Assembly (NCBI RefSeq): GCF_016919705.1 | Contig: NZ_CP070369.1 | Coordinates: forward strand, 186,001 to 250,000 | Source of the DNA: Paracoccus methylovorus | GTDB lineage: Bacteria > Pseudomonadota > Alphaproteobacteria > Rhodobacterales > Rhodobacteraceae | Length of the DNA: 64,000 nt | Reading direction: 5' to 3' | Shown: positions 1-64,000 of the stretch, piece after piece | Numbering within the stretch: the first letter of the stretch is position 1 | Layout: every line of letters begins with the position of its first letter | Position numbers and translations under genes: made by a program | The notes under the pieces: model-generated | Told to the model about the DNA's origin: nothing | The model's database searches: none | What the model saw: only the letters and a program-made list of their open reading frames with translations

Positions 1-88
1 GCGGGATGCCACGCGCATTGCCCGCCCCCCTGCACGCGCGGCGACCTGACCCGCATAAGCAAACAAGTTCTCTGGGAGGAGAAGGACC

Positions 89-1234
89 ATGAAAAAGACC
101 CTGACGACGACCGTTCCGGCCGCGCTGATCGCGCTTGGCCTTGCTGGTGGCGCCAGCGCCGAAATCAAGATCGGCGCCTCGGTTTCCGCGACCGGCCCCG
201 CTGCGTTTCTTGGCGACCCCGAGGCCAAGACGCTGGAAATGCTGGTCGAGGAACAGAACGCCAAGGGCGGCATCAACGGCGAACAGATCGCGCTGGTGCT
301 TTACGACGACGGCGGCGACGCCAACAAGGCGCGCACCTTCGCCACCCGCCTGATCGAGGATGACGAGGTGCAGGCCATCATCGGCGGCACCACCACCGGC
401 ACCTCGATGTCGATTCTGGCCGTGGCCGAGGATGCCGAGATCCCCTTTATCTCGCTGGCCGGCGCCATCGACATTGTCCAGCCGGTCAAGCCATATACCT
501 TCAAAACCCCGCATACCGACCGCATGGCCTGCCAGAAGATATTCGAGGACATGCAGAAACGCGGGATCGGCAAGATCGGCATGATCTCGGGCACGGACGG
601 TTTCGGTGCCTCGATGCAGGCGCAATGCAAGGACGTGGTGGGCGAATACGGGATCGAGATCGCCGCCGACGAAACCTATGACCCCAAGGACGCCGACATG
701 ACGGCGCAACTGACCAAGCTGAGGAACACCGAAGGGGTGCAGGCGGTGCTGAACCCGGGTTTTGGCCAAGGTCCATCCATCGTGACGCGCAACTATCGCC
801 AGCTTGGCATCGACCTGCCGCTTTACCAGTCGCATGGCGTCGCGTCGGACGGGTTCATCGAACTGGCCGGCAAGGAAGCGGCCGAGGGCGTTCGCCTGCC
901 CGGCACCGCGCTGCTGGTCGCCGACCTTCTGGCCGAGGACGATCCGCAAAAGCCGGTGGTCAGCACCTATAAGACCGCCTTCGAGGGTAAGTTCAAACAG
1001 CCGGTCGGCACCTTTGGCGGCTATGCGCATGACGGTTTTGCGCTGTTGGTCGATGCGGTGACGCGCGCCGGCTCGACCGAGCCCGGGGCGATTCGCGACG
1101 CGCTGGAACAGACGCAGGGACTGGCCGGCACGACCGGTATCTATACCATGACGCCCGAAGATCATCTGGGGTTGGACCTGTCGGCCTTCCGCATGCTCGA
1201 GGTCAGGGACGGCACCTGGTCCATCGTCGAATAA
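89..1234 (+). CDS. Branched-chain amino acid-type ABC transporter substrate-binding protein (LivJ-like)
   Basis: Periplasmic ligand-binding component of a HAAT-family importer. The 381-residue protein begins with a signal peptide (about residues 1-24, cleavage after ASA) and continues as a Peripla_BP_6 protein: IKIGASVSATGPAAFLG at the start of lobe 1, YDDGGDANKARTFATRLIEDD, then IIGGTTTGTSMSI. The ATG is preceded by a strong Shine-Dalgarno GGGAGGAGAAGG. It is the first gene of a livJHMGF order with a 3-hydroxyacyl-CoA enzyme at the 3' end. The ligand cannot be read from the sequence. The acyl-CoA enzyme downstream hints at an organic acid or amino acid whose carbon enters beta-oxidation, but that is inference. 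Confidence 0.9.
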   Translation: MKKTLTTTVPAALIALGLAGGASAEIKIGASVSATGPAAFLGDPEAKTLEMLVEEQNAKGGINGEQIALVLYDDGGDANKARTFATRLIEDDEVQAIIGGTTTGTSMSILAVAEDAEIPFISLAGAIDIVQPVKPYTFKTPHTDRMACQKIFEDMQKRGIGKIGMISGTDGFGASMQAQCKDVVGEYGIEIAADETYDPKDADMTAQLTKLRNTEGVQAVLNPGFGQGPSIVTRNYRQLGIDLPLYQSHGVASDGFIELAGKEAAEGVRLPGTALLVADLLAEDDPQKPVVSTYKTAFEGKFKQPVGTFGGYAHDGFALLVDAVTRAGSTEPGAIRDALEQTQGLAGTTGIYTMTPEDHLGLDLSAFRMLEVRDGTWSIVE

Positions 1235-1306
1235 GGCCCGCGTGGTTCCCGGATCACCGGGGACCGCCTTCGCCCGCTCGTAAGATTCCAACCAGAGAGC
1301 CCCGGC

Positions 1307-2179
1307 ATGTCTGAACTTTTGCAATTCCTGTTTTCAGGACTGACGGTGGGCGCGGTCTATGCGCTCGTCGCGCTTGGCTTCACGATCATCTACAACGCCT
1401 CGGACGTGGTGAACTTTGCCCAGGGCGAGTTCGTCATGCTGGGCGGCATGATTACATGGTTTGCCCATGCCGCCGGCCTGCCGCTGCCACTGGCGGCGCT
1501 GCTCGCCATCATCGCCACCGCCGCACTTGGCGTCGCGATCAACAAGCTGGCGATCGAACCGGCGCGCGGCGCACCGATCGTGACGCTGATCATCATCACC
1601 ATCGGTGCCTCGGTCTTTGTCCAGGGTGCGGCGCAACTGGTGTTCGACAAGCAGATACACACCTTTCCGGCCTTTTCCGGCGATACGCCGCTGCGGGTGA
1701 TGGACGCGACGATCCAGCCACAAAGCCTGTGGGTGATCGGCGGCGCGCTGGTGGTCTTTGTCGGGTTGTGGCTGTTTTTCACCCGCACGCTTCTGGGTCG
1801 GGCGGTGCTGGCGACCTCGAACAACCGGCTGGCGGCGCAGCTTGTCGGCATCAACACGAATTTCGTGATGACGCTGTCGTTTGCACTGTCGGCGGGAATC
1901 GGTGCGCTGGCGGGGGTGCTGGCGACGCCGATCACGCTGACCGCCTATAACGTCGGGATCGGCTTTGCGCTCAAGGGCTTTGCCGGCGCCATGCTGGGCG
2001 GCATGGGCAACCCCAAGGGTGCGCTGGCGGGCGGCTTTCTGATCGGGCTGATCGAGGCGATGACGGCGGGCTATCTGTCCTCGACCTACAAAGAGGCGGC
2101 GGCCTTCGTCGTGATCCTGCTGGTGCTGTTCTTCATGCCGCAAGGCCTGTTCGGCCGCAAATCGACGGAGCGGGTGTGA
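1307..2179 (+). CDS. livH: Branched-chain amino acid-type ABC transporter permease (LivH)
   Basis: Inner-membrane permease of the importer, 290 residues and almost entirely hydrophobic helices, the usual LivH length. It carries the LivH signature NFAQGEF at residues 36-42 and the conserved GFALKGFAGAMLGGMGN-type loop facing the ATPase in the C-terminal half. It lies 72 bases after the binding-protein gene, and its stop codon shares one base with the ATG of the next permease, so the two permeases are translationally coupled. The symbol is by family; the actual substrate is unknown. Confidence 0.92.
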   Translation: MSELLQFLFSGLTVGAVYALVALGFTIIYNASDVVNFAQGEFVMLGGMITWFAHAAGLPLPLAALLAIIATAALGVAINKLAIEPARGAPIVTLIIITIGASVFVQGAAQLVFDKQIHTFPAFSGDTPLRVMDATIQPQSLWVIGGALVVFVGLWLFFTRTLLGRAVLATSNNRLAAQLVGINTNFVMTLSFALSAGIGALAGVLATPITLTAYNVGIGFALKGFAGAMLGGMGNPKGALAGGFLIGLIEAMTAGYLSSTYKEAAAFVVILLVLFFMPQGLFGRKSTERV

Positions 2180-3138
2180 TGCCGAAACTGACCGCCAAAT
2201 CCGCCACCCTGCTGGTGCTGGCCGCGCTGATCGCGATCACGCCGTTTTTCTTTCCCTCGGGCTATTACTACCGCGTGGGCGCGCTGATCTTTGTCAACGG
2301 GTTGGCCGTGACCGGCATCGTGATCCTGACCGGCTATGCCGGGCAGATCAGCCTGGGCCATGCCGGTTTCGCCGGGATCGGCGGCTATGCCTGCGCACTG
2401 GCCCCGGTGCATCTGGGGCTGCATCCCTCGCTTGCGGTGCTGCTGGGCGCAGTGATTTCGGGGGTGCTTGCCTGGCTGGTCGGGCGACCGATCCTGCGGC
2501 TCAAGGGCTATTACCTTGCCGTGGCGACGCTGGGCTTCGGCATCCTCGTCTCGATGGTGCTGAACAACGAACGCGATCTGACGGGCGGCCCCGACGGGAT
2601 CGCCGTGCCCGAGCTTGGCTTGCGCGGGTTGCTCAAGGACTGGGGGCTGGACCTGACCAATGGCCAGTTCTGGTATTTCTTCTGCGGTATCGTGCTGCTG
2701 ATCGGGGCATGGATCGCGCTGAACCTGCACCAAAGCCCCACCGGCCGCGCCCTGCGCGCGCTGCACGGGTCCGAGATCGCGGCCGGAACGGTCGGCATCG
2801 ACGTGACCCGGATCAAGCTGCAGGCCTTTGTCATCTCGGCGGTCTATGCCTCGGTCGCGGGCTCGCTTGTGGCGCTGCAAAACAAGTTCATCACCCCCGA
2901 TATCGCCGGCTTCATGCATTCTATCGAGATGGTGACCATGGCCGTTCTGGGCGGCGCCGGTTCGGTCCTGGGGGCGATATTCGGCGCGGGCATCCTGACG
3001 CTGCTGCCGCAGGCGCTGACCGTGCTGGCGGAATACGAGCAGCTCGTCCTGGGTCTTGTGATGATGCTGGTGATGATCTTCCTGCGGGAGGGGCTGTTGC
3101 CCTCGATCCTGCGCAAGCTGAGGGGGAGAGGCGAATGA
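2179..3138 (+). CDS. livM: Branched-chain amino acid-type ABC transporter permease (LivM)
   Basis: Second inner-membrane permease, 319 residues. The ATG at 2179 overlaps the preceding TGA (TGATG) and is preferred over an in-frame GTG one codon upstream. The LivM hallmark TGYAGQISLGHAGF is at residues 51-64, followed by multiple hydrophobic segments and the cytoplasmic coupling loop around FMHSIEMVTMAVLGGAGS. The C terminus ends RGRGE and overlaps the start of the ATPase gene by 4 bases, as is usual in liv operons. Confidence 0.92.
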   Translation: MPKLTAKSATLLVLAALIAITPFFFPSGYYYRVGALIFVNGLAVTGIVILTGYAGQISLGHAGFAGIGGYACALAPVHLGLHPSLAVLLGAVISGVLAWLVGRPILRLKGYYLAVATLGFGILVSMVLNNERDLTGGPDGIAVPELGLRGLLKDWGLDLTNGQFWYFFCGIVLLIGAWIALNLHQSPTGRALRALHGSEIAAGTVGIDVTRIKLQAFVISAVYASVAGSLVALQNKFITPDIAGFMHSIEMVTMAVLGGAGSVLGAIFGAGILTLLPQALTVLAEYEQLVLGLVMMLVMIFLREGLLPSILRKLRGRGE

Positions 3139-3923
3139 CGCTGCTTTCGGTCGAAGGTCTTGGCATCAGTTTCGGCGGCATCAAGGCCGTCAACGATGTC
3201 AGCTTCAAGGTCGATCCGGGCGAGATCGTTTCGATCATCGGCCCGAATGGCGCCGGCAAGACCACGCTGTTCAACATGATCTCGGGCGTCTATCTGCCCG
3301 GCTCGGGCCGCGTCGCGCTGAATGGCGAGGATGTGACCGGCATGGCGCCGTTTCGTCTGGCAAGCCGCGGCATGTCGCGCACCTTCCAGAACCTGCAGAT
3401 CTTTCAGAACATGACGGTGCTGGAAAACGCCATCTCGGGCTTTCACCTGCAGGAACGCGGCCCGGTGCTGGCGGACCTGCTGCATCTGCCCTCGTCACGC
3501 GCACGGGCACGAACGGCCGAGGCGGGCGCGCGCAAGCTATTGGCCCGCGTCGGGCTGAAGCGCGCGGCGGATCGCGAGGCGGGCAATCTGTCCTATGGCT
3601 CGCTCAAACGGCTGGAGATCGCGCGGGCGCTGGCGATGGAGCCCAAGGTGCTGCTGCTGGACGAACCCGCCGCCGGCTGCAACGCCGTCGAGACCGAGGA
3701 AATCGACCACCTGATCGCCGAGGTCGCAGCGTCCGGCACCGCCATCCTGTTGGTGGAGCACGACATGAAGATGGTCATGCGCATCTCGAACCATATCGTG
3801 GTTCTGGACCATGGCGAAAAGATCGCCGAGGGCGCGCCCGCCGTGGTCAGCCGCGATCCGGCGGTGATTGCCGCCTATCTTGGGACTGATGCCGAAAAGG
3901 GGGTCGCCGATGCTGACGGTTGA
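3135..3923 (+). CDS. livG: Branched-chain amino acid-type ABC transporter ATP-binding protein (LivG)
   Basis: Cytoplasmic ATPase, 262 residues. Walker A GPNGAGKTT lies at residues 36-44, the LivG-specific SRTFQNLQIFQNMTVLEN Q-loop region follows, the signature is the variant LSYGSLKR, and Walker B is VLLLDEPAAG, followed by the H-loop VEHDMKMVM. The ATG at 3135 overlaps the livM stop by 4 bases. An open frame extends far upstream, but that part is antisense or off-frame to livM and is not protein-like. The 3' end overlaps livF by 14 bases. Confidence 0.93.
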   Translation: MTLLSVEGLGISFGGIKAVNDVSFKVDPGEIVSIIGPNGAGKTTLFNMISGVYLPGSGRVALNGEDVTGMAPFRLASRGMSRTFQNLQIFQNMTVLENAISGFHLQERGPVLADLLHLPSSRARARTAEAGARKLLARVGLKRAADREAGNLSYGSLKRLEIARALAMEPKVLLLDEPAAGCNAVETEEIDHLIAEVAASGTAILLVEHDMKMVMRISNHIVVLDHGEKIAEGAPAVVSRDPAVIAAYLGTDAEKGVADADG

Positions 3924-4611
3924 GGGCTTGCGCTCGCGTTATGGGCGCATCGAGGTGCTGCATGGCATCGACCTGCATGTGGACAGCGGCGAGATCGTCA
4001 CCGTCGTCGGCGCCAATGGCGCGGGCAAGACGACGCTTCTGCGCTGCCTGTCGGGTGTGCAGCCGGTGTCAGGTGGCGCCATCACCTTTCGGGGTGAGCC
4101 GCTGACCCCGGTGCCCGCCTATCGGCGGCTGGCGCGCGGCCTGGCGCAATCGCCCGAGGGGCGGCAGATCTTCACCAACCTGACGGTAGAGGAAAACCTG
4201 CGGCTCGGCGCCTTTCTTTACAACGACGAACGCGTGGACAAGGACATGGAGGACGCATTCCAGATGTTCCCGATCCTGCGCGACAAGCGCAATCTGGCGG
4301 CCGGCGGGCTGTCGGGCGGGCAACAGCAGATGCTGGCCATGGCGCGGGCGCTGATGGGGCGACCGTCCTGCCTGCTTCTTGACGAGCCCTCGATGGGATT
4401 GGCGCCGATCATCGTGGCCCAGATATTCGACGTGGTGCGCGGGCTTAAGGCGCTTGGCGTCACCGTGCTGCTGGTGGAACAGAACGCTTTTGGCGCCTTG
4501 AAGATCGCCGACCGTGGCTATGTGATGGAAACCGGCCAGATAACCATGCAAGGTCCGGCCGAAGAACTGATCGCCGATCCGCGCATCCGCGAAGCCTATC
4601 TGGGGATATAA
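3910..4611 (+). CDS. livF: Branched-chain amino acid-type ABC transporter ATP-binding protein (LivF)
   Basis: Second ATPase of the importer, 233 residues, the normal LivF size. It shows Walker A GANGAGKTT, signature LSGGQQQMLAMARALM, Walker B LLLDEPSMGLAP and H-loop VEQNAFGALKIADRGYVM, all typical of LivF rather than LivG. The start at 3910 (MLTVEGLRSRYG) overlaps livG by 14 bases; a longer in-frame start at 3868 would lie deep inside livG. The next gene begins 3 bases after the stop, so it belongs to the same transcript. Confidence 0.93.
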   Translation: MLTVEGLRSRYGRIEVLHGIDLHVDSGEIVTVVGANGAGKTTLLRCLSGVQPVSGGAITFRGEPLTPVPAYRRLARGLAQSPEGRQIFTNLTVEENLRLGAFLYNDERVDKDMEDAFQMFPILRDKRNLAAGGLSGGQQQMLAMARALMGRPSCLLLDEPSMGLAPIIVAQIFDVVRGLKALGVTVLLVEQNAFGALKIADRGYVMETGQITMQGPAEELIADPRIREAYLGI

Positions 4612-4614
4612 AGC

Positions 4615-6555
4615 ATGACCGTCACCATCGACCGCCAAGGGGAAATCGCCGTCGTCACCGTGGACAACCCGCCCGTCAACGCGCTTGGTCAGGCGTTGCG
4701 GCAAGGGTTGTGGGATGCGGTGGGCACGCTGGACGCCGACCCCGAAATCCGGGCGGTGGTGCTGGTCTGCGCGGGCCGCACCTTTATCGCCGGTGCCGAT
4801 GTGACCGAATTCGGCAAGCCGCCGGTGCCGCCGCATCTGCCCGATCTGGTCGCCCGGATCGAGGCCGCCGCGAAACCTTGGGTCGCGGCCATCCACGGCT
4901 CGGCCCTTGGCGGCGGGCTTGAGGTCGCGCTGGGATGCCGCTGGCGGGTGGCGGTCCCCGATGCTTCGCTGGGCCTGCCCGAGGTGACGCTGGGCATCGT
5001 TCCCGGCGCGGGCGGCACGGTGCGCACGCCCCGCGTCATCGGTGTCGAGGCTGCGGTGGACATGGTGACCTCGGGTCGGCCCATGCGCGCGGCTCAGGCG
5101 GCCAAAGCCGGGTTGATCGACGCGGTGATTCCGGGCGATCTGCTGCCCGGCGCCGTGGCATTTGCCCGGCAGGCGCTGGCGCTGCCCATGCCCAAAGCTG
5201 CCTCGGCCCGATCCCTTGCCGCCCCCGATGCGGCTTTCTGGGCGGAAAAGGAAAAATCCGTGGCCAAGGCGGCCAAGGGTGCCGCCGCGCCCTTGCGCGC
5301 GCTGGCCTGTCTGCGCAAAGCCGCCGAAGCGCCCTTTGACGAGGCCATGGCGTTCGAGCGGGAAACCTTTCTGAACCTGCGCGGCTCGGATCAGGCGGCG
5401 GCGCTGCGCCATGTGTTTTTCGCCGAACGCGCCGCGCCGCGCCCTGCCGCGCTGCGCGATGTGGAACCGCTGGCCCTGCGCCGCGCGGCGGTGATCGGCG
5501 GCGGCACCATGGGGGCGGGGATCGTTGCCGCCTTGCGCGATGCCAGCCTGCCCGTCATCCTGATCGAGCGCGACGACAACGCCGTCGCGCAAGGTATTGC
5601 CAATCTGCGCGGCATCTTTGACGGTGCGGTCAAGCGCGGCAAACTGACCCCGGCGCAGGCCGCCGACCGGCTGGCGGGTGTCGCGGCAACCACCGATTAC
5701 GCGGTGCTGGCGGATGTCGATCTGGTCATCGAGGCGGTGTTCGAGGAAATCGGCGTCAAGCGCGCCGTATTCGACCAGCTTGGCCGGGTCTGCCGCCCCG
5801 ATGCGGTGCTGGCGACCAATACCTCTTATCTCGATCCGCGCACGATTGCCGAAGGGGTGCCCCATCCCGAGCGCTTTATCGGTCTGCATTTCTTCAGCCC
5901 CGCCAATGTCATGAAACTGCTGGAGATTGTGCCCGCACCGCAGACCTCGGAACGCACGCTGGCGACCGGCTTTGCGCTGGCGCGGCTGTTGAAAAAGATT
6001 CCCGTCCGTTCCGGCATCTGCGAAGGCTTCATCGGCAACCGCATCCTGAAACGCTATCGCGCCGCGGCCGAGGCATTGGTGCGCCGGGGCATCCCCATTG
6101 CCGAGGTCGATGCGGCCATGCGCGGCCATGGTTTCGCCATGGGCCCATTCGAGGCGCAGGATCTGGGCGGGCTCGACATCGCCTTTCTGCAGCGCGAGGG
6201 GGCAAGGGCGGCGGGTCAGGACGTGCCTGAAACGCTGGGCGACATTCTGGTGCGCGCCGGCCGCAAGGGGCAAAAGACCGGCGGCGGCTGGTATGACTAT
6301 GCCCCGGGCGAACGCAGGCCGCTGCCCTCGGCGATTGTGACCGAACTGCTGGCGGGCGCGATCACCCCCGGCGCCGCGATGGAGCGCGAGGCGGTCGCCC
6401 AACATCTAGTCGCCGAAATGGCGGCCGAGGGGCAGGCGATTCTGGACGAAGGCATCGCGCAAAGCCCCGCCGATATCGATCTGGTCAAGATCCACGGCTA
6501 TGGCTTCCCGCGCTGGCGGGGCGGGCCGATGTTCGCCACGGGCATTCGTTCCTAA
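4615..6555 (+). CDS. Bifunctional enoyl-CoA hydratase / 3-hydroxyacyl-CoA dehydrogenase (FadB/FadJ-like), apparently short at the C terminus
   Basis: Beta-oxidation enzyme that hydrates enoyl-CoA and oxidises the 3-hydroxyacyl-CoA with NAD. The N-terminal crotonase domain has the oxyanion-hole segment GSALGGGLE and the two catalytic glutamates at residues 103 and 123 (LPEVTLG). The central NAD-binding domain has GGGTMG at 295-300 and the [15 protein letters not shown] motif, and a C-terminal dehydrogenase domain follows. At 646 residues it is shorter than typical family members (about 700). It stops a few residues after the conserved [13 protein letters not shown], where relatives continue for some tens of residues. 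It is co-transcribed with the liv importer (3-base gap), suggesting it degrades the imported compound. No alternative frame downstream restores the missing tail. Confidence 0.9.
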
Positions 6556-6632
6556 GGGGGGCAAGATCCCAGTGCCGGGTGTCGTATCGCATAGCCCCCG
6601 GCGGCTGGCCGGCCCTACCTGACAAGGCTGCG

Positions 6633-6787
6633 CGAGCCTGTCCCTGTGGGTGGCGTTTGCGGATATCCATGATATTTTGCTCCGGGTCAGGTTACGCGCC
6701 GGACCTTGGCCCCTGCCTTGTAAGCCCCGCGCCGACAATCGTTTGGAGCCCGGAAAATGAATTTACAGCAAGCCCTGCGAGGCACCG
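6633..6787 (+). ncRNA. ssrS: Candidate 6S RNA (ssrS)
   Basis: A stretch without protein-like coding lies directly upstream of the 5-formyl-THF cyclo-ligase gene, the classical genomic position of 6S RNA in proteobacteria. What is seen: a 5' part CCCTGTGGGTGGCGTTTGCG followed by GATAT, and a 3' part TTTACAGC then CCCTGCGAGGCACC, which resembles the E. coli 6S 3' strand (TTACAGC, then CTGCGGCGGCATC). The size, about 155 nt, fits alphaproteobacterial 6S RNA. 6S RNA binds the sigma70 holoenzyme through a large central bulge and lowers housekeeping transcription in stationary phase. The boundaries are estimates; the call rests on synteny and motif memory, not on a covariance search. Confidence 0.62.
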
Positions 6788-6788
6788 C

Positions 6789-7475
6789 ATGAGCGGCAGG
6801 GACGGCGCGGGCGATTTTGCCTCTCCGCCCTGTCTGGCATCGCAGATCGCGCCGGATTATTTCGACCCGCTGGCCGTCGATCCGCAGCAGGCCACCGACG
6901 TGGCGCGTTGGCGCAAGGCGCAGCGCGAAGAGCTGCTGGCGCGCCGTGTGGCGCTGAGCGTCGCGGAAAGGCAAGAGATCGCGACAGCCATTGGCAAGGC
7001 GCTGGACGCGCTGCTGGTCCAGCGGTTGCCGGATGTGCGGGGCAGGGTGATCTCGGGCTATTGGCCGATCCGCTCCGAACCCGACCTGCGCCCTTGGCTT
7101 GCCAGCCTGCATGAGCGGGGCGCGATCCCGGCTCTGCCGGTGGTCGAGCGCCGCGCCAGCCCACTGGTCTTTCGCCCATGGCGCCCCGGCGCGGCGATGG
7201 AACGCGGCCACTGGAATATCCCGGTCCCTGCCACCACCGAAACGCTGGTGCCGGATGTGGTGCTGGCCCCATTGGTCGGCTGGGACGCCGCGGGCTATCG
7301 GCTGGGTTATGGCGGCGGTTACTTCGACCGCACACTGGCCGCGCGCCAGCCGCTGGCGATCGGCGTCGGGCTGCAATCCGCGCGGCTGGCGACGATCTAT
7401 CCGCAGCCCCATGATATCGCACTGGCTGCCATCATCACCGAATGCGGATGCCAATACTCCTCGCCGCAGCCTTAA
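6789..7475 (+). CDS. 5-formyltetrahydrofolate cyclo-ligase
   Basis: Converts 5-formyl-THF to 5,10-methenyl-THF with ATP in the cytoplasm (the YgfA/MTHFS family). The 228-residue product has the C-terminal signature LGYGGGYFDRTLA and the conserved SGYWPIRSEPD region that binds the folate. I chose the ATG at 6789 because it gives MSGRDGAGDFASPPCL, an N-terminal segment seen on alphaproteobacterial homologues; longer in-frame starts run through the putative 6S RNA. The linkage ssrS-ygfA is conserved across proteobacteria and supports both calls. The end at 7475 is followed by 119 bases with no recognisable feature apart from the ribosome-binding site of the next gene. Confidence 0.9.
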   Translation: MSGRDGAGDFASPPCLASQIAPDYFDPLAVDPQQATDVARWRKAQREELLARRVALSVAERQEIATAIGKALDALLVQRLPDVRGRVISGYWPIRSEPDLRPWLASLHERGAIPALPVVERRASPLVFRPWRPGAAMERGHWNIPVPATTETLVPDVVLAPLVGWDAAGYRLGYGGGYFDRTLAARQPLAIGVGLQSARLATIYPQPHDIALAAIITECGCQYSSPQP

Positions 7476-7594
7476 TGCGGGTGCGCCCAAGTACGAAAAA
7501 ATCTTGCCGGGCGCGGCGACGATTTCTTGTCCCGCGACGTTGAACGACAGCCGGGAACCTGCGTTTACCAGCGGCAGGCAGAAAAGGAAGACGA

Positions 7595-8137
7595 ATGACC
7601 AAGACAATTCTGGGCCTTAGCGGCAGTTTGCGTCGCGCCTCGTTCAACACCGGGCTGCTGCGCGCGGCAGCCGATCTGGCGCCCGAGGGGGTGCAGATCC
7701 AGATCGGCTCGATCCGCGAGGTGCCGCTTTACGATGGTGATCTGGAGACAGCGTCCGGTCTACCCGAGCCGGTGCGCGTCCTGCAATCGCAGCTTGCCGC
7801 GGCGGATGCGCTGCTGCTGGTGACGCCTGAATACAACAATGGCGTGCCGGGCGTGTTCAAGAACGCCATCGACTGGATGTCGCGCGGCGACGGGCTGGCG
7901 ATGTTCGTGGGCAAGCCGGTGGCGGTGATCGGCGCCTCGCCCGGCGGGTTTGGTACGATCCTGTCGCAAAGCCACTGGCTGCCGGTGCTGCGCACGCTCA
8001 AGGCCGCGTTGTGGACCGAGGGACGGCTGATGGTGTCGCGGGCCGGGTCGGTGTTCGACGATCAGGGCAACCTGACCGACGACAAGACGCGCACGCAGTT
8101 GCGCGATTTTCTCAGGGGCTTTGCCGCCAGCTTTTGA
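7595..8137 (+). CDS. NADPH-dependent FMN reductase family protein
   Basis: A 180-residue flavodoxin-fold reductase of the ChrR/SsuE/YieF group (PF03358). The phosphate-binding loop GLSGSLRRASFN sits at residues 6-17, the conserved TPEYNNGVPGVFKNAIDW segment lies in the middle, and the VIGASPGGFGT flavin loop comes later. Such enzymes use NAD(P)H to reduce FMN, quinones or chromate in the cytoplasm; which applies here cannot be read. The start is supported by AAGGAAG eight bases upstream. It is probably its own transcription unit, ending before the hairpin at 8204. Confidence 0.88.
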   Translation: MTKTILGLSGSLRRASFNTGLLRAAADLAPEGVQIQIGSIREVPLYDGDLETASGLPEPVRVLQSQLAAADALLLVTPEYNNGVPGVFKNAIDWMSRGDGLAMFVGKPVAVIGASPGGFGTILSQSHWLPVLRTLKAALWTEGRLMVSRAGSVFDDQGNLTDDKTRTQLRDFLRGFAASF

Positions 8138-8203
8138 TGTCTATGGCCCGACACTTTCGGCATTGACGCCTTGGGGCGCGCCGCCTTCGCGGCCCACACG
8201 CAA

Positions 8204-8225
8204 AAGGCAGCCCAAAGGCTGCCTT
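8204..8225. terminator. Bidirectional intrinsic terminator
   Basis: Perfect 9-bp stem AAGGCAGCC/GGCTGCCTT with a 4-base CAAA loop, lying between two convergent genes (the FMN reductase on + and the four-cysteine protein on -). The minus-strand side is followed by a short T run, so it should stop the minus transcript best and serve the plus gene as well. Confidence 0.8.
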
Positions 8226-8255
8226 GCGATCTTATGGCACGGGATGCGCGGTCGA

Positions 8256-8453
8256 TTATTCGGCCGCGAAAGTCCCGGCGAATTGCCCGCACCAATCGTT
8301 CGATTTGACCACCGGCCAGAAGCCCCGGGTTTCCGCATCCTTCTGGGTGACGGGGGGGTTGACGCGGCAGAGGCCGGAATCCGAAAGCGTGCTGGCGGAG
8401 TTGGCGACGTGGTCCTCATAGAACGCGCAGGCGTTGCAAGCGGTTTTCGTCAT
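8256..8453 (-). CDS. Small four-cysteine protein of unknown function
   Basis: A 65-residue soluble protein whose most striking feature is four cysteines at residues 6, 9, 29 and 55 (CNAC near the start, GLC in the middle, WCGQF near the end), plus several aromatic residues. The spacing C-x2-C-x19-C-x25-C suggests a metal site, either zinc or an iron-sulfur cluster; this is inference. It is supported as a real gene by an AGGAGA ribosome-binding site just before the ATG, a good sigma70-like promoter upstream and the terminator downstream. I recall similar small proteins in Rhodobacterales annotated only as hypothetical. It is transcribed alone, convergent with the FMN reductase. Confidence 0.75.
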
Positions 8454-8527
8454 GACTGTTCTCCTGTCTGGCTAGCTGTTTCTGCGGTGGCTGGCTGGCG
8501 TTGTGCTGGCTGGCGACCTTGACCCGG

Positions 8528-8555
8528 ATATAAGGGGCGATTCGTGAAAGGTCAA
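8528..8555 (-). promoter_or_regulatory. Sigma70-type promoter for the four-cysteine protein gene
   Basis: Read on the minus strand, TTGACC (8555-8550) and TTATAT (8533-8528) are separated by 16 bases, close to the housekeeping consensus. The predicted start near 8520 gives a leader of about 65 bases containing an 11-base direct repeat (8490-8500 and 8505-8515). The remaining bases up to 8711 show no further gene; they form the downstream flank of phnF and are locally AT-rich. Confidence 0.6.
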
Positions 8556-8711
8556 GAAATAATCTTGTAAAAACAAATAGTTGACAGAATTGCTTGGTGT
8601 TCTGTTCCTGATGCGAACACTCGGATTTCGAATTTGCGTCCTGTCGAAAACGCTCGGGAAAGGGCTGGCGGGCAAGGGTGTCGGGACGCAGACGGCCCGG
8701 ATGTGCAGGGG

Positions 8712-9431
8712 TTAGCCGCCGTCCTCGGGGCGCAGTGTCAGCGTCACCCGGTCGCCGGCGAACCAAGTGGTGCCATGTTCGACCGGGACACCCGCCGTAT
8801 CCACGTTCACCGCGACCGAGCGCAGGACCGGCGCGCCTTCGGCCACCTCCAGCGCCAGCGCCATGGTCGCCGGGGCCAGTTCCGCCGTCAGCCGGGTCGA
8901 GGCGCGGGTGTAATCGGTCAGTCCACACTCGGCCAACGCCGCGGTGATCGAGGGGATCGCCGCCACATGCCGCAACAGATCGGGAAAACGCCCCGCATCG
9001 AAGACCGAGCGGAACACCGCCACCGGCTGGCCATCGACCAGCGACACCCCCTCGACCGCATGCACCATGGCGCCGGGGGCAAGATGCAGGGCCTCGGCCT
9101 CTTGGGCATTGGCGCCGCGCGTCTCGGTCAGTGTCAGCCGGCGCGAGGGCGCGCGGCCCGAGGCGACGACGTTCTGGTGAAACCGCACCCGCCGGCCCAG
9201 CGGATAATCGGTGGGCCGGGCGGCGACAAACACCCCCGCACCACGGCGAGAGCGCACGGTGCCTGCCTCGGCCAACGCCGCAAGGGCGTGACGCACGGTA
9301 TGGCGGTTCACGCCGAACCGCGCGGCCAGCACCGCCTCGGACGGCAGCCGGTCGCCGGGATGGTAATGACTTCCGGCGATTTCGGCCGCCAGCGTGTCGG
9401 CGATGGATTTCCAGATCGGACTGCGGCCCAT
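8712..9431 (-). CDS. phnF: GntR-family (HutC/UTRA) regulator PhnF
   Basis: Transcriptional repressor of the phosphonate cluster, 239 residues. An N-terminal winged helix-turn-helix (about residues 8-75, PGDRLPSEAVLAARFGVNRH) is followed by a UTRA ligand-binding domain (about 90-235), the PhnF arrangement. The ATG at 9431 is chosen over a GTG at 9449 because AAGAGGG sits at proper spacing before it. It is divergent from phnG, with a dyad in the shared promoter region at 9500-9526 as likely target. The identification rests on context as well as domain order; other HutC-type regulators look alike. Confidence 0.88.
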   Translation of the reverse strand: MGRSPIWKSIADTLAAEIAGSHYHPGDRLPSEAVLAARFGVNRHTVRHALAALAEAGTVRSRRGAGVFVAARPTDYPLGRRVRFHQNVVASGRAPSRRLTLTETRGANAQEAEALHLAPGAMVHAVEGVSLVDGQPVAVFRSVFDAGRFPDLLRHVAAIPSITAALAECGLTDYTRASTRLTAELAPATMALALEVAEGAPVLRSVAVNVDTAGVPVEHGTTWFAGDRVTLTLRPEDGG

Positions 9432-9470
9432 GTGCCCTCTTGCTGTCACCGAAAGTTCACGACCCGACCC

Positions 9471-9498
9471 TTGAGCCGAATCGTCAGGCGGGTTATCA
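9471..9498 (+). promoter_or_regulatory. Possible promoter of the phnGHIJKLN operon
   Basis: TTGAGC (9471-9476) and TTATCA (9493-9498) with a 16-base spacer are a modest match to a sigma70-type promoter. The dyad at 9500-9526 begins one base after the -10, a typical place for a repressor to block initiation. The match is weak, so this is a suggestion only. Confidence 0.35.
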
Positions 9499-9499
9499 C

Positions 9500-9526
9500 T
9501 TGTCTAGTTGTATAGAATCTAGACAA
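9500..9526. promoter_or_regulatory. Candidate PhnF operator (inverted repeat)
   Basis: TTGTCTAG (9500-9507) and its exact reverse complement CTAGACAA (9519-9526) flank 11 bases containing TATAGA. Dyads of this kind, rich in CTAGAC/GTATAG, are typical for HutC/PhnF-type GntR regulators. It lies between the divergent phnF and phnG start codons, 24 bases before the phnG ATG, so one site could control both directions. Confidence 0.68.
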
Positions 9527-9550
9527 ACCCGCAAGCTTGTCGAGGCCGGA

Positions 9551-10003
9551 ATGCCCCAACCCTCCCATCCCGAAACTGCCGCGCGCCGCGATTGGATCTC
9601 GGCCCTGGCCAAGGCGCCGCCGGCGCGGCTGGCTGAACTGCTGCCCGAACTGCCGGCGCATGAACTGCTGCGCGGGCCAGAAATCGGCACCGTCATGGTG
9701 CAGGGCCGGATCGGCGGCACAGGCGCGCCCTTCAATCTGGGCGAGATGACGGTGACCCGCTGTTCGGTCCGGCTGCCAGAGGGCGCGGTGGGCCATGCCT
9801 GCGTGCAGGGCCGCGATCAGGGCCATGCCACCCGCGCCGCCCTTGCCGATGCCTTGATGCAGACCGACGCGGCGGCGCAGATTGATACGCAGGTGCTGGC
9901 CCCTCTGCGCCGCGAGGCGGCCGAGACCCGCGCCACACGCGCCGCCAAAGCCGCCGCCACCCGTGTCGAATTCTTCACAATGCTGCGCGGAGAAGACCAA
10001 TGA
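9551..10003 (+). CDS. phnG: Phosphonate C-P lyase subunit PhnG
   Basis: A component of the carbon-phosphorus lyase core complex (PhnGHIJ), which with PhnI forms alpha-D-ribose 1-methylphosphonate 5-triphosphate from ATP and methylphosphonate. The 150-residue product has the family segments LRGPEIGTVMVQGRIGGTG, FNLGEMTVTRCSV and GHACVQGRDQGHATRAALAD (residues about 40-105). The ATG at 9551 is the first after the regulatory region; an open frame upstream crosses phnF antisense and is not protein-like. The stop overlaps phnH by 4 bases. Confidence 0.94.
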   Translation: MPQPSHPETAARRDWISALAKAPPARLAELLPELPAHELLRGPEIGTVMVQGRIGGTGAPFNLGEMTVTRCSVRLPEGAVGHACVQGRDQGHATRAALADALMQTDAAAQIDTQVLAPLRREAAETRATRAAKAAATRVEFFTMLRGEDQ

Positions 10004-10566
10004 ACGCCATCCTTGGCGGCGGTTTCGCCCAACCCCCGATCCAGTCCGCGCAGGCATTTCGCGCGCTTCTGGAGGCCATGGCGCGTCCCGGCCGCATCTA
10101 TTCCGTCGACGGGGCACATCCGCCCGCACCGATCTCCATCGCGGCGGGGGTGGCGCTGCTGACGCTGACCGACAGCACCACGCCCCTGCATCTGGCAGGT
10201 GCTGCGGATAATGAGGCGCTGCGCGGCTGGATCGGCTTTCACACCGGCGCACCGTTGGTTGCGGCAGACCGGGCGCAGTTCGCCCTTGGCACATGGGACG
10301 CGCTGCAACCCGTTGGCCGTTTCCGCATCGGTGAGCCGTCCTATCCCGACCGCTCGGCCACGCTGATCGTGGAACTGCCGCTGCTGCGGGGGCAGGGCGC
10401 GCGCCTGACCGGCCCCGGCATCCAGTCCGACGCGCGGCTCAGCCTGCCCGAAACCGCCGCTTTCCGCGCCAACCGGGCACTGTTTCCCTTGGGCTTCGAT
10501 TGCATCCTGACCTGCGGCGACCAACTCGCCGCCCTGCCGCGCAGCACGAATGTGGAGGACGCCTGA
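10000..10566 (+). CDS. phnH: Phosphonate C-P lyase subunit PhnH
   Basis: Subunit of the C-P lyase core complex, 188 residues, with a PLP-transferase-like fold but no cofactor in the characterised protein. Recognisable pieces are the N-terminal FRALLEAMARPGRIY and the mid-region WIGFHTGAPLV, followed by a C-terminal GFDCILTCGDQLAALPRST close to family consensus. It overlaps phnG by 4 bases, and its stop shares one base with the phnI ATG, indicating tight translational coupling that fits a stoichiometric complex. Confidence 0.94.
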   Translation: MNAILGGGFAQPPIQSAQAFRALLEAMARPGRIYSVDGAHPPAPISIAAGVALLTLTDSTTPLHLAGAADNEALRGWIGFHTGAPLVAADRAQFALGTWDALQPVGRFRIGEPSYPDRSATLIVELPLLRGQGARLTGPGIQSDARLSLPETAAFRANRALFPLGFDCILTCGDQLAALPRSTNVEDA

Positions 10567-11648
10567 TGTATGTCGCCGTCAAAGGGGGCGAGCGCGCCAT
10601 CGACGCTGCCCATGCCTGGCTGGCGCAAGAGCGTCGGGGCGACCCTTCGGTTCCCGAACTGACCGTCGCGCAGATCCGCGAACAGATGGCCTTGGCGGTG
10701 AACCGCGTGATGGCCGAGGGTTCGCTTTACGACCCCGACCTTGCGGCGCTGGCGATCAAGCAGGCGCGCGGCGATCTGATCGAGGCGGTCTTCCTGATCC
10801 GCGCCTATCGCACCACCCTGTCGCGGTTTGGCACCTCGCGCCCGGTCGATACGGCCGCAATGGCGGTTGATCGCCGAATCTCGGCCACCTTCAAGGATCT
10901 GCCGGGCGGGCAGGTGCTGGGGCCGACCTTCGACTATACCCACCGCCTGCTGGATTTCGCGCTGGCCGCCGAAGGCGTGCCCCCGCCCGCCCCCGTGGCG
11001 CCGGTGCAGGAAGATGCGGTCCCCCATGTCACCGGCCTGCTGGACCGCGACGGGCTGATCGAGCCGCAGCCCGCCGACGACACCGCCGCCCCCGACCTGA
11101 CGCGGCAGCCGCTGGAACTGCCGGCCTCGCGCGCGCTGCGGCTGCAGGCGCTGGCCCGCGCGGACGAAGGGTTTACCCTGTCGCTCGCCTATTCCACGCA
11201 GCGCGGCTATGGCCGCACCCACGCCTTTGTCGGCGAGCTACGCATCGGCCGCGTCGCGGTCGAGGTCGATCTGCCGGAACTGGGGTTTGCCGTCGAGATC
11301 GGCGAGATCGAGCTGACCGAATGCGATACGGTGAACCAGTTCAAGGGTTCGAAAACCGAGCCGCCGCAATTCACCCGCGGCTACGGCCTTGTCATGGGCC
11401 AGTCCGAACGCAAGGCAATCTCGATGAGTCTGGTGGACCGCGCCCTGCGCTGGCAGGAACTGGGCGAGGACTTTACCGGCGCACCTGCACAGGATGAGGA
11501 ATTCGTGCTAAGCCACTGCGATAACATCCAATCAACTGGATTCCTCGAACATATCAAGCTTCCGCATTACGTCGATTTTCAGGCGGAACTGGAACTCGTC
11601 CGCCGCATGCGCCGCGAGGCCGCGCAGATGCAGAGGGCGGCGGAATGA
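10566..11648 (+). CDS. phnI: Phosphonate C-P lyase subunit PhnI
   Basis: Nucleosidase-type subunit of the C-P lyase complex, 360 residues as expected. The start MYVAVKGGERAIDAAHAWL at 10566 is the canonical PhnI N terminus and shares a base with the phnH stop; a longer frame from 10500 lies inside phnH. Conserved blocks include FNLA-like LSLAYSTQRGYGRTHAFVGE, VEIGEIELTECDTVNQF, and the histidine-rich C-terminal region EFVLSHCDNIQSTGFLEHIK, which binds metal in relatives. The region coding that last block is locally less GC-rich than the rest of the gene. Confidence 0.94.
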   Translation: MYVAVKGGERAIDAAHAWLAQERRGDPSVPELTVAQIREQMALAVNRVMAEGSLYDPDLAALAIKQARGDLIEAVFLIRAYRTTLSRFGTSRPVDTAAMAVDRRISATFKDLPGGQVLGPTFDYTHRLLDFALAAEGVPPPAPVAPVQEDAVPHVTGLLDRDGLIEPQPADDTAAPDLTRQPLELPASRALRLQALARADEGFTLSLAYSTQRGYGRTHAFVGELRIGRVAVEVDLPELGFAVEIGEIELTECDTVNQFKGSKTEPPQFTRGYGLVMGQSERKAISMSLVDRALRWQELGEDFTGAPAQDEEFVLSHCDNIQSTGFLEHIKLPHYVDFQAELELVRRMRREAAQMQRAAE

Positions 11649-12529
11649 CCGGCCACACCTATAATTTTGCCTATCTGGACGAACAGACCAAGCGGATGAT
11701 CCGCCGCGCGCTGCTCAAGGCGCTGGCCATTCCCGGCTATCAGGTGCCCTTTGCCAGCCGCGAAATGCCGATGCCCTATGGATGGGGCACGGGCGGGGTG
11801 CAGGTGACTGCGGCCTGCCTGACGCCGGACGACCGGCTGAAGGTCATCGATCAGGGCGCCGATGACACCACCAACGCCGTGTCGATCCGCCGCTTCTTTC
11901 AACGCACGGCGGGGGTCGCGACAACCGGGCGCACGGCCGAGGCAACGGTGATCCAGACCCGCCACCGCATCCCCGAGCAGCCGCTGACCGAGGGGCAGAT
12001 CCTTGTCTATCAGGTCCCGATCCCCGAGCCCCTGCGCTTTCTGGAGCCGCGAGAGACCGAGACCCGCAAGATGCACGAGCTTGAGGAATACGGGCTGATG
12101 CACGTCAAGCTGTACGAGGACATCGCCCGCCACGGCGAGATCGCCACGGCCTATGCCTATCCGGTCCGGGTCGAGGGGCGCTATGTCATGGACCCCTCGC
12201 CGATCCCGAAATTCGACAATCCGAAACTGGCCGGCAACCCGGCGATCCAACTGTTCGGCGCGGGCCGCGAGGCGCGCATCTATGCGGTGCCGCCCTATTC
12301 GGACGTGGTCAGCCTCGATTTCGAGGATCACCCCTTTACCGCCTCCAAGGCCGATCACGCCTGCGACCTTTGCGGCTCGGCCAGCAGCTATCTGGACGAG
12401 GTCATCACCGACGACCTTGGAGCGCGGATGTTCGTCTGTTCGGACACCGATTTCTGCGCCTCGCGCCAGACGGCAGGGCATCGCGGGCGTCTGGCCCCCG
12501 AACTGGCCCCCGAAGGAGACACCCGATGA
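11645..12529 (+). CDS. phnJ: Carbon-phosphorus lyase PhnJ (radical SAM-type catalytic subunit)
   Basis: Catalytic subunit that cleaves the C-P bond of ribose 1-methylphosphonate 5-phosphate by radical SAM chemistry, giving methane (or another alkane) and a 1,2-cyclic phosphate. The 294-residue protein carries the unusual cluster motif with cysteines at 240, 243 and 265, and a further cysteine at 271. This is one residue offset from the E. coli set 241, 244, 266 and 272, so both the 4Fe-4S ligands and the thiyl-forming cysteine are present. It overlaps phnI and phnK by 4 bases each. Confidence 0.95.
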   Translation: MTGHTYNFAYLDEQTKRMIRRALLKALAIPGYQVPFASREMPMPYGWGTGGVQVTAACLTPDDRLKVIDQGADDTTNAVSIRRFFQRTAGVATTGRTAEATVIQTRHRIPEQPLTEGQILVYQVPIPEPLRFLEPRETETRKMHELEEYGLMHVKLYEDIARHGEIATAYAYPVRVEGRYVMDPSPIPKFDNPKLAGNPAIQLFGAGREARIYAVPPYSDVVSLDFEDHPFTASKADHACDLCGSASSYLDEVITDDLGARMFVCSDTDFCASRQTAGHRGRLAPELAPEGDTR

Positions 12530-13317
12530 CCTCGATGCAGAACCGCATTGCCGCCGACAGCGCGGGGCCGCTGCTGTCGGTGCGGGCACTGACGAAACGC
12601 TATGGCGCGCGGATCGGCTGTGCAGAGGTCGGTTTCGACCTTTACCCCGGCGAGGTGCTGGGCATCGTCGGCGAAAGCGGCTCGGGGAAATCGACGCTGC
12701 TGTCCTGCCTTGCCGGGCATCACCCCCCGGACGAGGGGCGCATCCTGTTCGACGGTGCCGATGTGCTGGGTTTTTCCGAGGCCCGGCGGCGCAGGTTGCT
12801 GCGCGGCGAATGGGCCTATGTCCACCAGAACCCGCGTGACGGGTTGCGCATGGGCGTGTCTGCCGGCGGCAACGTCGGCGAGCGGCTGATGGCCGTGGGC
12901 GCGCGCAACTATGCCACCATCCGCGAGAGCGCCACCGATTGGCTGGGCCGGGTCGAGATCGCGGCGGACCGGATCGACGACCGCCCCTCGGCCTTTTCAG
13001 GGGGCATGCAGCAGCGGTTGCAGATCGCCCGCAATCTGGTGACCGGGCCGCGTCTGGTGTTCATGGACGAACCCACGGGCGGGCTGGATGTCAGCGTGCA
13101 GGCGCGGCTTCTGGACCTGCTGCGCGGGCTGGTGCGCGACCTTGGCCTGTCGGTGGTGATCGTGACCCATGACCTGGCGGTGGTGCGTTTGCTGGCCGAC
13201 CGGCTTATGGTGATGAAATCGGGCCGGGTGGTGGAAACCGGACTGACCGATCAGGTGCTGGACGATCCGCAAGACGCCTATACGCAACTGCTCGTTTCCT
13301 CTGTCCTTCAGGTGTGA
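12526..13317 (+). CDS. phnK: ABC-type ATPase PhnK of the C-P lyase system
   Basis: ABC-type ATPase that docks on the PhnGHIJ core; it is not thought to be part of a membrane transporter. The 263-residue protein has Walker A GESGSGKST, the Q-loop WAYVHQNPRDGLRMGVSAGG typical of PhnK, signature FSGGMQQRLQIARNL, Walker B LVFMDEPTGGLDVS and H-loop VTHDLAVVR. I set the start at 12526, overlapping phnJ by 4 bases; an upstream extension would lie inside phnJ. PhnL follows after 3 bases. Confidence 0.93.
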   Translation: MTSMQNRIAADSAGPLLSVRALTKRYGARIGCAEVGFDLYPGEVLGIVGESGSGKSTLLSCLAGHHPPDEGRILFDGADVLGFSEARRRRLLRGEWAYVHQNPRDGLRMGVSAGGNVGERLMAVGARNYATIRESATDWLGRVEIAADRIDDRPSAFSGGMQQRLQIARNLVTGPRLVFMDEPTGGLDVSVQARLLDLLRGLVRDLGLSVVIVTHDLAVVRLLADRLMVMKSGRVVETGLTDQVLDDPQDAYTQLLVSSVLQV

Positions 13318-13320
13318 CCC

Positions 13321-14004
13321 ATGATCCAGATCGAGAACCTGTCGAAAAGCTTTGTCCTGCACAATCAGGGCGGGGTGGTGATCCCGGTGATGGCGGGCGC
13401 GCAGCTAAGCGTGGCGCCGGGCGAATGCGTCGGGCTGGTAGGCCGGTCGGGCGCGGGGAAATCCACGCTGATGCGCATGGTTTATGGCAATTATCTGGCC
13501 GGGGGAGGGTCGATCCGCATCGGCGGGCTGGACGTGGTCACGGCCGCGCCGCGCCAGATTCTGGCCCTGCGCCGCGCCATCCTTGGCCATGTCAGCCAGT
13601 TCCTGCGCGTGGTGCCGCGCGTGCCCACGATCGAGGTGGTGGCCGAGCCGCTTTTGCGTCTTGGCACGCCGGCCCCCGCCGCCCATGCCCGCGCCGCCGA
13701 ACTGCTGGAGCGGTTGAACATTCCCCGGCGGCTGTGGACGCTGTCGCCCACCACATTCTCGGGCGGGGAACAGCAGCGCGTGAACATCGCGCGCGGCTTT
13801 GCCCATGACTATCCGGCGCTGCTGCTGGACGAGCCGACCGCCAGTCTGGACCTTCATAACCGCGAGATGGTGCTGCAACTGATCGAAGAGGCCAAGGCGC
13901 GCGGCGCGGCGATCCTTGGCATCTTTCACGACGAGGGCGCGCGGGCGCGGGTCTGCGACCGGTTGGTCGATGTGACCGCCTTCACGCCGGGGATGGCGGC
14001 ATGA
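13321..14004 (+). CDS. phnL: ABC-type ATPase PhnL of the C-P lyase system
   Basis: Second ABC-type ATPase of the C-P lyase machinery, 227 residues. It has Walker [10 protein letters not shown], the PhnL-like [21 protein letters not shown]-loop region, signature [15 protein letters not shown] and Walker [12 protein letters not shown]. In E. coli it supports the PhnI nucleosidase reaction. It ends by overlapping phnN by 4 bases. Confidence 0.93.
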
Positions 14005-14534
14005 GCAGCCGTCTGGTCGCCGTCGTCGGCCCCTCTGGCGCGGGCAAGGACACGCTGATGGCGCTGGCCTGCCGGGTGCGCCCCGAAATCCGCGCCGCCC
14101 GCCGCGTCATCACCCGTCCCGGCGATGCCGGCGGCGAGGATTTCGAGGGCGTGGACGAGGCCGAGTTCGCCGCCCGCCAGCAAGCCGGAGGGTTCGCCCT
14201 GCATTGGCGCGCGCATGGGTTGGGCTATGGCATTCCCACCAGCGCGCTTGCGGGCGAGGGCACCGTGCTGTTCAACGCCAGCCGCGCCGTTCTCGCACAG
14301 GCGCAGGCGCGTTTTCCCGATCTGACCGTGGTGCTGGTGACGGCCCCGTCCGAGGTGCTGGCGCGGCGGCTGGCGTCGCGGGCCCGCGAAAGCGGCGACG
14401 ATCAGGCGGCACGGCTGGCGCGGGCAGGCTTTCCCTTGCCTGAGGGCATCTGCCCGCGCGTGGTGATGAACGACGGCACGCCCGAGGAAGGGCTGGCCCG
14501 TTTCCTTGCCGCGCTTCAGCCGGAAAGGGTATAG
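14001..14534 (+). CDS. phnN: Ribose 1,5-bisphosphate phosphokinase PhnN
   Basis: Makes PRPP from ribose 1,5-bisphosphate and ATP, the last step that feeds the sugar of the C-P lyase intermediate back into metabolism. The 177-residue protein is a guanylate-kinase-like P-loop kinase with Walker [10 protein letters not shown] at residues 11-19 and the conserved [15 protein letters not shown] lid segment. Its 3' end overlaps the opposing DUF1045 gene by 19 bases, so the two transcripts are complementary there. Confidence 0.92.
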
Positions 14535-15196
14535 CGATGCAGCAGGTGAAAACGCCCGTCCGCCGCCTCGCCGAACAGGCAAAGGTCCGGGATCACGAAG
14601 GGTCGGGGCAGGACCGGCGCGAAATGCCCCTGCAGAATGCGCATTGCCTCGCCGGCCAGAGGCTCTTGCAGCCGGTCGGTCAGGGTCAGGTGGAACCGGA
14701 ACTCTTCCATGACATAGGGATAGCCCCACAACGTCAGCAACTCGCGCTGGCGCGGCGTCAGGCGCTCGGGGCGGCGGCGGGCGATCTCGGCCTCGGTCAA
14801 GGGCGCGCGGAGGCCGTCCAGCGCCGCCACCACCGTTGCGGCAAGGGCTTGCAGCGGGGCCGTGTCGCCGTCGGGCACCAGCGCAAGAAAGCCGCCCAGA
14901 CTGACCAGCCTCAGGCCCGGCAGCGTGACGGGGGCCAGTCCCGCCGCCAGTTCCGCCATGGCCTGATGCAGGTCCGCATCGTCGCGGTCCCCAGCCAGCC
15001 GGAAGGGCGGCTTGATCGTGCCGTGAAAGCCGTATTTGCGCGGCTCGCCGGTGATTTCCCCGACCGGCAGACCCAGATCGGGTTGGGCCACGGGCCGGCC
15101 CAAGGCGGCATCCCAGCCCAGCCATGCGCTGGCGCGGCTGGCGAACGCGCCCTGGGGCGGGGCGTAATAGACGGCGTAACGCTTAATCTCTTTCAT
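14516..15196 (-). CDS. DUF1045 family protein, 2H phosphoesterase-like (possible PhnP substitute)
   Basis: A 226-residue cytoplasmic protein of the DUF1045 family (PF06299), regularly found inside alphaproteobacterial phosphonate clusters. Two HxT motifs, HGT at residues 58-60 (in RKYGFHGTIKPPF) and HLT at 169-171 (in FRFHLTLTDR), define the 2H phosphoesterase fold, whose members open cyclic phosphates. Because PhnP, which opens 5-phosphoribosyl 1,2-cyclic phosphate, is absent from this cluster, this gene is a good candidate for that step; that is inference. The ATG at 15196 is chosen over a TTG at 15214. It is encoded opposite to its neighbours, between phnN and phnM. Confidence 0.85.
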   Translation of the reverse strand: MKEIKRYAVYYAPPQGAFASRASAWLGWDAALGRPVAQPDLGLPVGEITGEPRKYGFHGTIKPPFRLAGDRDDADLHQAMAELAAGLAPVTLPGLRLVSLGGFLALVPDGDTAPLQALAATVVAALDGLRAPLTEAEIARRRPERLTPRQRELLTLWGYPYVMEEFRFHLTLTDRLQEPLAGEAMRILQGHFAPVLPRPFVIPDLCLFGEAADGRFHLLHRYTLSG

Positions 15197-15291
15197 GCGC
15201 GGGCTCTTATCCAAGGCGTGCCACAGGCTTGTGACACAGCGCCGGCATTCAGCCCCGTCATGGACCCGGACGCAAGACAGGACGACAAAAG

Positions 15292-16434
15292 ATGACCGAG
15301 ACGATCCTTGCCAATGCCACGCTGATCCTGCCCGATGAGGTGATCCGGGGCATGCTGCGCATGACCGACGGGCGTATCGCCGCCATCGACACGGGTGGGG
15401 CGGTGCCCAAGGGCGCGCTGGATTGCGAGGGCGATCTGGTGATGCCGGGCCTGATCGAGCTGCACACCGACAATCTGGAACGCCACATCCAGCCGCGCCC
15501 CAAGGTGCATTGGCCGCATCAGGCAGCGATCCTTGCCCATGACGGCGAACTGGCCAGCGTGGGCATCACCACGGTTTTCGATGCGCTGCGCGTGGGGTCC
15601 GTGATTTCCGGCGGCAAGACGAATTACGGCGAATATGCCCGCGCGCTGGCAAGCGAGATTCTGGACCTGCGTGCCAAGGGCGCGCTGAAGATCAGCCATT
15701 TCCTGCACCTGCGGGCCGAGATCTGTTCCGAAACATTGGTGGCCGAGATGGCGAAATTCGGCCCCCAAGACCGCATCGGCATCGTCAGCCTGATGGACCA
15801 CACCCCGGGGGAACGGCAGTTTCGCGACATCTCGAAGCTCAAGGATTACGTCTGCGGCAAGCACGGCCTGTCGGACGAGGGGTTTGCCGATCATGTCGCC
15901 AGCCAGCGCGCCCTGCGCGACCGGCTGGGCGCGCTGCACGAGGTGACGGCTGTTGCGGAATCCCGCCGCTATGGCGCGGTGCTGGCCAGCCATGACGACA
16001 CGACGGCGGCTCAGGTCGCTGTCTCGGCCGGCCACGGCGCGCATTTCGCCGAATTCCCGACCACGACCGAGGCGGCCTCGGCCTGCCGCGCCCATGGCAT
16101 CCGGGTGATGATGGGGGCGCCGAACCTGATCCGCGGCGGATCGCATTCGGGCAATGTCGCGGCGGCGGAACTGGCCGAGGCAGGGCTGCTGGATATCCTG
16201 TCCTCGGATTACGTGCCCTCGTCGCTTTTGTCGGCAGGGCTGTTGCTGGGCGATTTGTGGGGCGACATGGCGCGCGGCATTGCGACCGTCACCGCCGCCC
16301 CGGCCGATGCGACGGGGCTGAGCGACCGCGGCCGGCTGGCCCCGGACGCCCGCGCCGACGTGATCCGGGTCGCCCGGATCGCAGAGGTGGGCGCGCTGCG
16401 CGGCGCCTGGGTGCAGGGGCGCCGCGTGGCCTGA
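15292..16434 (+). CDS. phnM: Alpha-D-ribose 1-methylphosphonate 5-triphosphate diphosphatase PhnM
   Basis: Amidohydrolase-superfamily enzyme that removes pyrophosphate from ribose 1-methylphosphonate 5-triphosphate, producing the PhnJ substrate. The 380-residue protein shows the PhnM metal-binding start MPGLIELHTDNLERH (residues 51-65), the central VSLMDHTPGERQFRD, the DDTTAAQVAVSAGHG segment, and the C-terminal ILSSDYVPSSLL with the conserved Asp. It is separated from the phnG-N run by the opposing DUF1045 gene, so it probably has its own promoter within 15197-15291, although I cannot point to a clear one. Confidence 0.94.
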   Translation: MTETILANATLILPDEVIRGMLRMTDGRIAAIDTGGAVPKGALDCEGDLVMPGLIELHTDNLERHIQPRPKVHWPHQAAILAHDGELASVGITTVFDALRVGSVISGGKTNYGEYARALASEILDLRAKGALKISHFLHLRAEICSETLVAEMAKFGPQDRIGIVSLMDHTPGERQFRDISKLKDYVCGKHGLSDEGFADHVASQRALRDRLGALHEVTAVAESRRYGAVLASHDDTTAAQVAVSAGHGAHFAEFPTTTEAASACRAHGIRVMMGAPNLIRGGSHSGNVAAAELAEAGLLDILSSDYVPSSLLSAGLLLGDLWGDMARGIATVTAAPADATGLSDRGRLAPDARADVIRVARIAEVGALRGAWVQGRRVA

Positions 16435-16446
16435 TGGGCCCGGACC

Positions 16447-16476
16447 CGCGCGCCCCTGGACTGGGGGGCGGGCCGG
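16447..16476. terminator. GC-rich hairpin between convergent genes
   Basis: The 51 bases between the stops of phnM and the sugar-binding-protein gene can fold into a C-rich/G-rich hairpin (CGCGCCCC opposite GGGGGGCG around a TGGACT loop). There is no U tract, so this is a weak, possibly bidirectional terminator. Confidence 0.4.
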
Positions 16477-16485
16477 GATACCCGC

Positions 16486-17451
16486 TTAGAACGGGCTGTC
16501 GGGGTAATAATACTGTTCGGCGTTCTCGGGCGTGATCAGTTGCGAGCTGATGATGAAGCGCCCGGTCATCGGTGCGTTCGACACGAAGTTCAATGCCGTC
16601 ATCTCGATGGCCGAGGAAATCAGTGCCGGGGGATAGGTCACGTTCACCGGCAGTTGCTTGTCGCCGTCCATGATGCGCTTGACGATTTCCTTCATGCCGG
16701 CGCCGCCGATCACCCACATCTCGTCATTGCGGTTCGCGGCCGAGATCGCTTCCAGCACGCCGATGGCCATGTCGTCGTCTGCCGCCCAGACCGCGTTGAT
16801 CTGCGGATATTTCGACAGATAGTCCTGCATCACCGCAAATGCGTCGTCGCGGTTCCAGTTGCCGTGCTGCATATCAAGGATCTCGACCTCGGACCCTTCC
16901 AGCGCCTTCTGGAATGCCTCGACACGCTCATTGTCGAGGGTGGTGGGGATGCCGCGCAGCACCACGACCTTGGATCCCGGCTCAAGGTTTTCGCGGAAAT
17001 ATTCGCCCGCCACCCGGCCGAAGGCGGTGTTGTCGCCGGCCACGTAAAGATCTTCGATCCCCTCTTGCGACAGGCCGCGATCCACCACGGTGACGAATTT
17101 GCCGGCGTCCTTCACTGCCTTGACCGGCGCGGTCAGCGGCTCGGATTCAAAGGGCAGCACGACCAGCGCGTCGATGTTGCGCGTGGCCATCATGTCCTCG
17201 ATGTCGTTGACCTGCTTGGACGGATCGCCGGCGGTGGACAGGACGAACTCAAGGTTGGGATAGGTCTCGCCCAGCCGTTTGATCGTATCCTGCGCATGCC
17301 AGTTCAGCCCACCCATGAACCCATGCGTGGCGGATGGAATCGACACGCCGATGATCTTTTTCTCGGCATCCTGCGCGAAAGCGGCGGTGCCCATGCCCAT
17401 CGCTGCCACCAGCGCGGCGGCTTTCATCAGGCTTCTGCGTTTCATTTTCAA
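16486..17451 (-). CDS. Sugar ABC transporter substrate-binding protein (RbsB-like)
   Basis: Periplasmic binding protein of the Peripla_BP_4 family, 321 residues. A signal peptide (about residues 1-26, ending AFAQ) is followed by IIGVSIPSATHGFMGGLNWH, which lines the sugar pocket, then NIDALVVLPFESEPLTAPV, VTVVDRG and AVWAADDDMAIGVLEAI. It is the last gene of an operon running isomerase, dehydrogenase, ATPase, permease, binding protein, with GGGAGGAAG before its ATG. The sugar is unknown; the pairing with a Gfo/Idh/MocA dehydrogenase and a TIM-barrel isomerase suggests a polyol, inositol-like compound or unusual sugar. Confidence 0.9.
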   Translation of the reverse strand: MKMKRRSLMKAAALVAAMGMGTAAFAQDAEKKIIGVSIPSATHGFMGGLNWHAQDTIKRLGETYPNLEFVLSTAGDPSKQVNDIEDMMATRNIDALVVLPFESEPLTAPVKAVKDAGKFVTVVDRGLSQEGIEDLYVAGDNTAFGRVAGEYFRENLEPGSKVVVLRGIPTTLDNERVEAFQKALEGSEVEILDMQHGNWNRDDAFAVMQDYLSKYPQINAVWAADDDMAIGVLEAISAANRNDEMWVIGGAGMKEIVKRIMDGDKQLPVNVTYPPALISSAIEMTALNFVSNAPMTGRFIISSQLITPENAEQYYYPDSPF

Positions 17452-17463
17452 CTTCCTCCCCAG

Positions 17464-18432
17464 TCACCGCTCCTCGGCGGTGCGTTTCTCCCGCTGCAAG
17501 ACGACAGCAAGAACGATGATGACCCCCTGGATCGCCCCGTTCAGATAGGGGCTGACCAGATCGGCCAGATTCAGGATGTTGTCGATCAGGGACAGGATCA
17601 GCACGCCGACCACAGTGCCCCAGACCCGGCCGCGCCCGCCTTTCAGCGCGGTGCCGCCGATGATGACGGCGGCGATGGCCTCCAGTTCCCACAGCACGCC
17701 GGTCGAGCCCGAGGCCGAACCAAGCCGGGGCACGTAAAGCACCACCGCCAGCCCGACCAGCAGGCCCAACAGCACATAGGTCAAAAGCCGCATCCGGTTC
17801 ACGTCGATGGCCGAATACCGCGCCACCCGGTCGTTTGATCCGATAGCCTCGACATGCCGGCCAAAGCGCGAGTGGCGCATGGTCCATTCGCCGCAGACCG
17901 CGACCACCGCAAAGGCGATGATCGGCCATGTCAGCCAGCCGATACCGCCGTAATAGACCGGCCGGTAAAGCGTGCGCAGGCCGTAATCCAGCGACAGGGT
18001 GCCGCCGTCGGCCAGCCATGTCACCAGCGATCGAAAGATGCCCATGGTGCCAAGCGTGACGATAAATGGCTCGATCCGCGCCTTGGTGACCAGCGCGCCG
18101 TTCAGCCAGCCCGCGGCAATACCGCCCAGCACGGCGACCACCATGCCCAGCATGATCGTGCCCCAGTTGACGCCCAGGCTGGGCAGGGCGGCGTTCATGG
18201 CAATGATGGTGATGCCGGCCAGAAAAGCCGCCATCGAGCCGACCGACAGGTCCAGCCCGCCTGCGGTGATGACAAAGGTCATGCCGACTGCGATCAGCCC
18301 GATAAAGGCCGAACGCGCCAGCACGTTGGTGATGTTCGCGGGGGCCAGAAAGGCGCTGTTCAGCAGGGCGCCAAGGATCACCAGGGCGACCAAAGCGACA
18401 AGCGGGCCAAGGGTATGCAGGTCGATCTTCAT
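17464..18432 (-). CDS. Sugar ABC transporter permease (RbsC-like)
   Basis: Inner-membrane permease, 322 residues, BPD_transp_2 family with about eight to ten hydrophobic segments. The conserved ITAGGLDLSVGSMAAF motif (around residues 57-72) and the later EAIAAVIIGGTALKGGRG (around 225-245) are diagnostic for RbsC-type permeases. The start overlaps the stop of the ATPase gene by 4 bases, and the binding protein follows after 12 bases. Confidence 0.92.
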   Translation of the reverse strand: MKIDLHTLGPLVALVALVILGALLNSAFLAPANITNVLARSAFIGLIAVGMTFVITAGGLDLSVGSMAAFLAGITIIAMNAALPSLGVNWGTIMLGMVVAVLGGIAAGWLNGALVTKARIEPFIVTLGTMGIFRSLVTWLADGGTLSLDYGLRTLYRPVYYGGIGWLTWPIIAFAVVAVCGEWTMRHSRFGRHVEAIGSNDRVARYSAIDVNRMRLLTYVLLGLLVGLAVVLYVPRLGSASGSTGVLWELEAIAAVIIGGTALKGGRGRVWGTVVGVLILSLIDNILNLADLVSPYLNGAIQGVIIVLAVVLQREKRTAEER

Positions 18433-19913
18433 GCGGCTTCTCCGGTCACGCCCATGGCAAGGCGGACGATCCTGTCTTCGGTCATGTCTGCGCCGGCCAA
18501 CTCGCCGGCCAGCCGGCCTTCGCGCATCACCAGCACGCGGTCGGCCAGCCCGATCACCTCGGTCATCTCGCTGCTGATGACGATAAGGCTGCGGCCCTCG
18601 GCGGCGAGCTTGCGGATGAAGGCATAGATCTGGCGCTTGGTGCCCACATCGATGCCGCGCGTCGGCTCGTCGATTATAATTATTCTAGGATCAGGCAGCA
18701 TCACCTTGGCTAGCAACAGTTTTTGCTGATTTCCGCCTGAAAGCTTGCCGGCCACCATGTCGCGGCGCGGGGCGCGGATGTCGAATTCCCGCGTGGCCTT
18801 GTCCAGCGCCGCGTCCTCGGCCCGCGTATCCAGCCGCCAGCCGCCGAAACGCTCCAGCGTGGCAAGCGTCAGGTTCTCGCGCAGGCCCTTGTCCAGCAGC
18901 AGCCCGGCCTCTTTGCGGTCCTCGGTCAGATAGGCGAGGCCGGCGGCAAAGGCGTCGCGCAGGCTGCGGATGGCGACGGGCCTGCCTTCGACGCGAACCT
19001 CTCCGATCGAGGTGCGCAGACCGACCAGCCCCTCGGCCAGTTCAGTGCGCCCCGAGCCGACGAGGCCGGCGATGCCCAGCACCTCGCCCCGACGCAGGGT
19101 AAAGCTGACATCGCGCACACGGCCGGGCACGGTCAGGCCGCTGACCTCCAGCGCCGGCTGATCGCCGGGCTGGCCCTTGGGCGGGTAGAAATCTTGCAAC
19201 TCGCGGCCCACCATGGCCGTGGCCATGCCGTCCTCGGTCAGCTCACCGCGCAGCGCCTGCCGCACCACGCGGCCGTCGCGCAACACGGTGATGCGGTCGG
19301 CCAGATGCGCGACCTCGTCCAGCCGGTGCGAGCAATACAGGATCGCCACCCCCTCGGCGCGCAGCCGGGCGATCTGTTCGTAAAGCGTGCCAACCTCGCG
19401 ATGTGTCAGCACGGCGCTGGGTTCGTCCATGATCAGCACGCGGGCCTTGCGGGACAGGGACTTGGCGATCTCGACCATCTGGCGGTCGGGCACCGACAGG
19501 TCGCGGATACGCGCCTCGGGGTCGATGCGCGTGTCCAGCCGGTTCAGCTGCGCGGCGGTCGCCTGACGCATGGCGGCATGGTCCAGTCGCCAGCCGCCGA
19601 TTTCGCGGCCCAGAAACACATTCGCCGCCACGGTCAGGTCGGCGGCAAGGTTGAATTCCTGATGGATGACCACGATGCCCTGCGCCTCGGCCTCGGGGCC
19701 GCTGGCAAAGCGCACGGGCTGGCCGTCCAGCACGATTTCGCCCGAGGTCGGGTCCAGAAACCCACCAAGGATTTTCATGATCGTGGATTTGCCCGCACCG
19801 TTTTCGCCGATCAGCGCATGCACCTCGCCCGGTTCCAGCGCCAGATCTACGTCATGCAGGACCTCGATGGGGCCAAAGCTTTTGGATACATTGCGCAGCG
19901 CCAATACGGTCAT
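18429..19913 (-). CDS. Sugar ABC transporter ATP-binding protein (RbsA/MglA-like, two nucleotide-binding domains)
   Basis: A 494-residue tandem ATPase. Domain 1 has Walker A GENGAGKST and the signature region LSVPDRQMVEIAKSLS with LIMDEPSAVL. Domain 2 has a degenerate P-loop (GLVGSGRTEL), the full signature LSGGNQQKLLLAKV and IIIIDEPTRGIDVG. I place the start at 19913 because GAGGTGGGATC precedes that ATG; it overlaps the dehydrogenase stop by 4 bases. An AT-rich stretch with codons rare in this window (AGA, ATA, CTA) encodes the signature to Walker B region of domain 2, about 18672-18745. Confidence 0.92.
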   Translation of the reverse strand: MTVLALRNVSKSFGPIEVLHDVDLALEPGEVHALIGENGAGKSTIMKILGGFLDPTSGEIVLDGQPVRFASGPEAEAQGIVVIHQEFNLAADLTVAANVFLGREIGGWRLDHAAMRQATAAQLNRLDTRIDPEARIRDLSVPDRQMVEIAKSLSRKARVLIMDEPSAVLTHREVGTLYEQIARLRAEGVAILYCSHRLDEVAHLADRITVLRDGRVVRQALRGELTEDGMATAMVGRELQDFYPPKGQPGDQPALEVSGLTVPGRVRDVSFTLRRGEVLGIAGLVGSGRTELAEGLVGLRTSIGEVRVEGRPVAIRSLRDAFAAGLAYLTEDRKEAGLLLDKGLRENLTLATLERFGGWRLDTRAEDAALDKATREFDIRAPRRDMVAGKLSGGNQQKLLLAKVMLPDPRIIIIDEPTRGIDVGTKRQIYAFIRKLAAEGRSLIVISSEMTEVIGLADRVLVMREGRLAGELAGADMTEDRIVRLAMGVTGEAA

Positions 19914-21004
19914 GATCCCACCTCGACCCATGCGCCGTCCCGCGCCGAGGATGCCTGAGCGGCGGCAATGAACGCCATGCCGGAAAGGCCGGCATCCAGC
20001 CCCGGCACACGATCCAACAACCTAGAATCTCTGCGAATTATCGAAGCTATATCAAGGTATATATTGGAGAATCCCTCAAGATATCCTTCGGGATGCCCGG
20101 GCGGAGTGCGGAACGAGGCGCTGCGGTCCTGCGCCCGCGTCAGGATGCGGGCCGGACCGTCCTTGGGCGACAGGATCAGCCGTTCAGGGTCCGGCAGCCG
20201 CCATTCCAGCGCCCCCTCGGTCCCAAAGATCCGCAGCGACAGCCCGTTCTCTTGCCCCACCGCCACCTGGCTGATCCAGATCCCGCCCTTGGCGCCCGAG
20301 GCATAGCGCAGCGCGATGCGCGCATCGTCATCCACCACGCGCCCGGCCACCATGCTGGACAGATCGGCCGAAAGGGTCGCCGGCGTCTGGCCGGTCACGA
20401 ACTGGGCCAGTTGCCAGGCGTGGGTGCCGATGTCGGCGATGGCCCCGGCACCGGCGCGCGCGGGATCGGCGCGCCACTCGGCCTGCTTGCTGTCGGGTTG
20501 ATCGGCCAGCCAGCCTTGCAGATACTCCACCTGCACCAGCCGGATTTTCCCCAGCGCACCCTCGGCCACCAGCGCACGGGCTTCGCGCACCATCGGCATG
20601 GCGCAATAATTATGTGTCAGAAAGAAATGCGCGCCGCTGGCCCGTGCGGCCTCGGCGATCTGCTGCGCCTGTTCGGGGGTCGCCGCCAGGGGCTTGTCGC
20701 AGATCACATGAATGCCCGCGCGCAAGAAGGCTGCGGCGGGGGCGGCGTGCAAGTGGTTGGGGGTGACGATGCTCACCGCCTCGATCCCGTCCTCGCGCGC
20801 GGCCTCGGCCCGGACCATCTCGTGAAAACTGTCATAGCTGCGGATGCCCAACTCGGCCGCGCTGGCGGCGGCGCGGTCGGCGTCCGACGACAGCGCCCCG
20901 GCGACCAGCACGAACTGTCCGTCCATCCGCGCGGCGATGCGGTGAACGGCGCCGATAAAGGCACCGCTGCCCCCGCCGACCATGCCCAGCCGAACCGGTC
21001 TCAT
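19910..21004 (-). CDS. Gfo/Idh/MocA-family NAD(P)-dependent oxidoreductase
   Basis: A 364-residue dehydrogenase that probably oxidises the imported sugar or polyol. The Rossmann start MRPVRLGMVGGGSGAFIGAV binds the dinucleotide, and ICDKPLAATPEQAQ contains the EKP-like catalytic lysine of the family. Later come DIGTHAWQLAQFVTG and a C-terminal beta-sheet domain. The start at 21004 overlaps the stop of the isomerase gene by 4 bases; a longer open frame upstream overlaps that gene. Codons near the C terminus (20028-20095) are markedly AT-rich, with several ATA, AGA, GGA and TCT codons, unlike the rest of the gene. Confidence 0.9.
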   Translation of the reverse strand: MRPVRLGMVGGGSGAFIGAVHRIAARMDGQFVLVAGALSSDADRAAASAAELGIRSYDSFHEMVRAEAAREDGIEAVSIVTPNHLHAAPAAAFLRAGIHVICDKPLAATPEQAQQIAEAARASGAHFFLTHNYCAMPMVREARALVAEGALGKIRLVQVEYLQGWLADQPDSKQAEWRADPARAGAGAIADIGTHAWQLAQFVTGQTPATLSADLSSMVAGRVVDDDARIALRYASGAKGGIWISQVAVGQENGLSLRIFGTEGALEWRLPDPERLILSPKDGPARILTRAQDRSASFRTPPGHPEGYLEGFSNIYLDIASIIRRDSRLLDRVPGLDAGLSGMAFIAAAQASSARDGAWVEVGS

Positions 21005-22053
21005 AGCCCCAGCGCCCGGTCGATGGCCGCCTGATCCACGTGGCTGGCGGCAAAATCGTCGAAAGCGTGCGGCGTGACCCGGATGATGTGGTCGCGCACG
21101 AAGCGCGCGCCTTCCCGCGCGCCGTCCTCGGGGTGTTTCAGCGCGCACTCCCATTCGACCACCGCCCAGCCGTCGAAACTGTATTGCGTCAGTATGGAGA
21201 ACACGGCGGGAAAATCGACCTGACCATCGCCGGGACTGCGAAAGCGTCCGACGCGATCCGCCCAGTTCTGATAGCCGCCATAGACACCCTGCCGCCCGGT
21301 CGGCCGGAATTCGGCGTCCTTGACGTGAAACATGCGGATGCGGTCGTGATAAATCTGGATGTTCTGCAAATAATCCAACTGTTGCAGGACGTAATGCGAG
21401 GGGTCGTAAAGCATGTTCGCGCGGCCGTGCCCGTCCACGCGATCAAGGAACATTTCGAAGGTCGTGCCGTCATGCAGATCCTCGCCCGGATGGATCTCAT
21501 AGCAGATGTCGATGCCGTGCTCTTCGGCCAGATCCAGCAAGGGACGCCAGCGGGCGGCCAGAGTATCGAATGCGGCCTCGACCAACCCCGGTGCGCGCTG
21601 CGGCCAAGGGTAAAGATAGGGCCAGGCCAGCGCCCCCGAAAACGTCGCCATCCGATCCAGTCCCAGCAAGCGGCTGACCCGGATCGCGCGGGCGACCTGA
21701 TCCGCGGCCCATTCCTGCCGCGCGGCGGGATTGCCGCGCAGGGCAGGCGGCGCAAAGGCGTCGAAACCTGCGTCATAGGCCGGATGGACGGCGATCAACT
21801 GGCCCTGCAAATGGGTCGAAAGCTCGGTCACCTCGACGCCGTTCTGCCGGGCGATGCCCAGGAATTCGTCGCGGTAGTCCTGCGACTGCTCGGCGCGCGA
21901 CAGGTCCAGCATGCGCGGATCGCTGGTCGGCACCTGCACGCCCAGATAGCCGCAATCCGCCGCCCAGCGGGTGATGCCGTCCCAACTGTCGAAAGGCGCC
22001 GTGTCGCCGATGAACTGCGCCAGAAACAGCGCCGGTCCCTTGATGGTCCGCAT
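21001..22053 (-). CDS. Sugar phosphate isomerase/epimerase family protein (AP endonuclease 2-type TIM barrel)
   Basis: A 350-residue TIM-barrel protein of the xylose isomerase-like group (PF01261). Candidate metal ligands are in IDICYEIHPGEDLHDG, MLYDPSHYVLQQLDY, MFHVKDAEF and AVVEWECALKHPEDG, matching the E-D-H-E pattern. It is the first gene of the sugar operon and lies divergent from the LacI regulator. I prefer the ATG at 22053, which has GAGGGA upstream, to a GTG at 22065. The substrate is unknown; relatives act in inositol, hydroxypyruvate or rare-sugar pathways. Confidence 0.87.
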   Translation of the reverse strand: MRTIKGPALFLAQFIGDTAPFDSWDGITRWAADCGYLGVQVPTSDPRMLDLSRAEQSQDYRDEFLGIARQNGVEVTELSTHLQGQLIAVHPAYDAGFDAFAPPALRGNPAARQEWAADQVARAIRVSRLLGLDRMATFSGALAWPYLYPWPQRAPGLVEAAFDTLAARWRPLLDLAEEHGIDICYEIHPGEDLHDGTTFEMFLDRVDGHGRANMLYDPSHYVLQQLDYLQNIQIYHDRIRMFHVKDAEFRPTGRQGVYGGYQNWADRVGRFRSPGDGQVDFPAVFSILTQYSFDGWAVVEWECALKHPEDGAREGARFVRDHIIRVTPHAFDDFAASHVDQAAIDRALGL

Positions 22054-22090
22054 GGTATCCCTCACTCCCCAAACTCAGGCTGCACTGCTC

Positions 22091-22104
22091 TGCAATCGAT
22101 TGCA
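22091..22104. promoter_or_regulatory. LacI-family operator
   Basis: TGCAATCGATTGCA is a perfect 14-bp palindrome with the central CG step typical of LacI-family sites. It lies in the 96-base divergent region between the isomerase and the lacI-type gene, 46 bases before the regulator ATG. One repressor dimer here could control the whole sugar operon and its own gene. Confidence 0.8.
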
Positions 22105-22149
22105 AACATTTTCTTGCGCCGCGCCGCGCAGGGTGCATAACCTTTGACG

Positions 22150-23160
22150 ATGGAAAGCCGTGACGCGCCCGGACGGGCCAGATTATCGGATGTCGCAAGG
22201 CGCGCGGGGGTGTCGGCCTCGACCGTCAGCCGGGTGCTGTCCAATCCGGGGGTGGTAGCCGAGGCGACCCGCGCGGCGGTGATGCAGGCCGTGGCCGAGA
22301 CCGGCTATCGGATGAACCACGCAGCACGCAACCTGCGCAAGCAAAGGACCGGCTGCGTCGTGGCCCTGCTGCCCAATCTGGGCAATCCGTTCTTTGCCAA
22401 GATTCTGGATGGTATGGGCCGGGAACTGGCTGCCGGGGGCTATGACCTGCTGGTCGCCGACACGCTGGAGGACAGCGGCCGCCATACGAGGCTGGACCGT
22501 TTTCTGGACCCTTCGCGCGCGGACGGAATCATCTTGCTGGACGGGTTGGCGCCATTTGGCGATCTGGCGGGCCGGCCGGACCTGCCGCCGGTCATCTCGG
22601 CCTGCGAATGGATCGAGGGCGCGGATCTGCCCCGCGTCATGCTGGACAATCGCGAGGGAGGGCGGCTGGCCGTGGCGCATTTGCGCAGCCTTGGCCACGA
22701 CCATATCGGCCTGATCGGCGGCCCGCCCGGAAACGTGCTGCACAAGGCGCGGCAGCAGGGCGCGCATGACGCCGCCGGCGCGGCGCGGATCACCCATTTC
22801 GCCGGCGACTTTACCATGCAATCCGGGCAGCAGGCGGCGCAGGTCTGGCAGGATCTTGCCCCGGCCGAGCGCCCGACCGGCGTCTTTGCCTTTTCCGACG
22901 AGATGGCCTGCGCCTTCATGTCCGGGCTTCAGCGGGCAGGCCATGTCGTGCCGCGCGATGTCTCGATCATCGGTTTCGACGATATCGAGCTGGTGTCGCA
23001 TCTGACCCCGGCGCTGACCACGATCCGCCAGCCCAAGCGAGAAATCGGCCGCAAGGCGGCGCGGATCATTCTGGACCGTATCGCCGGGCGCGAGATCCCG
23101 CCCGTGACGCTGCTGGAGCCCCGGCTGATGCTGCGCGAAACCACCGCACCGCCGCCTTGA
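22150..23160 (+). CDS. LacI-family transcriptional regulator
   Basis: A 336-residue repressor. The N-terminal LacI helix-turn-helix reads RLSDVARRAGVSASTVSRVL, followed by the hinge helix region MNHAARNLRKQRTG, which inserts at the CG step of the operator. A periplasmic-binding-protein-like sensor domain covers about residues 60-330 (VVALLPNLGNPFFAKILDGM, ARVMLDNREGG, GFDDIELVSHLTPALTTI). The ATG at 22150 is chosen over a TTG six bases upstream. The likely inducer is the sugar of the divergent operon or a derivative of it. Confidence 0.92.
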   Translation: MESRDAPGRARLSDVARRAGVSASTVSRVLSNPGVVAEATRAAVMQAVAETGYRMNHAARNLRKQRTGCVVALLPNLGNPFFAKILDGMGRELAAGGYDLLVADTLEDSGRHTRLDRFLDPSRADGIILLDGLAPFGDLAGRPDLPPVISACEWIEGADLPRVMLDNREGGRLAVAHLRSLGHDHIGLIGGPPGNVLHKARQQGAHDAAGAARITHFAGDFTMQSGQQAAQVWQDLAPAERPTGVFAFSDEMACAFMSGLQRAGHVVPRDVSIIGFDDIELVSHLTPALTTIRQPKREIGRKAARIILDRIAGREIPPVTLLEPRLMLRETTAPPP

Positions 23161-23168
23161 ACGGCAAA

Positions 23169-23194
23169 GGGCGCCCCTGCGGACGCCCCTTTTT
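23169..23194 (+). terminator. Intrinsic terminator after the lacI-type gene
   Basis: GGGCG and CGCCC pair around a ten-base loop and are followed by TTTTT (23190-23194). It lies between the convergent lacI-type gene and dctA; the minus side is less U-rich, but the hairpin may serve both. Confidence 0.72.
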
Positions 23195-23212
23195 CGCTTG
23201 ATATGGGCCGGT

Positions 23213-24580
23213 TCAGTCGGCGCTGGCCTCGTCCAGACGCAGACCTGCGGGCACACCATGCAGGTCGTGGATCGGCTTGACCTCTCGGCCGGCACCGCCA
23301 GCCATCACGCGGTCGAACTGTTCGCGGTCCAGCGCGCCTTCCCAGCGGCTGACGACGACGGTGGCGACGGCATTGCCGATGAAATTGGTGATCGAACGGC
23401 ATTCCGACATAAAGCGGTCCACGCCCAGGATCAGCGCCATGCCGGCAACCGGCACCGTCGGCACCACCGAAAGCGTCGCGGCCAAGGTGATGAAGCCCGC
23501 CCCGGTCACGCCCGCCGCCCCTTTCGAGGACAGCATCGCAACCAGCAGCAGCAGGATCTGCTGTTGCAGCGTCAGGTCGATATTCGTCGCCTGCGCGATG
23601 AACAGCGCGGCAAGGGTCATGTAGATATTGGTGCCGTCCAGGTTGAAGCTATAGCCGGTCGGAACGACCAGACCCACGACGGAACGCTTGCAACCGGCCT
23701 TCTCCATCTTTTCCATCAGCGCGGGCAGCGCCGATTCCGAGGAAGAGGTACCCAGCACCAGCAGGATCTCGGCCTTGAGATAGGAAATCAGCCGGAAGAT
23801 CGAGAACCCGTTGAGCATGCAGACCGTGCCCAGGATCACGATAATGAACAGCGCAGAGGTCAGGTAGAAGGTCCCCACCAGCGTCGCAAGGTTCACCACC
23901 GAGGCGATGCCGTATTTGCCGATGGTAAAGGCGAAGGCGCCGAAGGCGCCGATGGGCGCGGCCTTCATCAGGATATCGACCATGCGGAAAACGGCGTGGC
24001 TGGCGGCTTCGAACAGATCGACGACGGGCTTGCCCTTCTCACCGACCAGAATCAAGCCGATGCCGAACAGGATGGCGATGAACAGCACCTGCAGGATGTT
24101 GCCGTCGACAAAGGCCGAGGTCAGCGTGTTCGGGATGATGTCCATGACAAAGCCGGTCAGGCTGGATTCATGCGCCTTGGCGGCATAGTTGGCCACCTTG
24201 CTGGCGTCCAGCGACGCCGGGTCGATGTTCATCCCGGCACCGGGACGGATGAGATTGGCGGTGATAAGCCCGACGATCAGCGCCAGTGTCGAGAATGTCA
24301 GGAAATAGCCGAACGCCTTGCCGACGACCGAGCCCACGCCCCGCAGCGTGCCCATGCCGGCCAGCCCGGTCACGATGGTCAGAAAGATGACCGGGGCGAT
24401 GATCATCTTGACCAGCTTGATGAAGCCATCGCCCAGCGGCTTCAGCGCCTCGCCCGTTTCGGGATAGAAATGCCCAATCAACGCCCCGGTGACGATTGCG
24501 ACAAGAACCTGAAAATAAAGATGTCTGTAAAAGGGGCGCGGTGCGTGTACCGCCGGCACTACCGTGGTGTCGATTTGCAT
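23213..24580 (-). CDS. dctA: C4-dicarboxylate:cation symporter DctA
   Basis: Inner-membrane DAACS-family carrier for succinate, fumarate and malate, 455 residues. Hallmarks are [20 protein letters not shown] (re-entrant loop 1 with the serine-rich stretch), [20 protein letters not shown], and [19 protein letters not shown] (loop 2). The ATG at 24580 is preceded by GGAGGAGG. An open frame continues far upstream but is antisense to dctB and not protein-like. It is divergent from dctBD, whose products should control it through the dyads at 24716-24764. Confidence 0.94.
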
Positions 24581-24686
24581 GGGGCCTCCTCCGACCTGCG
24601 TGTAACGATGACGTGACGGGCATGATAAATTCCCGGGCGGCCGCGCCCAAAATCCGGGCGCATGACGGCAATGCGTTGTAATCATA

Positions 24687-24703
24687 GCTTTTTGTTCAAA
24701 AGC
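24687..24703. promoter_or_regulatory. Perfect dyad in the dctA-dctB intergenic region
   Basis: GCTTTT and AAAAGC flank the five bases TGTTC, an exact 6-5-6 inverted repeat 107 bases before the dctA ATG. It is in the most AT-rich part of the region, so it may be a regulator site or part of the dctA promoter. I find no GG-N10-GC sigma54 promoter there. Confidence 0.4.
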
Positions 24704-24715
24704 ACCATGCATATC

Positions 24716-24764
24716 TGTGTGGTTTTCCGCACAAAACGGATCTGCTAGTGTGAAAACCCGCACA
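24716..24764. promoter_or_regulatory. Tandem DctD-type binding sites
   Basis: Two related 18-bp elements occur: TGTGTGGTTTTCCGCACA (24716-24733, arms TGTGTGG/CCGCACA with one mismatch) and AGTGTGAAAACCCGCACA (24747-24764). Their starts are 31 bp apart, close to three helical turns, so two dimers would bind the same face of the DNA. They are 136-184 bases upstream of dctA and just before dctB. The CCGCACA half-site resembles rhizobial DctD upstream activating sites as I remember them. Confidence 0.6.
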
Positions 24765-24784
24765 GCCGGCTCGCAAGGGGAAAC

Positions 24785-26473
24785 ATGGCCGCCACCACCG
24801 ATTCGCAGGATGAAAGCCCGCATATGATGCTGTGGCGGCTGATGATCGCGGCGGGGCTGGTGCTGGCCTTTCTGGCGGCGCTGGTGCTGACGTTTCGGCT
24901 GGCCCATGACAACGCCGCCCGCACCCTGACCGAGCGGTTGGAGATCAGCGCGCGCAGCCGGGTGCAGACACTGGAAAGCGTGCTGGCCAAGCAGCGCGCC
25001 GTAGCCACGGTGCTGTCGGACGACGCCGCCGTGCGGCTGGCCCTGATCGAGCCGTCCGAGGCCAATGTCTCGCGCGTGTCGCAAAAGCTGGAGCGGTTGC
25101 AGGACCAGACCAGCAGCGCTGTGATCTATCTGCTGAACAGCGACGGGGTGGCGATCGCCGCCTCGAACTGGCACGATCCCGACAGTTTCGTCGGCATGGA
25201 CTACAGCTTTCGCAGCTATTTCAGCGACGCGCTGCTTAAGGGAGAGGCGACGCAATTCGCGCTTGGCACCGTCAGCACGCGGCCCGGCCTTTATCTGTCG
25301 CATGACGTGCCCCAGCAGGATGAAACGCTGGGCGTCATCGTGGTGAAGGTCGAATTCGACGCGATGGAGCAGGGCTGGGCGCAGGCGGCCGAGACGACGC
25401 TGGTCACCGACGACACCGGCCAGGTGATCCTGACCAGCACGCCCCGGCTGCGCTTTGGGCCGCTGCCGCCGGTTCCGGCCGGGCGGGTCTCGGCCCGGCT
25501 GGATGTGCCCGGCGCGGGATGGACGCTGTGGATCCGCGCCCCCTCGACCGAGGCGGTGCGGGCGGCGCTGCTGGCCGCTGGGACCGTGGGCTTTCTGTTC
25601 ACCCTGCTGCTGGCCGGAGGGTTCTGGGCATTGCGCGCCCGCACCCGCGCCGCCCGCCGCGCCGAGACCGAGCGCCGCTATCGCGCCGATCTGGAACGTG
25701 CCGTGGCCGAACGCACCCGCGACCTGTCCGAGGAAATGCGCGAGCGCCGCACCGCCGAGCAGCGGCTGACGCAGTTGCAGGGCGAAATGGTGCAGGCCAA
25801 CAAGCTGGCGACGCTGGGCCAGATCACCGCCGGCGTGGCGCATGAGGTGAACACGCCCCTTGCCACCATTCGCCTGCTGGCCGAAAACGGCCGCCACATG
25901 CTGCCTGCGGGCGATACCCCCGATCTGGATCGCAACCTGTCGCAGATCCTGCGCATGTCCGACCGCATCGCCCAGATCACCACCGAATTGCGCGGCTTTG
26001 CCCGCAAGGCGACGGGGGAACTTGCCCCGGTCTCGCTCAAGGATGCGCTGGATGCGGCGCTGCTTTTGACCGCCAGCCGCCGCAGGGCGCAAAGCGTCCG
26101 CCTGATCCTGCCGGAAATCCCGCCCGGTCTGCGGGTGCTGGCCGAAACCGTGCGGCTGGAACAGATCATGGTGAACCTGATCCAGAACGCGCAAGAGGCG
26201 CTGGAGGGCAGACCCGACCCGGAGATCCGCATTGCCCTGTGCGACGACGGGCCGATGCTGCGGCTTAGCATTTCAGACAACGGGCCCGGACTTCCGCCGC
26301 AGATCGCCGCCAATCTTTTCACCCCCTTTGCCACCAGCAAGCCCGAAGGTCTGGGCCTTGGGCTGGTGATCTCGCAAGAGATCGCGCGGGACTTCGGCGG
26401 CAGCCTGACCGCCGAGCCGCCATGCCAAGGGCAGGGTGCGACCTTCCACCTCGACTTGCCGAAAGCGCCATGA
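24785..26473 (+). CDS. dctB: C4-dicarboxylate sensor histidine kinase DctB
   Basis: Membrane sensor kinase, 562 residues. One transmembrane helix lies near residues 14-38 ([20 protein letters not shown]), then a periplasmic dCache-like sensor region with [20 protein letters not shown] (the DctB ligand-pocket region), a second helix around 260-285, a linker coiled coil, the H-box with phospho-acceptor His353 in HEVNTPLA, and an HATPase_c domain with [10 protein letters not shown] and DNGPGLPP. Domain order and dctA context identify it. It overlaps dctD by 4 bases, and a plain AAGGGG precedes its ATG. Confidence 0.92.
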
Positions 26474-27807
26474 ACAGCACGCCCCTTGTCCGCCTTGTCG
26501 ATGACGACCCCGACCTGCTGGAGGCGCAGTTGCAGGCGCTGGAACTGGCCGGATTCCGTGCCGAAACCTTTACCGACCCGGCCAAGGCGCTGGAGGGGTT
26601 GGGCCCCGAATGGCCCGGCGTGGTGCTTAGCGATGTGCGCATGCCGGGTATGGACGGGTTCCAACTGTTCCACCGGATCCATGCGCTGGACCCGGATTTG
26701 CCGGTGATCCTGCTGACCGGGCACGGCGATGTTCCCATGGCCGTGGCGGCGCTGAAGCAGGGGGTCTATGACTTTCTGACCAAGCCGGTCGGCGGCGGCA
26801 CGCTGGCGGCGGCGCTGGCGCGTGCGGCCTCAAGCCGGGCACTGGTGCTGGAAAACCGTGCGCTGCGCCGCCAGCAACAGGACAGCGCCGCGCGCGAGAC
26901 CCGACTGATCGGGCAAAGCCCTTTCATGCAGCACCTGCGCGAAACCATCGCCCGCGTGGCCGAGGCGGGCGGTGATCTGCTGATCCTCGGCCCCGGCGGC
27001 TCGGGCAAGGAAACCGTCGCCCGCGCCATTCACCGCCAAGGCCCGCGCCGCGCGCGCGCCTTTGTCCATATCGCCTGCGCCGCGCTGGACGAATCGCGGT
27101 TCGAGGCCGAAATGCTGGGGGTCGAGCCGCAGGGCCGCTCTGCGCGCATCCCCGGCCGGTTGGAGGCAGCCCATCGCGGCACGCTTTATCTGAACGAAAT
27201 CGACGCGCTTTCCCCCGCTTTGCAGGCCCGCCTGCTGGCGCTGATCGAGGCGGGCGCGATCCAGCCGCCCGGCACCGCAGCACCGCGCCCGCTGGACCTG
27301 CGCGTCATCGCCTCGACCCGCACCGATCTTGAGCGGCGGATGCGCGAAGGGCAGTTTCGCAGCGACCTTTACTATCGGCTGGCGGGCGTCACCCTGACCC
27401 TGCCGCCTCTGGTCGAGCGACGAGAGGATATCCCCGAACTGTTCCGGCATTTCCTGCTGACGGCGGCGGCGCGGCTGAACCTGCCGGTCGCGCGCGTCAC
27501 CGGCGCGGTCAAGGCTCGGCTGGCCGGATATGGCTGGCCCGGCAACCTGCGCGAATTGCAGCAATTCGCCGAAAGTCATGCGTTGGGGCTGTCATCCTTT
27601 GACCCGCCGCAAGAGGGCGGCGAGGCATCGGGTCTGGCCGACCTGGTCGCGGATTACGAGGCCGAACTGATCCGAGAGGCGCTGCGGCTTGCCCATGGCA
27701 ACGCGACGCAGGCCTTGGGCCGGCTGCGCCTGCCGCGCAAGACCTTCTATGACAAGCTGGCGCGGCACGGCATTCGCCCCGCCGATTTCCGGGGCGGCGG
27801 CGACTGA
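26470..27807 (+). CDS. dctD: DctD-type response regulator with degenerate AAA+ domain
   Basis: Response regulator partner of DctB, 445 residues in the order receiver, AAA+, FIS-type helix-turn-helix. The receiver is intact (VDDDPD, VVLSDVRMPG, TGHGD, FLTKP). The AAA+ domain keeps Walker A GPGGSGKE at residues 174-181 and the FRSDLYYRL arginine-finger region. The loop that should read GAFTGA is replaced by LGVEPQGRSARIPGRLE, and Walker B reads LYLNEID, with Asn242 in place of the usual Asp. The protein therefore probably cannot remodel sigma54 holoenzyme in the usual way and may act as a DNA-binding activator with another sigma factor. That conclusion is inference. Confidence 0.88.
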   Translation: MNSTPLVRLVDDDPDLLEAQLQALELAGFRAETFTDPAKALEGLGPEWPGVVLSDVRMPGMDGFQLFHRIHALDPDLPVILLTGHGDVPMAVAALKQGVYDFLTKPVGGGTLAAALARAASSRALVLENRALRRQQQDSAARETRLIGQSPFMQHLRETIARVAEAGGDLLILGPGGSGKETVARAIHRQGPRRARAFVHIACAALDESRFEAEMLGVEPQGRSARIPGRLEAAHRGTLYLNEIDALSPALQARLLALIEAGAIQPPGTAAPRPLDLRVIASTRTDLERRMREGQFRSDLYYRLAGVTLTLPPLVERREDIPELFRHFLLTAAARLNLPVARVTGAVKARLAGYGWPGNLRELQQFAESHALGLSSFDPPQEGGEASGLADLVADYEAELIREALRLAHGNATQALGRLRLPRKTFYDKLARHGIRPADFRGGGD

Positions 27808-27819
27808 TCCGCAGGGCCT

Positions 27820-28503
27820 TCAGGCGGTGACGGCGTCGGGGTGTTCCGGCAGGCGGGTGCCATGATCCGCGATCCATGCCAGCGCACCGGCCAGAACGGC
27901 ATCATGCACGGCTGCGCCGATCGCCTCTCCCAAGGGCGTATGCAGCCCGGCAAAGGCGGTCTGCCCGGCATCGCAGGCCACGGCGATGCAATCGGTGCCG
28001 GTGCCGGTCGCACGCCCGGTCGGCAGGTCGATGCCTGCGGTCAGGATGGCGGCGGTGCGGGCCTCGGCCACGATGCTTAGTGCCTCGATCATCGCGGCAT
28101 CGGTCAGCCCGTCCTCGATCAGCAGGGCGATGTTGATGGTGCCATAGCCCTGCGGCGGAACCCCGCGACGGCTGCCCACACGTTCGGCATTACCCAGACC
28201 CACCGTGGTGAGACAGGCCACCGGGCCGGCGCAGGCCAACTGGTGATAGGTCAGCGCGCGAGAGGTCATCATGCCCACATCCCCGCCATGGCCGATCCGC
28301 GCCATCTCGGCCGCAAGCCAGCGCGGCGCGTCCAGATCGGGCGTCAGGTCGGCGTCGCGCACCTGGCGAAAGATGATATGCCGGGCGCTGGAAAAGCCCG
28401 GATGATGCGGGGCAAAGGACAGCACGCGCCGCACCCGCCCCAGATCCGCCGCAAGAAAGGGCGGGGCCAGCTTGACCCGCAAAACCGTCCGTTCCGTCGC
28501 CAT
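27820..28503 (-). CDS. cbiZ: Adenosylcobinamide amidohydrolase (CbiZ family)
   Basis: A 227-residue protein of the CbiZ family (PF01955), which hydrolyses the aminopropanol amide of adenosylcobinamide to adenosylcobyric acid for corrinoid salvage or remodelling. Family features seen are the N-terminal RVLSFAPHHPGFSSARHIIF, the MMTSRALTYHQ segment, and ATGTGTDCIAVAC with a C-terminal HTPLGEAIGAAVHDAV. The start at 28503 gives MATERTVLRVKLAPPF; earlier in-frame ATGs exist, so the N terminus is uncertain. No cobalamin genes are nearby. It sits between dctD (convergent) and the 2-oxoacid dehydrogenase operon, and may be read from the latter after a 75-base gap. Confidence 0.8.
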   Translation of the reverse strand: MATERTVLRVKLAPPFLAADLGRVRRVLSFAPHHPGFSSARHIIFRQVRDADLTPDLDAPRWLAAEMARIGHGGDVGMMTSRALTYHQLACAGPVACLTTVGLGNAERVGSRRGVPPQGYGTINIALLIEDGLTDAAMIEALSIVAEARTAAILTAGIDLPTGRATGTGTDCIAVACDAGQTAFAGLHTPLGEAIGAAVHDAVLAGALAWIADHGTRLPEHPDAVTA

Positions 28504-28577
28504 CACCCCATCCCCGCCATACGCCCGGCCGGTTTGCGCCATTGCGGCGCGGCGATCAATGGGATCGGTCACGCGCG

Positions 28578-29966
28578 CTAGATATGCAGCGCGTGGCCAA
28601 GGGCGCGCAGGCAGGCTTCGTGCAGTGCCTCGCCCCGGGTGGGGTGGGCGTGGATGGTGCCGGTGATGTCCTCGAGCCGCGCGCCCATCTCCAGCGCCAG
28701 CGCAAAGCCGCCGGCCATTTCCGCGACATCCGCGCCGACGGCCTGAATGCCAAGCACCTCGTGCGTGTCCTCGCGCGCGGTGACGCGGACAAAGCCCGCC
28801 TCGTCTGCCGCCGTCATCGCCCGGCCATTCGCGGCAAAGGGGAACAGCCCGGTGATGACCTTCAGGCCCTGTGTCGCGGCCTCGTCCGGGGACAGGCCGA
28901 CGCTGACGATCTCGGGGTCGGTAAAACAGACCGCGGGAATCGCGCGCTTGTCCCAGACCAGCCGCTTGCCGGCGACGATCTCGGCCACCATCTCGCCTTG
29001 GGCCATGGCGCGGTGCGCCAGCATAGGCTCGCCCGTCACATCCCCGATGGCAAAAACCCCGGTCATCGAGGTGCGGCACCGTTCATCTATGCGGATAAAG
29101 GGACCGGCCATGTCCAGCCGCAGGCTCTCTACCCCCGCGCCGGTTGCGCGTGGGCGGCGGCCGACGGTGACAAGGACCTTGTCGGCCTGAATATCCTCGG
29201 CCCCGTCGACACCGGCGACGCGCAGCGCCCCGCTGTCCGACAGCCCGCCGGCGCGCGCGCCGGTCAGCACCCGGACGCCCAGCCCTGTCAGGCGCTGCGC
29301 CACGGGCCGGGTCAGTTCGGCGTCATATTGCGGCAGGATGCGCGGGGCGGCCTCGACCACCGTCACCTCGGCGCCCAGCTTGGCATAGGCGATCCCCAGT
29401 TCCAGCCCGATATAGCCGCCGCCGACCACGGCCAGACGTCCAGGCACTTCGGTCAGGGCCAGCGCATCGGTCGAAGAAATCACCTTGCCGCCAAAGGGCA
29501 GCGACCGCAGTTCGATGGGCTCGGACCCGGTGGCCAGAACCAGAACCTCGGCGCGGATCTGCACCGGGCCTTCGGGCGTATCCACCAGCACGGTCTTGCC
29601 GTCGCGGACCGTGGCCTGGCCAGTGACCAGCCGCACCTTGGCCTTGCGCAAAAGCGTCGCCACGCCGCCGGTCAGCCGCTCGACGATGCCGTCTTTCCAT
29701 TCCACCGTCGCCGCCAGATCCAGTTGGGGATCTGCCGCGGCAATGCCCATCGAAGGTTTCGAGGAAAGCTGTGTAAGTTGATGAAATTCATCGGCGGCAT
29801 GGATCAGTGCCTTCGAGGGGATGCAGCCCACGTTCAGGCATGTTCCGCCCGGAGGCTGGGCATCCACGATCACCGTGTCCACCCCCAGTTGCCCGGCACG
29901 GATTGCGCAGACATAGCCGCCCGGACCGGCGCCGACGATCAGCAGTCTGCATTGGATCTCGCGCAT
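28578..29966 (-). CDS. Dihydrolipoyl dehydrogenase (E3) of the branched-chain 2-oxoacid dehydrogenase complex
   Basis: Flavoprotein that reoxidises the lipoyl groups of E2 using NAD, 462 residues. The FAD-binding start is [20 protein letters not shown], and the redox-active pair is Cys43 and Cys48 in [15 protein letters not shown]. An NAD-binding [10 protein letters not shown] occurs in the middle, and the C terminus has the [13 protein letters not shown] active-site histidine region. It begins 4 bases after the E2 stop and is the last certain gene of the operon. The context with E1alpha, E1beta and E2 suggests an LpdV/BkdD-type enzyme dedicated to this complex. Confidence 0.93.
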
Positions 29967-29969
29967 AGC

Positions 29970-31253
29970 TCAGCCCTCCACGAAGATCAGCGCCGGGGTT
30001 TCCAGCAGTTCTTTCAGCCGCGCCACGAAGACGGCGGCGTCCCAGCCGTCGATCACCCGGTGGTCGAAGCTGCACGACAGGTTCATCATCTTGCGCGGCT
30101 CGAAGGCCGTACCGTTCCAGAACGGCCGGACCGCCAGCCGGTTGACGCCGACGATGGCGACCTCGGGCACGTTCAGGATCGGGGTCGAGGCGATGGCCCC
30201 CAGCGGTCCCAGCGAGGTGATGGTGATGGTCGAGCCGGTCAGTTCGTCGCGGCGCGCCGTGCCCTCTTTGGCGGCGGCGCCGACGCGGGCGATCTCGGCG
30301 GCGGTGGCGCGCAGGTCCAGCGCCTCGGCGTGGCGGACCACCGGCACCATCAACCCTGTGGGCGTTTGTGCCGCAATGCCGATATGAACCCCGCCAAAGC
30401 GGTGGATCAACCCGGCGTCGGCGTCGTAATGCGCGTTCAGGATCGGCTGTTCGCGCACCGCCCGCACGATGGCACGGGCGATAAAGGCCAGCGGGTTCAA
30501 CTTGACCCCTTTTGCTTGCGCGTTCAGCCGGGCACGCAGGTCCTCCAGCGCGGTGGCGTCCACCTCTTCGACGATGGTGATCTGGGGAATGCGGTTCGCG
30601 GCCTCCATGCGTTCGGCGATCTTGCGACGCAGGCCGATGACGCGGATTTCCTCGACCGAGGTATCGGCCTGCGGACCCGAGGGCGCGGGAACGCCGCCCG
30701 AGGCGATGAAGGCATCCAGATCCTCATGCCCGATCCGGCCGGCGGGACCAGAGCCGCGCACCAGACGCAGATCCACCCCGGCCTCGCGCGCCCGTGCCCG
30801 AACCGCGGGCGAGGCGATGGGTCTTTCGCCTTCGGGCCGCAGCGGCGCGGCAGAGGGTGCAGCAGCGGCTGGCTTGGGCTGTTGAGTCTGCGGTTCCGGC
30901 GCGGGCTCTGGCTCTGCCTTGGCCGGTTCAGCCGCAGCCGGGGCGGGCGCAGATGTCGGCGGGACGGCGGCGGGCACAGCAGCCCCCGCATCACCCGCGA
31001 CATTGCCCGGCCCGTCCACCTCCAGCCGGATCAGTTCAGCCCCGACGGCGATCACGTCGCCCGGCTGACCTGCCTGCCAGACCACGGTGCCGGTGACCGG
31101 GCTGGGGATTTCGACCGTGGCCTTGTCGGTCATGACGGCGACCATCGGGTCGTCCTCGCGCAGGGTGTCGCCGGGCTTGACCAGCCATTCGGCGATCTCT
31201 GCCTCGGCGATGCCTTCGCCGATATCGGGCATGCGGATTGCGTGAATACCCAT
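29970..31253 (-). CDS. bkdB: Branched-chain 2-oxoacid dehydrogenase E2 (dihydrolipoamide acyltransferase)
   Basis: Core of the multienzyme complex, 427 residues. The N-terminal lipoyl domain carries the modified lysine at Lys44 in MTDKATVEI. An Ala/Pro-rich linker (about 85-130) follows, then a peripheral subunit-binding domain ([31 protein letters not shown]) and the catalytic acyltransferase domain, ending in the active-site [13 protein letters not shown] with His398. The start at 31253 is the ATG of [17 protein letters not shown]. It lies 1 base after the E1beta stop and 4 bases before E3. Confidence 0.93.
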
Positions 31254-31254
31254 G

Positions 31255-32271
31255 TCAGGCCACCTCGACCAGTTGACGCAATGCCTCGGCCACCCGAGCG
31301 GGGCCGGGGAAATAGCTCCATTCATGCGTATGCGGATAGGGCGTGTCCCAGCCCGCCACCCGCCGCACCGGCGCTTCCAGTTGCCAGAAGCACTCGGCCT
31401 GAACCAGCGCCGCCAGTTCCGCGCCATAGCCCGAGGTCAGCGTCGCCTCGTGCAGCACCAGACAGCGGCCGGTCTTGTTGACCGAGGCGGCGATTGTTTC
31501 CATGTCCAGGGGCAACAGGGTGCGCAGGTCGATCACCTCGGCGTCGACACCGGATTCCTCGACTGCTGCCAGCGCGACATGGACCATGGTGCCATAGCTC
31601 AGCACGGTCGCGGCGCGGCCCTGACGGCGCACCACCGCCTTGCCCAGCGGCACGGTGTAATGCCCCTCGGGGACCTCGCCCAGTTCGTGGCTTTTCCATG
31701 CCGTAACGGGCCGGTCGTGATGGCCGTCAAAGGGGCCGTTATACAGCCGCTTCGGTTCCATGAAGATCACCGGATCGGGGTCTTCGATGGCAGCGAGCAG
31801 CAACCCCTTGGCGTCGCGCGGGTTCGAGGGCACCACGGTCTTCAGACCTGTCACATGGGTCAGCAGCGCCTCGGGCGACTGGCTGTGGGTCTGGCCGCCA
31901 AAGATGCCGCCGCCGGTGGGCATGCGTATCACCATCGGACAGGTGAACTGCCCGGCCGAGCGATAGCGCAGCCGCGCCGCCTCGGACACGATCTGATCAT
32001 AGGCCGGATACATGTAATCGGCGAACTGGATCTCGACCACCGGCTTCAGGCCATAGGCCGCCATGCCGATGCCTGCACCGACAATGCCGGATTCGTTGAT
32101 CGGCGTGTCGAAACAGCGCGTCTTGCCGTATTTCGCCTGCAAGCCGGCGGTGCAGCGGAAAACGCCGCCGAAATAGCCCACGTCCTCGCCAAAGACGACC
32201 ACGCTGGGGTCGGCGCCCATGGCCACGTCCAGCGCGTCGCGGATCGCCTCGATCATCGTCATGCGTGCCAT
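31255..32271 (-). CDS. bkdA2: Branched-chain 2-oxoacid dehydrogenase E1 component, beta subunit
   Basis: Thiamine-diphosphate-dependent decarboxylase beta subunit, 338 residues. Visible family blocks are [19 protein letters not shown] (with the Glu that activates the thiamine ring), [39 protein letters not shown], and [20 protein letters not shown], which distinguishes branched-chain 2-oxoacid from pyruvate E1. It starts 1 base after the E1alpha stop. Confidence 0.93.
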
Positions 32272-32272
32272 G

Positions 32273-33649
<1,377 letters not shown>

Positions 33650-33655
33650 TCAGCC

Positions 33656-33691
33656 AATATGCAAAATATTCTTCTGGCAATCAGGCATATT
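33656..33691. promoter_or_regulatory. Candidate Lrp/AsnC (BkdR-like) binding site
   Basis: AATATGC (33656-33662) and GCATATT (33685-33691) form an inverted repeat with a 22-base spacer that ends directly at the regulator ATG. The spacer holds GCAAAATATTCTTC, similar in composition to Lrp sites. Its position in the 165-base divergent region suits control of the bkd operon and autoregulation; the evidence is limited to symmetry and location. Confidence 0.45.
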
Positions 33692-34189
33692 ATGAGCAGT
33701 CCTTCTGCACCGCGGCAACTTGACGCGATCGACCTCAGGATCCTGCGGGCGCTGAGTCGCGATGGCCGGCTGTCCAACAGCCAGCTTGCCGAAAAGGTCG
33801 GGCTGTCCCCCAGCCCCTGCTGGCAACGCACCCGCCGGCTGGAAACCGAGGGCGTGATCAAGGGCTATACCGCGCTTCTGGACCAGTCGCGCCTTGGCGC
33901 CGCCGAAACGGTCATCATCGAGATCACGCTGGAACGTCACGACGACAAGGTGCTGGAGGAATTCGGCCGCGCCATCGCCGCGATCCCCGAGGTGCAAGAG
34001 GTTTACCTGACCACCGGAGAGTATGACTATTTGCTGAAGGTCGCGGTGAACGGCACCCGCGGATACGAGGAATTCCTGCGCCGCAAGCTTTACCGGGTGC
34101 CGGGCATCCGCAACGCCCGCTCGATCTTTACCCTGCGCTGCCTGAAGGAACGGGGCAGCATCCTGCCGCTGCTGTCCGAAACGGACTAG
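33692..34189 (+). CDS. Lrp/AsnC-family transcriptional regulator (BkdR-like)
   Basis: A 165-residue feast/famine regulator. The N-terminal helix-turn-helix reads LSNSQLAEKVGLSPSPCWQR (residues about 24-43), and the C-terminal RAM ligand domain has VQEVYLTTGEYDYLLKVAV. The divergent position to a branched-chain 2-oxoacid dehydrogenase operon mirrors Pseudomonas bkdR, so activation by branched-chain amino acids is likely. The ATG at 33692 is chosen; an in-frame upstream extension covers the AT-rich regulatory region. It is convergent with the glucan synthase gene after only 41 bases. Confidence 0.9.
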   Translation: MSSPSAPRQLDAIDLRILRALSRDGRLSNSQLAEKVGLSPSPCWQRTRRLETEGVIKGYTALLDQSRLGAAETVIIEITLERHDDKVLEEFGRAIAAIPEVQEVYLTTGEYDYLLKVAVNGTRGYEEFLRRKLYRVPGIRNARSIFTLRCLKERGSILPLLSETD

Positions 34190-34230
34190 CGCCGCAGGGG
34201 CTGTGAGGCAGGCAATGGCCAGTGCCGCCG

Positions 34231-37200
34231 TCACCTGCCCTTATCGACCCGGACTTGCGGTTTGCCGGTCGCGTCGCGTGTCACCTCGACCTCGTGGCGG
34301 TGCGTGCCGATCATCACGCTGGCGCGGAAACCCGGCCAATGCGAGGGCATGGCAGGCGCGACCTCCAGCCTTTCGCCGTCCTTGATGCGAAGGCCAAGGA
34401 TCTGCTCGACCGCGACGCGGTGCAGCCAGCCGGCCGAGCCGGTGTACCACGTCCAGCCGGCGCGGCCGGACTTTTCGTCGGCGCCATAGACATCGGCGGC
34501 CACGACATAGGGTTCGCCGCGATAGATCTGCAAGGTGTCGGCGTCACTGGTATGGCTGATCGGGTTGAGCAGCCGGAACACCCGCCACGCATCGTCGGCG
34601 CGGCCAGCGATGCACAGCGCCTGCACCATCCAGATTGCGGCATGGGTATATTGCCCGCCGTTTTCCCGCACGCCGGGCGGATAGCCCTTGATATAGCCGG
34701 GGTCCTGCGGCGCATGGGCAAAAGGCGGCGTGAACAGCCGCAACAGCATGCCGTTTTCGTCCAGCAGATGTTCCAGCGCCGCGTCCAGCGCCGGGCCGCG
34801 CCGGTCCTTGCGACCCGCGCCCGAGATCACCGACCAGCTTTGCGCGATGGAGTCGATCCGGCATTCCTGCGACGCGGCCGAGCCCAGCGGCGTGCCGTCG
34901 TCATAGATACCGCGCAGATACCAGCCGCCGTCCCAGCCGTGCCGTTCCAGCGCCCGCGACAGCCGCGCGGCATGCGCCCGCCAGCGTTTCGCGCGCTCAT
35001 CCTCGCCACGTTCCTCGGCCAGCGGCGCCATCATGGCGATGGTCTGGGACAGGAACCAACCCATCCACACCGACTGGCCGCGACCCCCGGCACCCACACG
35101 GTTCATGCCGTCGTTCCAGTCGCCACCCAGAAACAGCGGCAGGCCCTTTTCGCCGGTGCGGGCAATCGCAAGCTCCAGCGCCAGCACGGCATGTTCGTAA
35201 AGCGTGACGCTTCGGTCGCCGATGTCGGGCTGGTAAAAGGCGTCATGTTCGCCCGGTTCCAGCGCACGGCCAAGGATGAAGGGCAGGGGCTCGTCCAGAA
35301 TCGAGCGGTCGCCCGTGACCTCGACATAGCGCGCCAGAGCATGGCCAAGCCAGACCACGTCGTCGGCGATCAGGGTGCGCACGCCGGCGCCCGTGCCGGG
35401 CAGCCACCAGTGCTGCACGTCGCCTTCGGGGAACTGGCGCGAACCGGCTTCGAGCAACTGCGCGCGCGCCCAAGCCGGGTCATAGACCAGCATGGCCGAG
35501 GTGTCCTGCAACTGGTCGCGGAACCCGTAAGCGCCCGACGCCTGATAAAAGGCCGAGCGCGCCCTGATCCGGCAGGCGATGGCCTGATAGGGCAGCCAGC
35601 GGTTCACCATCAGGTCAAAGGCCGGATCTGGCGTTTCCACCTGCAGGCGGCCAAAGATGTGCTGCCAATGGTCGGTCTGGGCGGTGGCCGCCTGCCGGGC
35701 CGTGTCGGGGCGGGCCAGCAGCGGCGCGGCGGCATCGCCGGTCGTGGCGGCCAGACGGAAGGTGACGTTCTGGGTTTCGCCCGGCTCGATCTCGATCCGG
35801 GTTTCCAGCATCATCACCGGGTCGCCGTCGTGGCGATGCACGAAACGATGGCCCAGCGTGGAATCGAACCACGCGGGCAGGCAAATGTCGCGGTTGCGCC
35901 CTTTCCAGATCAGACGCGACAGGCAAAGCCCGCTGACCTCGCGATCGACGGACATGACCATGCGCTGACCGGCATAGTCGATGGAAAACGGGTTTTCGCA
36001 TTCCACGGCGCGCGCCTCGGGCAGATAGCGCAGTTGCAGATAGGGCGCGGTCTTGGCACGGGCGCCACCCATCACCGGCTCAAGGAACTGCGCCACGTCC
36101 AGCGTCAGCCGCCGCGTGCCGTGGTTCGTCAGCCGCAGACCGACCACACGCAGGGGCGCGTCCGGGGTCAGGCTGTGCAGGGCCGATAGTTCGAGTTCGC
36201 CCGACCATGCGGTGAACTCGGAAAAACCGGCGCCGTGGCGGCATTGATACAGCGCCTCGCGCTGGCTGGAGAGCGCCGCATAGGGTGTGTGGATCGCGCC
36301 GGTGCCCAGATCGCGGATCAGGATGCCTTCGCCGGGCGGGTTGCTGACCGCGTCGTTCGACCACGGCGTCAACTGGTGGTCGCGAGAATTGGCCGACCAC
36401 GAAAACCCCGCGCCCTCGGCCGAGATGTGAAAGCCGAAGTCGCTGCGGGCGACGACGTTGATCCATGGGTTCGGCGTGGTCTGGCCGTGGCGCAGGCGGG
36501 TGACATAGTTCCCCTGCGCGTCAAAGCCGCCGGTGCCGTTCCAGAACTGCAGATCCTCGGCCGGGAAATCGCTGCGCAGGGGCGGGCGCTGCAAGGGCCG
36601 GGCCGGGGGGCGGGTGATGCCGCGCCGCAGGTCGGTCGTCTCCAGCCGCTGGATCTGCTCGGCCAGACTGCCGTTCTGGGCATGGATCACCACGCGAGCC
36701 ACGGCCAGAACCGTGTCGCGGGTTTCAGCCGACAGCCCATTCGCATCGACCGCAAAGACCGATGGCCGCGAATGCAGCAGTTGCATGCTGTGACACAGGT
36801 TGTTCAGCGCCTCGTGCAGATGCGCGGCATAGCTGACGCGCTGTTCGTTCAGGATCACCAGATCGCATTCCAGCCCGCGCATCCGCAGGTATTCCTGCAT
36901 ACGGATCGCCTGACGCGCCACCGGCATCAGGTCGGGGTCGTTGATGCGCAGCACCATGATCGGATTGTCGCCCGAAACCGACATCGGCCACAGCACCGAC
37001 TGCTGCCCCATGGCATGGCGCACCTGCGAGGCCAGCAACTGGTTGGGATAGACCAGCAGCGCGGCATAGCGGCGAAACAGCGCCGCCTCTTCGGGGGTGA
37101 TGTCGGCGTGATGCAACTGCACCTGACTGCGGGTCCACGCCATCTGGTGTTCGTTGTCATAGGCGGATTCGTCGGCCAGATGCAGATACGCCTCTTCCAG

Positions 37201-40200
37201 CGTCTCGCGGTCGGGGGCGGTGACGGTCCAGAAGCTGACCACCGCCTCTTTCCCCGGCTCGATGGTCAGCCGCCGCGTCAGCGAAAAGACCGGGTCCAGC
37301 GTATAGCTTTCGCCCTGCGCGATCTGCGCCAGCACCTCTGGGTTGTCCAGCGCCTGCGGGGCGCGGATCGTGTGGCCGCGGCCCAGGAACAGCCGGCGGT
37401 CGGTCGCTGCGCCATCGGGCACGCCCGCGCCCGCGCTCAGGTGCATCAGGTGCCGGTCGGGGTCGCCGGGGTTGCGCTTGTTGCGGCGGGCAAAGATGCG
37501 GCCGCGCTGGGGCTGGGCCTCGGTCGCGACGAACATGCGCGAAAAGGCGGTATGGGCGCGGTCGGCGGCGTTGTCGTCCAGCACGATTTCGCCATAGCTG
37601 GTCAGGGCAAGCTGGCGCGGCCGGTTCGAGACGTTGCGCAGCTTGACCCGCGCGCCGCGCGCATCCAGGTCATCGGACAGGATCACCTCGGTCTCGCAAT
37701 AGATGCCCTCGCCCAGAGCGGTGAAATTCGCCTTATAGTCGAACAGCCGGGCGGAATAGTCGATCGCCGGGTCGAAACCGGGGGCGGCGCTGGCCGACCA
37801 CCACCGCCCCGAGGCGAGATCGCGGATAAACAGGAACTCGCCCCAGACATCCGCCGCGGGATCGGGCCGCCAGCGGGTGATGGCGGTGCCGTCCATGCGC
37901 AGCCGCCCCGCGCCGCTTGCATCCAGCAGCATCGACAGCCGTCCGTTCGACATGACCGCGACGGTATGGGGGGTGGCTGCCGCATCCGCGACCTCGACGA
38001 TTTCGGTCCGGCCAGCCTCGGACGGGCCGGGCTGGCGCCGCCGTATCGTTTCGCGAAAAAGCGGCGAGACTTCGCGCGGGGTCTTTTGTTGCAAAAGCGT
38101 CGAGACGCTTTCGATCACCGGGTCGGCGTTGAAGCGGTTGCGATGCAGGCCGTCCATCAGGCAGTTGGCAATAGCGATCAGGCTCATGCCCTGATGATGC
38201 GCCATCACGCTGCGCACAACGGCGCATTTGTGACCTTGCAGCAGACGCGAGGGGGTGAAATCCACCGCATCGTAAAAGCCGTATTCGCTGCGCGCGCCCA
38301 AGGTCGCCAGCCGGCGCAGGTTGCGAAGCGCGCTGCGGGGGCGGAAGGTGGCGGCGATGAAACTGGCATAGGGCGCCACGACCTGATCGTCGCGCAACCA
38401 GCGCCGCAACGCCAGTTCCTGCACGCCAAAGGCATAATACTGATAGTTCATCTGGCTGTCGCGGGCGTTATAGGCGCTTTCCGACACGCCCCACGGCCTG
38501 CCGGCGCGCAAGCCCTCGCGGATCTGCGCTTCGACCGCCACATCGCAGGAACTGTGCAGGATCGAGCCGGGAGGCTCGTCCATCACCAGCGGCGCCATCA
38601 GGTATTCGAACATCGAGCCCGACCAACTGACCAGCGTCGAGCCATAGGGCATCACCGTCATCGGCCGGCCAAGGCGGTTCCAATGTTCGGTCGTCAGGTC
38701 ACCCTTGGCGATGGCAAAGAACGAAGCCAACCGCGCCTCGGAGGCCAGAAGGTCGTAATAGGACTGATCCAGCGCGTTCTCGGCGCAATTGTAGCCGATG
38801 GCAAGAAGCTGGCGTTCAGGGTCATAGAGAAAGTCGAAATCCATCTGGAAGGCAAAGGCGCGGGCGCGTTCGGCCAGCGCCGACATGCGACCGGCCGCCA
38901 CCGCGACCTCGTGGGGGTCGATGCGGCCCAGTTCCTCCATCTCGTCGCAGGTGGTGACCAGCCGACTGGCCCACCAGTCCAGCTCTCGCACGGCATCGGT
39001 GGGGATTTCGGTGACGAGGCCCTGAATCAGCACCTGCAGGTTGGCGGCGGCACGGGCATAGCTCAGCACATGCAGGGGGGCCAGATGCGGAGCCTTGTCG
39101 GCGGCCATGCTGATCCACAGGCCGGTGATGCGTTCCTCGATCCGGTCGTGCAGCGGGTTCAGGCTGCGGCGTTCGCGCGGGATCGCCGCATGCAGCCGCC
39201 GCATCAGCGACAGGATATCGACCGCGCCCGACAGCTCTGGCAGCAGGTAAAGCGCCGGGTTGCGCGCCCATTCCTTGAGCGCCGAGGACAGGGTAATCAG
39301 GTGCCCCGCCAGATTGCCGCTATCCACCGCCGACACATAGCGCACGCCCAAGGGCCGCAAGGTGTCGGTCGCATACCAGTTGTAGAGGTGGCCCTGGTGC
39401 CGCTCCAACTGCTCGATGGTGGTCAGCGTGGCCTCGATCCGGTCCAGCGCCTCGCCCAGCGTGATCCAGCGGAACTCATGCGCGGTCACGGTCGAAAGCA
39501 GGTAAAGCCCGATATTGGTGGGCGAGGTGCGCTCGGCCAGTTTCGGCTGCGGGTCGTCCTGATAATTGTCAGGCGGCAGGTGGTGGGTTCCGGCATCCAC
39601 GAAGGTTTCGAAAAACCGCCAGATCTGCCGCGCCTCGGCGCGCCATTCCAGCCGCTCGTCGCGGGTCAGGGGCCGCGCACCTTCGTGCTTGATCGGGCGG
39701 GCACTGATCCAGGCGATGATCGGCGCACCCAGCCACAGCGCGCCAAGGATCAGCGCCGGCGGCAGGCTTTGGGGACGAAACAGCGCCACCAGCGCGACAA
39801 AACCCAGCGCCAGCGCCAACCCGCCGCGCATCAGCGACAGATAGCCCGCCAGCGTCTCATGCGCACGGCTGGCGATGGCGTCGGCCGTGGTCCATTCCAG
39901 CAGACGACGCCGCGACAGATAAACCCGGCACAGACTGCGCACCGAGGCGTCCACCATGCTCCAGGCCATTTGCGGCAAAAGCGTCAGCCGCATCATGAAG
40001 GCGGTGATCTGGTCCAGCAATTCGTCGCCGATGACCATCATGTGGCGCAGCGGCGCGACCCCGGACTGGCGCGGCATCAGCCCCATCAGCCAGCCCAGCA
40101 ATTGCGACAGGCCCACGGAAAGACCCAAAAGCCCCAGCCAGACCAGCGCATCGCCATAGGGCAGCCCGATCAGCGCCACCAGACCCGCCAGCATCAGCAG

Positions 40201-42570
40201 CACCGGCAGCAGGGTGCGGCGCAGGTTGTCGACGATGCGGAACCGCGCCAGCGCATCCAGACCGTTACGCAGATCCAGCAGATAGGGCAGCAACTGCCAG
40301 TCGCCGCGTGCCCAGCGATGCTGGCGAGACAGGTCCACGTCGAACCGCTTGGGATATTCCTCGATAAAGTTCACGTCGGTCGCCAGCGCGGCGCGCAGCC
40401 ATGCACCCTCGATCAGGTCGTGGCTCAGGACCGTGTTCTCGCGGATCCCGTCCCGGGCCACGGCGAAGGCATCGACGTCATAGATCCCCTTGCCGGTATA
40501 GGTGCCCTGACCGAACAGATCCTGATAAAGATCGGATACGGTAAAGACATAAGGGTCCAACCCCTTGTCCTGCGACAGGATGCGCTGAAAGGGCGAGGTC
40601 TGGCTGCCGTGTTTCAAAAGCGAGGTGACGCGCGGCTGGATCAACCCGTGGCCACGCGTGATGCGCTGCCGCGCCGGATCATAGACCGGGCGGTTGACCG
40701 GATGGGCCATCATGCCCACCAGCATGCGCACGGTATCGCGCGGCATCCATGTATCGGCGTCCAGCGTCACGACATAGCGGATGCCCTGCGGCAGGCGCGG
40801 GCCGACATCGACAAAGCTGGTGTCGCGGCTGCCGCGCAGCAGGGCGTTCAGCTCGACCAGCTTGCCGCGTTTGCGCTCCCATCCCATCCAGACGCCCTCG
40901 GCCTCGTTCCATTGCCGACGGCGGTGCAGCAGGTAAAAGCGTTGCCCGGTGTGGGCGTATTTATCCGACAACGCCGCGATGCCACGGCGCGCATAGACCA
41001 GAAGCCCGGCGTCGCGCGGAGTGGTTTCCTCGGGCGCATCGGTGAAATCCGTCAGCAGCGCAAAGCTGAGCGCCGGGTCGGGATTGGCAAGGTAATGCAC
41101 CTCGAGATTGTTGAGAAGGTCGTCGATGGTGTCGAGGCTGGTCAGCAGGCAAGGGATCACCACCAGCGTCGCGTATTCGGGCGGGATGCCGTCCTTGAAA
41201 CCATAGGCGGGCAGTTGCGACGGCGCGATCAGCCGGCTGGCCAGAAAACGCATCAGCGCCAGCCCCGCATCCAGAAAGGCGGCCAGCGACAGCACGATCA
41301 GCGTGGCGGCCAATGCGCCGCTGGTCTGCGAGGGAACATAGACCAGACAGACCGCGATGGTCAGCACCATCAGCCCCGCCAGCGGCACGATCAGGCTGAG
41401 GATGCCATTGCGGCGCGCAAATCGCGCCAGCCGCTCGCGCCAGACCGGGCGATAGCCGCAATCGGCCTCGAACCGGGCGGCGTCGTCGCCCAACAGCACC
41501 ACCGAAACCGGGATATCCGGCCGCCCCGCCGCCGCCAGAGCACGCTCGGCCACCTCGGGCTCAGTCAGATCGGAATGGCGCGCGATCATCTCGATACGGT
41601 TGCGGATCGCGTTGCGGGTCTGGGGCGCCAGATTCTGGTGGTCGGGATCCTCGCGCAGGATGGCTTCGGTCCGGCTGGTCGCCTCGAACCATTCGCGCCA
41701 GTTGATCTCGTCCAGACGCTTCAGCGCGCGGATGATATGGGCAGCCGAGACGTTGTTCGCGGTCTGGCGGTCATGTTCGCTGGCCAGCACCTGTTCGGCG
41801 GTCTTGCCCTGCGCCTCGAGCCGGCGGGCCAGTTCGGTGGTGATGGCATGGGTAAGGTCCATGCCCGCATGCAGGCGATAGATCACCTGCGCGACAAAGG
41901 CGGGGTTCTGCAAGGCCGGGCCAGAGACCACCTGATCGAATTCCGCAGGCCCCGGTTCATCCTGCGCCATCAGCCGGTCCATGGCGGTGTTGGCGTCGCG
42001 CCGGCCGCTGCGGGCGTGCTCAGTCTCTTCGCTCAGCCGCAACATGCGCAACAACAGCGCATAGCGCAGCATCGAGGGCAGCGACCACAGCTCTCCGATG
42101 GTCAGCCAGTCGACCTGCTGCGCGCCGGCGATGAAATCGGCAAAGCTGCGCTCGCGCAGATCGCCGTCCACCATGGCGACGTAATCCCATGCCAGCGCCA
42201 GCACGCGGGGAATCGGCTCGGCCGCCGGGGGGAAATGGTCGCGCGGCAACGAGCGCAGGAAGGTCGGGCTCAGGTCGCGGGTCAGGTGGCGATAGGTCTC
42301 GGCAATGGTGTGGTAATTGTCCAGCAGCCAGCGCGTGGCGGTGGTGATATGTTCGCTCTCGGCATCGGCCTTGAGCGCGGCCTGATACAGCGCGCGCTGA
42401 TCGCGCGCCGCCTGACCCACATCGAAACGCGCAGCGCGAGGGTCGAAACCCGGGATCTGCAACCCCTGCTGCTGAAGCACCGCGCGCCCCGCCGCCTCGA
42501 AGACAGAGGCCGCCGTTGCCCCTGTTCCATCGCCGTCCCGGGTGTCGACCCCGGCCCCATCTGCTTGCAT
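34231..42570 (-). CDS. ndvB: Cyclic beta-1,2-glucan synthase (GT84 + GH94, NdvB/Cgs type)
   Basis: Giant inner-membrane enzyme of 2779 residues, close to the roughly 2830 of rhizobial NdvB and Brucella Cgs, that makes cyclic osmoregulated periplasmic glucans from UDP-glucose. The GT84 domain has the DxD pair Asp604/Asp606 in TLDADTWMP, then SHDLIEGAWLRA and the QxxRW-like RQHRWARGDW with Arg752/Trp753. Hydrophobic segments lie around residues 395-445 and 785-990. The C-terminal GH94 phosphorylase-like domain, which sets ring size, has the catalytic-acid motif GGDWNDGMN with Asp2487. It is a single monocistronic-looking gene. The opposite strand is open for over 2000 codons, which I regard as a codon-bias shadow. 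Confidence 0.95.
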   Translation of the reverse strand: MQADGAGVDTRDGDGTGATAASVFEAAGRAVLQQQGLQIPGFDPRAARFDVGQAARDQRALYQAALKADAESEHITTATRWLLDNYHTIAETYRHLTRDLSPTFLRSLPRDHFPPAAEPIPRVLALAWDYVAMVDGDLRERSFADFIAGAQQVDWLTIGELWSLPSMLRYALLLRMLRLSEETEHARSGRRDANTAMDRLMAQDEPGPAEFDQVVSGPALQNPAFVAQVIYRLHAGMDLTHAITTELARRLEAQGKTAEQVLASEHDRQTANNVSAAHIIRALKRLDEINWREWFEATSRTEAILREDPDHQNLAPQTRNAIRNRIEMIARHSDLTEPEVAERALAAAGRPDIPVSVVLLGDDAARFEADCGYRPVWRERLARFARRNGILSLIVPLAGLMVLTIAVCLVYVPSQTSGALAATLIVLSLAAFLDAGLALMRFLASRLIAPSQLPAYGFKDGIPPEYATLVVIPCLLTSLDTIDDLLNNLEVHYLANPDPALSFALLTDFTDAPEETTPRDAGLLVYARRGIAALSDKYAHTGQRFYLLHRRRQWNEAEGVWMGWERKRGKLVELNALLRGSRDTSFVDVGPRLPQGIRYVVTLDADTWMPRDTVRMLVGMMAHPVNRPVYDPARQRITRGHGLIQPRVTSLLKHGSQTSPFQRILSQDKGLDPYVFTVSDLYQDLFGQGTYTGKGIYDVDAFAVARDGIRENTVLSHDLIEGAWLRAALATDVNFIEEYPKRFDVDLSRQHRWARGDWQLLPYLLDLRNGLDALARFRIVDNLRRTLLPVLLMLAGLVALIGLPYGDALVWLGLLGLSVGLSQLLGWLMGLMPRQSGVAPLRHMMVIGDELLDQITAFMMRLTLLPQMAWSMVDASVRSLCRVYLSRRRLLEWTTADAIASRAHETLAGYLSLMRGGLALALGFVALVALFRPQSLPPALILGALWLGAPIIAWISARPIKHEGARPLTRDERLEWRAEARQIWRFFETFVDAGTHHLPPDNYQDDPQPKLAERTSPTNIGLYLLSTVTAHEFRWITLGEALDRIEATLTTIEQLERHQGHLYNWYATDTLRPLGVRYVSAVDSGNLAGHLITLSSALKEWARNPALYLLPELSGAVDILSLMRRLHAAIPRERRSLNPLHDRIEERITGLWISMAADKAPHLAPLHVLSYARAAANLQVLIQGLVTEIPTDAVRELDWWASRLVTTCDEMEELGRIDPHEVAVAAGRMSALAERARAFAFQMDFDFLYDPERQLLAIGYNCAENALDQSYYDLLASEARLASFFAIAKGDLTTEHWNRLGRPMTVMPYGSTLVSWSGSMFEYLMAPLVMDEPPGSILHSSCDVAVEAQIREGLRAGRPWGVSESAYNARDSQMNYQYYAFGVQELALRRWLRDDQVVAPYASFIAATFRPRSALRNLRRLATLGARSEYGFYDAVDFTPSRLLQGHKCAVVRSVMAHHQGMSLIAIANCLMDGLHRNRFNADPVIESVSTLLQQKTPREVSPLFRETIRRRQPGPSEAGRTEIVEVADAAATPHTVAVMSNGRLSMLLDASGAGRLRMDGTAITRWRPDPAADVWGEFLFIRDLASGRWWSASAAPGFDPAIDYSARLFDYKANFTALGEGIYCETEVILSDDLDARGARVKLRNVSNRPRQLALTSYGEIVLDDNAADRAHTAFSRMFVATEAQPQRGRIFARRNKRNPGDPDRHLMHLSAGAGVPDGAATDRRLFLGRGHTIRAPQALDNPEVLAQIAQGESYTLDPVFSLTRRLTIEPGKEAVVSFWTVTAPDRETLEEAYLHLADESAYDNEHQMAWTRSQVQLHHADITPEEAALFRRYAALLVYPNQLLASQVRHAMGQQSVLWPMSVSGDNPIMVLRINDPDLMPVARQAIRMQEYLRMRGLECDLVILNEQRVSYAAHLHEALNNLCHSMQLLHSRPSVFAVDANGLSAETRDTVLAVARVVIHAQNGSLAEQIQRLETTDLRRGITRPPARPLQRPPLRSDFPAEDLQFWNGTGGFDAQGNYVTRLRHGQTTPNPWINVVARSDFGFHISAEGAGFSWSANSRDHQLTPWSNDAVSNPPGEGILIRDLGTGAIHTPYAALSSQREALYQCRHGAGFSEFTAWSGELELSALHSLTPDAPLRVVGLRLTNHGTRRLTLDVAQFLEPVMGGARAKTAPYLQLRYLPEARAVECENPFSIDYAGQRMVMSVDREVSGLCLSRLIWKGRNRDICLPAWFDSTLGHRFVHRHDGDPVMMLETRIEIEPGETQNVTFRLAATTGDAAAPLLARPDTARQAATAQTDHWQHIFGRLQVETPDPAFDLMVNRWLPYQAIACRIRARSAFYQASGAYGFRDQLQDTSAMLVYDPAWARAQLLEAGSRQFPEGDVQHWWLPGTGAGVRTLIADDVVWLGHALARYVEVTGDRSILDEPLPFILGRALEPGEHDAFYQPDIGDRSVTLYEHAVLALELAIARTGEKGLPLFLGGDWNDGMNRVGAGGRGQSVWMGWFLSQTIAMMAPLAEERGEDERAKRWRAHAARLSRALERHGWDGGWYLRGIYDDGTPLGSAASQECRIDSIAQSWSVISGAGRKDRRGPALDAALEHLLDENGMLLRLFTPPFAHAPQDPGYIKGYPPGVRENGGQYTHAAIWMVQALCIAGRADDAWRVFRLLNPISHTSDADTLQIYRGEPYVVAADVYGADEKSGRAGWTWYTGSAGWLHRVAVEQILGLRIKDGERLEVAPAMPSHWPGFRASVMIGTHRHEVEVTRDATGKPQVRVDKGR

Positions 42571-42782
42571 GGTTCCGTCTCACCCCGTCATTATGCCCCA
42601 GAGGAAAGGGCCGGGACCGCGGCGGGGTTCCAAAAAACCTGCACACATCGCCGTGCGGCAGGATATCCCCTCTGCAAGTCGCGTGGCCCGCCCGGCGTCA
42701 CGAAGCTGACACCGCGCCGCCGCATCGCTGTCATCTGCCGGACTTAAAGAGGCGCATCGCGACGAAAAAAGGATTTCGAACC

Positions 42783-44126
42783 ATGCGTCTTGGCCTTGCC
42801 CTGCTTGCCTGCTCCATCGCCCCCGCCGCCCTTGCCGAAGAGGTCTTTCCCGCCCGGCTGGCCGGTCACGCCGTCCTGCCCGCCTTTACCATGGTCCCGC
42901 CGCCGGCGGACGCCCCGCGAGATCTGTGGATTTCGGGTCGGTTCGCCGCAGGCGCGCGCAACGACGTGCCCATGTCCGTGATGGGCGATACCGGAGCGGC
43001 CTATGGCAGCCACCAGACCGGCATCGCGCTGCCGTTTCTGGGCCAGCCGGTGCAGGGCATGTCAGGCTTTGCCATGAACCGGGCCGAGGACGGCAGTTGG
43101 TTCACCCTGACCGACAACGGCTTTGGCGCCAAGGCGAACAGCCCCGACGCACTGCTGTTCTTTCACCGCATGCAGCCCGATTTCGCCTCGGGGCAGGTGA
43201 CGCGGCTGGAAACGGTGTTCCTGCACGATCCCGACCGCAAGGTTCCCTTTCGCATCGCCAACGAGACGACCGAAAGCCGCTATCTGACCGGCGCCGATTT
43301 CGATCCCGAAAGCATCCAGTATCAGGACGGCGAGATCTGGATCGGCGACGAGTTCGGCCCCTATATCCTGCGGGCAACGCCGCAGGGGCGGGTGGTATCG
43401 GTGCATCAGACCATGCTGGAGGGTGCGGCGCTGGCCGGTCCCGACACCCCCGGCGTCGTCGTTCCCGCGCAACCGGGCACGGATTTCCGCGTGCAGCGTT
43501 CCGGCGGTTACGAAGGCATGGCATTGCAGCCGGGCACGGGCCTGCTTTGGGCGATGCTGGAAAAGCCGCTGTTGGGCAGCGACGGCCAGCCCGAGGGCGA
43601 TTTCCTGCGGGTCATGACCTTTGACACCGCCAAGGCCGATTGGACGGGCGACAGCTATCGCTTCCGCCTGTCCGAGGGTGCCACGGCGATCGGCGATTTC
43701 AACTTTATCGACGAAACCCGCGCATTGGTCATCGAGCGCGACAACGGCGAAGGCGACGCCGCCCGCGCCTGCCCCGAGGGCGGCAGCGATCTGTCGGCCT
43801 GCTATCCGCAGCCAGCACAGGTGAAACGCGTGGTTCTGGTCGATACCGCCGGCACCGACGACGAAGGTTACATCCGCCGCATCGGCCATATCGACCTGCT
43901 GGACATCGCCGACCCAGACGGCAAGGCGCTGGCCGGCCTGCACCCGGCCGAGGGGAATTTCACCTTCCCCTTCTTCACCATCGAAGACGTGGCGCGGGTC
44001 GATGACAGCCACATCATGCTGGCCAATGACAACAACCTGCCCTTCTCGGGCGGGCGGCAGATCGGCAAGGCGGCGGACAACGAATTCATCCTGCTGTCGG
44101 TGCCGGAACTGCTGGCGGCGAAATAA
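42783..44126 (+). CDS. Exported esterase-like/phytase-like beta-propeller protein
   Basis: A 447-residue secreted protein. A signal peptide (about residues 1-18, cleavage ALA-EE) is followed by a region of the esterase-like activity of phytase family (PF13449). Typical pieces are GMSGFAMNRAEDGSWFTLTD, then TGADFDPESIQYQDGEIWIG with DEFGPYILR, GGYEGMALQPGTGLLWAMLE and FNFIDETRALVIERDNGEGD. Members are periplasmic or outer-surface proteins, some acting on phosphoesters, but the substrate is unknown. It is divergent from the glucan synthase; the 212 bases between them hold no element I can name. Confidence 0.85.
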   Translation: MRLGLALLACSIAPAALAEEVFPARLAGHAVLPAFTMVPPPADAPRDLWISGRFAAGARNDVPMSVMGDTGAAYGSHQTGIALPFLGQPVQGMSGFAMNRAEDGSWFTLTDNGFGAKANSPDALLFFHRMQPDFASGQVTRLETVFLHDPDRKVPFRIANETTESRYLTGADFDPESIQYQDGEIWIGDEFGPYILRATPQGRVVSVHQTMLEGAALAGPDTPGVVVPAQPGTDFRVQRSGGYEGMALQPGTGLLWAMLEKPLLGSDGQPEGDFLRVMTFDTAKADWTGDSYRFRLSEGATAIGDFNFIDETRALVIERDNGEGDAARACPEGGSDLSACYPQPAQVKRVVLVDTAGTDDEGYIRRIGHIDLLDIADPDGKALAGLHPAEGNFTFPFFTIEDVARVDDSHIMLANDNNLPFSGGRQIGKAADNEFILLSVPELLAAK

Positions 44127-44282
44127 CCGCCGGGGCGCGCGGCGGCCCCGAAAACAATCGACGCCGGGCGGGGACGGGCCTATCATGTTCCCTGGCCGGC
44201 AGTCATGCGCCCCGCAAGGGAGCAGGCGAGGCCATGCGCCTGACCGGCCGGATTCCGATGCGGATGCTCCGGAGTGTGGATT

Positions 44283-44630
44283 ATGAACATGGTTTCGATC
44301 TGTCTGGCGGCGGGGCTTGCCCTGCTGCCGCTTGGTGCCGCACAAGCCCAGACCCCGGTTGCGGGCGATGGCGGCATGGCGCTTTACACCTTCGATCAGG
44401 ACGCGGACGGGAAATCCGCCTGCTATGACGATTGCGCCAAGAACTGGCCGCCCTATCTGGGCAACAGCGGCGAAGACAAGGGCGAGGGCTGGACGCTGGT
44501 CGAACGCACCGACGGCACGCAGCAATGGGCCTATGACGGCAAGCCCACCTATTACTATGTCGGCGACAAGGCCGCGGGCGAGGTGACCGGCGACGGTCGC
44601 GGTGGCGTCTGGCATGTGCTGAACGAATAG
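44283..44630 (+). CDS. Small exported protein with COG4315/PF03640 repeat-like domain
   Basis: A 115-residue protein with a signal peptide (about residues 1-20, ending AAQAQ) and a PF03640-type domain: MALYTFDQDADGKSACYDDC, NWPPYL, and a closing WAYDGKPTYYYVGDKAAGEV with GVWHVL. This family of unknown function is found in bacterial periplasms and has been linked to redox or metal handling in some annotations. Two cysteines (in CYDDC) probably form a disulfide. I use the ATG at 44283; one three codons earlier is possible. The 156 bases before it include a GC-rich hairpin just after the previous stop. Confidence 0.82.
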   Translation: MNMVSICLAAGLALLPLGAAQAQTPVAGDGGMALYTFDQDADGKSACYDDCAKNWPPYLGNSGEDKGEGWTLVERTDGTQQWAYDGKPTYYYVGDKAAGEVTGDGRGGVWHVLNE

Positions 44631-44705
44631 GCCGCGCGGACAAAGGGTTGCAACTTCCGCCCGGATGCTTTCCCTTCTTGCCGAAACCGCAAGAGGAGAA
44701 AGACC

Positions 44706-46286
44706 ATGAGCCCGCTTGCCCGACGCCTTGCCGCCGGCACCGCCCTTTCGCTGGCACTGGCCGGCACCCCGCATGCCGAGCCGGCGCCGGTGACGAACAG
44801 CATCTTCTCCCCCGCCAATATCGCGGCGGGGGTGGTGCGCGGCATGGTCTCTTACGCGCGGATGGTGGCCGATATCCGCTATGGCGGGCTGGAGGTCGAC
44901 GGCCAGCGCGGCGGGCTGGTCATGCGCGACCTCCAGATCTCCGGCGTCGGCAAGCACAAGAACTGCCAGATTTCGCTGGGCCGATTGCAGGTTTCGGGGC
45001 TGACCTTCTGGGGCGAGGACGAATCGCGGATGCGCTTCGACGCCTCGGATCTGTCGATTTCGAACAACTGCTTCGGCACCAATGCGGCGCTTATCGGCGT
45101 GGCGACGGGCAGCGCCCGCATCCCGCTGGATTCGCTGTCGGTCGATCTGCGCCAGTCGGCAGGCAGCGGCGCGCTAAGCGCAGATGTTCAGGCGATCAGC
45201 CCCGGCATCTCCCGCATAGAAGCCAGTGCGGATTTCGAATATGTGTCAATGTTCTCGCCAGATTTCTTCGAAAAAATCTCGGCAAAAGGCGGGCCCGTGG
45301 ACGAAGATGGCAGCGACGGCGACAATCCGTTTGGCGACCTTGCGGCCCCGGATGACAGCACGCCACAGTTCGGCCTGCGCGGCACCCTGCGCGCCGCGCA
45401 TCTGTCGGCCGAGAATCTGGGCATCTGGGAACGGCTGAAACCGCTGTTGCCGCCCGAGATGAGCCGGCCCGAAACCCTGCAGGCGCTGCTGACCGCCGAG
45501 CCGGGCAGCGACCTGCACCAGACGCAGCAGGGGTTGGTGCGCGTGCTGCAAGCCTTTATGGCCGAGCCCGGTCGCATCACCGCGGAAATCCGTCCCGCAG
45601 CGCCCATCCCCTTCGACACCACGCTGATCTCCGGGCCGGAAGAGGTGGCGACCCTGCTTCAGCCCCGCTTCCTGAACGCGCTGCCGACGCCTTCTGTCGC
45701 GCTGGTCGCAGATCCCGCGGATCGGGCGGATGCCCGCGCGCTGGGTCTGGCGCTGGCCACGGGGCAGGGCGTGCCGCAAAACAGCCGCCGCGCCATCGAG
45801 CTGCTGACACCCTTGCAAGAGGATGCCGAGGTGGCGCTGGCCCTTGCCGCGCTGACGAAGGGCACCGATCCGGCCGCGGCCTATCGCCACGCCTTGCGGG
45901 CAGCGTCGCTGGGGGCCGCAGGTGCCACCATGACGCTGGACCGGATCGAGGCGCGGCTGGACACGGCCGACCTGCTGGCGGCGCAAAGCCCGGCCGATGC
46001 GGACCTGCCCGAAGACAGCCTGCTTTCGGCCCCCGCCCTGCGCGATGCGGCATTGGCGCATGAACAGGGGCAAGGCGTGCCGCGCAGCTATGCGTTGGCA
46101 TGGCGGCTGGCGGCGCTGGCCGCAGCGACGGGGGATGGTCCGGCGCAGGCGCTGATGGCGCGGCTGGACGCAAGGTTCGGCGCCGATCCGGCATGGATCC
46201 GCGCGCGCGACAAGGCGGCGGATCTGGCATTGGAGGACTGGACCCGTCACCGGCTGGCGCAACGTCTGGCGGGGGGACAGCGATGA
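44706..46286 (+). CDS. Exported protein with Sel1/TPR-like repeats, function unknown
   Basis: A 526-residue protein with a signal peptide (about residues 1-25). The N-terminal two-thirds looks like a beta-rich domain with two cysteines (HKNCQIS and NNCFGTN) and a low-complexity acidic stretch EDGSDGDNP. The C-terminal third contains Sel1/TPR-type helical repeats (ALGLALATGQGVPQNSRRAI, AALAHEQGQGVPRSYALAWR-like). I do not recognise a named family for the N-terminal part. GAGGAGAAAG precedes the ATG. Its stop overlaps the next gene by 4 bases, so the two exported proteins are coupled and probably act together at the envelope. Confidence 0.75.
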   Translation: MSPLARRLAAGTALSLALAGTPHAEPAPVTNSIFSPANIAAGVVRGMVSYARMVADIRYGGLEVDGQRGGLVMRDLQISGVGKHKNCQISLGRLQVSGLTFWGEDESRMRFDASDLSISNNCFGTNAALIGVATGSARIPLDSLSVDLRQSAGSGALSADVQAISPGISRIEASADFEYVSMFSPDFFEKISAKGGPVDEDGSDGDNPFGDLAAPDDSTPQFGLRGTLRAAHLSAENLGIWERLKPLLPPEMSRPETLQALLTAEPGSDLHQTQQGLVRVLQAFMAEPGRITAEIRPAAPIPFDTTLISGPEEVATLLQPRFLNALPTPSVALVADPADRADARALGLALATGQGVPQNSRRAIELLTPLQEDAEVALALAALTKGTDPAAAYRHALRAASLGAAGATMTLDRIEARLDTADLLAAQSPADADLPEDSLLSAPALRDAALAHEQGQGVPRSYALAWRLAALAAATGDGPAQALMARLDARFGADPAWIRARDKAADLALEDWTRHRLAQRLAGGQR

Positions 46287-47521
46287 AACGGCTGACCCTG
46301 CCGCTGCTCGTCACCCTGACCGCCCTGCCTGCGCAGGCCCAGTCTGATTCGCAGCCGGTCGAGCCCTCGGCCCTGTCACGGGAAATCGCGCAAAACGGCA
46401 TCGCCCCCACGCTGGAACGGCTGCACGCACTGCCCACCCCCACCCCGGACGAGCGTTTCGCCATCGCCGGGCTGGAGTTTCTGGGCGCGGTCGAGTCCGC
46501 CTATCGCTGGCGCGTCAGCTATGGCATCGGGCCGGTCGGCGGCATGCTTTTCGGCTCGGCCGCCGATCTGCCGCAAGCCGTGCCGCCGCAGCCGATGCCG
46601 CCCGAGGCGCTGGCCCGGCAGGCCGAGGCCACGCTGGCCGCAATGGATCGCAGCCGCGCCGCGCTTGACGGGTTGGCCGCGGGCGCAGAGTTCGGGCTGG
46701 CGATCTCGCTGGACGATCTGTGGTTCGACGTGGACAGCGACGGCCGGCGCAGCCCGGACGAGGGCGCGGCCGAGCTCTTGGACGGCATCATCTGGTCCAG
46801 CCTGCCCGGCTTCGACTTCGAAACAGGAGAGCCCATACCGCCGGCCGCCTTGCCGGTGATCCGCTTCGACCGGGCCGATGCGGCATGGCTGACCGCCTAT
46901 ACCCATCTGGTCTCGGGCGGGGCAGAGCTGCTTTTGGCATTCGACCCGACGCCGAGCCTGCAAAAGGTTCTGAGCACGCGCGCCCGCATCGACGAAAGCC
47001 GTATGGCGGGGGACGAGGGTTTGTTGCCGGCGATGATGGACGATTTCATCGACCCGCTGGCCATCGCCATCGACATGTTGCGCCAACAGCCCGACGCCCA
47101 ACGCACCCGCGCCGCGCGGGCGCATTGGCAGCAGACCATCGCCAACAACCGGCAATTCTGGACGCTGGTCGCGCAGGAAACCGACAATGCCGGCGAATGG
47201 ATTCCGAACGACGCGCAGGTCTCGGCGACAGGCATCGCCTTTCCGCCCGGCACCGGCATCGCATGGCAGGCGGTGCTGGCCGATGGCGAGGCGTTGCTGG
47301 AGGGCAAGGCCACCATCCCCTTCTGGCGCGGGCCACTGGGGATAGACATGGGGGCATGGCTGGAAAACCCCGCGCCGCTGCCCGTCGATGGCGTGATCCA
47401 GGGCTGGGCGGTGGCCGGGTATTTCTCGGACGCGCCGCCGGTCAACCCGGAAAGCTTTCAGCGTTTCTCGGACATGCTGCTGGATACCGGGCCGTTTCTT
47501 GCCATGGTCATGCTGAACTAG
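46283..47521 (+). CDS. Exported protein of unknown function, coupled to the upstream repeat protein
   Basis: A 412-residue protein with a clear signal peptide (about residues 1-19, ending AQAQ) and no transmembrane helix afterwards. It is acidic and mostly helical, with LWFDVDSDGRRSPDEG resembling an EF-hand-like or calcium-binding loop (DVDSDGRRSPDE), although a single such loop is weak evidence. The later WRGPLGIDMGAWLENPAPLP and VIQGWAVAGYFSDAPP look conserved in character but name no family I know. ATGA overlap with the upstream gene argues for joint function, perhaps in envelope maintenance. Confidence 0.72.
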   Translation: MKRLTLPLLVTLTALPAQAQSDSQPVEPSALSREIAQNGIAPTLERLHALPTPTPDERFAIAGLEFLGAVESAYRWRVSYGIGPVGGMLFGSAADLPQAVPPQPMPPEALARQAEATLAAMDRSRAALDGLAAGAEFGLAISLDDLWFDVDSDGRRSPDEGAAELLDGIIWSSLPGFDFETGEPIPPAALPVIRFDRADAAWLTAYTHLVSGGAELLLAFDPTPSLQKVLSTRARIDESRMAGDEGLLPAMMDDFIDPLAIAIDMLRQQPDAQRTRAARAHWQQTIANNRQFWTLVAQETDNAGEWIPNDAQVSATGIAFPPGTGIAWQAVLADGEALLEGKATIPFWRGPLGIDMGAWLENPAPLPVDGVIQGWAVAGYFSDAPPVNPESFQRFSDMLLDTGPFLAMVMLN

Positions 47522-47530
47522 CGGGGCAGG

Positions 47531-49180
47531 TTACTTGACCAGCTCGCGGATGATCGTGTCCAGCCCGATGCCGCCGATACCCCCGGTGCCGCCATTGCCC
47601 AACTGACCCTGATTAAGCAGCCGGGTGCGGCGCTGGCGGGCCTGTTCGGCATGCTCGCCACGCGGCCAGTTCTGCAGATATTGCGTATAGGACTGGACGG
47701 TATCGGTCTGCCGCGCACGCGCCCAGGCCCGATCCTCGCGCTCGTCTTTGGACAGGTTGTTGTCCGCCGCCGCCAGCCGCTGCCTTGCGTTCTGGGCATA
47801 GATGCCGTCGGGATAGCGATCCAGATAGGCGCGCAGGTTGGCCACGCCGCCCTTGGCCCCGGTTTGCTGCCAATAGGCCCTGTCCTGCTGGTCTCGGCTG
47901 GGCGCCACGTTGTTGGCCTGCGTGCGTATGGCGTTTACCTGCGCCGAGGTCAGATAGCCCGTCACCGCATGGCCGTTGCTTTGCTGCCAGCCCCGGATGG
48001 CCGAGCGCGAGCGCGCGCCAAAGATCCCGTCGGCGCCGCCGGTCGAATAGCCCAGCGTGTTCAACCGGCGCTGGATCGCGACCCGGTCGGCCCGCGACAG
48101 GTTCAGCCGGTTCTCGGTCAGTTCGGCCTGCGACACCTGACGCGGCGGTGTGACCTGACGGGGCTGCTGGATTTCGGGCTCGCGCGGCTGCACGGGGGCC
48201 GGGACGGGTGCGACGGGGGCGGGGGCTGGGCGCAGTTCGCTTAGCCGTCGTTGCGCAGCCTCGGCGAATTCGCCGCTGGGATAGCGCGCCAGATAATCCT
48301 CATATGCCGCGACGGTATTGGCCGCCGCCGCATCGGCCCACAGATCGCGGTCGGTCTGCGCCGTCCCCAAGGCGTCCAGCCGCGCCTGGGCCGCGGCCGA
48401 GTAAATCCCGCTGGGATAGCGGTCCAGATAGACGCGATAGGCCCCGGCCGTGTCTTCGGCCGCAGCCTTGGCCCACAGATCGCGGTCGCTTTCCAGCGGA
48501 TCGGCGGTGGCAGCGGGGTCGCCCGCCGATTCTGCCGTGGCCGCGACCAGCACCAACTGCCCATCACCGCCCTCGGCCATGGTCAACCGATCGTCGGCGC
48601 GGATCGCGTCATCGACCGAGGTTCCGGGCTTGAGCAACGCCGCGGCCGCCGCGCTGGTCGCGGCAGCAGGACCCGAGATCACCGTCACCCCCTCGGGCGG
48701 GGTCAGCGGACCGATGCCGTTCTCCAGCCCGGCCGCATGTTCCATGCCCGCATCGTCCGAACCAAGCAGCAGGACCGCGCCCGGCTTTGCCTGTTTCATC
48801 AGGTCCAGCACCATGGACAGCGGCACGCCCTGCGAGCCGGCGCCGACCAGATCTGGCTTGTCGGCATCGGTGCCCATATACCATGTATCGCTGCCACCAT
48901 GCAGAAAGCGGCCGTTCAGCAGCACGATACGCGCACCGGGGGAATCGTCGGGCCGCAGCAGATCGGCCAGCGCCTGCCGCACATCCTTAACAGCCAGATC
49001 GGCGCCCGCCACGGTGCGGAACCCCGCCGCCTTCATCGCCTCGGACGCGGGGCCGGCTTCCGCCTCGGCCAGTTCCGGCGCGTTCTGATAGCGTGCGTTG
49101 GCGATCACCACACCACGGTTCTCGGCAAGGGCCGGTCCCGCCGCCACCAAAGCGGCCAGAAGAACGGACAGGTGACGCAT
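47531..49180 (-). CDS. Exported caspase-like protein with peptidoglycan-binding domain and four repeats, probably inactive
   Basis: A 549-residue protein. Signal peptide (about 1-20), then a caspase-like (peptidase C14) fold starting GVVIANARYQNAPELAEAE. The histidine region reads GRFLHGGSDTWYM, and the usual DACR cysteine motif is replaced by LLGSDDAGM, so the catalytic Cys is missing. Two repeats beginning DRDLW and ending around YPSGIYSAAAQARL come next, then a Pro-rich linker, a peptidoglycan-binding domain (AIQRRLNTLGYSTGGADGIF) and two more repeats of the same type (YLDRYPDGIYAQNARQRLAA). The start at 49180 has GGAGAAAG upstream. It is convergent with the preceding exported pair after 9 bases. 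Confidence 0.83.
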   Translation of the reverse strand: MRHLSVLLAALVAAGPALAENRGVVIANARYQNAPELAEAEAGPASEAMKAAGFRTVAGADLAVKDVRQALADLLRPDDSPGARIVLLNGRFLHGGSDTWYMGTDADKPDLVGAGSQGVPLSMVLDLMKQAKPGAVLLLGSDDAGMEHAAGLENGIGPLTPPEGVTVISGPAAATSAAAAALLKPGTSVDDAIRADDRLTMAEGGDGQLVLVAATAESAGDPAATADPLESDRDLWAKAAAEDTAGAYRVYLDRYPSGIYSAAAQARLDALGTAQTDRDLWADAAAANTVAAYEDYLARYPSGEFAEAAQRRLSELRPAPAPVAPVPAPVQPREPEIQQPRQVTPPRQVSQAELTENRLNLSRADRVAIQRRLNTLGYSTGGADGIFGARSRSAIRGWQQSNGHAVTGYLTSAQVNAIRTQANNVAPSRDQQDRAYWQQTGAKGGVANLRAYLDRYPDGIYAQNARQRLAAADNNLSKDEREDRAWARARQTDTVQSYTQYLQNWPRGEHAEQARQRRTRLLNQGQLGNGGTGGIGGIGLDTIIRELVK

Positions 49181-49333
49181 GGCTTTCTCCTTCATCGGCG
49201 GTGCTTCCTGCCACAATCGCCGGGCGGGAAAATTGTTCCCCGTTATGGCGCGTTACGCCGACCTAACAAGCCGGAACAGCACACATGGTTGCGAGCCCGG
49301 CGCGAGGTGAGCAAGGCTTTGCCGAAGGGACCG

Positions 49334-49885
49334 TCAGTAAATCGGCGGCGAGACGATCCAGATCACCTCGGCCGGCTCATCACCGGGGTTTTCCCATTCA
49401 TAGGCCGCGCCGCTGAACTGAAAGCTGTCGCCGGGACCCAGTTCAAACCGGCGACCGTCGATTTTCAGGATCAGCCGGCCGGCGATCACCACGCCACCAT
49501 CCTCTTTTTCCCGCGCCGGACGGAGGCTTTCGCTTTTCGAACGCGGCGCAAAGACCGAGCGGATCATCTCGAACCCGCCGGTCAGACCGGGCGAAAGCAG
49601 CTCTTCCGCAAGTCCGGTATCGGCCGAACCGATGCGGCTGCGGTCAGAGGCGCGCACGATCAACCCCTGCTCTTGGGGCTGTCGCGCGGCGGAACGAAAG
49701 AAAAAGCTGATATTCAGGTCGAACAGACCCGCGATCCGGCCCAGATCCTGCACCGAGGGCGTGGTCATGCCGCGCTCGACCTGGCTGAGCCAGCCGACCG
49801 AACGCTCCAGCCCCGCCGCGCAATCCGCGATGGTCATGCCGCGCGCCTTGCGCAGCGCCCTGATATCCTGGCCGATCCTGTCCAT
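49334..49885 (-). CDS. XRE-family regulator with C-terminal cupin domain
   Basis: A 183-residue repressor-type protein. The N-terminal helix-turn-helix is RALRKARGMTIADCAAGLER through VGWLSQVERGMTTP (residues about 8-45). The C-terminal cupin_2 domain has RLILKIDGRRFELGPGDSFQ and AYEWENPGDEPAEVIWIVSP, which would bind a small ligand. It is divergent from the GcvT-family dehydrogenase gene and is the natural candidate to control it through the repeats at 49922-49985. The 153 bases downstream, up to the caspase-like gene, show no element I can name. Confidence 0.9.
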   Translation of the reverse strand: MDRIGQDIRALRKARGMTIADCAAGLERSVGWLSQVERGMTTPSVQDLGRIAGLFDLNISFFFRSAARQPQEQGLIVRASDRSRIGSADTGLAEELLSPGLTGGFEMIRSVFAPRSKSESLRPAREKEDGGVVIAGRLILKIDGRRFELGPGDSFQFSGAAYEWENPGDEPAEVIWIVSPPIY

Positions 49886-49921
49886 GCTGTCTTGCTAGGC
49901 GATGCCTGCCGGCTTGACCAG

Positions 49922-49985
49922 TAAAATGACGATTCATGGCCATTACCTCACCAAAATGAAAAATCGTGTTTGAAATTTCATTTTA
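49922..49985. promoter_or_regulatory. Repeated half-sites between the XRE-cupin and GcvT-family genes
   Basis: TAAAATGA (49922-49929) is the exact reverse complement of TCATTTTA (49978-49985). Inside, AAAATGAAA (49953-49961) and TTTCATTTT (49976-49984) form a perfect 9-bp dyad with a 14-base spacer. The region is strikingly AT-rich for this window. Three copies of one half-site in a divergent promoter region fit cooperative binding by the XRE-cupin regulator. Confidence 0.62.
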
Positions 49986-50031
49986 CAGTGTCAGGGTGAC
50001 GAACAGGATTCTTTAGCCCAGAGATGTCACC

Positions 50032-52479
50032 ATGCCCGATCTTCCCCGTTCCGCCCGCGTCGTCATTATCGGGGGCGGCATTTCTGGCTGCTCGGTCGCC
50101 TATCATCTGGCCGAGCGGGGCTGGACCGATATCGTCCTGCTGGAGCGCAAGCAGCTGACCTGCGGTACCACATGGCATGCCGCGGGGCTGGTCGGCCAGT
50201 TGCGCGCCAGCCAGAACATGACGCGGCTGGCTAAATATTCCGTCGATCTTTACCGCCGGCTTGAGGCCGAGACCGGGCTGGCCACCGGCTTTAGCCAGCG
50301 CGGTTCGATGACCGTGGCACTGACCGAGGCGCGGCGCGAAGAACTGTTGCGTCAAGCCTCGATGGCCCGTGCCTTCGGCGTCGAGGTGAATCAGCTTTCG
50401 CCAAGCGAAATCAAAACAATGTATCCGCATCTTGAGGTGTCCGACATCGTGTCGGGCGTGCATTTGCCGGGCGACGGGCAGGCGGATCCGACCAATATCG
50501 CGCTGGCTCTGGCCAAGGGCGCACGGATGCGCGGCGCCCGCATCATCGAGGGCGTCAAGGCCACCCGCGTCACCACCGACCACGGCCGCGTGACCGGCGT
50601 GGACTGGCAGGCGGGCGAGGAAACCGGCCATATCGCCGCCACCATGGTGGTGAACTGCGGCGGCATGTGGGGCAGGGACCTTGCGGCACAGAACGGCGTC
50701 GCCCTGCCGCTGCATGCCTGCGAGCATTTCTATATCGTCACCGAGGCGGTGCCGGGTCTGTCGCAGCTTCCCGTGCTGAGGGTCCCCGACGAATGCGCCT
50801 ATTACAAAGAGGATGCGGGCAAGATCCTGCTGGGTGCATTCGAGCCGGTCGCCAAACCCTGGGGCATGAATGGTATCCGCGAGGATTTCTGCTTTGACCA
50901 ACTGCCCGAGGACTTTGACCATTTCGAGCCGATCCTGGCGAATGCCGTCGCCCGCATGCCGATCCTGGCTGAAACCGGCATCCATACCTTTTTCAACGGC
51001 CCGGAAAGCTTTACCCCCGACGACCGCTATTATCTGGGCGAGGCGCCCGAGGTCGCGGGCTATTGGGTGGCTGCGGGCTATAACTCCATCGGCATCGTTT
51101 CTTCGGGCGGGGCAGGGATGGCGCTGGCCTCGTGGATGGACAAGGGCGAGCCGCCCTTTGACCTGTGGGAGGTCGATATCCGCCGCGCCCAGCCCTTTCA
51201 GCGCAACCGCCGCTATTTGCGCGAGCGGGTGACGGAAACGCTGGGCCTGCTTTACGCCGACCATTACCCCTACCGCCAGGTGGCCACCGCGCGGGGCCTG
51301 CGTCGCTCGGCGCTGCATGAACATCTGAAGGCGCGCGGTGCGGTCTTTGGCGAGGTTGCCGGCTGGGAACGTGCCAACTGGTTCGCCAAGGACGGTGAGC
51401 CGCGCGAATACCGCTATGGCTGGGGGCGGCAAAACTGGTTCCACAACAGCGCCGAGGAGCACCGCGCCCTGCGCGAAGGCGTAGGGCTGCTGGACATGTC
51501 GAGCTTTGGCAAGATCCGGGTCGAGGGGCGGGACGCGCTTGCCTTTCTGCAGCAGCTTTGCGGCAACGACATGGACGTAGCGGCCGGCCGGATCGTCTAT
51601 ACCCAGATGCTGAACCAAAGCGGCGGCATCGAAAGCGATCTGACGGTGACGCGGCTTTCCGAGACCGCCTTTCTGCTGGTCGTGCCGGGTGCGACGCTGC
51701 AACGCGATCTGTCGTGGCTACGCCGGCATCTGGGCGGCGAATTCGTCACCATCACCGACATCAGCGCCGCCGAGGCGGTCATCCCGGTGATGGGGCCGCG
51801 CTCGCGCGAACTGTTAGCCCGCGTCTCGCCCGACGATTTTTCCGCCGAGGCACACCCCTTTGGCTTGGCACGAGAGATCGAGATCGGGCTGGGATTGGCG
51901 CGCGCGCATCGGATCTCTTACGTCGGCGAGTTGGGATGGGAGCTTTACGTCAGCACCGATCAGGCCGCGCATGTCTTCGAAGAACTGGTCAGCGCCGGCG
52001 AGGATCTGGGCCTGCGCCTGTGCGGGCTGCATGCGATGGACAGTTGCCGCATCGAAAAGGCCTATCGCCATTTCGGCCACGACATCACCGACGAGGATCA
52101 CGTGCTGGAGGCGGGCCTGGGCTTTGCGGTCAAGACCGGCAAGGGCGATTTCATCGGACGAGAGGCGGTGCTGCATAAGCGGGAAGCGGGCCTGTCGCGC
52201 CGATTGCTGCAATTCCGCCTGCGCGATCCCGAACCGCTGCTGTTTCACAACGAACCGATCCTGCGCGACGGCCGTATCGTCGGGCAACTGACCTCGGGCG
52301 CTTACGGTCATACGCTGGGCGGCGCCATCGGTCTGGGCTATGTGCCCTGCCGCCCGGATGAAACGGTCGCGGAACTGCTGGCCTCGGGCTGGCAAATCGA
52401 GGTCGCGGGCCGCCTGATCGGGGCCGAGGCCAGCATGAAACCGCTTTACGATCCTGCCGGCCAACGGACCGCCGGCTGA
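50032..52479 (+). CDS. GcvT-family FAD-dependent dimethylglycine/sarcosine dehydrogenase
   Basis: Cytoplasmic demethylase of N-methylated glycines that passes the methyl carbon to tetrahydrofolate, 815 residues. The N-terminal DAO domain has RVVIIGGGISGCSVAYHLAE, and TTWHAAGLVGQL has His49 at the place where FAD is covalently bound in dimethylglycine dehydrogenase. A middle FAO_M-like domain is followed by a GCV_T folate domain from about residue 440 (LLDMSSFGKIRVEGRDALAF, YVGELGWELYVSTD, GLHAMDSCRIEKAYRHFGHD) and a GCV_T C-terminal barrel. Whether the substrate is dimethylglycine, sarcosine or another N-methyl compound cannot be decided. It is probably controlled by the divergent XRE-cupin gene. 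Confidence 0.9.
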   Translation: MPDLPRSARVVIIGGGISGCSVAYHLAERGWTDIVLLERKQLTCGTTWHAAGLVGQLRASQNMTRLAKYSVDLYRRLEAETGLATGFSQRGSMTVALTEARREELLRQASMARAFGVEVNQLSPSEIKTMYPHLEVSDIVSGVHLPGDGQADPTNIALALAKGARMRGARIIEGVKATRVTTDHGRVTGVDWQAGEETGHIAATMVVNCGGMWGRDLAAQNGVALPLHACEHFYIVTEAVPGLSQLPVLRVPDECAYYKEDAGKILLGAFEPVAKPWGMNGIREDFCFDQLPEDFDHFEPILANAVARMPILAETGIHTFFNGPESFTPDDRYYLGEAPEVAGYWVAAGYNSIGIVSSGGAGMALASWMDKGEPPFDLWEVDIRRAQPFQRNRRYLRERVTETLGLLYADHYPYRQVATARGLRRSALHEHLKARGAVFGEVAGWERANWFAKDGEPREYRYGWGRQNWFHNSAEEHRALREGVGLLDMSSFGKIRVEGRDALAFLQQLCGNDMDVAAGRIVYTQMLNQSGGIESDLTVTRLSETAFLLVVPGATLQRDLSWLRRHLGGEFVTITDISAAEAVIPVMGPRSRELLARVSPDDFSAEAHPFGLAREIEIGLGLARAHRISYVGELGWELYVSTDQAAHVFEELVSAGEDLGLRLCGLHAMDSCRIEKAYRHFGHDITDEDHVLEAGLGFAVKTGKGDFIGREAVLHKREAGLSRRLLQFRLRDPEPLLFHNEPILRDGRIVGQLTSGAYGHTLGGAIGLGYVPCRPDETVAELLASGWQIEVAGRLIGAEASMKPLYDPAGQRTAG

Positions 52480-52558
52480 CGTTCCCGGCTGGGAAATCCG
52501 CCCGCCGACACACCCTTTCCGCGAAACAGGCAAATCCTCACAACCAGTTGATGAGCCG

Positions 52559-52594
52559 GGGGAATGCGAGCCATTCCCCTGTTTTGGGGAATGG
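52559..52594 (+). promoter_or_regulatory. Mutually exclusive hairpins in the leader of the signalling unit
   Basis: CATTCCCC (52572-52579) can pair with GGGGAATG on its left (52559-52566, loop CGAGC) or with GGGGAATG on its right (52586-52593, loop TGTTTT; extended to 9 bp as CCATTCCCC/GGGGAATGG). Only one can form at a time, the layout of a switchable RNA. I do not recognise a known riboswitch class. Confidence 0.55.
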
Positions 52595-52622
52595 CCGCAA
52601 CCCATCCGAACTGCCATGAATG

Positions 52623-52685
52623 CGCCTGTCCAAGGGGGTTCGTGCTGATTGCCGCGAACGCCTTCCCATCCCTTTTGGACAGGCG
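52623..52685 (+). terminator. Long stem followed by T run, possible terminator or sRNA end
   Basis: CGCCTGTCCAA (52623-52633) pairs perfectly with TTGGACAGGCG (52675-52685), 11 bp, around a 41-base loop that itself contains GTTCG/CGAAC. GTTTTAT follows directly. It could terminate the dehydrogenase transcript, end a small RNA starting further upstream, or attenuate the downstream operon. Confidence 0.5.
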
Positions 52686-52702
52686 GTTTTATAACGAGTA
52701 CG

Positions 52703-52751
52703 CCGGTCTGAACCGGAGGTGACGAGGATGGTATGCGTGGGCTGTACCTGA
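52703..52751 (+). promoter_or_regulatory. Shine-Dalgarno hairpin and possible 7-residue leader peptide
   Basis: CCGGT/ACCGG (52703-52707 and 52712-52716) form a hairpin whose 3' arm runs into the excellent Shine-Dalgarno GGAGGTGA (52715-52722). The first ATG after it (52728) opens a 7-codon frame MVCVGCT ending at 52751. A second ATG at 52733 is in frame with the following exported protein. Either a cysteine-bearing leader peptide precedes that gene, or the gene starts at 52733 with a longer N terminus. Confidence 0.45.
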
Positions 52752-52804
52752 GCCCGCGCATGCCTGCCCGCCACTGTCCCGCCGCTGCTTTGGAGCCAGC
52801 CCGC

Positions 52805-53320
52805 ATGCGTCCTTCGACCAAAGCGATCATCGGCAGAAGAGCATTCGTCCTGCTGGGGGCTGCGGCTTTTACGCCGGTCTCGCCCCTTTTCGCGCAAGCG
52901 CCCAAGGCGATGCTGACGATCACTGAACCGTCCGGCAAGGTCAGGGAACTGCAGGACGAGGATATCGCGGCACTGCCTTGGCAAGACATCGCCACGAAGA
53001 CCCGCTGGACCGAAGGGGTTCAGAACTTTCGCGGGCCGTTCCTGCGCGACGTGCTGACCAGCGGTGGAATGACCCGGTCGGATCTTGCGGGGCGCAATCT
53101 TTTGATGAACGCGCTGAATGATTTCGGGATCGTCATGCCCGCCGACGATGCGTGGAACTATGATCCCATCCTTGCCCGCGAGATGAACGGAAAACTGATG
53201 CGGGTGCGCGACAAGGGCCCGCTATGGCTGGTCTTTCCACGAGATCACCGGGCAGAGCTGCAAAACGCCGTCATGGACGAACGCTGGATCTGGCAGTTGT
53301 TCGAAATCATCGTGTTATGA
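52805..53320 (+). CDS. Small exported molybdopterin-fold (sulfite oxidase-like) protein without cysteines
   Basis: A 171-residue protein with a signal peptide containing twin arginines (IGRRAFVLLGAAAF, cleavage near residue 31 after FAQ). The mature part resembles the oxidoreductase molybdopterin-binding fold (PF00174): LTITEPSGKVRELQDEDIAA, NFRGPFLRDVLTSGGM, LNDFGIVMPADDA and GPLWLVFPRD. It has no cysteine at all, so it cannot supply the usual Mo ligand and is shorter than enzymes of the family. The stop overlaps the histidine kinase start by 4 bases, suggesting a periplasmic sensor partner for the kinase rather than an enzyme. GGAG precedes the ATG at 52805, but a start at 52733 is possible. 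Confidence 0.75.
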   Translation: MRPSTKAIIGRRAFVLLGAAAFTPVSPLFAQAPKAMLTITEPSGKVRELQDEDIAALPWQDIATKTRWTEGVQNFRGPFLRDVLTSGGMTRSDLAGRNLLMNALNDFGIVMPADDAWNYDPILAREMNGKLMRVRDKGPLWLVFPRDHRAELQNAVMDERWIWQLFEIIVL

Positions 53321-54744
53321 CGCGTTTGCGGGGATCGCATTTTGCGCTTCTGACGATTGCATGTTTCGTTCTGCTGTTCATCTATTCGCTCGTCCAACTG
53401 GTCAACATCGACCGCGCCTTCCGCAGCGAGATCGTCGAGGGCAATTTATGGGTGGCGACACAGGCGGATCGCGAGGCGCAAAACCTGATGCTGACCCTGT
53501 ATCGGGTCAGCCTGGACCGCGATGTCGCCGACGTTTTGCTGCGTTTCGACATCCTTTACAGCCGAATCACGCTGATGGCCGACGCGCCGCAGATAGCTTA
53601 TTACCGCTCGATCGGCGCGGGCGACCAGGTCTTGCGCGCCCAAGTGATGCTGGATCGGCTGGATGAGGCGTTTTCGGCCGATGATTTCGACTTTACCGAT
53701 GCCGGCGGATTGATGCCGCAGGTGGCCGCGCTTTCATCGGTCCTGCGCACCATCACCAATGCCACCGCGCTGGAAGAACGGCTCGACCGTAACACCCGAC
53801 GCGAGACCGTGCTGCGGGTCATGCGATTGCTGCTGTTTGCGGCCGGCGGCACCTTTCTGACCGGCGTGGTCATGGCCGGCCAGCTTTGGCGGAACATGCG
53901 CCGCTCCATGCGCGCCCAATCAGAACTGCAAAGCCATCGGGCCGCGCTGGAGGAAACCGTCGTCGCCCGAACAAAAGAACTGCAAGAGGCGCTGGAGGTC
54001 GAACGCCGGGCGAAAGAGGTCTATCGCAGTTTTATCATCACCGTCTCGCATCAGTTCCGCACCCCGGTATCCATCATCCATATGATCGCGCAAAGGCAGT
54101 TGCGCAGCGACGATGCCTCGCTTTCGGACGCGCTTCGGCGCAAATTCAGGCGGATCCTTGATGCGGCTGAACGGCTGGAGCGGTTGCTAAGCAGTTTTCT
54201 GGCCTCGGCCAGTGTCGAGGGCAAGGATATCACGCTGTCGCGCCGGATCGTGGATCTGAACAAGATCGCCGGAATCGCCGTTGAGCAGATCAGAGAGGCC
54301 AATCCCAACCGGACCCTTGACGTCCGCCTTTGGAAACGGCCGCTGAAAATGGACGGCGACCCGGTGCTGTTGGAGCAGGTAGTGCTGAACCTGCTGTCCA
54401 ATGCCGTGAAATACTCGGACCCCCCGAAACCGGTGCGACTGGAAACGGGGCGGAACGGCGCCCGGATCTTTTGCCGGGTCAAGGATTACGGCGCGGGCAT
54501 TCCGCAATCCGCGCAGGGTGCGGTTTTCGACAGGTTTTATCGTGCGGCGAATGTCCACCGATTGCCCGGAGTCGGGGTTGGCCTGAGCCTTGTTCGTGAT
54601 ATTGTCGTGCTGCACGGCGGCGAAGTCACCTTCACGTCGCGCGAGGGTAAGGGTTCCGAGTTCACTGTTGCCCTACCGGCTACGGGAGAGCATGTCGATG
54701 TGTCGGGAGCACGCACCGGCCACCATTCTGTGTGTCGAGGATGA
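53317..54744 (+). CDS. Membrane sensor histidine kinase
   Basis: A 475-residue kinase. Transmembrane helix 1 is near residues 8-28 (FALLTIACFVLLFIYSLVQL), a periplasmic helical region covers about 30-165, and helix 2 is around 170-192. A coiled-coil linker (SELQSHRAALEETVVARTKE) leads to the dimerisation domain with phospho-acceptor His245 in VSHQFRTPVS and the ATPase domain (NLLSNAVKYSD, VKDYGAGIPQ, GVGVGLSLVRDIV). It overlaps the exported Moco-fold gene by 4 bases and the response regulator by 53 bases. The sensor region is not a family I can name. Confidence 0.9.
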   Translation: MTRLRGSHFALLTIACFVLLFIYSLVQLVNIDRAFRSEIVEGNLWVATQADREAQNLMLTLYRVSLDRDVADVLLRFDILYSRITLMADAPQIAYYRSIGAGDQVLRAQVMLDRLDEAFSADDFDFTDAGGLMPQVAALSSVLRTITNATALEERLDRNTRRETVLRVMRLLLFAAGGTFLTGVVMAGQLWRNMRRSMRAQSELQSHRAALEETVVARTKELQEALEVERRAKEVYRSFIITVSHQFRTPVSIIHMIAQRQLRSDDASLSDALRRKFRRILDAAERLERLLSSFLASASVEGKDITLSRRIVDLNKIAGIAVEQIREANPNRTLDVRLWKRPLKMDGDPVLLEQVVLNLLSNAVKYSDPPKPVRLETGRNGARIFCRVKDYGAGIPQSAQGAVFDRFYRAANVHRLPGVGVGLSLVRDIVVLHGGEVTFTSREGKGSEFTVALPATGEHVDVSGARTGHHSVCRG

Positions 54745-55342
54745 GGAATTCATCCTTGAGGAACTGGAAGAGGAACTCTCTTCCAGGGGCTATAGAGTCC
54801 TGACCGCGCTGAATGGCGACCAAGCCGAGTCCCTGCTGGCCGACTATCGCCCCGATATCGTGCTGTGCGACGTCATGCTGCCGGGTCGCAGCGGTGTCGA
54901 ACTGCTGACCGACCTGCGCGCGTCGGGCAAGCTGGCCCATACCACTGCCTTCATCTTTCTGACCGCGCTATCGGATCGCGAGCCCCATCTGGCGGGGCTG
55001 CGCGCGGGCGCCAACGACTATCTTACCAAGCCGATCGACCTGGATCTTTTGCACCTGAAGATCGAAAATATCCTGACCTTCTCGCACCGGCTTCGTGATG
55101 GCGTTGCGGCTGCGGATGCGCCGCGCAACGTGCACCTGTCGCGCCGCGAAGAGCAGGTCCTGACCCTGCTGGGGCAGGGCGAGCGGACCGGGGCCATCGC
55201 ATCGCGGCTGGAAATCTCGGAACATACGGTCAATCATTATATCAAAGAGTTGTATCGCAAGCTGGGCATCAACAACCGCGCGGATGCCGCCCGGGTGGCG
55301 ATTGCACTGGGGCTGGTCGGTCGCAAGAAGTTTCGGGCCTGA
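54692..55342 (+). CDS. Response regulator with LuxR-type DNA-binding domain
   Basis: A 216-residue regulator. The receiver domain has ILCVEDEEFI, phospho-acceptor Asp60 in DIVLCDVMLPG, and the switch region FLTALSD with the conserved Lys in YLTKPID. A LuxR/FixJ-type helix-turn-helix follows (LSRREEQVLTLLGQGE, IASRLEISEHTVNHYIKELY). It starts inside the kinase gene, after GGGAG, and is the output of the kinase. An ATG two codons later is possible. An 8-bp GC hairpin follows the stop at 55347-55370. Confidence 0.9.
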   Translation: MSMCREHAPATILCVEDEEFILEELEEELSSRGYRVLTALNGDQAESLLADYRPDIVLCDVMLPGRSGVELLTDLRASGKLAHTTAFIFLTALSDREPHLAGLRAGANDYLTKPIDLDLLHLKIENILTFSHRLRDGVAAADAPRNVHLSRREEQVLTLLGQGERTGAIASRLEISEHTVNHYIKELYRKLGINNRADAARVAIALGLVGRKKFRA

Positions 55343-55346
55343 ACGG

Positions 55347-55370
55347 GGCGTGCGTGCGGCCTCGCACGCC
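55347..55370 (+). terminator. Hairpin after the response regulator gene
   Basis: GGCGTGCG and CGCACGCC pair perfectly around the 8-base loop TGCGGCCT. No U tract follows, so it may only slow or partly stop transcription before the next gene. Confidence 0.5.
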
Positions 55371-55398
55371 ATAGCCAACCGGAAAGCAAACGCTTACA

Positions 55399-55749
55399 AT
55401 GACCGGCATGAGTGAAAGCCTGCCTCCGTGCCCCGAATGTTCGTCGACATACACCTATCAGGTGGATGCCCTTCTTACTTGCCCCGAATGCGGGCATGAA
55501 TGGTCCCTGCAAGAGCAGGCCGACACCGAGGCCGAGGTGCGCGACAGCGTCGGCAACGTCCTGAAGGACGGCGATACCGTGACGGTTATCAAGGACCTGA
55601 AGGTCAAGGGGTCGTCCTCGGTGGTCAAGGTCGGCACCAAGGTGCGCGGGATCCGGCTTGTCTCGGGCGATCACGACATCGACTGCAAGATTGCGGGCAT
55701 CGGACAGATGGGCCTGAAATCGCAATTCGTGAAAAAGGTCTCGGACTAG
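55399..55749 (+). CDS. PhnA/YjdM-family zinc-ribbon protein
   Basis: A 116-residue cytoplasmic protein with an N-terminal zinc ribbon ([20 protein letters not shown], then CGHEW; two CxxC pairs) and the C-terminal PhnA domain ([38 protein letters not shown]). The family was named alkylphosphonate uptake protein, but no role in phosphonate use is established, and it is nearly 40 kb from the phn cluster here. Start ATG 55399 or 55408. A perfect 10-bp hairpin follows the stop. Confidence 0.9.
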
Positions 55750-55763
55750 CATCTTCTCAGGAA

Positions 55764-55792
55764 GCCTGCGCCAAAGGCATTCTGGCGCAGGC
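55764..55792 (+). terminator. Strong hairpin after the PhnA-family gene
   Basis: GCCTGCGCCA pairs perfectly with TGGCGCAGGC around a 9-base loop. No U run follows. It separates the PhnA-family gene from the siderophore cluster. Between it and 55885 there is a TTGACA (55819) but no well-spaced -10, and no recognisable iron-regulator box. Confidence 0.55.
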
Positions 55793-55884
55793 CGGCAAAC
55801 TGTCGATAGCCGCAAAACTTGACAGTTTATGTATGGTATAGGAAAAGGGCAGGGCACTTCGACCCTTTCCCCCGGCACCCGCCA

Positions 55885-56625
55885 ATGTCGCATCACCTGC
55901 ACCATGAACTGCGCGATCTGCTTGCCGGCCAGCATGACTGGTTGCTGATGCTTCTGGCGCAGGATGACGATCTGCGGACCCGCATCCCCTTTGCGCGGCT
56001 GACCGACATGCGGATTCTGGAGGGCCTGCTGCTGAAATTCGCGGCCTCGCAGCCGCAGGCGCCGCGCGGGGCAATCGTTTCGCTGTGGTCGCAGTATTAT
56101 TTCGCCAGCCTTTGCTTGCCATTGGCGGCCTCGGTGCTGGTGACGGGGCGGATGTTCATGCCGCTGGACGGGTCCGGGGTTGTCTTTGACGATCAGGGCA
56201 AGCCAGCCGCCATTCAGTTGAGTATCCCCAAGACCCCGCGCAATCTGCCCGAATTGTCGCTATATCAGGCGATGAATGACCATCTGATTCCGATGACGGC
56301 GGTTCTTGCGCAGGCGGGCGGCATTTCCCAACGCGTGATCTGGGGCAACGCCTGCCATTACCTGGAATGGCTCACAAACTGGTTGGCCGAGGATGAGCGC
56401 CTGTCATGCGAAGGTGCGCGCCAGTCGCGGCTGTTCATGGACCGCGACCACCTGCCCGATGGGCGGGTCAACCCGCTGAAGGGTGCGATCCGCTATGAAG
56501 GGCTGGACAGGTTGCCGGAACTGCGCCGGCGCAAGGTTTGCTGCCTGCGCTATTGCATCCCCGGCACGGCGACATGCGGCGGGCTTTGTCCCAAACCCGA
56601 CATCCGGCAAAGGGCTCTGGCATGA
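55885..56625 (+). CDS. FhuF-like siderophore-iron reductase
   Basis: Cytoplasmic [2Fe-2S] protein that reduces ferric siderophores to release iron, 246 residues. The C-terminal cluster motif is RRKVCCLRYC with CGGLCP, that is CC-x10-C-x3-C, compared with CC-x10-C-x2-C in E. coli FhuF, plus an extra cysteine inside the x10 segment. The N-terminal region carries the FhuF-type ligand domain (SLWSQYYFASLCLPLAASVL). I choose the ATG at 55885. It overlaps the AraC gene by 4 bases and opens the iron cluster. Confidence 0.85.
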   Translation: MSHHLHHELRDLLAGQHDWLLMLLAQDDDLRTRIPFARLTDMRILEGLLLKFAASQPQAPRGAIVSLWSQYYFASLCLPLAASVLVTGRMFMPLDGSGVVFDDQGKPAAIQLSIPKTPRNLPELSLYQAMNDHLIPMTAVLAQAGGISQRVIWGNACHYLEWLTNWLAEDERLSCEGARQSRLFMDRDHLPDGRVNPLKGAIRYEGLDRLPELRRRKVCCLRYCIPGTATCGGLCPKPDIRQRALA

Positions 56626-57569
56626 GCTTTCGTCCCCGCATGACATCCTTTGTCGAGGGAATCTCCCTGTCGCAACCGCTGGCGTGGCGCGCGATGGACG
56701 GCGTGGTCGTGGATTACTGGCAGGTCGAGGGCAAGGCCGGCGGCGGCGGCTATTACCTATCTCCCGACCCCCGCATCGTCATTTTCCTGGATGACATCAC
56801 GCATTCGCTCCACCTGACCAAGGCCACGCTGGGCAAGGGTCATGCCGGCCGTCCAATGGGGCGGGCGATTTTCGTCCCGGCGGGTGTGCCGCTGTGGTCG
56901 CGGCTGGGTGCCGACGAAAAATTCAGCCATGTCGACCTGCATTTCGATGAGCCGCGGCTGGTCAGCCTGCTCGCGTCGCGGCTTGGCAGCGCCGGCTCGG
57001 CTCGGGCGCTGCAGGCTCCGGTGATCCTTGAACGCTCGCACGAGGCCGAGGTGCTGGGCGGACTGCTGGCACAGGAACTCAGCCATCCGCGCCATCACGA
57101 CTTTTATGTCGAGACGCTGGTTCAGGGCATCCTTGCCTCGGTGCTGCCGCTGGCGGACATCGGCCACACGGTCGATGTGCTGGCGTCCCGGCAGATGCAG
57201 CGCGTGATGCATCTGGTCGAGGAAAACCTGCATCGCCGCATCTCGGTTGCCGAACTTGCCGAGGCGGTCGGACTGTCGGAAAGCTGGTTCGCCCATGCCT
57301 TCAAGCGGGAAACCGGCCAGACGCCGCTGCAATGGCAGACCCGCCGACGCATCGAACGCGCCCAGCAAATGCTGGAGCACCCCGACAGCAGCGTGGCCGA
57401 TGTCGCGGCGGCCACGGGTTTCGCGGATCAGGCCCATTTGACACGGGTTTTCCGCAGCATCACCGGCAGCACGCCGGGCGCATGGCGCAAAAATTCCAGC
57501 AATTTGCACGTGCGGGCAGAGGATTCGTCAAAAAGGCGACAGAAATCGTCAAGACCTATGATCGGCTGA
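56622..57569 (+). CDS. AraC-family transcriptional regulator of the siderophore cluster
   Basis: A 315-residue regulator. The N-terminal part is a sensor domain with no strong family name, and the C-terminal AraC/XylS domain has two helix-turn-helices: ISVAELAEAVGLSESWFAHA and SSVADVAAATGFADQAHLTR, with the family RVFRSITGSTPGAWR. Its position between a FhuF-like reductase and a TonB receptor resembles PchR/YbtA-type regulators that activate siderophore uptake when the ferric siderophore is inside the cell; the ligand is inference. The start overlaps the fhuF-like stop by 4 bases. Confidence 0.9.
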   Translation: MSFRPRMTSFVEGISLSQPLAWRAMDGVVVDYWQVEGKAGGGGYYLSPDPRIVIFLDDITHSLHLTKATLGKGHAGRPMGRAIFVPAGVPLWSRLGADEKFSHVDLHFDEPRLVSLLASRLGSAGSARALQAPVILERSHEAEVLGGLLAQELSHPRHHDFYVETLVQGILASVLPLADIGHTVDVLASRQMQRVMHLVEENLHRRISVAELAEAVGLSESWFAHAFKRETGQTPLQWQTRRRIERAQQMLEHPDSSVADVAAATGFADQAHLTRVFRSITGSTPGAWRKNSSNLHVRAEDSSKRRQKSSRPMIG

Positions 57570-57629
57570 CCTCCTAAAGACGAAGGGAACGGACGCCAAA
57601 GGCATTCCGCCCCATCCTCAGGAACTCAG

Positions 57630-59756
57630 ATGATCAAAACCCGCTTTACGCTGCTGATGTTGCTGTCCTGCCAGACCGCCTTGGCTGGAGCCGCCTTCGC
57701 GCAAGATACGATCCAGCTTGATACGGTCGTCATCAACAGCCAGGCTGACGACGGCACCGGACCCGCCATCGGCGCCAATCCGATGACCCTGACGGGCGCG
57801 AAAACCGCGACCCCCGTGACCGAGGTGCCGCAATCCGTTGCGGTCATTCCCAGCGAAACGCTGCGGCAGGGCAATATCTCCAAGCTGGATGGGGCGCTGG
57901 CCTATACCTCGGGCGTGATCGGCCAGCCCTACGGTTATGACAGCGACACCAACTGGATCATGGTGCGGGGCTTTGCGGCGACGGCGAACGGCGTCTTTCA
58001 GGACGGATTGCCGAATTTCTCCTTTGGTTTCGGCGGCTTCTACGTCGACCCTCATATGGTCGAGCGTATCGAGGTGCTCAAGGGCCCGTCATCGGTGCTT
58101 TATGGAAGCTCGAACCCCGGCGGCATCGTCAACTATGTCACCAAGCAGCCCACGGGGCAGAATTCCACCGAGGTCGAGCTTGGCTTTGACGAACATGGCC
58201 GGGTCTGGACCTCGGTCGATCAGAACCGGGTCATCGACCGCTCGACCGCCTATCGCTTTCTGGGCAAGCTGGAACGTCAGGACGGCCACGGCGCATTCGA
58301 GCCGGGTTTCCACGGCCTGCTGTCCGGCTCCATCCGTCACGAGACGGCAGCCGGGGCCGAACTGAGCTTTGGTCTGGATTACCTGCGCATCGACGAGGAC
58401 CATGTCGGCAATGCCTGGCTGCCCTATGTCGGTACCGTGGTCGATGCGCCATTCGGCCGGATCGACCGCGACTTCAACACGGGTGAGCCGGGTCACGACC
58501 GCTACGAACGCGATCAGGTCACGGCCCGCTTCGGCTTTTCCCAAGAAATCGGCGCCTGGCGGATCGAGAACAATGCGCGCATCGGCTGGTCCAATGTCGA
58601 AGAGGATTCGGTTTACGCCTATGGCTATGACGGCTTCGCACTGGAGCCAAGCGATCCGCAAGGAACCCTGTCGCGCCTTGTCTTCGACCATGAATCCGAA
58701 GCGGTCACATTCCTGAACGACACCCGCGCCTCGACCAAGGTCACATGGGGCGGTGCGGAACACAGCCTGCTTTTCGGCATGGATCTGAAATATTTCCGGC
58801 TTGACCAGATGCAGGCGTCGGCAGTGGCGCCCGGGCTGACGGTCGTCGATCCGCAATATGGCGCCGCCTTGCCCGCCGCTTTCCCCTATATCGATCAAAA
58901 GCTGACGCAGCGGCAGATCGGGTTTTATGCGCAGGACCAGATCCGCTGGGGCGACGGCTGGATCGCGACGCTGAACGCCCGCTATGACCATGTGAAAACC
59001 GAGGCGGGCGTGAACCGCGCAACGGGCGCCGCCGGCATGAGCCGGACCGATGGCCGGTGGAGCGGCCGTCTGGGGATCGCCAGAACGCTGCTGAATGGCG
59101 TGACGCCCTATGCCTCTGTCTCGACCTATTTCCTGCCCAAGATCGCTACGGACATCAGTGGGGCCACCTCGTCGCCCGAAACCGGCCGCCAGATCGAGGC
59201 CGGCGTCAAATGGCAGGCCAACGAGGATCTGCTGGTTACCGCCGCCGCCTTTGATATTCACCGCAACAACATCACGCAGGCCGTCATCGGCGGAATCACC
59301 CGCCAGTTGGGTGAAGTCCGGTCGCGCGGCATCGAACTGCAGGCACAGGGCAGGCTGACCGATTCCGTGCGGATCGAGGCCGAGGTGACCAAGCTGGATG
59401 TGGAAATTCTGGACGACCTGAGCCGGGCTGTGATCGGCAAGACGCCCTATTCGACGCCCGAGACCACCGCCGCCGTCCGGGTCAGCTGGACCCCGCAACA
59501 GGCCGCCGAATGGACGCTGACCGGGGGCGTGCGCTGGACCGGCAAAAGCTGGGCCGACAACGAAAATACGCTTCGCGTGCCCGACTATACCGTGCTTGAT
59601 CTTGGTGCGACCCGGCAGTTCGAAGGCGGATGGGAAGCCAATCTTGCCGTCACCAACGTGACGGACAAGAAATACGTCTCCTCGTGCCAGACCGGATTTT
59701 GGTGCTATTACGGCGAAGGTCGCAACATCAGCCTGAGCATCCGCAAAAGCTTTTGA
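57630..59756 (+). CDS. TonB-dependent siderophore receptor
   Basis: Outer-membrane beta-barrel receptor, 708 residues. Signal peptide (about 1-25, ending AFAQ), a TonB-box-like TIQLDTVVI just after it, plug domain (TEVPQSVAVIPSETLRQGN, IMVRGFAATANGVFQDGLPN, VERIEVLKGPSSVLYGSSNP, GGIVNYVTKQP), and a 22-strand barrel ending in the terminal phenylalanine of SIRKSF. Two cysteines near the C terminus (SSCQTGFWCYYGEGR) are typical of the FhuA/FoxA/FpvA type. It is the third gene of the iron cluster, 60 bases after the AraC gene, with AGGAA before the ATG. Confidence 0.94.
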   Translation: MIKTRFTLLMLLSCQTALAGAAFAQDTIQLDTVVINSQADDGTGPAIGANPMTLTGAKTATPVTEVPQSVAVIPSETLRQGNISKLDGALAYTSGVIGQPYGYDSDTNWIMVRGFAATANGVFQDGLPNFSFGFGGFYVDPHMVERIEVLKGPSSVLYGSSNPGGIVNYVTKQPTGQNSTEVELGFDEHGRVWTSVDQNRVIDRSTAYRFLGKLERQDGHGAFEPGFHGLLSGSIRHETAAGAELSFGLDYLRIDEDHVGNAWLPYVGTVVDAPFGRIDRDFNTGEPGHDRYERDQVTARFGFSQEIGAWRIENNARIGWSNVEEDSVYAYGYDGFALEPSDPQGTLSRLVFDHESEAVTFLNDTRASTKVTWGGAEHSLLFGMDLKYFRLDQMQASAVAPGLTVVDPQYGAALPAAFPYIDQKLTQRQIGFYAQDQIRWGDGWIATLNARYDHVKTEAGVNRATGAAGMSRTDGRWSGRLGIARTLLNGVTPYASVSTYFLPKIATDISGATSSPETGRQIEAGVKWQANEDLLVTAAAFDIHRNNITQAVIGGITRQLGEVRSRGIELQAQGRLTDSVRIEAEVTKLDVEILDDLSRAVIGKTPYSTPETTAAVRVSWTPQQAAEWTLTGGVRWTGKSWADNENTLRVPDYTVLDLGATRQFEGGWEANLAVTNVTDKKYVSSCQTGFWCYYGEGRNISLSIRKSF

Positions 59757-59780
59757 TCTGCGAATGTGACGAAATTTGAC

Positions 59781-59813
59781 CAAGCCCGCCGCGGTCTTTC
59801 CGGGGCGGGCTTG
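59781..59813 (+). terminator. Strong hairpin between receptor and ABC transporter genes
   Basis: CAAGCCCGCC pairs perfectly with GGCGGGCTTG (10 bp, 13-base loop), ending two bases before the ribosome-binding GGAG of the next gene. It lacks a U tract. It likely lowers read-through or protects the receptor mRNA 3' end, giving more receptor than inner-membrane components. Confidence 0.6.
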
Positions 59814-59825
59814 CGGAGCCCCATG

Positions 59826-61529
59826 ATGTTGAAAGACTTTTTTGCCTATTATCGCCCCTGGAAGACCCTGTTTCTGATCGACTTTACTGCGGCAGTGGTC
59901 TCGGGGTTGCTGGAACTGGCATTTCCCGTGGCGATCCACAGCTTTATCGACGTGCTGTTGCCACGCGGCGACTGGTCGCTGACGCTGCTGGCGGCGGCGG
60001 CGCTTTGCGGCGTCTATCTGCTGAATGCCGGGCTGATGGCGGTTGTGACCTATTGGGGTCACATGCTGGGCATCAACATCGAAACCGAGATGCGCAGCAA
60101 GGCTTTCGGCCATATCCAGAAACTGTCCTGGAGCTTTTTCGACCGCCAGCGCACCGGCCACATGGTCGCGCGCGTCACCCGCGACCTCGAAGAAATCGGC
60201 GAAGTCGCCCATCATGGCCCCGAGGATCTTTTCGTGGCCGTCATGACCTTTGTCGGCGCCTTCGTCCTGATGATGCTGATCCATCCGCCGCTTGCCCTGA
60301 TGACCGTCGTCATCGTTCCCGCGACCGTCGGACTGGTCGCGGTTTACGGCGGGCGCATGACCGCGACATGGCGCGCGATCTATGCCCGCGTCGGCAATTT
60401 CAACGTCCGGCTTGAAGAAAACGTGGGCGGCATCCGCATCGTGCAGGCATTCGCCAACGAAAACCACGAACGCAACCTTTTTGCCCATGACAACGCGATG
60501 TATCGCAAGGTCAAGCTGGACGCCTACCGGATCATGGCCGCCTCGCAGACGCTGAATTACATCGGCATGCGCGGCGTGCAGGTGGTCATCATGGTCGCGG
60601 GCGCGGCTTATGTCCTGAACGGCCAGTTGTCGGCGGGCGGCTTTGTCGGCTTCCTGCTGCTGGTCGGGGTGTTTTTCCGGCCGCTGGAAAAGATCGCCGC
60701 CGTGCTTGAGGTCTATCCGCGCGGGATCGCCGGTTTCCGGCGCTATCAGGAACTGCTGGCGGTCGAGCCCGACATCGCCGACATCCCCTCCGCGCGCCCG
60801 GCCCCCGAACTGAAAGGCGCGATCCGTTTCGAAAACGTCGATTTCGGTTACGATCCGCAGCGGCTGATCCTGAACAACATCGACCTTGAGGTCCGTCCCG
60901 GCGAAACGATGGCTTTCGTCGGCCCCTCGGGCGCGGGCAAGACGACGCTTTTGGCGCTGCTGCCGCGGTTCTATGACCCCACGTCGGGCCGCATCACCAT
61001 CGACGGGGCCGATACGCGCGATTTCACGCTGGAAAGCCTGCGCCGTCAGATCGGCATCGTCAGTCAGGACGTGTTCCTGTTCGGCGGCAGCCTGCGCGAC
61101 AACATCGCCTATGGCCGGCTGGACGCGAGCGAGGAAGACATCCTGCGCGCCACCGAATTGGCCCAGCTTTCGGGTCTGGTCGAGCAACTGCCCGACGGGC
61201 TTGACACCATCGTCGGCGAACGCGGCGTCATGCTGTCGGGCGGGCAAAAGCAGCGGGTGGCGATTGCCCGGATTTTCCTGAAGAACCCGCCGATCCTGAT
61301 TCTGGACGAGGCGACATCGGCGCTGGACACCCAGACCGAGGCGGAAATCCAAAGCGCGCTGGAGCGTTTGGCGGTCGGCCGGACCACGCTTGTCATCGCC
61401 CATCGTCTTGGCACCATCCGCAACGCCGACCGCATCGCCGTGGTCGAGGATGGCCGCATCGTCGAACTGGGCAACCATGCCGAGCTTGCCCTGCGTGGCG
61501 GCCGCTATGCCAAGCTCAACGCCGCATGA
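59826..61529 (+). CDS. Exporter-type ABC transporter (fused membrane and ATPase domains) in the siderophore cluster
   Basis: A 567-residue MsbA-like half transporter. Six transmembrane helices cover about residues 1-310, with the coupling region WSFFDRQRTGHMVARVTRDLE. The nucleotide-binding domain follows with Walker A GPSGAGKTT, signature MLSGGQKQRVAIARIFLKNP, Walker B ILILDEATSALD and H-loop IAHRLGTIRNAD. GGAG suits the ATG at 59826 better than the one at 59823. Siderophore clusters use such proteins either to export siderophore or, like YbtPQ and IrtAB, to import ferric siderophore; the direction here is unknown. It presumably works as a homodimer. It overlaps the FecB-like gene by 4 bases. 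Confidence 0.87.
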   Translation: MLKDFFAYYRPWKTLFLIDFTAAVVSGLLELAFPVAIHSFIDVLLPRGDWSLTLLAAAALCGVYLLNAGLMAVVTYWGHMLGINIETEMRSKAFGHIQKLSWSFFDRQRTGHMVARVTRDLEEIGEVAHHGPEDLFVAVMTFVGAFVLMMLIHPPLALMTVVIVPATVGLVAVYGGRMTATWRAIYARVGNFNVRLEENVGGIRIVQAFANENHERNLFAHDNAMYRKVKLDAYRIMAASQTLNYIGMRGVQVVIMVAGAAYVLNGQLSAGGFVGFLLLVGVFFRPLEKIAAVLEVYPRGIAGFRRYQELLAVEPDIADIPSARPAPELKGAIRFENVDFGYDPQRLILNNIDLEVRPGETMAFVGPSGAGKTTLLALLPRFYDPTSGRITIDGADTRDFTLESLRRQIGIVSQDVFLFGGSLRDNIAYGRLDASEEDILRATELAQLSGLVEQLPDGLDTIVGERGVMLSGGQKQRVAIARIFLKNPPILILDEATSALDTQTEAEIQSALERLAVGRTTLVIAHRLGTIRNADRIAVVEDGRIVELGNHAELALRGGRYAKLNAA

Positions 61530-62497
61530 AGACGCTTGCGCTGCTGGTCGCCCTGACCCCCGGACTGACGTCCGCACAGGATTTTCCGCAGCGTTTCGAC
61601 AGCATCTTCGGCACGACGGTGGTCGAGGCGCGGCCTGAACGCGTCGTCTCACTGGGTTATGTCGCGCATGACGATCTGCTGGCGCTTGGCGTAATTCCGG
61701 TCGCACTGCGTTATTGGTATGGGCCTTATCCGGGCGGCGTCTGGCCATGGGCGCAGGCCGCGCTTGGCGAGGCCCGGCCCGAGGTGCTGCGCGGCGAAAT
61801 CTCGTTCGAGCGCATCGCGCTGCTGGAGCCGGACCTGATACTCGCGGTGTCCTCGGGGGTCAGTGCGCAGGAATATCGGATGCTGTCGCGCATGGCGCCC
61901 ACCATCGCCTCGGAACCGCGGTTCGGGGATTACAACACCCCTTGGGACGAGCTTGCCTTGACGGTCGGCCGGGCCGTCGGGCAAGAGCCAAAGGCACAGG
62001 CGCAGATCGACGCGATCCGCGCCCGCTTTGCCGTCATCCGTGCCGACCATCCCGAATGGGGCGATATGACTGCCGTTGCCGCGACCTATTCCGGCGGCGC
62101 GCCTGCGGTCTTTTTGCCCGGCGACACCCGCGCGGATGTGCTGAACAACCTGGGCTTCAAGACCCCGGACGCGCTGGCCCAACACGCAGGCGAAAGCTTT
62201 TACATGGAGTTGTCGGCCGAGGACCTGACCCCGCTTGATGCCGATGTGGTGCTGTGGATCGGCGGGACCGCAACGGCCGAAACCGTCGCCTCGATGCCTT
62301 TGCGCCCCAGCATGCGCGCCCCGCGCGAAGGCCGCGAGGTCTGGGCGGATGAGCTGATGGCGGGCGCACTTGGCCATGCCACGCTTTTATCGCTGCCATG
62401 GGTGCTGGACCACATCGTGCCGGAAATCGAAGCCGCCGCCGACGGCGATCCCGCGACGCCGGTGCCTTCGGCCCTTGCCGCCGGGTTGGTGCGATGA
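61526..62497 (+). CDS. Ferric siderophore ABC transporter substrate-binding protein (FecB/FhuD-like)
   Basis: Periplasmic binding protein of the Peripla_BP_2 family, 323 residues. A short signal peptide (about 1-17, ending TSAQ) is followed by RPERVVSLGYVAHDDLLALG, the lobe-1 start typical of iron-siderophore proteins, then ISFERIALLEPDLILAVSS, a long bridging helix (LALTVGRAVGQEPKAQAQ) and a C-terminal LSLPWVLDHIVPEIE. It overlaps its neighbours by 4 bases on both sides, so one transcript carries the exporter-type ABC protein, the binding protein and the permeases. Confidence 0.9.
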   Translation: MKTLALLVALTPGLTSAQDFPQRFDSIFGTTVVEARPERVVSLGYVAHDDLLALGVIPVALRYWYGPYPGGVWPWAQAALGEARPEVLRGEISFERIALLEPDLILAVSSGVSAQEYRMLSRMAPTIASEPRFGDYNTPWDELALTVGRAVGQEPKAQAQIDAIRARFAVIRADHPEWGDMTAVAATYSGGAPAVFLPGDTRADVLNNLGFKTPDALAQHAGESFYMELSAEDLTPLDADVVLWIGGTATAETVASMPLRPSMRAPREGREVWADELMAGALGHATLLSLPWVLDHIVPEIEAAADGDPATPVPSALAAGLVR

Positions 62498-63468
62498 AGA
62501 TGCCTGCCCTGATCGGATTGCTGCTGGTCGCGGCGGTCTTGTCGCTGACCATCGGCGCCCGCACCCTGCCTTTGGGTGCGATTTTGGGTGCAGTTACGGC
62601 ATTCGACCCGGCCAACCCGGACCACCTGATCCTGTTCGGCCTGCGCCTGCCACGGCTTTGCGCCGGGCTGATCGCCGGGGGTGCGCTTGGTATGGCCGGG
62701 GCCTTGATGCAGGCGCTGACCCGCAACCCGCTGGCCGAGCCGGGCATCATGGGGATCAACGCCGGCGCAGGTCTTGCCGTGGTGCTTGGCGCGCTGGCCG
62801 GGCTGGGCGCGGCACAGGTCTGGCTGGCACTGATCGGCGCGGCGCTGGCCGCCTGCGCGCTGATCGCCTTTGGCGGCGCCCGCAGCGGAGGCATCGGCAC
62901 GGCGCGGCTGGCGCTTGCCGGGATGGCGCTGAATGCCTTTCTGCTGTCGGCGATCACGGTGGCGGTGCTGGTCAGTTCCTCGGCGCTGGACGAATACCGC
63001 TTCTGGGTCATCGGCTCGCTGTCCGAGGCAGCCACGCGGCCTCTGGTCTCCATGGCCGCGGTCGCGGTTCTGGGCGGCGTCATCTCGCTGGCGCTTGGCG
63101 GTGCGCTGGACACGCTGGCGCTTGGCGAAGAGGCCGCGACCAGCCTTGGTCTGCGCACGGGTTGGGTCCGGCTGGGCGGTCTGGTCGCCATTGCCGCATT
63201 GGCCGGGGCGGCGGTGAATGTCGCGGGGCCGATTTCCTTCGTGGGGCTGATGGCGCCGCATCTGGCGCGCGCCTTCTCCGGCACGTCGCTGCGGCCCATC
63301 CTGCTTGCCTCGGGGCTGATCGGCGCGGTGGTGCTGATCCTGTGCGACGTCATCGGCCGGATCATCCTGCCGCCGGGCGAGGTGCGGGCGGGCACGATCA
63401 CCGCCATTCTGGGCGGTCTGGTGTTTGTCGCGGTCGTCCGCCGCATCCGGCTGGAGGCGCTGGCATGA
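62494..63468 (+). CDS. Ferric siderophore ABC transporter permease (FecCD family)
   Basis: Inner-membrane permease of 324 residues, about nine or ten hydrophobic helices. FecCD marks are LRLPRLCAGLIAGGALGMAG, QALTRNPLAEPGIMGINAGA (around residues 68-90), and VNVAGPISFVGLMAPHLARA in the C-terminal half, the loop that contacts the ATPase. The start at 62494 overlaps the binding-protein stop by 4 bases. Confidence 0.93.
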   Translation: MKMPALIGLLLVAAVLSLTIGARTLPLGAILGAVTAFDPANPDHLILFGLRLPRLCAGLIAGGALGMAGALMQALTRNPLAEPGIMGINAGAGLAVVLGALAGLGAAQVWLALIGAALAACALIAFGGARSGGIGTARLALAGMALNAFLLSAITVAVLVSSSALDEYRFWVIGSLSEAATRPLVSMAAVAVLGGVISLALGGALDTLALGEEAATSLGLRTGWVRLGGLVAIAALAGAAVNVAGPISFVGLMAPHLARAFSGTSLRPILLASGLIGAVVLILCDVIGRIILPPGEVRAGTITAILGGLVFVAVVRRIRLEALA

Positions 63469-64000
63469 ACCGCCTGCTCGGGCTGTCCCTTGGTCTTCTG
63501 GCGTTGGTCGTCATCGGCCTGACGGTGGGCGAGGTCGCGCTGCCGGCCTCCGCCTATTGGCAGGCCATGACCGGGGGCAGCCCCAGCACCGCGATGATCC
63601 TGTTCGAACTGCGCCTGCCGCGCATCCTGACGGCGGCAGGCGCAGGCGCGGCGCTGGGGTTGTCAGGCGCGATCTTTCAGATGCTCCTGCGCAACTCGCT
63701 GGCCTCGCCCGATGTCATGGGCTTCACCTCGGGCGCAGCGTTCGGAGCGATCGCCGCGCTGCGTGCGGGGGGTGCGGCGGGCATCAGCTCCAGCCTTGGC
63801 GCGGCAGGCGGCGGACTGGGCGCGGCCGTGCTGGTCTTTGGCCTAAGCCGCCGTCAGGGCCTGACCCCGCCGCTGCGGCTTGTCCTTGTCGGCATCGGCA
63901 TCGCCGCCATCTTCGGCGCGGCGGCGACGATGCTTTTGTCGCGCATGCCGCTGACCGAGGCGGCCGATGCACAACGCTGGCTGGCCGGTTCGCTGGCCGC
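63465..64000 (+). CDS. Second FecCD-family permease, truncated by the window end
   Basis: Begins MNRLLGLSLGLLALVVIGLT with a 4-base overlap to the previous permease and runs open to the window edge (about 178 codons seen). FELRLPRILTAAGAGAALGL and QMLLRNSLASPDVMGFTSGA are the FecCD signatures, so it should pair with the preceding permease. The matching ATPase is expected just beyond the window. Confidence 0.92.
   Translation, partial: MNRLLGLSLGLLALVVIGLTVGEVALPASAYWQAMTGGSPSTAMILFELRLPRILTAAGAGAALGLSGAIFQMLLRNSLASPDVMGFTSGAAFGAIAALRAGGAAGISSSLGAAGGGLGAAVLVFGLSRRQGLTPPLRLVLVGIGIAAIFGAAATMLLSRMPLTEAADAQRWLAGSLA

Follow-up and report, generated by a model that had tools for sequence, protein, structure and literature searches.

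A probable PruR-type pterin-sensing circuit with its own LuxR-type transcription factor in Paracoccus

The window analysed here, 64,000 nucleotides from Paracoccus methylovorus (genome G000, 4.38 Mb in 5 contigs), contains a gene for a small, cysteine-free protein of sulfite-oxidase fold, followed immediately by genes for a histidine kinase and a LuxR-type regulator. What does such a protein do in this company, and do the three genes belong together? A preliminary description had read them as an undescribed signalling unit; as a whole, that interpretation is partly supported. The coordinates bear out its three overlapping genes, on the same strand, with overlaps of 4 bases (pruR/kinase) and 53 bases (kinase/regulator), and translated pruR does give 171 residues without a cysteine. 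The genes are as follows.

52805..53320, plus strand: pruR, a pterin-binding protein with predicted export and a SUOX-type fold, no Cys, with residues W68, N105, F107 and W163 (homology, fold, alignment).

53317..54744, plus strand: DTB-type sensor histidine kinase, 475 aa, with a helical DcpA-type N-terminal sensor carrying W45-x7-E53, a HisKA domain (H245) and a HATPase domain (Pfam, alignment, hhalign, model).

54692..55342, plus strand: response regulator, 216 aa, with a REC domain (D60) and a GerE/LuxR-type DNA-binding domain (domain search, locus classification).

In two related loci (L036 and L037) the regulator alignment starts at residue 3, at an ATG six bases downstream, and the second overlap would then be 47 bases. 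The stop codon of the upstream gene ends just before position 52480, and 52480-52804 is intergenic. The neighbours of the trio are a dimethylglycine-dehydrogenase-like gene, a cupin regulator and a caspase-like gene, all three named by eye, and phnA. A functional link between these and the trio was considered and rejected, as they accompany it in close relatives alone, and not always in the same combination, and they are taken as chromosomal context.

By homology and predicted fold, the first protein is PruR, a member of a pterin-binding family that is already known and has the fold of sulfite oxidases. A phmmer search of the PDB identified four distinct sequences at E ≤0.001 (7kp2, 2.8e-19; 7rkb, 8.8e-19; 7kos, 8.7e-14; 7kom, 2.6e-13), all pterin-binding by title and forming the PruR structural set; 7rkb is a PruR-type structure solved with neopterin. 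An AlphaFold model was generated from six sequences (mean pLDDT 77.2, below 50 for residues 1-31), and in Foldseek it matched PruR entries at ranks 1-7 (E 1.8e-12 to 1.8e-10), with sulfite oxidases after these, from E 1.3e-6, and 1xdq and 1xdy, which I take to be YedY-type structures, at about 1e-2. Pfam PF00174 falls just under its cut-off (23.5 bits, cut-off 24), and it is the PruR crystal structures that settle the sulfite-oxidase-type fold proposed earlier. The closest named relatives found, with 80-82% PruR identity, are Paracoccus sp. MKU1 and P. denitrificans.

At the N-terminus, the sequence GRRAFVL is presumably a Tat motif; similar motifs are present in four of the five relatives aligned (SRRTFVL, GRRAFVL, SRRDLVL, SRRQFAL) and absent from the fifth, that of Thalassospira. 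The protein has the roughly 170 residues and the N-terminal export signal of a PruR, export itself being predicted. Trp68 is invariant among the aligned relatives (6 of 6), and a Trp stands at the corresponding position in 7kp2, 7rkb, 7kos and 7kom. According to a 2026 review (PMC13259868), a Trp replaces the Mo-ligating Cys of the SUOX fold in PruR, and on my reading of that statement W68 would mark the lost ligand position. The preliminary description had named a retained Mo-ligating residue in homologues as evidence against its sensor reading; the invariant Trp is what was found instead. The pterin-contact residues of A. tumefaciens PruR, Trp160, Tyr104 and Asn102 (PMC13259868), align with W163, F107 and N105, so that these positions are kept or conservatively changed, Phe for Tyr104 being a substitution listed in the same paper.

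How does this locus relate to described systems? Two configurations have been reported downstream of pruR (PMC13259868): DcpA, with c-di-GMP domains, and DTB kinases (DcpA-TorS-BaeS type, for example in Ruegeria pomeroyi DSS-3), with the same periplasmic domain and its WX7E motif. The window locus resembles PruR-DTB in the position of pruR directly upstream of the kinase, in the DcpA-like periplasmic domain with WX7E, and in the SUOX fold lacking the Mo-ligating Cys. Two things set it apart: by Pfam, the window kinase is a plain HisKA-HATPase protein with no PAS or REC domain, a form for which PMC13259868 makes room ('all or a portion of these domains'), and the third gene encodes a separate REC-LuxR regulator. 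The Agrobacterium tumefaciens PruR-DcpA system has a homologous PruR (7kos, phmmer 8.7e-14) and, via the DcpA-type proteins of Paracoccus, a homologous periplasmic partner domain, but its output is c-di-GMP turnover by GGDEF-EAL domains, in contrast to the kinase domains and LuxR-type transcription factor seen here. The word 'undescribed' therefore does not hold, since PruR, its reduced-pterin ligand class, the WX7E partner domain and PruR-DTB are already in print (PMC13259868, citing Greenwich et al. 2024). What is added here is the linked regulator and the details of a candidate operator. The sections of PMC13259868 consulted name no regulator or target for the kinase branch, and the term 'response regulator' has 0 occurrences in its main text. 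I make no claim that the linked regulator is unreported.

The kinase can be identified with high confidence as the partner in a PruR-DTB system. Its motif is W45VATQADRE53 (WX7E), and residues E41, W45, Q49, E53, S82 and R83 are invariant in 15 aligned plain-kinase sensor domains, namely those of L004, L005 and 13 of the 17 plain kinases of the genus; the other four are L056, where the WX7E motif was not found, and L066, L128 and L129, which were not aligned. When compared by hhalign with five Paracoccus DcpA-type sensor domains, the profile of these 15 sensors matched at 97.2% probability (E 3.9e-11, 189 columns). All 6 of the 13 hybrid-kinase sensors that were aligned separately keep W-x3-Q-x3-E. 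In the family sample described below, pattern matching found W-x3-Q-x3-E in 26 of 38 kinases, another WX7E in two, and neither in 10; by these patterns, the motif is not universal among the kinases, which, like its absence from L056, is a point against the explanation preferred below.

The kinase has a periplasmic stretch of about 140 aa by eye, shorter than the ~190 aa given in PMC13259868, and this counts against the explanation preferred below. Among domain models it matches TorS at 1.7e-32, seven other models scoring better, and BaeS is not in the best 25 listed. An AlphaFold model of the sensor is helical (mean pLDDT 81.9; in the underlying alignment, the rows for L002, L003 and L006 include one or a few residues that precede the likely start). 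A fold search with this model against the PDB gave no match at E 0.001, the best being assorted helix bundles, with NarQ and NarX lower.

I then turn to the third gene. The genus sample comprises 39 PruR matches in 34 of 101 Paracoccus genomes, and all 39 loci were classified by their neighbours, using flanks of up to 5 kb where the stretch allowed; loci found twice on the same contigs (L036 = L002, L037 = L003, L163 = L005) were counted once per analysis. A kinase is located beside PruR in 30 loci. In 17 it is a plain kinase, with a REC-GerE regulator directly downstream in 17/17, including G056/L038, where kinase and regulator are fused into a single 671-residue reading frame; this recurrence, in 17 of the 39 PruR loci, places the trio beyond chance. 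Thirteen loci possess a hybrid kinase, and the regulator is downstream in six, divergently upstream in four and about 3.8 kb off in one, none being seen at L050 or at L127, where a contig end cuts the upstream side. An adjacent REC-LuxR regulator is found at 27 of the 30 kinase-type loci, versus none of the 6 GGDEF-EAL DcpA loci (at one of these, L130, only 1.3 kb upstream is available). The last three loci are L054, with a REC match only, and L068 and L131, weak matches without a partner.

At the family level, a PruR match is present in 138 of 248 genomes. From ~150 matches listed, 40 regions were selected non-randomly: the top three from outside the genus, followed by about one match in four. 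A kinase partner was identified in 38 and was missing in 2. Within ~3 kb upstream or 4 kb downstream, 31 of these 38 kinase loci possess a REC-GerE regulator (divergently upstream in 24, downstream in 6 and upstream in the same orientation in 1), with the REC and GerE domains in separate frames at L186; in 7 none was seen. A REC-LuxR regulator regularly accompanies kinase-type PruR, and conservation of the three genes together, which the preliminary description had proposed as a check, holds in both the genus and the family sample. The same trio is present in a Paracoccus denitrificans genome (L003/L037).

The region upstream of pruR contains a further conserved element.

52571..52594, no strand assigned: 24-bp perfect inverted repeat CCATTCCCC-TGTTTT-GGGGAATGG, a likely operator (footprint alignment, conservation).

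The repeat ends 211 bp before the pruR ATG. In a footprint alignment of the subclade to which the window belongs, divergence of the upstream DNA spares only CCATTCCCC-N6-GGGGAATGG and portions of the leader. Of the 8 Paracoccus loci in this subclade, 7 carry an exact core, TTCCCC-N6-GGGGAA (the window, L036, L037, L004, L038, L039 and L041), which ends 201-216 bp ahead of the start used; the eighth, L040, has a core with two mismatches. Among three close-trio loci from outside the genus, L162 has the exact core, L163 a core with one mismatch, and L161 none at up to one mismatch. Elsewhere among the plain-kinase loci of the genus, in a scope that leaves out L128 and L129, one mismatch is seen in L043 and two, at another distance, in L049 and L066, and no core in L042, L044, L046, L047 or L056. 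A scan of hybrid-kinase and DcpA loci, other than L127 and L130, gave no match at up to two mismatches.

In the window's genome, the pruR site is the only exact match to the palindrome; allowing one mismatch, there are 13 sites, against 8 for the reversed control. Across the 101 genomes, 23 forward matches compare with 32 for the reversed control, so there is no genome-wide enrichment, and consequently no regulon backs the operator beyond the operon itself. Searching 7 genomes with a stricter 20-bp pattern turned up further, scattered sites. One that is common to two genomes adjoins a frame resembling a TonB receptor by eye. Defining a regulon by operator search was abandoned, since the reading frames at five extra-site loci gave no convincing second target. 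Judged by its conservation, ATTCCCC-N6-GGGGAAT is likely the autoregulatory operator of the subclade's regulator.

Between this palindrome and the start codon lies a second element.

52730..52764, plus strand: 14-bp hairpin within what is presumably the 5' leader of pruR (pairing in 7 sequences, fold z-score).

All 98 of 98 cells are paired across seven sequences, with three pairs changed on both sides, and pairing drops to 14-52% in slid versions of the hairpin. The covariation score was matched by 1 of 500 shuffles, a comparison that overstates significance with only seven related sequences. The single-sequence fold z-score is -2.95. L041, which does not align here, was excluded from this set; a 12-bp hairpin, different from this one, lies in a comparable position there. 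By eye the leader has a faint look of a cobalamin element, but a riboswitch was ruled out by Rfam, which gave no match at gathering scores over the whole window, and for 52300-53000 sub-threshold matches only (best E 0.038, to microRNA models).

Could the small protein act otherwise than as a pterin sensor? It shares its core fold with the Moco enzymes sulfite oxidase and MsrP (YedY), and the name of the PF00174 model, so narrowly missed, would fit a Moco enzyme or Moco chaperone that adjoins a two-component pair by chance. It has, however, no Cys ligand, which already contradicts this reading, and differs from those enzymes in its 171 residues, against roughly 260-460 in the chains matched, and in its regulatory gene context. 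Its nearest structures are moreover PruR proteins, one with neopterin, and a kinase or GGDEF-EAL gene adjoins pruR in 36 of the 39 genus loci, which makes an enzyme or chaperone highly improbable. The nature of the ligand leaves more room. Reduced pterins are the ligand class of PruR (PMC13259868, citing Greenwich et al. 2024), but the same paper calls the in-vivo pterin unclear and notes differences between PruR groups, and the Phe at the Tyr104 position counts against the preferred explanation. PruR could dock on the kinase in the same way but sense something else, either another small molecule, such as a heterocycle other than a pterin, or redox state, by telling oxidised from reduced pterin. 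I regard this as unlikely, given that the pterin pocket keeps its Trp, Asn and Trp residues and that the genome encodes a PruA-like reductase. This SDR contains TGX3RXG (as TGGARRLG), the pteridine-reductase signature (PMC13259868), and YX3K (as YSLAK), and its best PDB matches are 5tgd (FolM alternative dihydrofolate reductase, 3.6e-56) and 5bt9 (deposited as a 3-oxoacyl-ACP reductase, 4e-55). The GCHY-1 and FolB families are also present in the genome, GCHY-1 being, I assume, the FolE2-type cyclohydrolase, and the FolE1 family has no match there.

The palindrome invites doubts of another kind. A different regulator may bind it, or it may act as an RNA or terminator hairpin, and the LuxR-type regulator would then have no part in it: binding by the latter is a prediction, the repeat ends 211 bp upstream of the ATG and can be drawn as a hairpin too, no convincing site adjoins other genes, and it is absent or mismatched in most other plain-kinase trios. 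This rarity, together with the missing genome-wide enrichment, counts against the preferred explanation. Yet the arms are conserved in sequence amid diverged flanks, the palindrome accompanies the trio in a second genus and was not detected at the hybrid-kinase and DcpA loci scanned, and it persists in L037, L038 and L004, where the gene upstream points the other way and would require no terminator at this place. An unrelated palindrome is therefore somewhat unlikely.

From family, fold, domain homology, gene order and the conserved palindrome, all computed here, the trio very probably forms a pterin-sensing circuit of PruR-DTB type that includes a transcription factor of its own. Homology supports the earlier proposal of a periplasmic ligand sensor that reports to the adjacent kinase, with its target elsewhere. 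In the sequence of events that I infer, exported PruR would bind a small reduced pterin, probably of tetrahydromonapterin type and made with the PruA-like reductase, in the pocket corresponding to the Moco site of sulfite oxidases. Loaded PruR (or empty PruR, depending on the sign of the effect) would dock on the kinase, in the region of the W-x3-Q-x3-E face of its helical periplasmic domain, and alter autophosphorylation at H245. Phosphate would then pass to D60 of the LuxR-type regulator, which may bind ATTCCCC-N6-GGGGAAT upstream of its own operon, and presumably targets elsewhere.

A single output of PruR pterin signalling, c-di-GMP in Agrobacterium, has been elucidated. The trio may constitute a complete three-component circuit from excreted, redox-sensitive pterins to transcription, a widespread counterpart of the c-di-GMP branch that would control its own operon through ATTCCCC-N6-GGGGAAT and a structured leader; I hold the chances of this fuller picture to be even. 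The regular regulator partner and the candidate operator make the kinase branch testable in tractable bacteria, such as Paracoccus denitrificans.

Directly downstream of the trio (pruR, the kinase gene and the LuxR-type regulator gene), the window encodes a YjdM/PhnA zinc-ribbon protein (55399-55749), and three separate relatives (loci L003/L037, which share a contig, L004 and L038) likewise have such a gene close to theirs. Further on, 55819-59756 looks like a siderophore uptake locus adjoining the trio: by eye only, its genes encode a ferric reductase resembling FhuF, a regulator of the AraC type and a TonB-dependent receptor.

On the upstream side, the leader between the palindrome and the pruR start contains a hairpin (52730-52764) that is kept among relatives, with compensatory changes; an Rfam search returned no family match for it. 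Three loci whose regulators belong to another subclade than that of the window (L047, L049 and L066) carry a different palindrome, CCCCGTTC-GTTT-GAACGGGG, starting ∼75 bp 5' of the pruR start, which is a possible operator for the regulators of this subclade.

At L038, a single 671-residue reading frame (5952-7967, minus strand) spans both kinase and LuxR-type regulator, and is either a true fusion or a frameshift. One Paracoccus genome (G043) possesses three PruR systems (L058, L059 and L060), two of the kinase type and one of the DcpA type. At L169 and L177, from two other genera, the gene after that of the PruR kinase has both kinase-like and REC matches, and the next one encodes a REC protein; no LuxR-type regulator was seen at either PruR locus.

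Where PruR is paired with DcpA, a tblastn search with the L062 protein as query revealed an FkbM-type methyltransferase gene following dcpA in all six Paracoccus loci (L060, L062, L063, L064, L065 and L130), and the protein matched Pfam PF05050 in the three loci tested. Among the open-licence papers searched, I found none connecting FkbM, methyltransferase and monapterin. Since A. tumefaciens reportedly produces a pterin that is proposed to be 2'-O-methylmonapterin (PMC13259868), the FkbM-type protein encoded beside dcpA might, purely hypothetically, be a pterin O-methyltransferase.
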